Below, in pieces: positions 1-12,263 of a stretch of 12,263 nucleotides of DNA. Below the pieces are notes generated by a model. The model had not been told where the DNA came from. It was given only the letters and a program-made list of their open reading frames with translations, and searched no databases. The stretch is taken from positions 1-12,263 of the forward strand of contig JAFAFF010000087.1 of NCBI GenBank assembly GCA_023423605.1, written 5' to 3'. The stretch comes from Pseudomonadota bacterium (lineage in GTDB: Bacteria > Pseudomonadota > Gammaproteobacteria > Xanthomonadales > Xanthomonadaceae). Both the position numbers and the translations under genes were made by a program. Numbering within the stretch: the stretch's first letter is position 1; each line of letters starts with the position of its first letter.

Positions 1-26
1 CCTTTCGCAGGCCAAGAATCGTCCGC

Positions 27-941
<915 letters not shown>

Positions 942-1014
942 CCCCGCATTGCCCTCCCCGCACCCCCGGGCGCCGGCCGCGTCGCGCGCTGCGTCCCACC
1001 ACAGGATTGAACCG

Positions 1015-3084
1015 ATGAGCCAACTGTCTCCCCTGCTGATCGAACTGGGCACCGAAGAACTGCCGGTGAAGGCGCTGCCGGGCCTGGCCCGGGCGTTCTT
1101 CGACGGTGTCGTCGAAGGCCTGCGCAGGCGCGGCGTGGAACTGGAACTGGGCGATGCCCATCCGCTGTCCACGCCGCGTCGCCTGGCCGTGCTGCTGCCC
1201 GGTGTCGGCATGCAGCAGCCGGAACAGCGCAGTGAAGTGCTGGGCCCGTACCTGAACATAGCGCTGGACGCCGACGGCCAGCCCACCAAGGCACTGCAGG
1301 GTTTTGCCGCCAAGGCCGGGATCGACTGGAGCGCGCTGGAAAGGACCACCGACAGCAAGGGCGAGCGTTTCGTCCACCGCGCCGTGAAACCAGGGGCGAG
1401 CACAGCCGACCTGCTGCCGGAGATCCTGCGCGAGGCCATCGCCGGCATGCCGATTCCCAAGCCGATGCGCTGGGGCGCGCACGCCTGGGGCTTCGCACGG
1501 CCGGTGCATTGGCTGGTGCTGCTGCACGGCACCGAGGTGGTGCCGGCCGAACTGTTCGGGTTGCAGGCCGGCCGCAGGACGCGCGGTCATCGCTTCCTGC
1601 ACGATCAGGAGATCCGCCTCGGCCAGGCGCAGGACTATCAGACGGCGCTGGAAGCGGCGTTCGTGCTGGTGGACCCGAAGGCGCGCCGCGAACGCATCGT
1701 CGCCGAAGTACAGGCCGCCGCCGCCAAGGCCGGTGGCCAGGCGCGCATCACCGATGACAATCTGGAACAGGTGGTGAACCTGGTCGAGTGGCCAGCGGCA
1801 GTCCTGTGCAGCTTCGAGCGCGACTTCCTGGCCGTGCCGCAGGAAGCGCTGATCGAAACGATGGAGATCAACCAGAAGTTCTTCCCGGTGCTGGATGGCG
1901 GTGGCACGCTGACCGAGAAGTTCATCGGCATCGCCAACATTGAATCGAAGGACGTGGCCGAAGTGGCCAAGGGCTACGAGCGGGTGATCCGCCCGCGTTT
2001 CGCCGATGCCCGGTTCTTCTTCGACGAAGACCTGAAGCAGGGCCTGCAGGCGATGGGTGATGGCCTGAAAACGGTGACCTACCAGGCGAAGCTGGGCAGT
2101 GTAGCCGACAAGGTGGCGCGCGTGGTGGCCCTGGCCGAGGTGATCGCGCCGCAGGTCGGTGCCGAGCCGTTGCTGGCCAAGCGTGCCGCGCAGCTGGCCA
2201 AGAACGATCTGCAATCGCGCATGGTCAACGAGTTCCCGGAACTGCAGGGCATCGCCGGGCGCCACTACGCGCAGGCGGCGGGTGAACCTGACGAGGTGGC
2301 ACTGGCCATCGATGAGGCGTACCAGCCGCGTTTCGGTGGCGATGACATCGCATTGTCGTCTCTGGGCAAGGTGCTGGCCATCGCCGAGCGCACCGACACC
2401 CTGGCCGGTGGCTTTGCCGCAGGCCTGAAGCCCACCGGCAACAAGGATCCGTTCGCGCTGCGTCGCAATGCATTGGGTCTGGCGCGCACCATCATCGAAA
2501 GCGGCTTCGATCTGGACCTGCGCGCGCTGCTTGCGCGGGCCAATGCCGCCCTGGCGCCGCGCGGCGTGCAGGCCGATGTGGGCGAACTCTACGATTTCAT
2601 TCTTGAACGCCTGCGTGGTTACTACGCCGACAAGGGCATACCGGCCGCATACTTCAACGCAGTGGCGGAGCTGAAACCCGCTTCGCTTTACGACTTCGAT
2701 CGTCGCCTTGACGCTATCGGCACCTTTGCCGCGCTGCCGGAAGCCCCGGCCCTTGCGGCGGCCAACAAGCGTATCGGCAACATCCTGCGCAAGGCCGATA
2801 TCGATATTCCCGGCCAGATCAACCCGGCGCTGCTGCAGGAAGAGGCCGAGCGCGCACTCGCCGAAGCCGTGGCCGCCGCCATCGAAGAAACCAGTGCCAG
2901 CCTGCAGCGCAAGGACTATGTCAGCGTGCTGGAGCGTCTCGCCCAGCTGCGTCCCCAGGTGGATGCGTTCTTCGACCAGGTGATGGTCAATGCCGATGAC
3001 CCGGCGGTACGTGCAAACCGCCTGGCGCTGCTGAAGCGGCTTGCCGATCGCTTCGACGCAGTGGCTTCACTGGCCCAGCTGTGA
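1015..3084 (+). CDS. glyS: Glycyl-tRNA synthetase beta subunit
   Basis: GlyS is the large tRNA-binding subunit partnering GlyQ in glycyl-tRNA synthetase; it recognises tRNA-Gly and carries HD-like and anticodon-binding domains. The reading frame is open from 859, but ATG 1015 is the supported start. It has an AGGA ribosome-binding site at 1003-1006, the standard beginning [17 protein letters not shown], and it yields 689 residues, the same as E. coli GlyS. Family-typical blocks visible are LGTEELP near residues 11-17, NKDPFALRR near 476-484 and [15 protein letters not shown] near 583-597, the last leading into the C-terminal anticodon-binding region. The 73-bp gap after glyQ is GC-rich with no terminator, so the two genes are likely cotranscribed. 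No terminator follows its stop at 3082-3084 either, and the next ORF begins 22 bp later, so readthrough into the T3SS operon is possible. Confidence 0.98.
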
Positions 3085-3106
3085 GCTGACGTAATACAGG
3101 GGACCG

Positions 3107-3193
3107 ATGACGTCGGCCTCCTTCGCAGCGCAACAAGATCGCAATTCGGCTCATAGCCCGAACCGTCGTGACGCAACACCATCTGCGTCATGA
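3107..3193 (+). CDS. Putative 28-residue leader peptide upstream of the InvF-like regulator
   Basis: This is a small ORF of 28 codons, beginning MTSASFAAQQ and ending ATPSAS. It starts at an ATG preceded by AGGGGA at 3098-3103 (about 4-6 nt spacing), a better ribosome-binding site than anything in front of the regulator. It ends at TGA 3191-3193, and the regulator ATG is at 3190-3192, a four-base ATGA overlap. The peptide is Ser/Ala/Arg rich, has no run of one amino acid of the kind used in classic attenuators, no membrane segment, and no family I recognise. Its likely role, if translated, is in cis: carrying ribosomes to the regulator start and opening the hairpin at 3164-3195. This is inferred from layout only. 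A chance ORF in a GC-rich spacer is the alternative. Confidence 0.5.
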   Translation: MTSASFAAQQDRNSAHSPNRRDATPSAS

Positions 3194-3195
3194 CG
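3164..3195 (+). promoter_or_regulatory. Hairpin sequestering the regulator start codon
   Basis: An inverted repeat pairs CGTCGTGACGCA (3164-3175) with TGCGTCATGACG (3184-3195). It is 12 pairs long, one of them G-U in RNA, with an 8-base loop (3176-3183). The regulator ATG (3190-3192) and the leader stop (3191-3193) both lie in the 3' arm. There is no U-run after the stem and coding sequence continues through it, so it is not an intrinsic terminator. In mRNA it would hide the regulator start unless a ribosome translating the leader melts it. It could instead be a dyad bound by a DNA-binding protein. The pairing is seen directly; the regulatory role is inference. Confidence 0.6.
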
Positions 3196-3945
3196 TACCG
3201 TGTACTTCTTTCCCAGGATTCACAGGAAGGCTCCGCCTTTTCCGTACTGCTGCCACGCGGCGAGTCGCTCCTGCTGGTGGCGGCCGATGAAGGTGGCGAG
3301 ATACAGGTAGGGACGGGCCAGAGGACCAGCCGACAGCGCCATGCCGTTGCGGGCGGGCACACGCTGCTCATCCTCGCCGGCACCCGTCCCGTGCAGGTCT
3401 GGAGCAACGGCTGCTGGGCCTGTCCAGCGGGCAGTGAATCCACTCGCCTGCTTGCCTTCCACGACCATGCGATGAACCTGCAGCGTCCGCTGCCGGAAGA
3501 CGGCCGGCTGCCGGTAACGCTGGAAGCGCCATGCGACCTGTCCGACCCCGTCGCCGCGCGCCAGTGGCTGACGGCGCAACTGCTTGACGAAGGTGCCGCT
3601 CTCCGCGTCGCAGCGTCGACATGGGCGGTCCGCGAGGCCTACCAGCTGGTACGGTTCGTCCTGGAACACCCCGAGATGGGCGTGCAGCAGCTGGCCGACC
3701 GGTATGGCCTGTCAGTGGCCCAGTTCCGCCGCATAGGGCGCAAGGCCTTCGGTCGCTCGCTCAAGGAGCAGCTGAGACTGCTGCGCGCCGGGCGCGTGCT
3801 GCACCGCTATGCCGATACCGGACACACCTTCACCCGCCTTTCCTCGGATTTCGGATTCTCCTCGCCCTCCCATTTCTGCAGCGAGATCAAGGCGCTGCTC
3901 GGTCGTTCACCCAGTTCGATCTTCCAGCAGGTGAACGCGCCGTGA
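3190..3945 (+). CDS. invF: AraC-family transcriptional regulator, InvF-like
   Basis: This is an AraC/XylS-type DNA-binding activator related to Salmonella InvF and Shigella MxiE, which with a translocator chaperone (SicA or IpgC) turn on effector and translocon genes. It has 251 residues. The C-terminal AraC domain holds two helix-turn-helix units, near residues 164-186 (LADRYGLSVAQFRRIGRKAF) and near 215-241 (DFGFSSPSHFCSEIKALLG). The SSPSHF.SEIK.L.G.SP stretch matches my memory of InvF closely. The N-terminal 150 residues have no recognisable ligand domain; they include a CWAC pair at Cys75 and Cys78. ATG 3190 is the only reasonable start, because an in-frame stop lies at 3169-3171 and the next Met is residue 95. 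It has no ribosome-binding site, overlaps the leader ORF by ATGA, and sits inside a hairpin, suggesting coupled translation. The end overlaps sctC by four bases. Assignment as invF rests on both sequence and gene order. Confidence 0.9.
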   Translation: MTYRVLLSQDSQEGSAFSVLLPRGESLLLVAADEGGEIQVGTGQRTSRQRHAVAGGHTLLILAGTRPVQVWSNGCWACPAGSESTRLLAFHDHAMNLQRPLPEDGRLPVTLEAPCDLSDPVAARQWLTAQLLDEGAALRVAASTWAVREAYQLVRFVLEHPEMGVQQLADRYGLSVAQFRRIGRKAFGRSLKEQLRLLRAGRVLHRYADTGHTFTRLSSDFGFSSPSHFCSEIKALLGRSPSSIFQQVNAP

Positions 3946-5657
3946 TCTCCAGACTGTCCGTACCTGCCGCGCTCGTCCTGCTCCTCGGCACGTGGCCCGG
4001 CGCCGTGCATGCGCAGGACGATGCCGCCGCCACGGCGCCGCTCGAAAACACGGCCGTTGCCCACCGCGGCACCCTGTCGCCGGAAAGCACCTTCGTGTCC
4101 CGTGGTGATGGTGTCGGACTGCTGCTGCAGGCAATTGCCGCGCGGATGCAACAACCGGTAATCGTCAGTCCGAAGGCACAGAAGAAGCGCGTGGAAGGCA
4201 GCTTCGGGCTGCGCGATCCGCACACCGTGCTGGAGCAGCTCGCGCGCGATCTGGGCATGGTCTGGTACACCGACGGACAGGCCCTGTACGTCTACGATGC
4301 CAGCGAAATCCGTAATGCCGTAGGGCACATGCAGCACGCCTCCATAGCCGTGCTCAATGATTTCCTGAGGCGAGCGCGTCTCGCCGACACACGTTACGCC
4401 CTGCGCGGCGGCAGTGCGGAAGGTACGTTCTATGTCTCTGGACCGCCAGTCTATGTAGAGATCGTCATCAATGCCGCGCGCTATCTTGATGAGCTCTATC
4501 GTGGCGCCGATGCACGCGCCGAGCACGTGGACGTCATAGCCCTGCGCAACAGCTTCGCACAGGGCCGGCGTTATGGCGTGCGTGGCTGGGAGACCACGTT
4601 GCCCGGCATGGCCGAATCGCTGGCCCGCGTGCTGAGCGACTCAGGCGTCACCGACATCATCGTGCGTCGGACAGCAACGGACGAAGCCTCCGTGGCGCAA
4701 GGCAGCGACCTCGCCAACACCATCGATCCGATGTCCACCCGTGCTGCCGCCCTGGGTGCCGACGTCCGACGCAACAGTGCGCCGCCGGCACTGCCGCCCA
4801 CCATCGTCATCGCCTATCCGGAGACGAACAGCCTGATCGTTCGCGGGACACTGGGCGGGATACAGAAAGTGAGGCAGCTGGTGGCCGAGCTTGATCTCGC
4901 ACGAAAACAGGTTGAGCTGTCGCTATGGATCATCGATGTGCACAAGACCGAGCTGGATGCGCTGGGTGTCAAGTGGTCCGGCGAGGTCGGGGTGTCCGGG
5001 CGCCTGGGCATCGGCTTCAACGGCGGATCCTCGACGCTGGATGGTGAACGGTTTCTTGCCTCCGTAACGGCACTTTCCGAACGCGGCCACGCCAGCATCG
5101 TGTCGCGCCCCGTGCTGCTGACGCAGGAAAACGTCATGGCCCACTTCGACAGCAACAGCACCTTCTATGCGCGCCTGGAGGCCGAACGCACGGCATCGCT
5201 GGAGTCCGTCACCTACGGCACGCTGGTGAGCGTGCTGCCGCGGGTATCGGCCGACGACGAAGTCGAGATGCAACTGCGCATCGAGGACGGCACCTCCAGT
5301 GGCAAGGAGGTGGAGGGGCTTCCTGTCATCAATCGGACAACCATCGATACAGTCGCAAGGGTCCCACATCGACTCAGCCTGCTGGTGGGTGGTTATACGC
5401 GACAGGAACAGTCACGTGACCGCAGCGATATTCCTTGGCTGCATCGCATCCCCCTGCTGGGTGGGCTGTTCCGCCATCGAAACGATCGCAGCCATGAGCT
5501 GGTACGCGTCTTCCTGATACAGCCTCGTGTACGCGACGCGCAGGAGCCGACGGCCGATGCCGGCTTCCATCCGCTGGACACGCTCGATCGGTCCTTGCCG
5601 GTGCATTACCAGCGGCTCAACGACACCGTGCGGGAGGCGATCGATGCTGTCCATTGA
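3942..5657 (+). CDS. sctC: Type III secretion outer-membrane secretin (InvG-like)
   Basis: SctC forms the outer-membrane ring through which the needle passes. The start is GTG 3942, overlapping the regulator stop as GTGA, with AGGTGA at 3929-3934 as ribosome-binding site. This start gives a clean signal peptide: MISR, hydrophobic core about residues 8-19, and predicted cleavage after AVHA (residue 24). The mature protein has an N0-like domain (about 45-120), N1 and N3 ring-building domains (about 125-200 and 200-325), and a secretin barrel domain (about 328-530). The barrel contains RPVLLTQEN and the signature SDIPWLHRIPLLGGLF near 495-510. Total length is 571 residues (InvG about 562). The final ~40 residues end in a helix-prone stretch (LNDTVREAIDAV), where InvG-type secretins bind their pilotin. 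The frame is open further upstream to 3621, but that part overlaps the regulator and lacks secretin features, so it is not used. Confidence 0.95.
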   Translation: MISRLSVPAALVLLLGTWPGAVHAQDDAAATAPLENTAVAHRGTLSPESTFVSRGDGVGLLLQAIAARMQQPVIVSPKAQKKRVEGSFGLRDPHTVLEQLARDLGMVWYTDGQALYVYDASEIRNAVGHMQHASIAVLNDFLRRARLADTRYALRGGSAEGTFYVSGPPVYVEIVINAARYLDELYRGADARAEHVDVIALRNSFAQGRRYGVRGWETTLPGMAESLARVLSDSGVTDIIVRRTATDEASVAQGSDLANTIDPMSTRAAALGADVRRNSAPPALPPTIVIAYPETNSLIVRGTLGGIQKVRQLVAELDLARKQVELSLWIIDVHKTELDALGVKWSGEVGVSGRLGIGFNGGSSTLDGERFLASVTALSERGHASIVSRPVLLTQENVMAHFDSNSTFYARLEAERTASLESVTYGTLVSVLPRVSADDEVEMQLRIEDGTSSGKEVEGLPVINRTTIDTVARVPHRLSLLVGGYTRQEQSRDRSDIPWLHRIPLLGGLFRHRNDRSHELVRVFLIQPRVRDAQEPTADAGFHPLDTLDRSLPVHYQRLNDTVREAIDAVH

Positions 5658-6759
5658 TACCTCCGCTGCCCGCGCTGCCGTCCAGCGGCAGCAGACCCGG
5701 CAGGCCGCCGAAACGTTGCAGGCTGAAGGCGACGACGTCCCGGTACAGCAGGCGGCGTTGCGCAAGACGGCACTGCATCAGGCCTTCGAGCTCAACGACG
5801 ATCTTTCGGGGCTGCTGTCGAGCCTCCGCCGAAGCCGTGCGAGGGAGCCTGACGGCGGTGACGTACGCGAGCAGGCATGGCTCGATCACGTCCTGGAGCC
5901 GAAGGGGCCGGAAAAAGCGTCTGCGCTTCGCCTTCAGCTCCAGCAACAGGCCTCGCACGGCATCGCCGCCCTGCGAACGTTGGTGATGCAGCTGTTTCCC
6001 GATGCCAGCGATGCAGTCGCAGTGCTGAAGGCCCTGATGTCCGAAGCCGAGCTGTCGGAGATACGCGAGACGCTGGCGGAACTGCACGATGAACTCATCG
6101 GCCAACCCGATGCGGATGGCCGCGGCGTCCGTGCAGGACTGAACATCGCGTTGAAGGCACGCCTGCACGCACCGCCGTTGCAGGCGACGGCAGTGCAGCT
6201 GAGACATACCTATCGGGAATTCCTGGCGGGCGGCGAGCCGCTGGATGCCTATGAACAATGGATCGAGGTCTATGGCTTTGAACGACGGACCCAGGTCGTG
6301 GCGTTCATCGAGCAGGCACTGGCCGCAGACATGTACGCGCTGGATCCCAGCTGCACACGGATCGAATTCGGTATGCTCCTGCAACGCGTGCGCCAGCTCA
6401 CCACGCTGCGTTCAGCCGATACCCTGTTGATCAGCCATTGCTGGCATCCGGCGCTGATGTCCCGGATCGGTGTGGACCAGCCGATGCTGCTGGGTGCCCT
6501 GCTCAGGATGATACGCCACGGTGGCGGGCTCGCCGAGCTGATCGCCGGGATGTTCGGTGGCATGCGCTTCGCGCTGGACATGAGGGAGAAGCGACTGTTC
6601 GCGCACGGTATCCGTCGGTTCCTGAAAGCGCTTCCCCACGGCCTGTGGCAGGACGCTGGCCTGCAGCTGCAGGTGGAGGACGAAGTCGATGCCGTGCTTG
6701 ATCGCATCCTTGCACACGAGCGCGGCCAGGCGACCGGCGAGCGCTGGGTAGCCGTCTGA
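5644..6759 (+). CDS. sctW: Type III secretion gatekeeper (InvE/MxiC/YopN-TyeA family)
   Basis: This is the cytosolic gatekeeper that binds the export gate and chaperones, lets translocators go first and blocks effectors until host contact. ATG 5644 has a strong GGGAGG at 5632-5637 and overlaps the secretin end by 14 bases. The resulting 371 residues match InvE (about 372), that is, YopN-like and TyeA-like parts in one chain. A disordered, Gln/Ala-rich N-terminus (about 1-40) is followed by an HrpJ-type helical region (about 45-200). Next comes a conserved stretch REFLAGGEPLDAYEQWIEVY near 191-210, then ALAADMYALDPSC, and then a TyeA-like helical region (about 285-365). The N-terminus has no cleavable signal, as expected for a T3SS substrate-like protein. 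It sits between secretin and export gate as invE does in SPI-1. Confidence 0.9.
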   Translation: MLSIDTSAARAAVQRQQTRQAAETLQAEGDDVPVQQAALRKTALHQAFELNDDLSGLLSSLRRSRAREPDGGDVREQAWLDHVLEPKGPEKASALRLQLQQQASHGIAALRTLVMQLFPDASDAVAVLKALMSEAELSEIRETLAELHDELIGQPDADGRGVRAGLNIALKARLHAPPLQATAVQLRHTYREFLAGGEPLDAYEQWIEVYGFERRTQVVAFIEQALAADMYALDPSCTRIEFGMLLQRVRQLTTLRSADTLLISHCWHPALMSRIGVDQPMLLGALLRMIRHGGGLAELIAGMFGGMRFALDMREKRLFAHGIRRFLKALPHGLWQDAGLQLQVEDEVDAVLDRILAHERGQATGERWVAV

Positions 6760-8828
6760 TGAACACCGTGAACTCATCCGCCTACGGCCTTCCGCAACTG
6801 GCCAGGGGGCTGCTGCGCCCCGAGCTGGCACTGATCATCCTGATGGCGGTCATCATCGGCATGCTGATCGTGCCGCTGCCGACGTTCCTCGTCGACCTGC
6901 TGATCGCGCTGAACCTGCTCATCGCCATCGTGATATTCCTGAGCTCGTTCTACGTCGAACGGATCCTGAATTTCTCCACCTTTCCCTCGGTGCTGCTGTT
7001 CACCACGCTGATGCGACTTGCGCTGTCGGTGAGCACCAGTCGGCTGATCCTGGTGGATGCCGACGCCGGGCATATCGTGTCGGCCTTTGGTGAATTCGTC
7101 GTCGCCGACAACCTGGTGGTCGGATTCGTGATCTTCGCGATCGTCACCATCGTGCAGTTCATTGTCATCACGAAGGGCTCCGAACGCATCGGTGAGGTGG
7201 TGGCACGCTTCTCGCTGGATGGCATGCCCGGCAAGCAGATGGGCATCGATGCCGATCTGCGAGCGGAATCCATCAACGCGGCAACAGCACAGAAGCGGCG
7301 CCGTGACGTGGAGAAGGAAAGCCAGCTCTACGGTTCCTATGACGGTGCGATGAAATTCGTGAAAGGCGATGCCATTGCCGGCATCGTCATCGTGTTCGTC
7401 AATCTGTTTGGTGGCATCGCCGTGGGCATGCTCCAGCATGGCATGGCGTTCACCGAAGCGCTGCAGGTGTTCACCCTGCTCACCATCGGTGATGGCCTGG
7501 TTGCCCAGATCCCTGCCCTGCTGATCTGCATCAGCGCCGGCTTCGTGGTTACCCGGGTAGGTGGTGAGGAAGGCAACCTGGGTGCCAGCATCATTGGCGA
7601 GCTCTTCAGCAGCCAGAAGGTGCTGGTCATTGCCGGCGGGCTGCTGCTGCTGGTGGGCGTGCTGCCGGGCTTTCCGCTCGTGGTATTCGCCCTTCTGGCG
7701 ACGGCCCTGTTCGGCCTGGCGGCCTGGCGCGCACGTCATGGCGTCGCTACTGCTGCTGCCGATGCGGACGGCGTGTCCTCGCCTGACGCAACCGGTACCA
7801 CGCAACCCGGTGCTGCAGACGATAGCGACACAAGACAGGTCAACGAGACCGTACCCCTGCTGCTGTTGCTCCCACCTGCCCATCATCACCAATGGCCTGC
7901 TGCCACTCTCGAAAGGGAGCTCAGGCAGATGCTGCATCTGCGCGCCGGAATGCGCCTGCCGTACATGATGACGCGCCGCCATGTACAGAGTGACCATCGC
8001 GTAACCGTGTTGATCAACGAGATCGTCGCGGCCAGTGCGGACATTCCGTTGGACCATGTCCGCGTGCTGGCCGACAGCGATGAACTGGCCGCGCTGGGGC
8101 AGGGACTTCAGTTGCCGGCATCGCGTGGCGGGCAGGCGTACTGGATGCCCGCCTCGATGCAGGCGCAGGTGCATGCAATGGGCCTGGTCACCCGATCGGA
8201 CCGGGAAGAGATGTATGCGCTCGTGCACGAAGCATTGATGCGAAACATCGGAGAGCTGTTCGGCATCCAGGAGACCAAGCATCTGCTGGATGAAACAGAA
8301 AAACGGTTTCCCGAGCTGCTCAAGGAGGTACATCGGCACAGCCCGGTACAGCGCGTAGCCGAAGTGCTGCAGCGACTGCAGCGCGAGGGCGTGTCCATCC
8401 GCAACATGAAGATCATCCTGGAAACGCTGGCGCAATGGGGTCAGCGCGAGAAGGACGTCATCCTGCTGGTGGAGCATGTCAGGGCCGGACTGGCGCGCTA
8501 CATCTCATCCCAGCATGCACGCGACGGCCGTATCGCGGCGGTGCTTCTGGCACCGGATACCGAGGAAGTGGTGCGCTCGGGCATCCGCCAGAGCCAGGGC
8601 GCGGCCTTCTTCAACCTGGATCCGGCCATGGCCGACCGCCTGCTGGATCGCCTTTCGCTCGCGCTTGAGCCACTCCTGGTTCACCGGCCGGAAACCGTCC
8701 TGCTGGTGGCTCCGGACATCCGCCGGTTCGTCAAGCGCTTTGTCGAAAGCCGCCTGCCGGCCTTGGCGGTGCTGTCCTTCTCCGAGATTTCGGAAGCCGT
8801 TTCCCTTGATGTCGTGAGATCACTATGA
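6759..8828 (+). CDS. sctV: Type III secretion export gate, major membrane component (InvA-like)
   Basis: SctV is the inner-membrane FHIPEP-family protein whose cytosolic domains form a nonameric ring at the export gate, docking chaperone-substrate complexes. It has 689 residues (InvA about 685). The N-terminal half has about seven or eight hydrophobic segments (roughly 22-40, 43-62, 70-90, 110-137, 205-225, 238-265, 288-323). The FHIPEP signature at about 143-166 reads RIGEVVARFSLDGMPGKQMG and continues IDAD; Val148 sits where the family usually has a small residue. A disordered linker (about 325-352) leads to the cytosolic domain (about 355-689), which ends ALAVLSFSEISEAVSLDVV, very like InvA. 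The start ATG 6759 shares one base with the sctW stop (TGATG). It has no obvious ribosome-binding site, so coupling is likely. It is a T3SS SctV rather than flagellar FlhA because it lies between secretin, gatekeeper and chaperone genes. Confidence 0.97.
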   Translation: MNTVNSSAYGLPQLARGLLRPELALIILMAVIIGMLIVPLPTFLVDLLIALNLLIAIVIFLSSFYVERILNFSTFPSVLLFTTLMRLALSVSTSRLILVDADAGHIVSAFGEFVVADNLVVGFVIFAIVTIVQFIVITKGSERIGEVVARFSLDGMPGKQMGIDADLRAESINAATAQKRRRDVEKESQLYGSYDGAMKFVKGDAIAGIVIVFVNLFGGIAVGMLQHGMAFTEALQVFTLLTIGDGLVAQIPALLICISAGFVVTRVGGEEGNLGASIIGELFSSQKVLVIAGGLLLLVGVLPGFPLVVFALLATALFGLAAWRARHGVATAAADADGVSSPDATGTTQPGAADDSDTRQVNETVPLLLLLPPAHHHQWPAATLERELRQMLHLRAGMRLPYMMTRRHVQSDHRVTVLINEIVAASADIPLDHVRVLADSDELAALGQGLQLPASRGGQAYWMPASMQAQVHAMGLVTRSDREEMYALVHEALMRNIGELFGIQETKHLLDETEKRFPELLKEVHRHSPVQRVAEVLQRLQREGVSIRNMKIILETLAQWGQREKDVILLVEHVRAGLARYISSQHARDGRIAAVLLAPDTEEVVRSGIRQSQGAAFFNLDPAMADRLLDRLSLALEPLLVHRPETVLLVAPDIRRFVKRFVESRLPALAVLSFSEISEAVSLDVVRSL

Positions 8829-9208
8829 CCTTGAAAGAGACCCTGTGCCAGGCACTGGAGGTGCTGGGCGCGGATTCGCGCTCCTACGAATTCGACGATC
8901 ATTCCACCATCGTCATGTCCTTCGACGACGTCGGCGATATCTACCTGGACCCGCAGGACAACGGAAAGGTCTGGCTCTGGGGCCTGCTCGAGGAAATGAG
9001 CGAGCAGGCGCGGGCAGCAATATCCGAAGCCCTGCTCGCCGAGCTCGTACGCAGCACGCCCTATTGGGATGGAGGAGCGATGCTGCTTCGTGACGATGGA
9101 AGGGTGGGCGGTCTGCTGCATCCGGACGCCGTCGAGCGGCCGGAGGCGATGGCCGAGGCACTGCAGGACTTCCATCAGAGCATGACACGCCTGCGAGCCC
9201 TGAGATGA
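8825..9208 (+). CDS. invB: Class IB type III secretion chaperone (InvB/Spa15-like)
   Basis: This is a small acidic cytosolic protein of 127 residues with the alpha/beta layout of class I T3SS chaperones. It has an N-terminal helix (about 3-15), strands around 20-50 including FDDHSTIVMSF and DIYL, a long helix (about 55-75), strands (about 78-97), and a C-terminal helix (about 100-125). The DHSTIV block and the W.W.L..M segment resemble Salmonella InvB (about 135 residues) from memory. Class IB chaperones serve several effectors; InvB binds SipA and SopE-type proteins and targets them to the export gate and ATPase. It overlaps both neighbours by ATGA, and its place between export gate and ATPase is the invA-invB-invC position. 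No cognate effector gene is next to it, which fits a multi-effector chaperone. The family is clear from size, acidity and position; its substrates cannot be told from here. Confidence 0.85.
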   Translation: MTLKETLCQALEVLGADSRSYEFDDHSTIVMSFDDVGDIYLDPQDNGKVWLWGLLEEMSEQARAAISEALLAELVRSTPYWDGGAMLLRDDGRVGGLLHPDAVERPEAMAEALQDFHQSMTRLRALR

Positions 9209-10497
9209 GGATGTTGCGCTCGCTCTGGCGTCCAGCGGCCCATCCCGCTGCCATTGTCGGTTCCATGCTGCGTGTACCGCTTGCGGATGTGGCGATAGGC
9301 GACACGTGTATTCTGCAGGAGGGCACTCATGGCGATGGAATGGTAGGCCAGGGTACCGTGGTGGCAGTGGACCATGGCATGGCGTCGCTGGGCCTGCTGC
9401 GTGACAGCGCGGGGCTCTCGCCGGGCTGTCTGGTGTTTCCGACGGGTGCGGCACCGACGATACAGGCCTCCGTCCGGATGCTGGGCAGCGTGCTGGATGG
9501 CCAGGGCAAGGAGGTGGAACGCCTGGCCCCTGCGGTGGAAGCGTTCAACGAACCGCGTGCGCTCCGCCAGCAGGCGGTGGACTATCGCCAGCGTCGCATG
9601 ATCAACACCCCACTCTGCACCGGCATCCGTGCCATCGATGCGCTGCTCACCTGCGGCGAAGGGCAGCGGATAGGCATCTTCGCTGGTGCAGGTGCCGGCA
9701 AGACGACCCTGTCCGAGATGCTTCTGGACAATGCCGACGTGGACGTCAGCGTGGTCGCGCTCATCGGTGAACGCGGGCGTGAGGTGGCCACCCTGGTGGA
9801 ACGGCTCCGTCATTCCTCCCATGCCGCGCGGATGGTGGTGGTGCAGGCCACCAGTGATACCGCGCCGGCCCTGCGCAGCCAGGCGGCACTGGTGGCGACC
9901 ACCATTGCCGAGTACTTCCGCGACAAGGGCGCACGGGTACTGCTGATCATGGACTCGGTTACCCGCTACGCGCGTGCGCTGCGCGAGCTCGCACTCGGTG
10001 CCGGAGAGCCGCCCGCGCGGCGTGGGTATCCGGCTTCGGTCTTCGAGAACCTGCCGCGGCTGGTCGAACGAAGCGGTCGGACCGCGGCAGGCAGCATCAC
10101 CGCTTTCCATACCGTTCTTCTTGAAGACGAACAGGACGCCGATCCCATCGGTGAGGAAATCAAATCCCTGCTGGATGGCCATCTGTACCTGAGCAGCCAA
10201 CTGGCGGGACGTGGGCATTACCCGGCGCTGGATATCCTGAAAAGCGGCAGCCGCCTGTTCGCGCAGCTGGCGGACGCGCACCAGCAGCGATCCGCCGTAC
10301 GTATACGCAGCCTGCTGGGAACGCTGGAAGACCTTCAGCTCATGCGCGACCTTGGCGAGTACAAGCCGGGCGTGAGTGCTGTGTACGACAAGGCGATTGC
10401 CTGCGAACCGGCGCTGCGGGAATTCCTGCGCCAGGACACGCACGAACGCAGTGAGCTGCAGCAGACGATGAGGCAGTTGCATGAACTCGCGCGCTGA
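9205..10497 (+). CDS. sctN: Type III secretion ATPase (InvC-like)
   Basis: SctN is the hexameric ATPase at the base of the injectisome, related to F1-ATPase beta and FliI; it strips chaperones and helps unfold substrates. It has 430 residues (InvC about 431). Visible motifs are Walker A GAGAGKTT at 161-168, the catalytic glutamate in LIGERGRE (Glu189), Walker B VLLIMD at 245-250, and the arginine-finger region YPALDILKSGSR, with Arg350 the candidate finger. The N-terminal ~80 residues form the oligomerisation domain and the C-terminal ~70 residues the helical substrate and chaperone-binding part. The start ATG 9205 overlaps the chaperone stop by ATGA; an alternative ATG lies at 9211, with no better ribosome-binding site. 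All catalytic residues look intact. It is a T3SS rather than flagellar ATPase by context and by the SctO-type gene that follows. Confidence 0.97.
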   Translation: MRMLRSLWRPAAHPAAIVGSMLRVPLADVAIGDTCILQEGTHGDGMVGQGTVVAVDHGMASLGLLRDSAGLSPGCLVFPTGAAPTIQASVRMLGSVLDGQGKEVERLAPAVEAFNEPRALRQQAVDYRQRRMINTPLCTGIRAIDALLTCGEGQRIGIFAGAGAGKTTLSEMLLDNADVDVSVVALIGERGREVATLVERLRHSSHAARMVVVQATSDTAPALRSQAALVATTIAEYFRDKGARVLLIMDSVTRYARALRELALGAGEPPARRGYPASVFENLPRLVERSGRTAAGSITAFHTVLLEDEQDADPIGEEIKSLLDGHLYLSSQLAGRGHYPALDILKSGSRLFAQLADAHQQRSAVRIRSLLGTLEDLQLMRDLGEYKPGVSAVYDKAIACEPALREFLRQDTHERSELQQTMRQLHELAR

Positions 10498-10948
10498 ACG
10501 CCAGGGGCCACGCATGCTGCGCCTCAAGCAGGCGCAGGCCCAGCTTGCACTGGCTTCCGCACATGACCGGCAGCAGGCCGCGCAGGCGCGCAGCGTGGAG
10601 GCGGAGTGGCTCCGTCGCTCCGCGGCCGACACCCTGGAGCAGGCGTTGATGCAACCCGAGCAGGGGCTCACGCGCAACGCCCTATTCGACCGGCTGCGGG
10701 CGGTTGCGGTTTCGCGAGCGCACGCGCTTGAGGCGCGCCATGCCGCCAGCGAGCTGGAGCACCGCGCACGGCAGCTCCAGCAGCAGAACGTCGAGCTGCT
10801 CGCGTTGGCGTCGGCCTGCCAGCGTAAACAACAGAAGCTGGAGCACTGGCAATCGCGCCGCATCGCCGAAGCAGCCCGACGGCGCGAGCGCCACCGACAG
10901 ATCCAGGAACAGGAGGACTTTCCATGTCATCGCCGATTCACGCCCTGA
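10481..10948 (+). CDS. sctO: Type III secretion stalk protein (InvI/YscO/FliJ-like)
   Basis: SctO is a coiled-coil stalk that sits in the SctN hexamer and contacts the SctV ring, analogous to FliJ and the F1 gamma subunit. The protein is 155 residues, almost wholly helical, rich in Gln, Ala, Arg and Glu, with heptad-like spacing across about 15-65 and 75-150. The segment NALFDRLRAVAVSRAHALE resembles the InvI region around its conserved Leu-Arg and Val-Arg-Arg residues. Two starts are possible. ATG 10481 has GAGG at 10470-10473 and overlaps sctN by 17 bases. ATG 10514 (M12) has a stronger AGGGG at 10503-10507, gives 144 residues and begins MLRLKQAQAQ, closer in length to InvI (about 147). The longer form is reported here, but the shorter is equally plausible. 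The family is fast-evolving, so the call leans on position, length and coiled-coil character. Confidence 0.85.
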   Translation: MNSRAERQGPRMLRLKQAQAQLALASAHDRQQAAQARSVEAEWLRRSAADTLEQALMQPEQGLTRNALFDRLRAVAVSRAHALEARHAASELEHRARQLQQQNVELLALASACQRKQQKLEHWQSRRIAEAARRRERHRQIQEQEDFPCHRRFTP

Positions 10949-12087
10949 GCGCCGCTACGTTGCTGACCGACAGGCCAGAGGCACGGGCTGCCACAATCGA
11001 GCTGGCCGAACGTGCCGAGGCCGCCCGGCATCGGGGCGACAGCGAGCGAGACGGAGACGTTGCACAGGATCTTTCCGAGCTGTTTTCTGGTGACGGATTG
11101 ATCATCGCTGGACGTCGTCCGATGCATGTTGCCAGCGTGCCGGCAGCGGATGCCAACGGGATGATGAAGATGCGTGCTGCCCGGCCGCAGGATGCCGGTA
11201 CGGCCACAGCAGCGGTAATCCGGCAGCCGGGCCATGCGCAGGATTTTCCTGGTATCGCATCCTCACAGGATGCCTCTGCGTTCGAAGCACCGGAGCGACG
11301 GGCCGCATCAGCGCGATCGGTGGCGGAAAACGGCCATCCACCCGCTGGACGGTCTTCATCACACGCCGTCTCGACAGGGCAGGACGCAGGCGCCGTGCAT
11401 GCCGGAGTGACGACGACCGCAGGACCCGGGTCCGCGGCTGCAGTCGGTACGCGTCTTGCTCGACCGCGGACGGTGGCCACCGGCACGGATCCTCTGCAAC
11501 GAGCATCCACTTCGACGCCCTCAACGCTGGCGCCGTCCGTGTCGTCCGTGCCGTCCCTACTCTCCAGCCAGCATCCCGGACTGGCCGTCGGCCACCAGCC
11601 AGAGACGCCGCCGCCGGTGATTGCCGACGCCGATGGCCTCATGCCGGCCGACGCCGGGTCAGGGCACCTGGCGGCGGTCCTGCTGCCGGAGCAGCGTGTC
11701 TCCGACGGACAGCATCCGCACGCCGGGGCGCCGGACCACGCGCGTGCCAGCAGCCATCTGCGCGCAGCGGCAACGGCCACTCGGACAACAGAATTCATGA
11801 CGGAACGCGCGCGCGACAACGTGGCCAGCGTGACCGTGCCCTTCACCCGCTGGGGCCCGGAGCATCAGGTGACCGCCAGCTGGGCTCCCGGGCAGGTGCC
11901 CGGGGAACCCGGACAGACCGTGACGTTGCGCACCAGCAGTACGCCGGTTGCCGAAGCCGTCGAGGCAGCCCTGGAGTCGTTCTCCGCCCACGCGAAAGCG
12001 GACTGGAAGATACAGTCCGCCGATGCGCAGGACGATCGGCACGCGCGGCGTGGACGGCACCGTCACCGGCATGAGGATGATCAATGA
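10924..12087 (+). CDS. sctP: Type III secretion needle-length regulator (InvJ/Spa32-like)
   Basis: SctP is a secreted protein that controls needle length and the switch from needle to translocator export. It has 387 residues. A textbook ribosome-binding site AGGAGGA at 10911-10917, six bases before ATG 10924, fixes the start and overlaps sctO by 25 bases. Residues 1-60 are partly helical; about 60-290 are low-complexity and disordered, rich in Ala, Ser, Pro, Gly and Thr. A folded C-terminal part (about 300-357) carries TVPFTRWGPEHQVTASW and STPVAEAVEAALESF, matching the InvJ pattern of F.RWG followed by polar strands (T3S4-like domain). The tail (371-387) is Arg/His rich, with HRHRHEDDQ at the end. 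It is about 50 residues longer than Salmonella InvJ (about 336), mostly in the disordered part. It lacks Cys. Identification rests on the C-terminal motif and on position between SctO and SctQ. Confidence 0.85.
   Translation: MSSPIHALSAATLLTDRPEARAATIELAERAEAARHRGDSERDGDVAQDLSELFSGDGLIIAGRRPMHVASVPAADANGMMKMRAARPQDAGTATAAVIRQPGHAQDFPGIASSQDASAFEAPERRAASARSVAENGHPPAGRSSSHAVSTGQDAGAVHAGVTTTAGPGSAAAVGTRLARPRTVATGTDPLQRASTSTPSTLAPSVSSVPSLLSSQHPGLAVGHQPETPPPVIADADGLMPADAGSGHLAAVLLPEQRVSDGQHPHAGAPDHARASSHLRAAATATRTTEFMTERARDNVASVTVPFTRWGPEHQVTASWAPGQVPGEPGQTVTLRTSSTPVAEAVEAALESFSAHAKADWKIQSADAQDDRHARRGRHRHRHEDDQ
11887..11904. repeat. Short perfect palindrome inside sctP
   Basis: CCCGGGCA (11887-11894) and TGCCCGGG (11897-11904) are perfect inverted copies separated by GG, within the SctP codons for the PGQVPG stretch. 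In RNA it could form a GC-rich hairpin of about seven pairs with a four-base loop. There is no U-run and it lies inside a gene, so it is not an ordinary terminator. It may be chance from GC-rich Pro/Gly codons. Confidence 0.4.
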
Positions 12088-12263
12088 GTCCGCGTTTCAC
12101 GATGTTGGCGCGACCGGATCATCGCGAACTGGAATGCCAGACGCTGGCCCGGCAACTCGCGGCACACGGCATCGAAGCGCCGCTGCGTCCGCTTCCGCCG
12201 GTCGCCTGCCTGCGCTTCCGGCTGAACCGACCTGGCGGAACCGCGATCTGCAGGGTGGAGGCA
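12084..12263 (+). CDS. sctQ: Type III secretion sorting-platform protein, N-terminal part (SpaO-like), cut by window end
   Basis: The first 60 codons of an ORF that continues past the window begin MSPRFTMLAR. ATG 12084 overlaps the sctP stop by ATGA and has GAGG at 12073-12076, seven bases upstream. In SPI-1 the gene after invJ is spaO, which encodes the cytosolic sorting-platform scaffold that binds the ATPase complex and chaperone-effector pairs. The visible part shows an N-terminal helix (about 12-30) and then LRFRLNRPGG, a strand-like segment plausibly matching the start of the SpaO fold. The C-terminal SPOA domains that would prove the family lie outside the window. The call therefore rests mostly on gene order. 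Confidence 0.75.
   Translation, partial: MSPRFTMLARPDHRELECQTLARQLAAHGIEAPLRPLPPVACLRFRLNRPGGTAICRVEA

What the first reader, a model, noticed from the sequence alone, without database searches (positions are those of the whole stretch)
3190..12263. Inv/Mxi-Spa (SPI-1) family injectisome next to a xanthomonad-type glyQS locus
The nine gene products follow the Salmonella invF-G-E-A-B-C-I-J-spaO order exactly, and most have near-identical lengths. Xanthomonads are known mainly for Hrp2 T3SS, and many Stenotrophomonas lack a T3SS; X. albilineans is a known SPI-1-type exception. If the host placement is right, this is an uncommon injectisome whose host target (plant, insect, amoeba or animal) is open.
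Basis: partly seen in the sequence, partly recalled or inferred. Interest (0 to 1): 0.7.

Follow-up and report, generated by a model that had tools for sequence, protein, structure and literature searches.

The report
Salmonella-type injection machine in Stenotrophomonas
A bacterium of the genus Stenotrophomonas carries the front half of a gene set for a needle-like protein injector of the kind best known from Salmonella, at the same chromosomal spot as in its close relatives; the machine type is known, but its presence here is little described and its target is unknown.

Summary
Window 3190-12263 encodes invF-G-E-A-B-C-I-J and the start of spaO in Salmonella SPI-1 order, right after glyQS. 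SctV, SctN and SctC fall in the SPI-1 (Inv/Mxi-Spa) group, inside a Stenotrophomonas-only clade. glyS places the host as a separate branch of a clade with S. tumulicola, S. pennii, strain 169 and unnamed G015. In these four relatives the island sits between glyS and tamA, which are neighbours in six genomes examined with an empty slot; it continues there as a nearly full SPI-1 set of about 25 kb. It looks intact in three and is gutted by two deletions in G015. In the genus, 14 of 91 held genomes carry a SPI-1 secretin. Low dN/dS argues that the genes work. New here: a 50-bp conserved element ending on the invF start codon, present only in this clade among the loci scanned, and a fast-evolving uncharacterised protein in the sipA slot of relatives. 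The strain 169 T3SS is in print (PMC8245107), without the term SPI-1. New member of a known kind.

The parts
27..941 (+). glyQ, glycyl-tRNA synthetase alpha; chromosomal anchor left of the island
   Evidence: TIGR00388 529 bits; 95% to S. tumulicola and S. pennii
1015..3084 (+). glyS, glycyl-tRNA synthetase beta; the island starts right behind it
   Evidence: TIGR00211 793 bits; tree placement
3141..3158 (+). conserved non-coding element GCAATTCGGCTCATAGCC, 5' part of a likely invF control region
   Evidence: conserved in 5 of 5 glyS-linked genomes while the rest of the intergenic stretch is not; at 0 mismatches found only at invF in the 7 genomes searched; absent at invF of the 11 other Stenotrophomonas systems
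3169..3190 (.). perfect inverted repeat TGACGCA-N8-TGCGTCA ending on the A of the invF start codon; likely operator of a dimeric regulator (or hairpin over the start codon)
   Evidence: (1 match, 0.09 expected at up to 2 mismatches)
3190..3945 (+). invF, AraC-family activator
   Evidence: PF12833 over cut-off, PRK15340 below cut-off
3942..5657 (+). invG / sctC, outer-membrane secretin ring
   Evidence: TIGR02516, PF21304; best PDB match InvG 434 bits
5644..6759 (+). invE / sctW, gatekeeper
   Evidence: TIGR02568 over cut-off, PRK15338 below cut-off
6759..8828 (+). invA / sctV, export gate
   Evidence: PRK15337 over cut-off; tree
8825..9208 (+). invB, secretion chaperone (SpaK family)
   Evidence: PF03519 over cut-off; PDB 2fm8 SpaK E 2.3e-6
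9205..10497 (+). invC / sctN, export ATPase
   Evidence: PRK08149 540 bits (below cut-off 594), PF00006, PF18269; tree
10481..10948 (+). invI / spaM / sctO, ATPase stalk
   Evidence: PF02090 below threshold; 45-47% to relatives at the same place
10924..12087 (+). invJ / spaN / sctP, needle-length ruler and substrate switch
   Evidence: PF02510 just under cut-off; C-terminal motif VPF...GP.H.VTA.W shared by 5 of 5 aligned
12084..12263 (+). spaO / sctQ, first 60 residues; runs off the window
   Evidence: 32-42% to the relatives' spaO, which in S. pennii carries PF01052

Best explanation
The window holds the left half of a chromosomal island for a working SPI-1 (Inv/Mxi-Spa) type III secretion injectisome in an unnamed Stenotrophomonas species, inserted between glyS and (by relatives) tamA, most simply before its small clade split. 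InvF, whose promoter region carries a dedicated element, switches the operon on; the SctV gate, SctN ATPase, SctO stalk and SctQ pods feed substrates through the SctC secretin ring and a needle; SctP measures the needle; SctW holds back effectors until contact; InvB chaperones at least one effector. Shown here: gene content, order, family, open frames, purifying selection, conserved site, right half in relatives. Inferred from the known family: assembly, regulation by InvF, injection into eukaryotic cells. The target is not known; my guess is protist grazers or plant cells, because strain 169 is a poplar endophyte and an environmental SPI-1 system protects P. fluorescens from amoebae (PMC3921676, passages).
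For: Families and domains; SctV, SctN and SctC trees with the Stenotrophomonas clade 100* and the window subclade 99* in each; glyS clade 100/100*; the same left junction in the window and 4 of 4 relatives, tamA on the right in 4 of 4 relatives, empty glyS-tamA slot in 6 genomes; S. pennii carries SctR and SctU, TPR chaperone, SipB-like translocator, tip protein, PrgH, needle, rod, PrgK and a weak OrgB match, with SctS and SctT by position and length; dN/dS window against relatives 0.14-0.41 for invF-invI.
Against: The window ends in spaO, so its own needle, translocon and effectors are not seen. The island is gutted in the relative G015, so it can be dispensable. InvI, InvJ, InvC and InvF score below curated cut-offs, as do SctU, the needle, rod and OrgB models in S. 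pennii. No invH pilotin lies before invF (not searched elsewhere), and no hilA between iagB and prgH in S. pennii. S. pennii is, from memory, a chicken isolate, which does not favour a plant or protist target. No secretion or host data exist.
Confidence: 0.9

Rival explanations
1. The island is a relic under decay: frames still open in the window but the machine no longer works, as in G015.
For: G015 at the same site lost invG, invE, most of invA, most of invC, and invI, invJ, spaO with the start of spaP.
Against: All complete window genes are open, and dN/dS for invF-invI is 0.14-0.41 over 126-689 codons against relatives with dS 0.9-1.5 (invJ not tested); 3 of 4 relatives show no break in the genes examined.
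Confidence: 0.07
2. The system belongs to another T3SS family (Hrp2, Ysc, SPI-2) or is flagellar, and only looks SPI-1-like in order.
For: InvC, InvF, InvI and InvJ miss curated cut-offs; the best full-length PDB match of SctV is a low calcium response protein (523 bits) and then SsaV (455), but InvA is held there only as its C-terminal domain (278), so these are not comparable.
Against: PF21304 83.6 bits against 27-35 bits for the weaker xanthomonad secretins; SctV PRK15337 over cut-off, FlhA model 338 bits lower; trees.
Confidence: 0.01
3. The Stenotrophomonas and X. albilineans-type SPI-1 systems descend from one acquisition by a xanthomonad ancestor rather than separate gains.
For: AU test does not reject one clade (p 0.239).
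Against: The best trees keep them apart; tamA/tamB and glyS were not found in the regions fetched around G307, G451; 77 of 91 genus genomes have no match over cut-off.
Confidence: 0.2

Closest known systems
T3SS of Stenotrophomonas sp. 169 (PMC8245107; = G072 by identical InvE and equal contig length)
   Same: Same genus clade, same glyS site, same gene order; SctV 81% identical
   Different: The paper listed sctC,J,R,S,T,U,V,Q,N by likeness to the Rhizobium NGR234 system; 'SPI-1' occurs 0 times in its main text. The window is a separate, deeper species lineage.
Salmonella SPI-1 (Inv-Spa-Prg)
   Same: Order invF-G-E-A-B-C-I-J-spaO, and in relatives spaPQRS-sicA-sipB-(sipC slot)-sipD-(sipA slot)-acp-iagB-prgHIJK-orgB; Salmonella order recalled
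   Different: No invH before invF; no room for hilA or sicP-sptP between acp, iagB and prgH in S. pennii; the protein in the sipA slot has no detectable SipA sequence likeness; SctV 63% (N half) and 40% (C half) to S. enterica subsp. arizonae
SPI-1 T3SS of Xanthomonas albilineans (PMC2810307, passages read)
   Same: SPI-1 family, xanthomonad host
   Different: If G307 is this species: SctV 47% identical, own long branch; kinship unresolved
SPI-1 T3SS of Pseudomonas fluorescens F113 and 2P24 (PMC3921676 passages; PMC8490769 search listing only)
   Same: Environmental SPI-1 system; in F113 it helps avoid amoeba grazing
   Different: The Pseudomonas rows form a different subclade (these two strains were not in the trees)

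Membership tests
SPI-1 (Inv/Mxi-Spa) T3SS | SctV groups with InvA | tested here: met
   PRK15337 908 > 800; tree
SPI-1 (Inv/Mxi-Spa) T3SS | Secretin with SPI-1-type N0 domain | tested here: met
   PF21304 83.6 > 27; InvG 434 and MxiD 384 bits, next T3SS hit EscC 22; tree
SPI-1 (Inv/Mxi-Spa) T3SS | SctN groups with InvC | tested here: met
   Tree; best T3SS model PRK08149 540 bits, though under its cut-off 594
SPI-1 (Inv/Mxi-Spa) T3SS | Gene order invF-G-E-A-B-C-I-J-spaO | tested here: met
SPI-1 (Inv/Mxi-Spa) T3SS | SpaM (InvI) and SpaN (InvJ) families | tested here: inconclusive
   24.7 vs 35 and 24.5 vs 24.8 bits; conserved C-terminus of InvJ
SPI-1 (Inv/Mxi-Spa) T3SS | PrgH-type ring, PrgI needle, PrgK, SctR-U, translocon | not testable with these tools
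   Beyond the window's end; present in S. pennii: PF09480 159 bits, PF09392 54, PF01514 48, PF04888 73, PF16535 45, PF06511 27.6 vs 25; SctR over cut-off, SctU, needle and rod models matched below cut-off
SPI-1 (Inv/Mxi-Spa) T3SS | Contact-dependent injection into eukaryotic cells | not testable with these tools
   Needs experiment
Hrp2 T3SS of Xanthomonas | SctC in the Hrp2 clade, hrp gene order | tested here: not met
   SctC far from the three weak-N0 xanthomonad secretins in the tree, which I take as Hrp2-like by inference; gene order is the inv-spa one
X. albilineans SPI-1 lineage | One clade with the Stenotrophomonas systems | tested here: inconclusive
   AU p 0.239; G307 not named by the tool

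The most novel reading that the evidence does not exclude
Stenotrophomonas harbours its own branch of SPI-1 injectisomes, in one clade gained at the glyS-tamA site before that clade split, run from a clade-specific single-copy promoter element at invF, and delivering a genus-restricted effector family (a helical domain plus a long disordered tail, sipA slot) that diverges even faster than the tip and translocon because it faces varied eukaryotic partners such as protists or plants.
Probability: 0.4. Interest if true: 0.55.

Novelty: new member of a known kind. Interest (0 to 1): 0.38.

Why it matters
S. maltophilia K279a and RR-10 and S. rhizophila DSM 14405 are cited as lacking a T3SS (PMC8245107, passages). 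A SPI-1-type injector kept under selection in a Stenotrophomonas clade that includes a poplar endophyte gives a simple system in which to ask what SPI-1 machines do outside animal pathogens, and a same-site decayed relative (G015) for comparison.

Tried and rejected
Mosaic contig L058/G005: its SctV fragment looked 80% like the window while invF/G/E were 41-54%. Rejected: the second-group systems compared (G060, G055, G031, G003) are also 78-80% in the SctV N half. Extra SctV-like hits in G003, G008, G009, G020, G060 as a second injectisome: rejected for the two scanned (G009, G003), which score best on FlhA (767 and 771 bits, just under cut-off 772; hrcV 578 and 576, cut-off 692); the other three were not scanned. 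The 27-35 bit PF21304 hits among 395 family genomes as SPI-1 systems: not counted as such; only 8 of the 32 genomes over cut-off exceed 50 bits.

invF element as a regulon-wide motif: rejected, no exact copy away from invF in 7 genomes, and inexact ones at the rate of the reversed-pattern control. As an RNA family: no Rfam match in the window. As an RNA hairpin: 12-bp stem, z -2.39, 4 of 200 shuffles fold as well, but the outer pairs are not kept in relatives while the loop and the 18-bp part are, so I prefer a DNA operator; no formal pair count was run.

Print search: in the seven searches I judged by titles and abstract starts and opened five papers for passages; only PMC8245107 described a Stenotrophomonas T3SS, and none of the passages I saw named SPI-1 in Stenotrophomonas. 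Subscription journals are mostly not held.
Full report
Observation. The window carries glyQ (27-941), glyS (1015-3084) and then, on the same strand with overlapping or nearly touching ends, invF, invG, invE, invA, invB, invC, invI, invJ and the first 60 residues of spaO. NCBIfam and Pfam support them as detailed in the observation check. Against solved structures, the secretin matches InvG (434 bits) and MxiD (384) and then drops to PilQ (60) and EscC (22); the ATPase's best matches are two chains named only 'Type 3 secretion system ATPase' (399), then 373, with SpaL/MxiB at 331 and EscN 298; the best full-length SctV matches are a 'low calcium response protein' (523 bits) and SsaV (455), and Salmonella InvA is present only as its C-terminal domain (278), so that search does not rank the families. 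GC content is about 59-72% throughout, with no step at the junction, and the window has no tRNA gene.

Host. No genome is held for the window. The one genome-contig scan kept 80 loci of 570 relatives; the nearest full SctV are S. pennii (80%) and S. tumulicola (78%). glyS DNA from 36 of the 91 held genus genomes, the window and three outgroups puts the window in a 100/100 clade with S. tumulicola, G072, G015 and S. pennii, as sister to the other four (98/89). By GlyS protein identity these four also rank first of all 91 (87-88%, next 86%). The window is thus a separate lineage of Stenotrophomonas.

Family. Trees of SctV (59 rows, all chosen ones used), SctN (47 of 50 chosen) and SctC (46 of 55 chosen; short or absent rows dropped) agree: the window with G072, S. 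pennii, S. tumulicola and G033 (99*), then the Stenotrophomonas systems used together (100*), inside the group (100*) that holds Salmonella, Pseudomonas, Erwinia and Chromobacterium SPI-1 systems. These are quick searches with long branches flagged. G307 and G451, the other xanthomonad systems, branch apart, but a careful 29-row SctV tree does not reject their union with Stenotrophomonas (p-AU 0.239); kinship with the X. albilineans type stays open. G296, a further strong hit, groups with Oxalobacteraceae systems.

Distribution. PF21304 is over its cut-off in 14 of 91 held genomes of the genus, plus one below cut-off. In the family, 32 of 395 sampled are over cut-off, but only 8 exceed 50 bits: five Stenotrophomonas, G296, G307 and G451.

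Site and completeness. In G038, G023, G044, G066, G003 and at the glyS of G033, tamA begins about 190-290 bases after glyS. In G072, S. tumulicola and S. pennii about 25 kb lies between them and reads: invF to spaO, spaPQRS, TPR chaperone, SipB-like translocator, a sipC-slot protein (no Pfam match in the piece scanned), tip protein, a sipA-slot protein, acyl carrier protein, lytic transglycosylase, PrgH, needle, rod, PrgK, (orgA position, untested), OrgB (weak), a small protein, then tamA-tamB (domains scanned in S. pennii, the other two by likeness to it). In G010, G005 and G007 other DNA of about 4.6-7.8 kb lies between glyS and tamA, so the slot varies elsewhere too. G033 has the window's subtype at another locus and an empty glyS slot, which suggests transfer within the genus. 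G015 keeps both borders and the right part through orgB, but lost invG, invE and most of invA in one deletion, and most of invC through the start of spaP in another.

Function and selection. dN/dS for window against relatives is 0.14-0.23 for SctV, SctC, SctN and InvB, 0.24-0.35 for InvF and InvE, and 0.39-0.41 for InvI; glyQS 0.06-0.15 (invJ and spaO not tested). Among G072, S. pennii and S. tumulicola, flanking genes have dS 0.52-0.79 and the island genes mostly 0.7-1.6 (sipA slot up to 2.0), so the island evolves faster or exchanges more than its flanks. Protein identity falls from SctR (84-94%) to SipB (43-59%), tip (33-41%) and sipA slot (26-33%): the parts that would touch the host diverge most. 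The sipA-slot family has 13 matches in 5.8 billion proteins (the 7998 best candidates were scored); the two with names are Stenotrophomonas.

Control element. Between glyS and invF the five glyS-linked genomes share only about the last 50 bases: GCAATTCGGCTCATAGCC (15 of 18 columns invariant) and, ten bases on, TGACGCA-N8-TGCGTCA (19 of 22 invariant), whose last base is the A of the invF ATG. In 7 genomes searched, exact copies occur only at invF (strain 169 has one mismatch in the repeat and S. tumulicola three in the first part); inexact ones elsewhere are about as frequent as in the reversed-pattern control (6 against 7 for the first part, 5 sites against 5 for the repeat). Of the 14 genus genomes with a SPI-1 secretin, only the 3 glyS-linked ones have it at invF; the other 11 have no match there at up to 4 and 2 mismatches, and neither do the empty sites read. 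I take it as the operator of a dimeric regulator, perhaps InvF itself, which is not shown.

Literature. PMC8245107 (passages) reports type III genes sctC,J,R,S,T,U,V,Q,N in strain 169 and contrasts them with S. maltophilia and S. rhizophila strains that lack a T3SS. PMC2810307 (passages) describes the X. albilineans SPI-1 system. PMC3921676 (passages) reviews SPI-1 roles in insects, amoebae and plants. PMC5003817 and PMC11035887 (passages) added nothing on Stenotrophomonas SPI-1 in the passages seen. That S. pennii comes from chicken is recalled, not looked up.

Verdict. A real, apparently working SPI-1 injectisome in Stenotrophomonas: a new member of a known kind, with a promoter element that I have not seen described and an unknown target.

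Noticed in passing
window 3141-3190: Conserved 18-bp element plus perfect inverted repeat ending on the invF start codon, found only in the glyS-linked clade among the loci scanned.
   Followed up: partly
L162 4564-6761 (G015:C116): Same-site island gutted by two deletions (invG-invE-invA and invC-spaP) while spaQ to orgB and both borders remain.
   Followed up: yes
L161 2034-3884 and relatives: Uncharacterised protein of about 470-630 aa in the sipA slot: confident helical domain, long low-confidence tail; the named matches are Stenotrophomonas.
   Followed up: partly
L163/L164 (G033:C1:340000-378000): Island of the window's subtype at a different chromosomal place, with an empty glyS-tamA slot in the same genome.
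   Followed up: no
L204-L207 (G009, G003, G008, G020): Extra FlhA/SctV-like genes on a long branch: probably second flagellar-type export systems in some Stenotrophomonas (two of the genes scanned).
   Followed up: partly
P0005, P0053: SctW relatives labelled Xanthomonas sp. 60 (59%) and a Dyella MAG (42%): related systems under other genus names.
   Followed up: no
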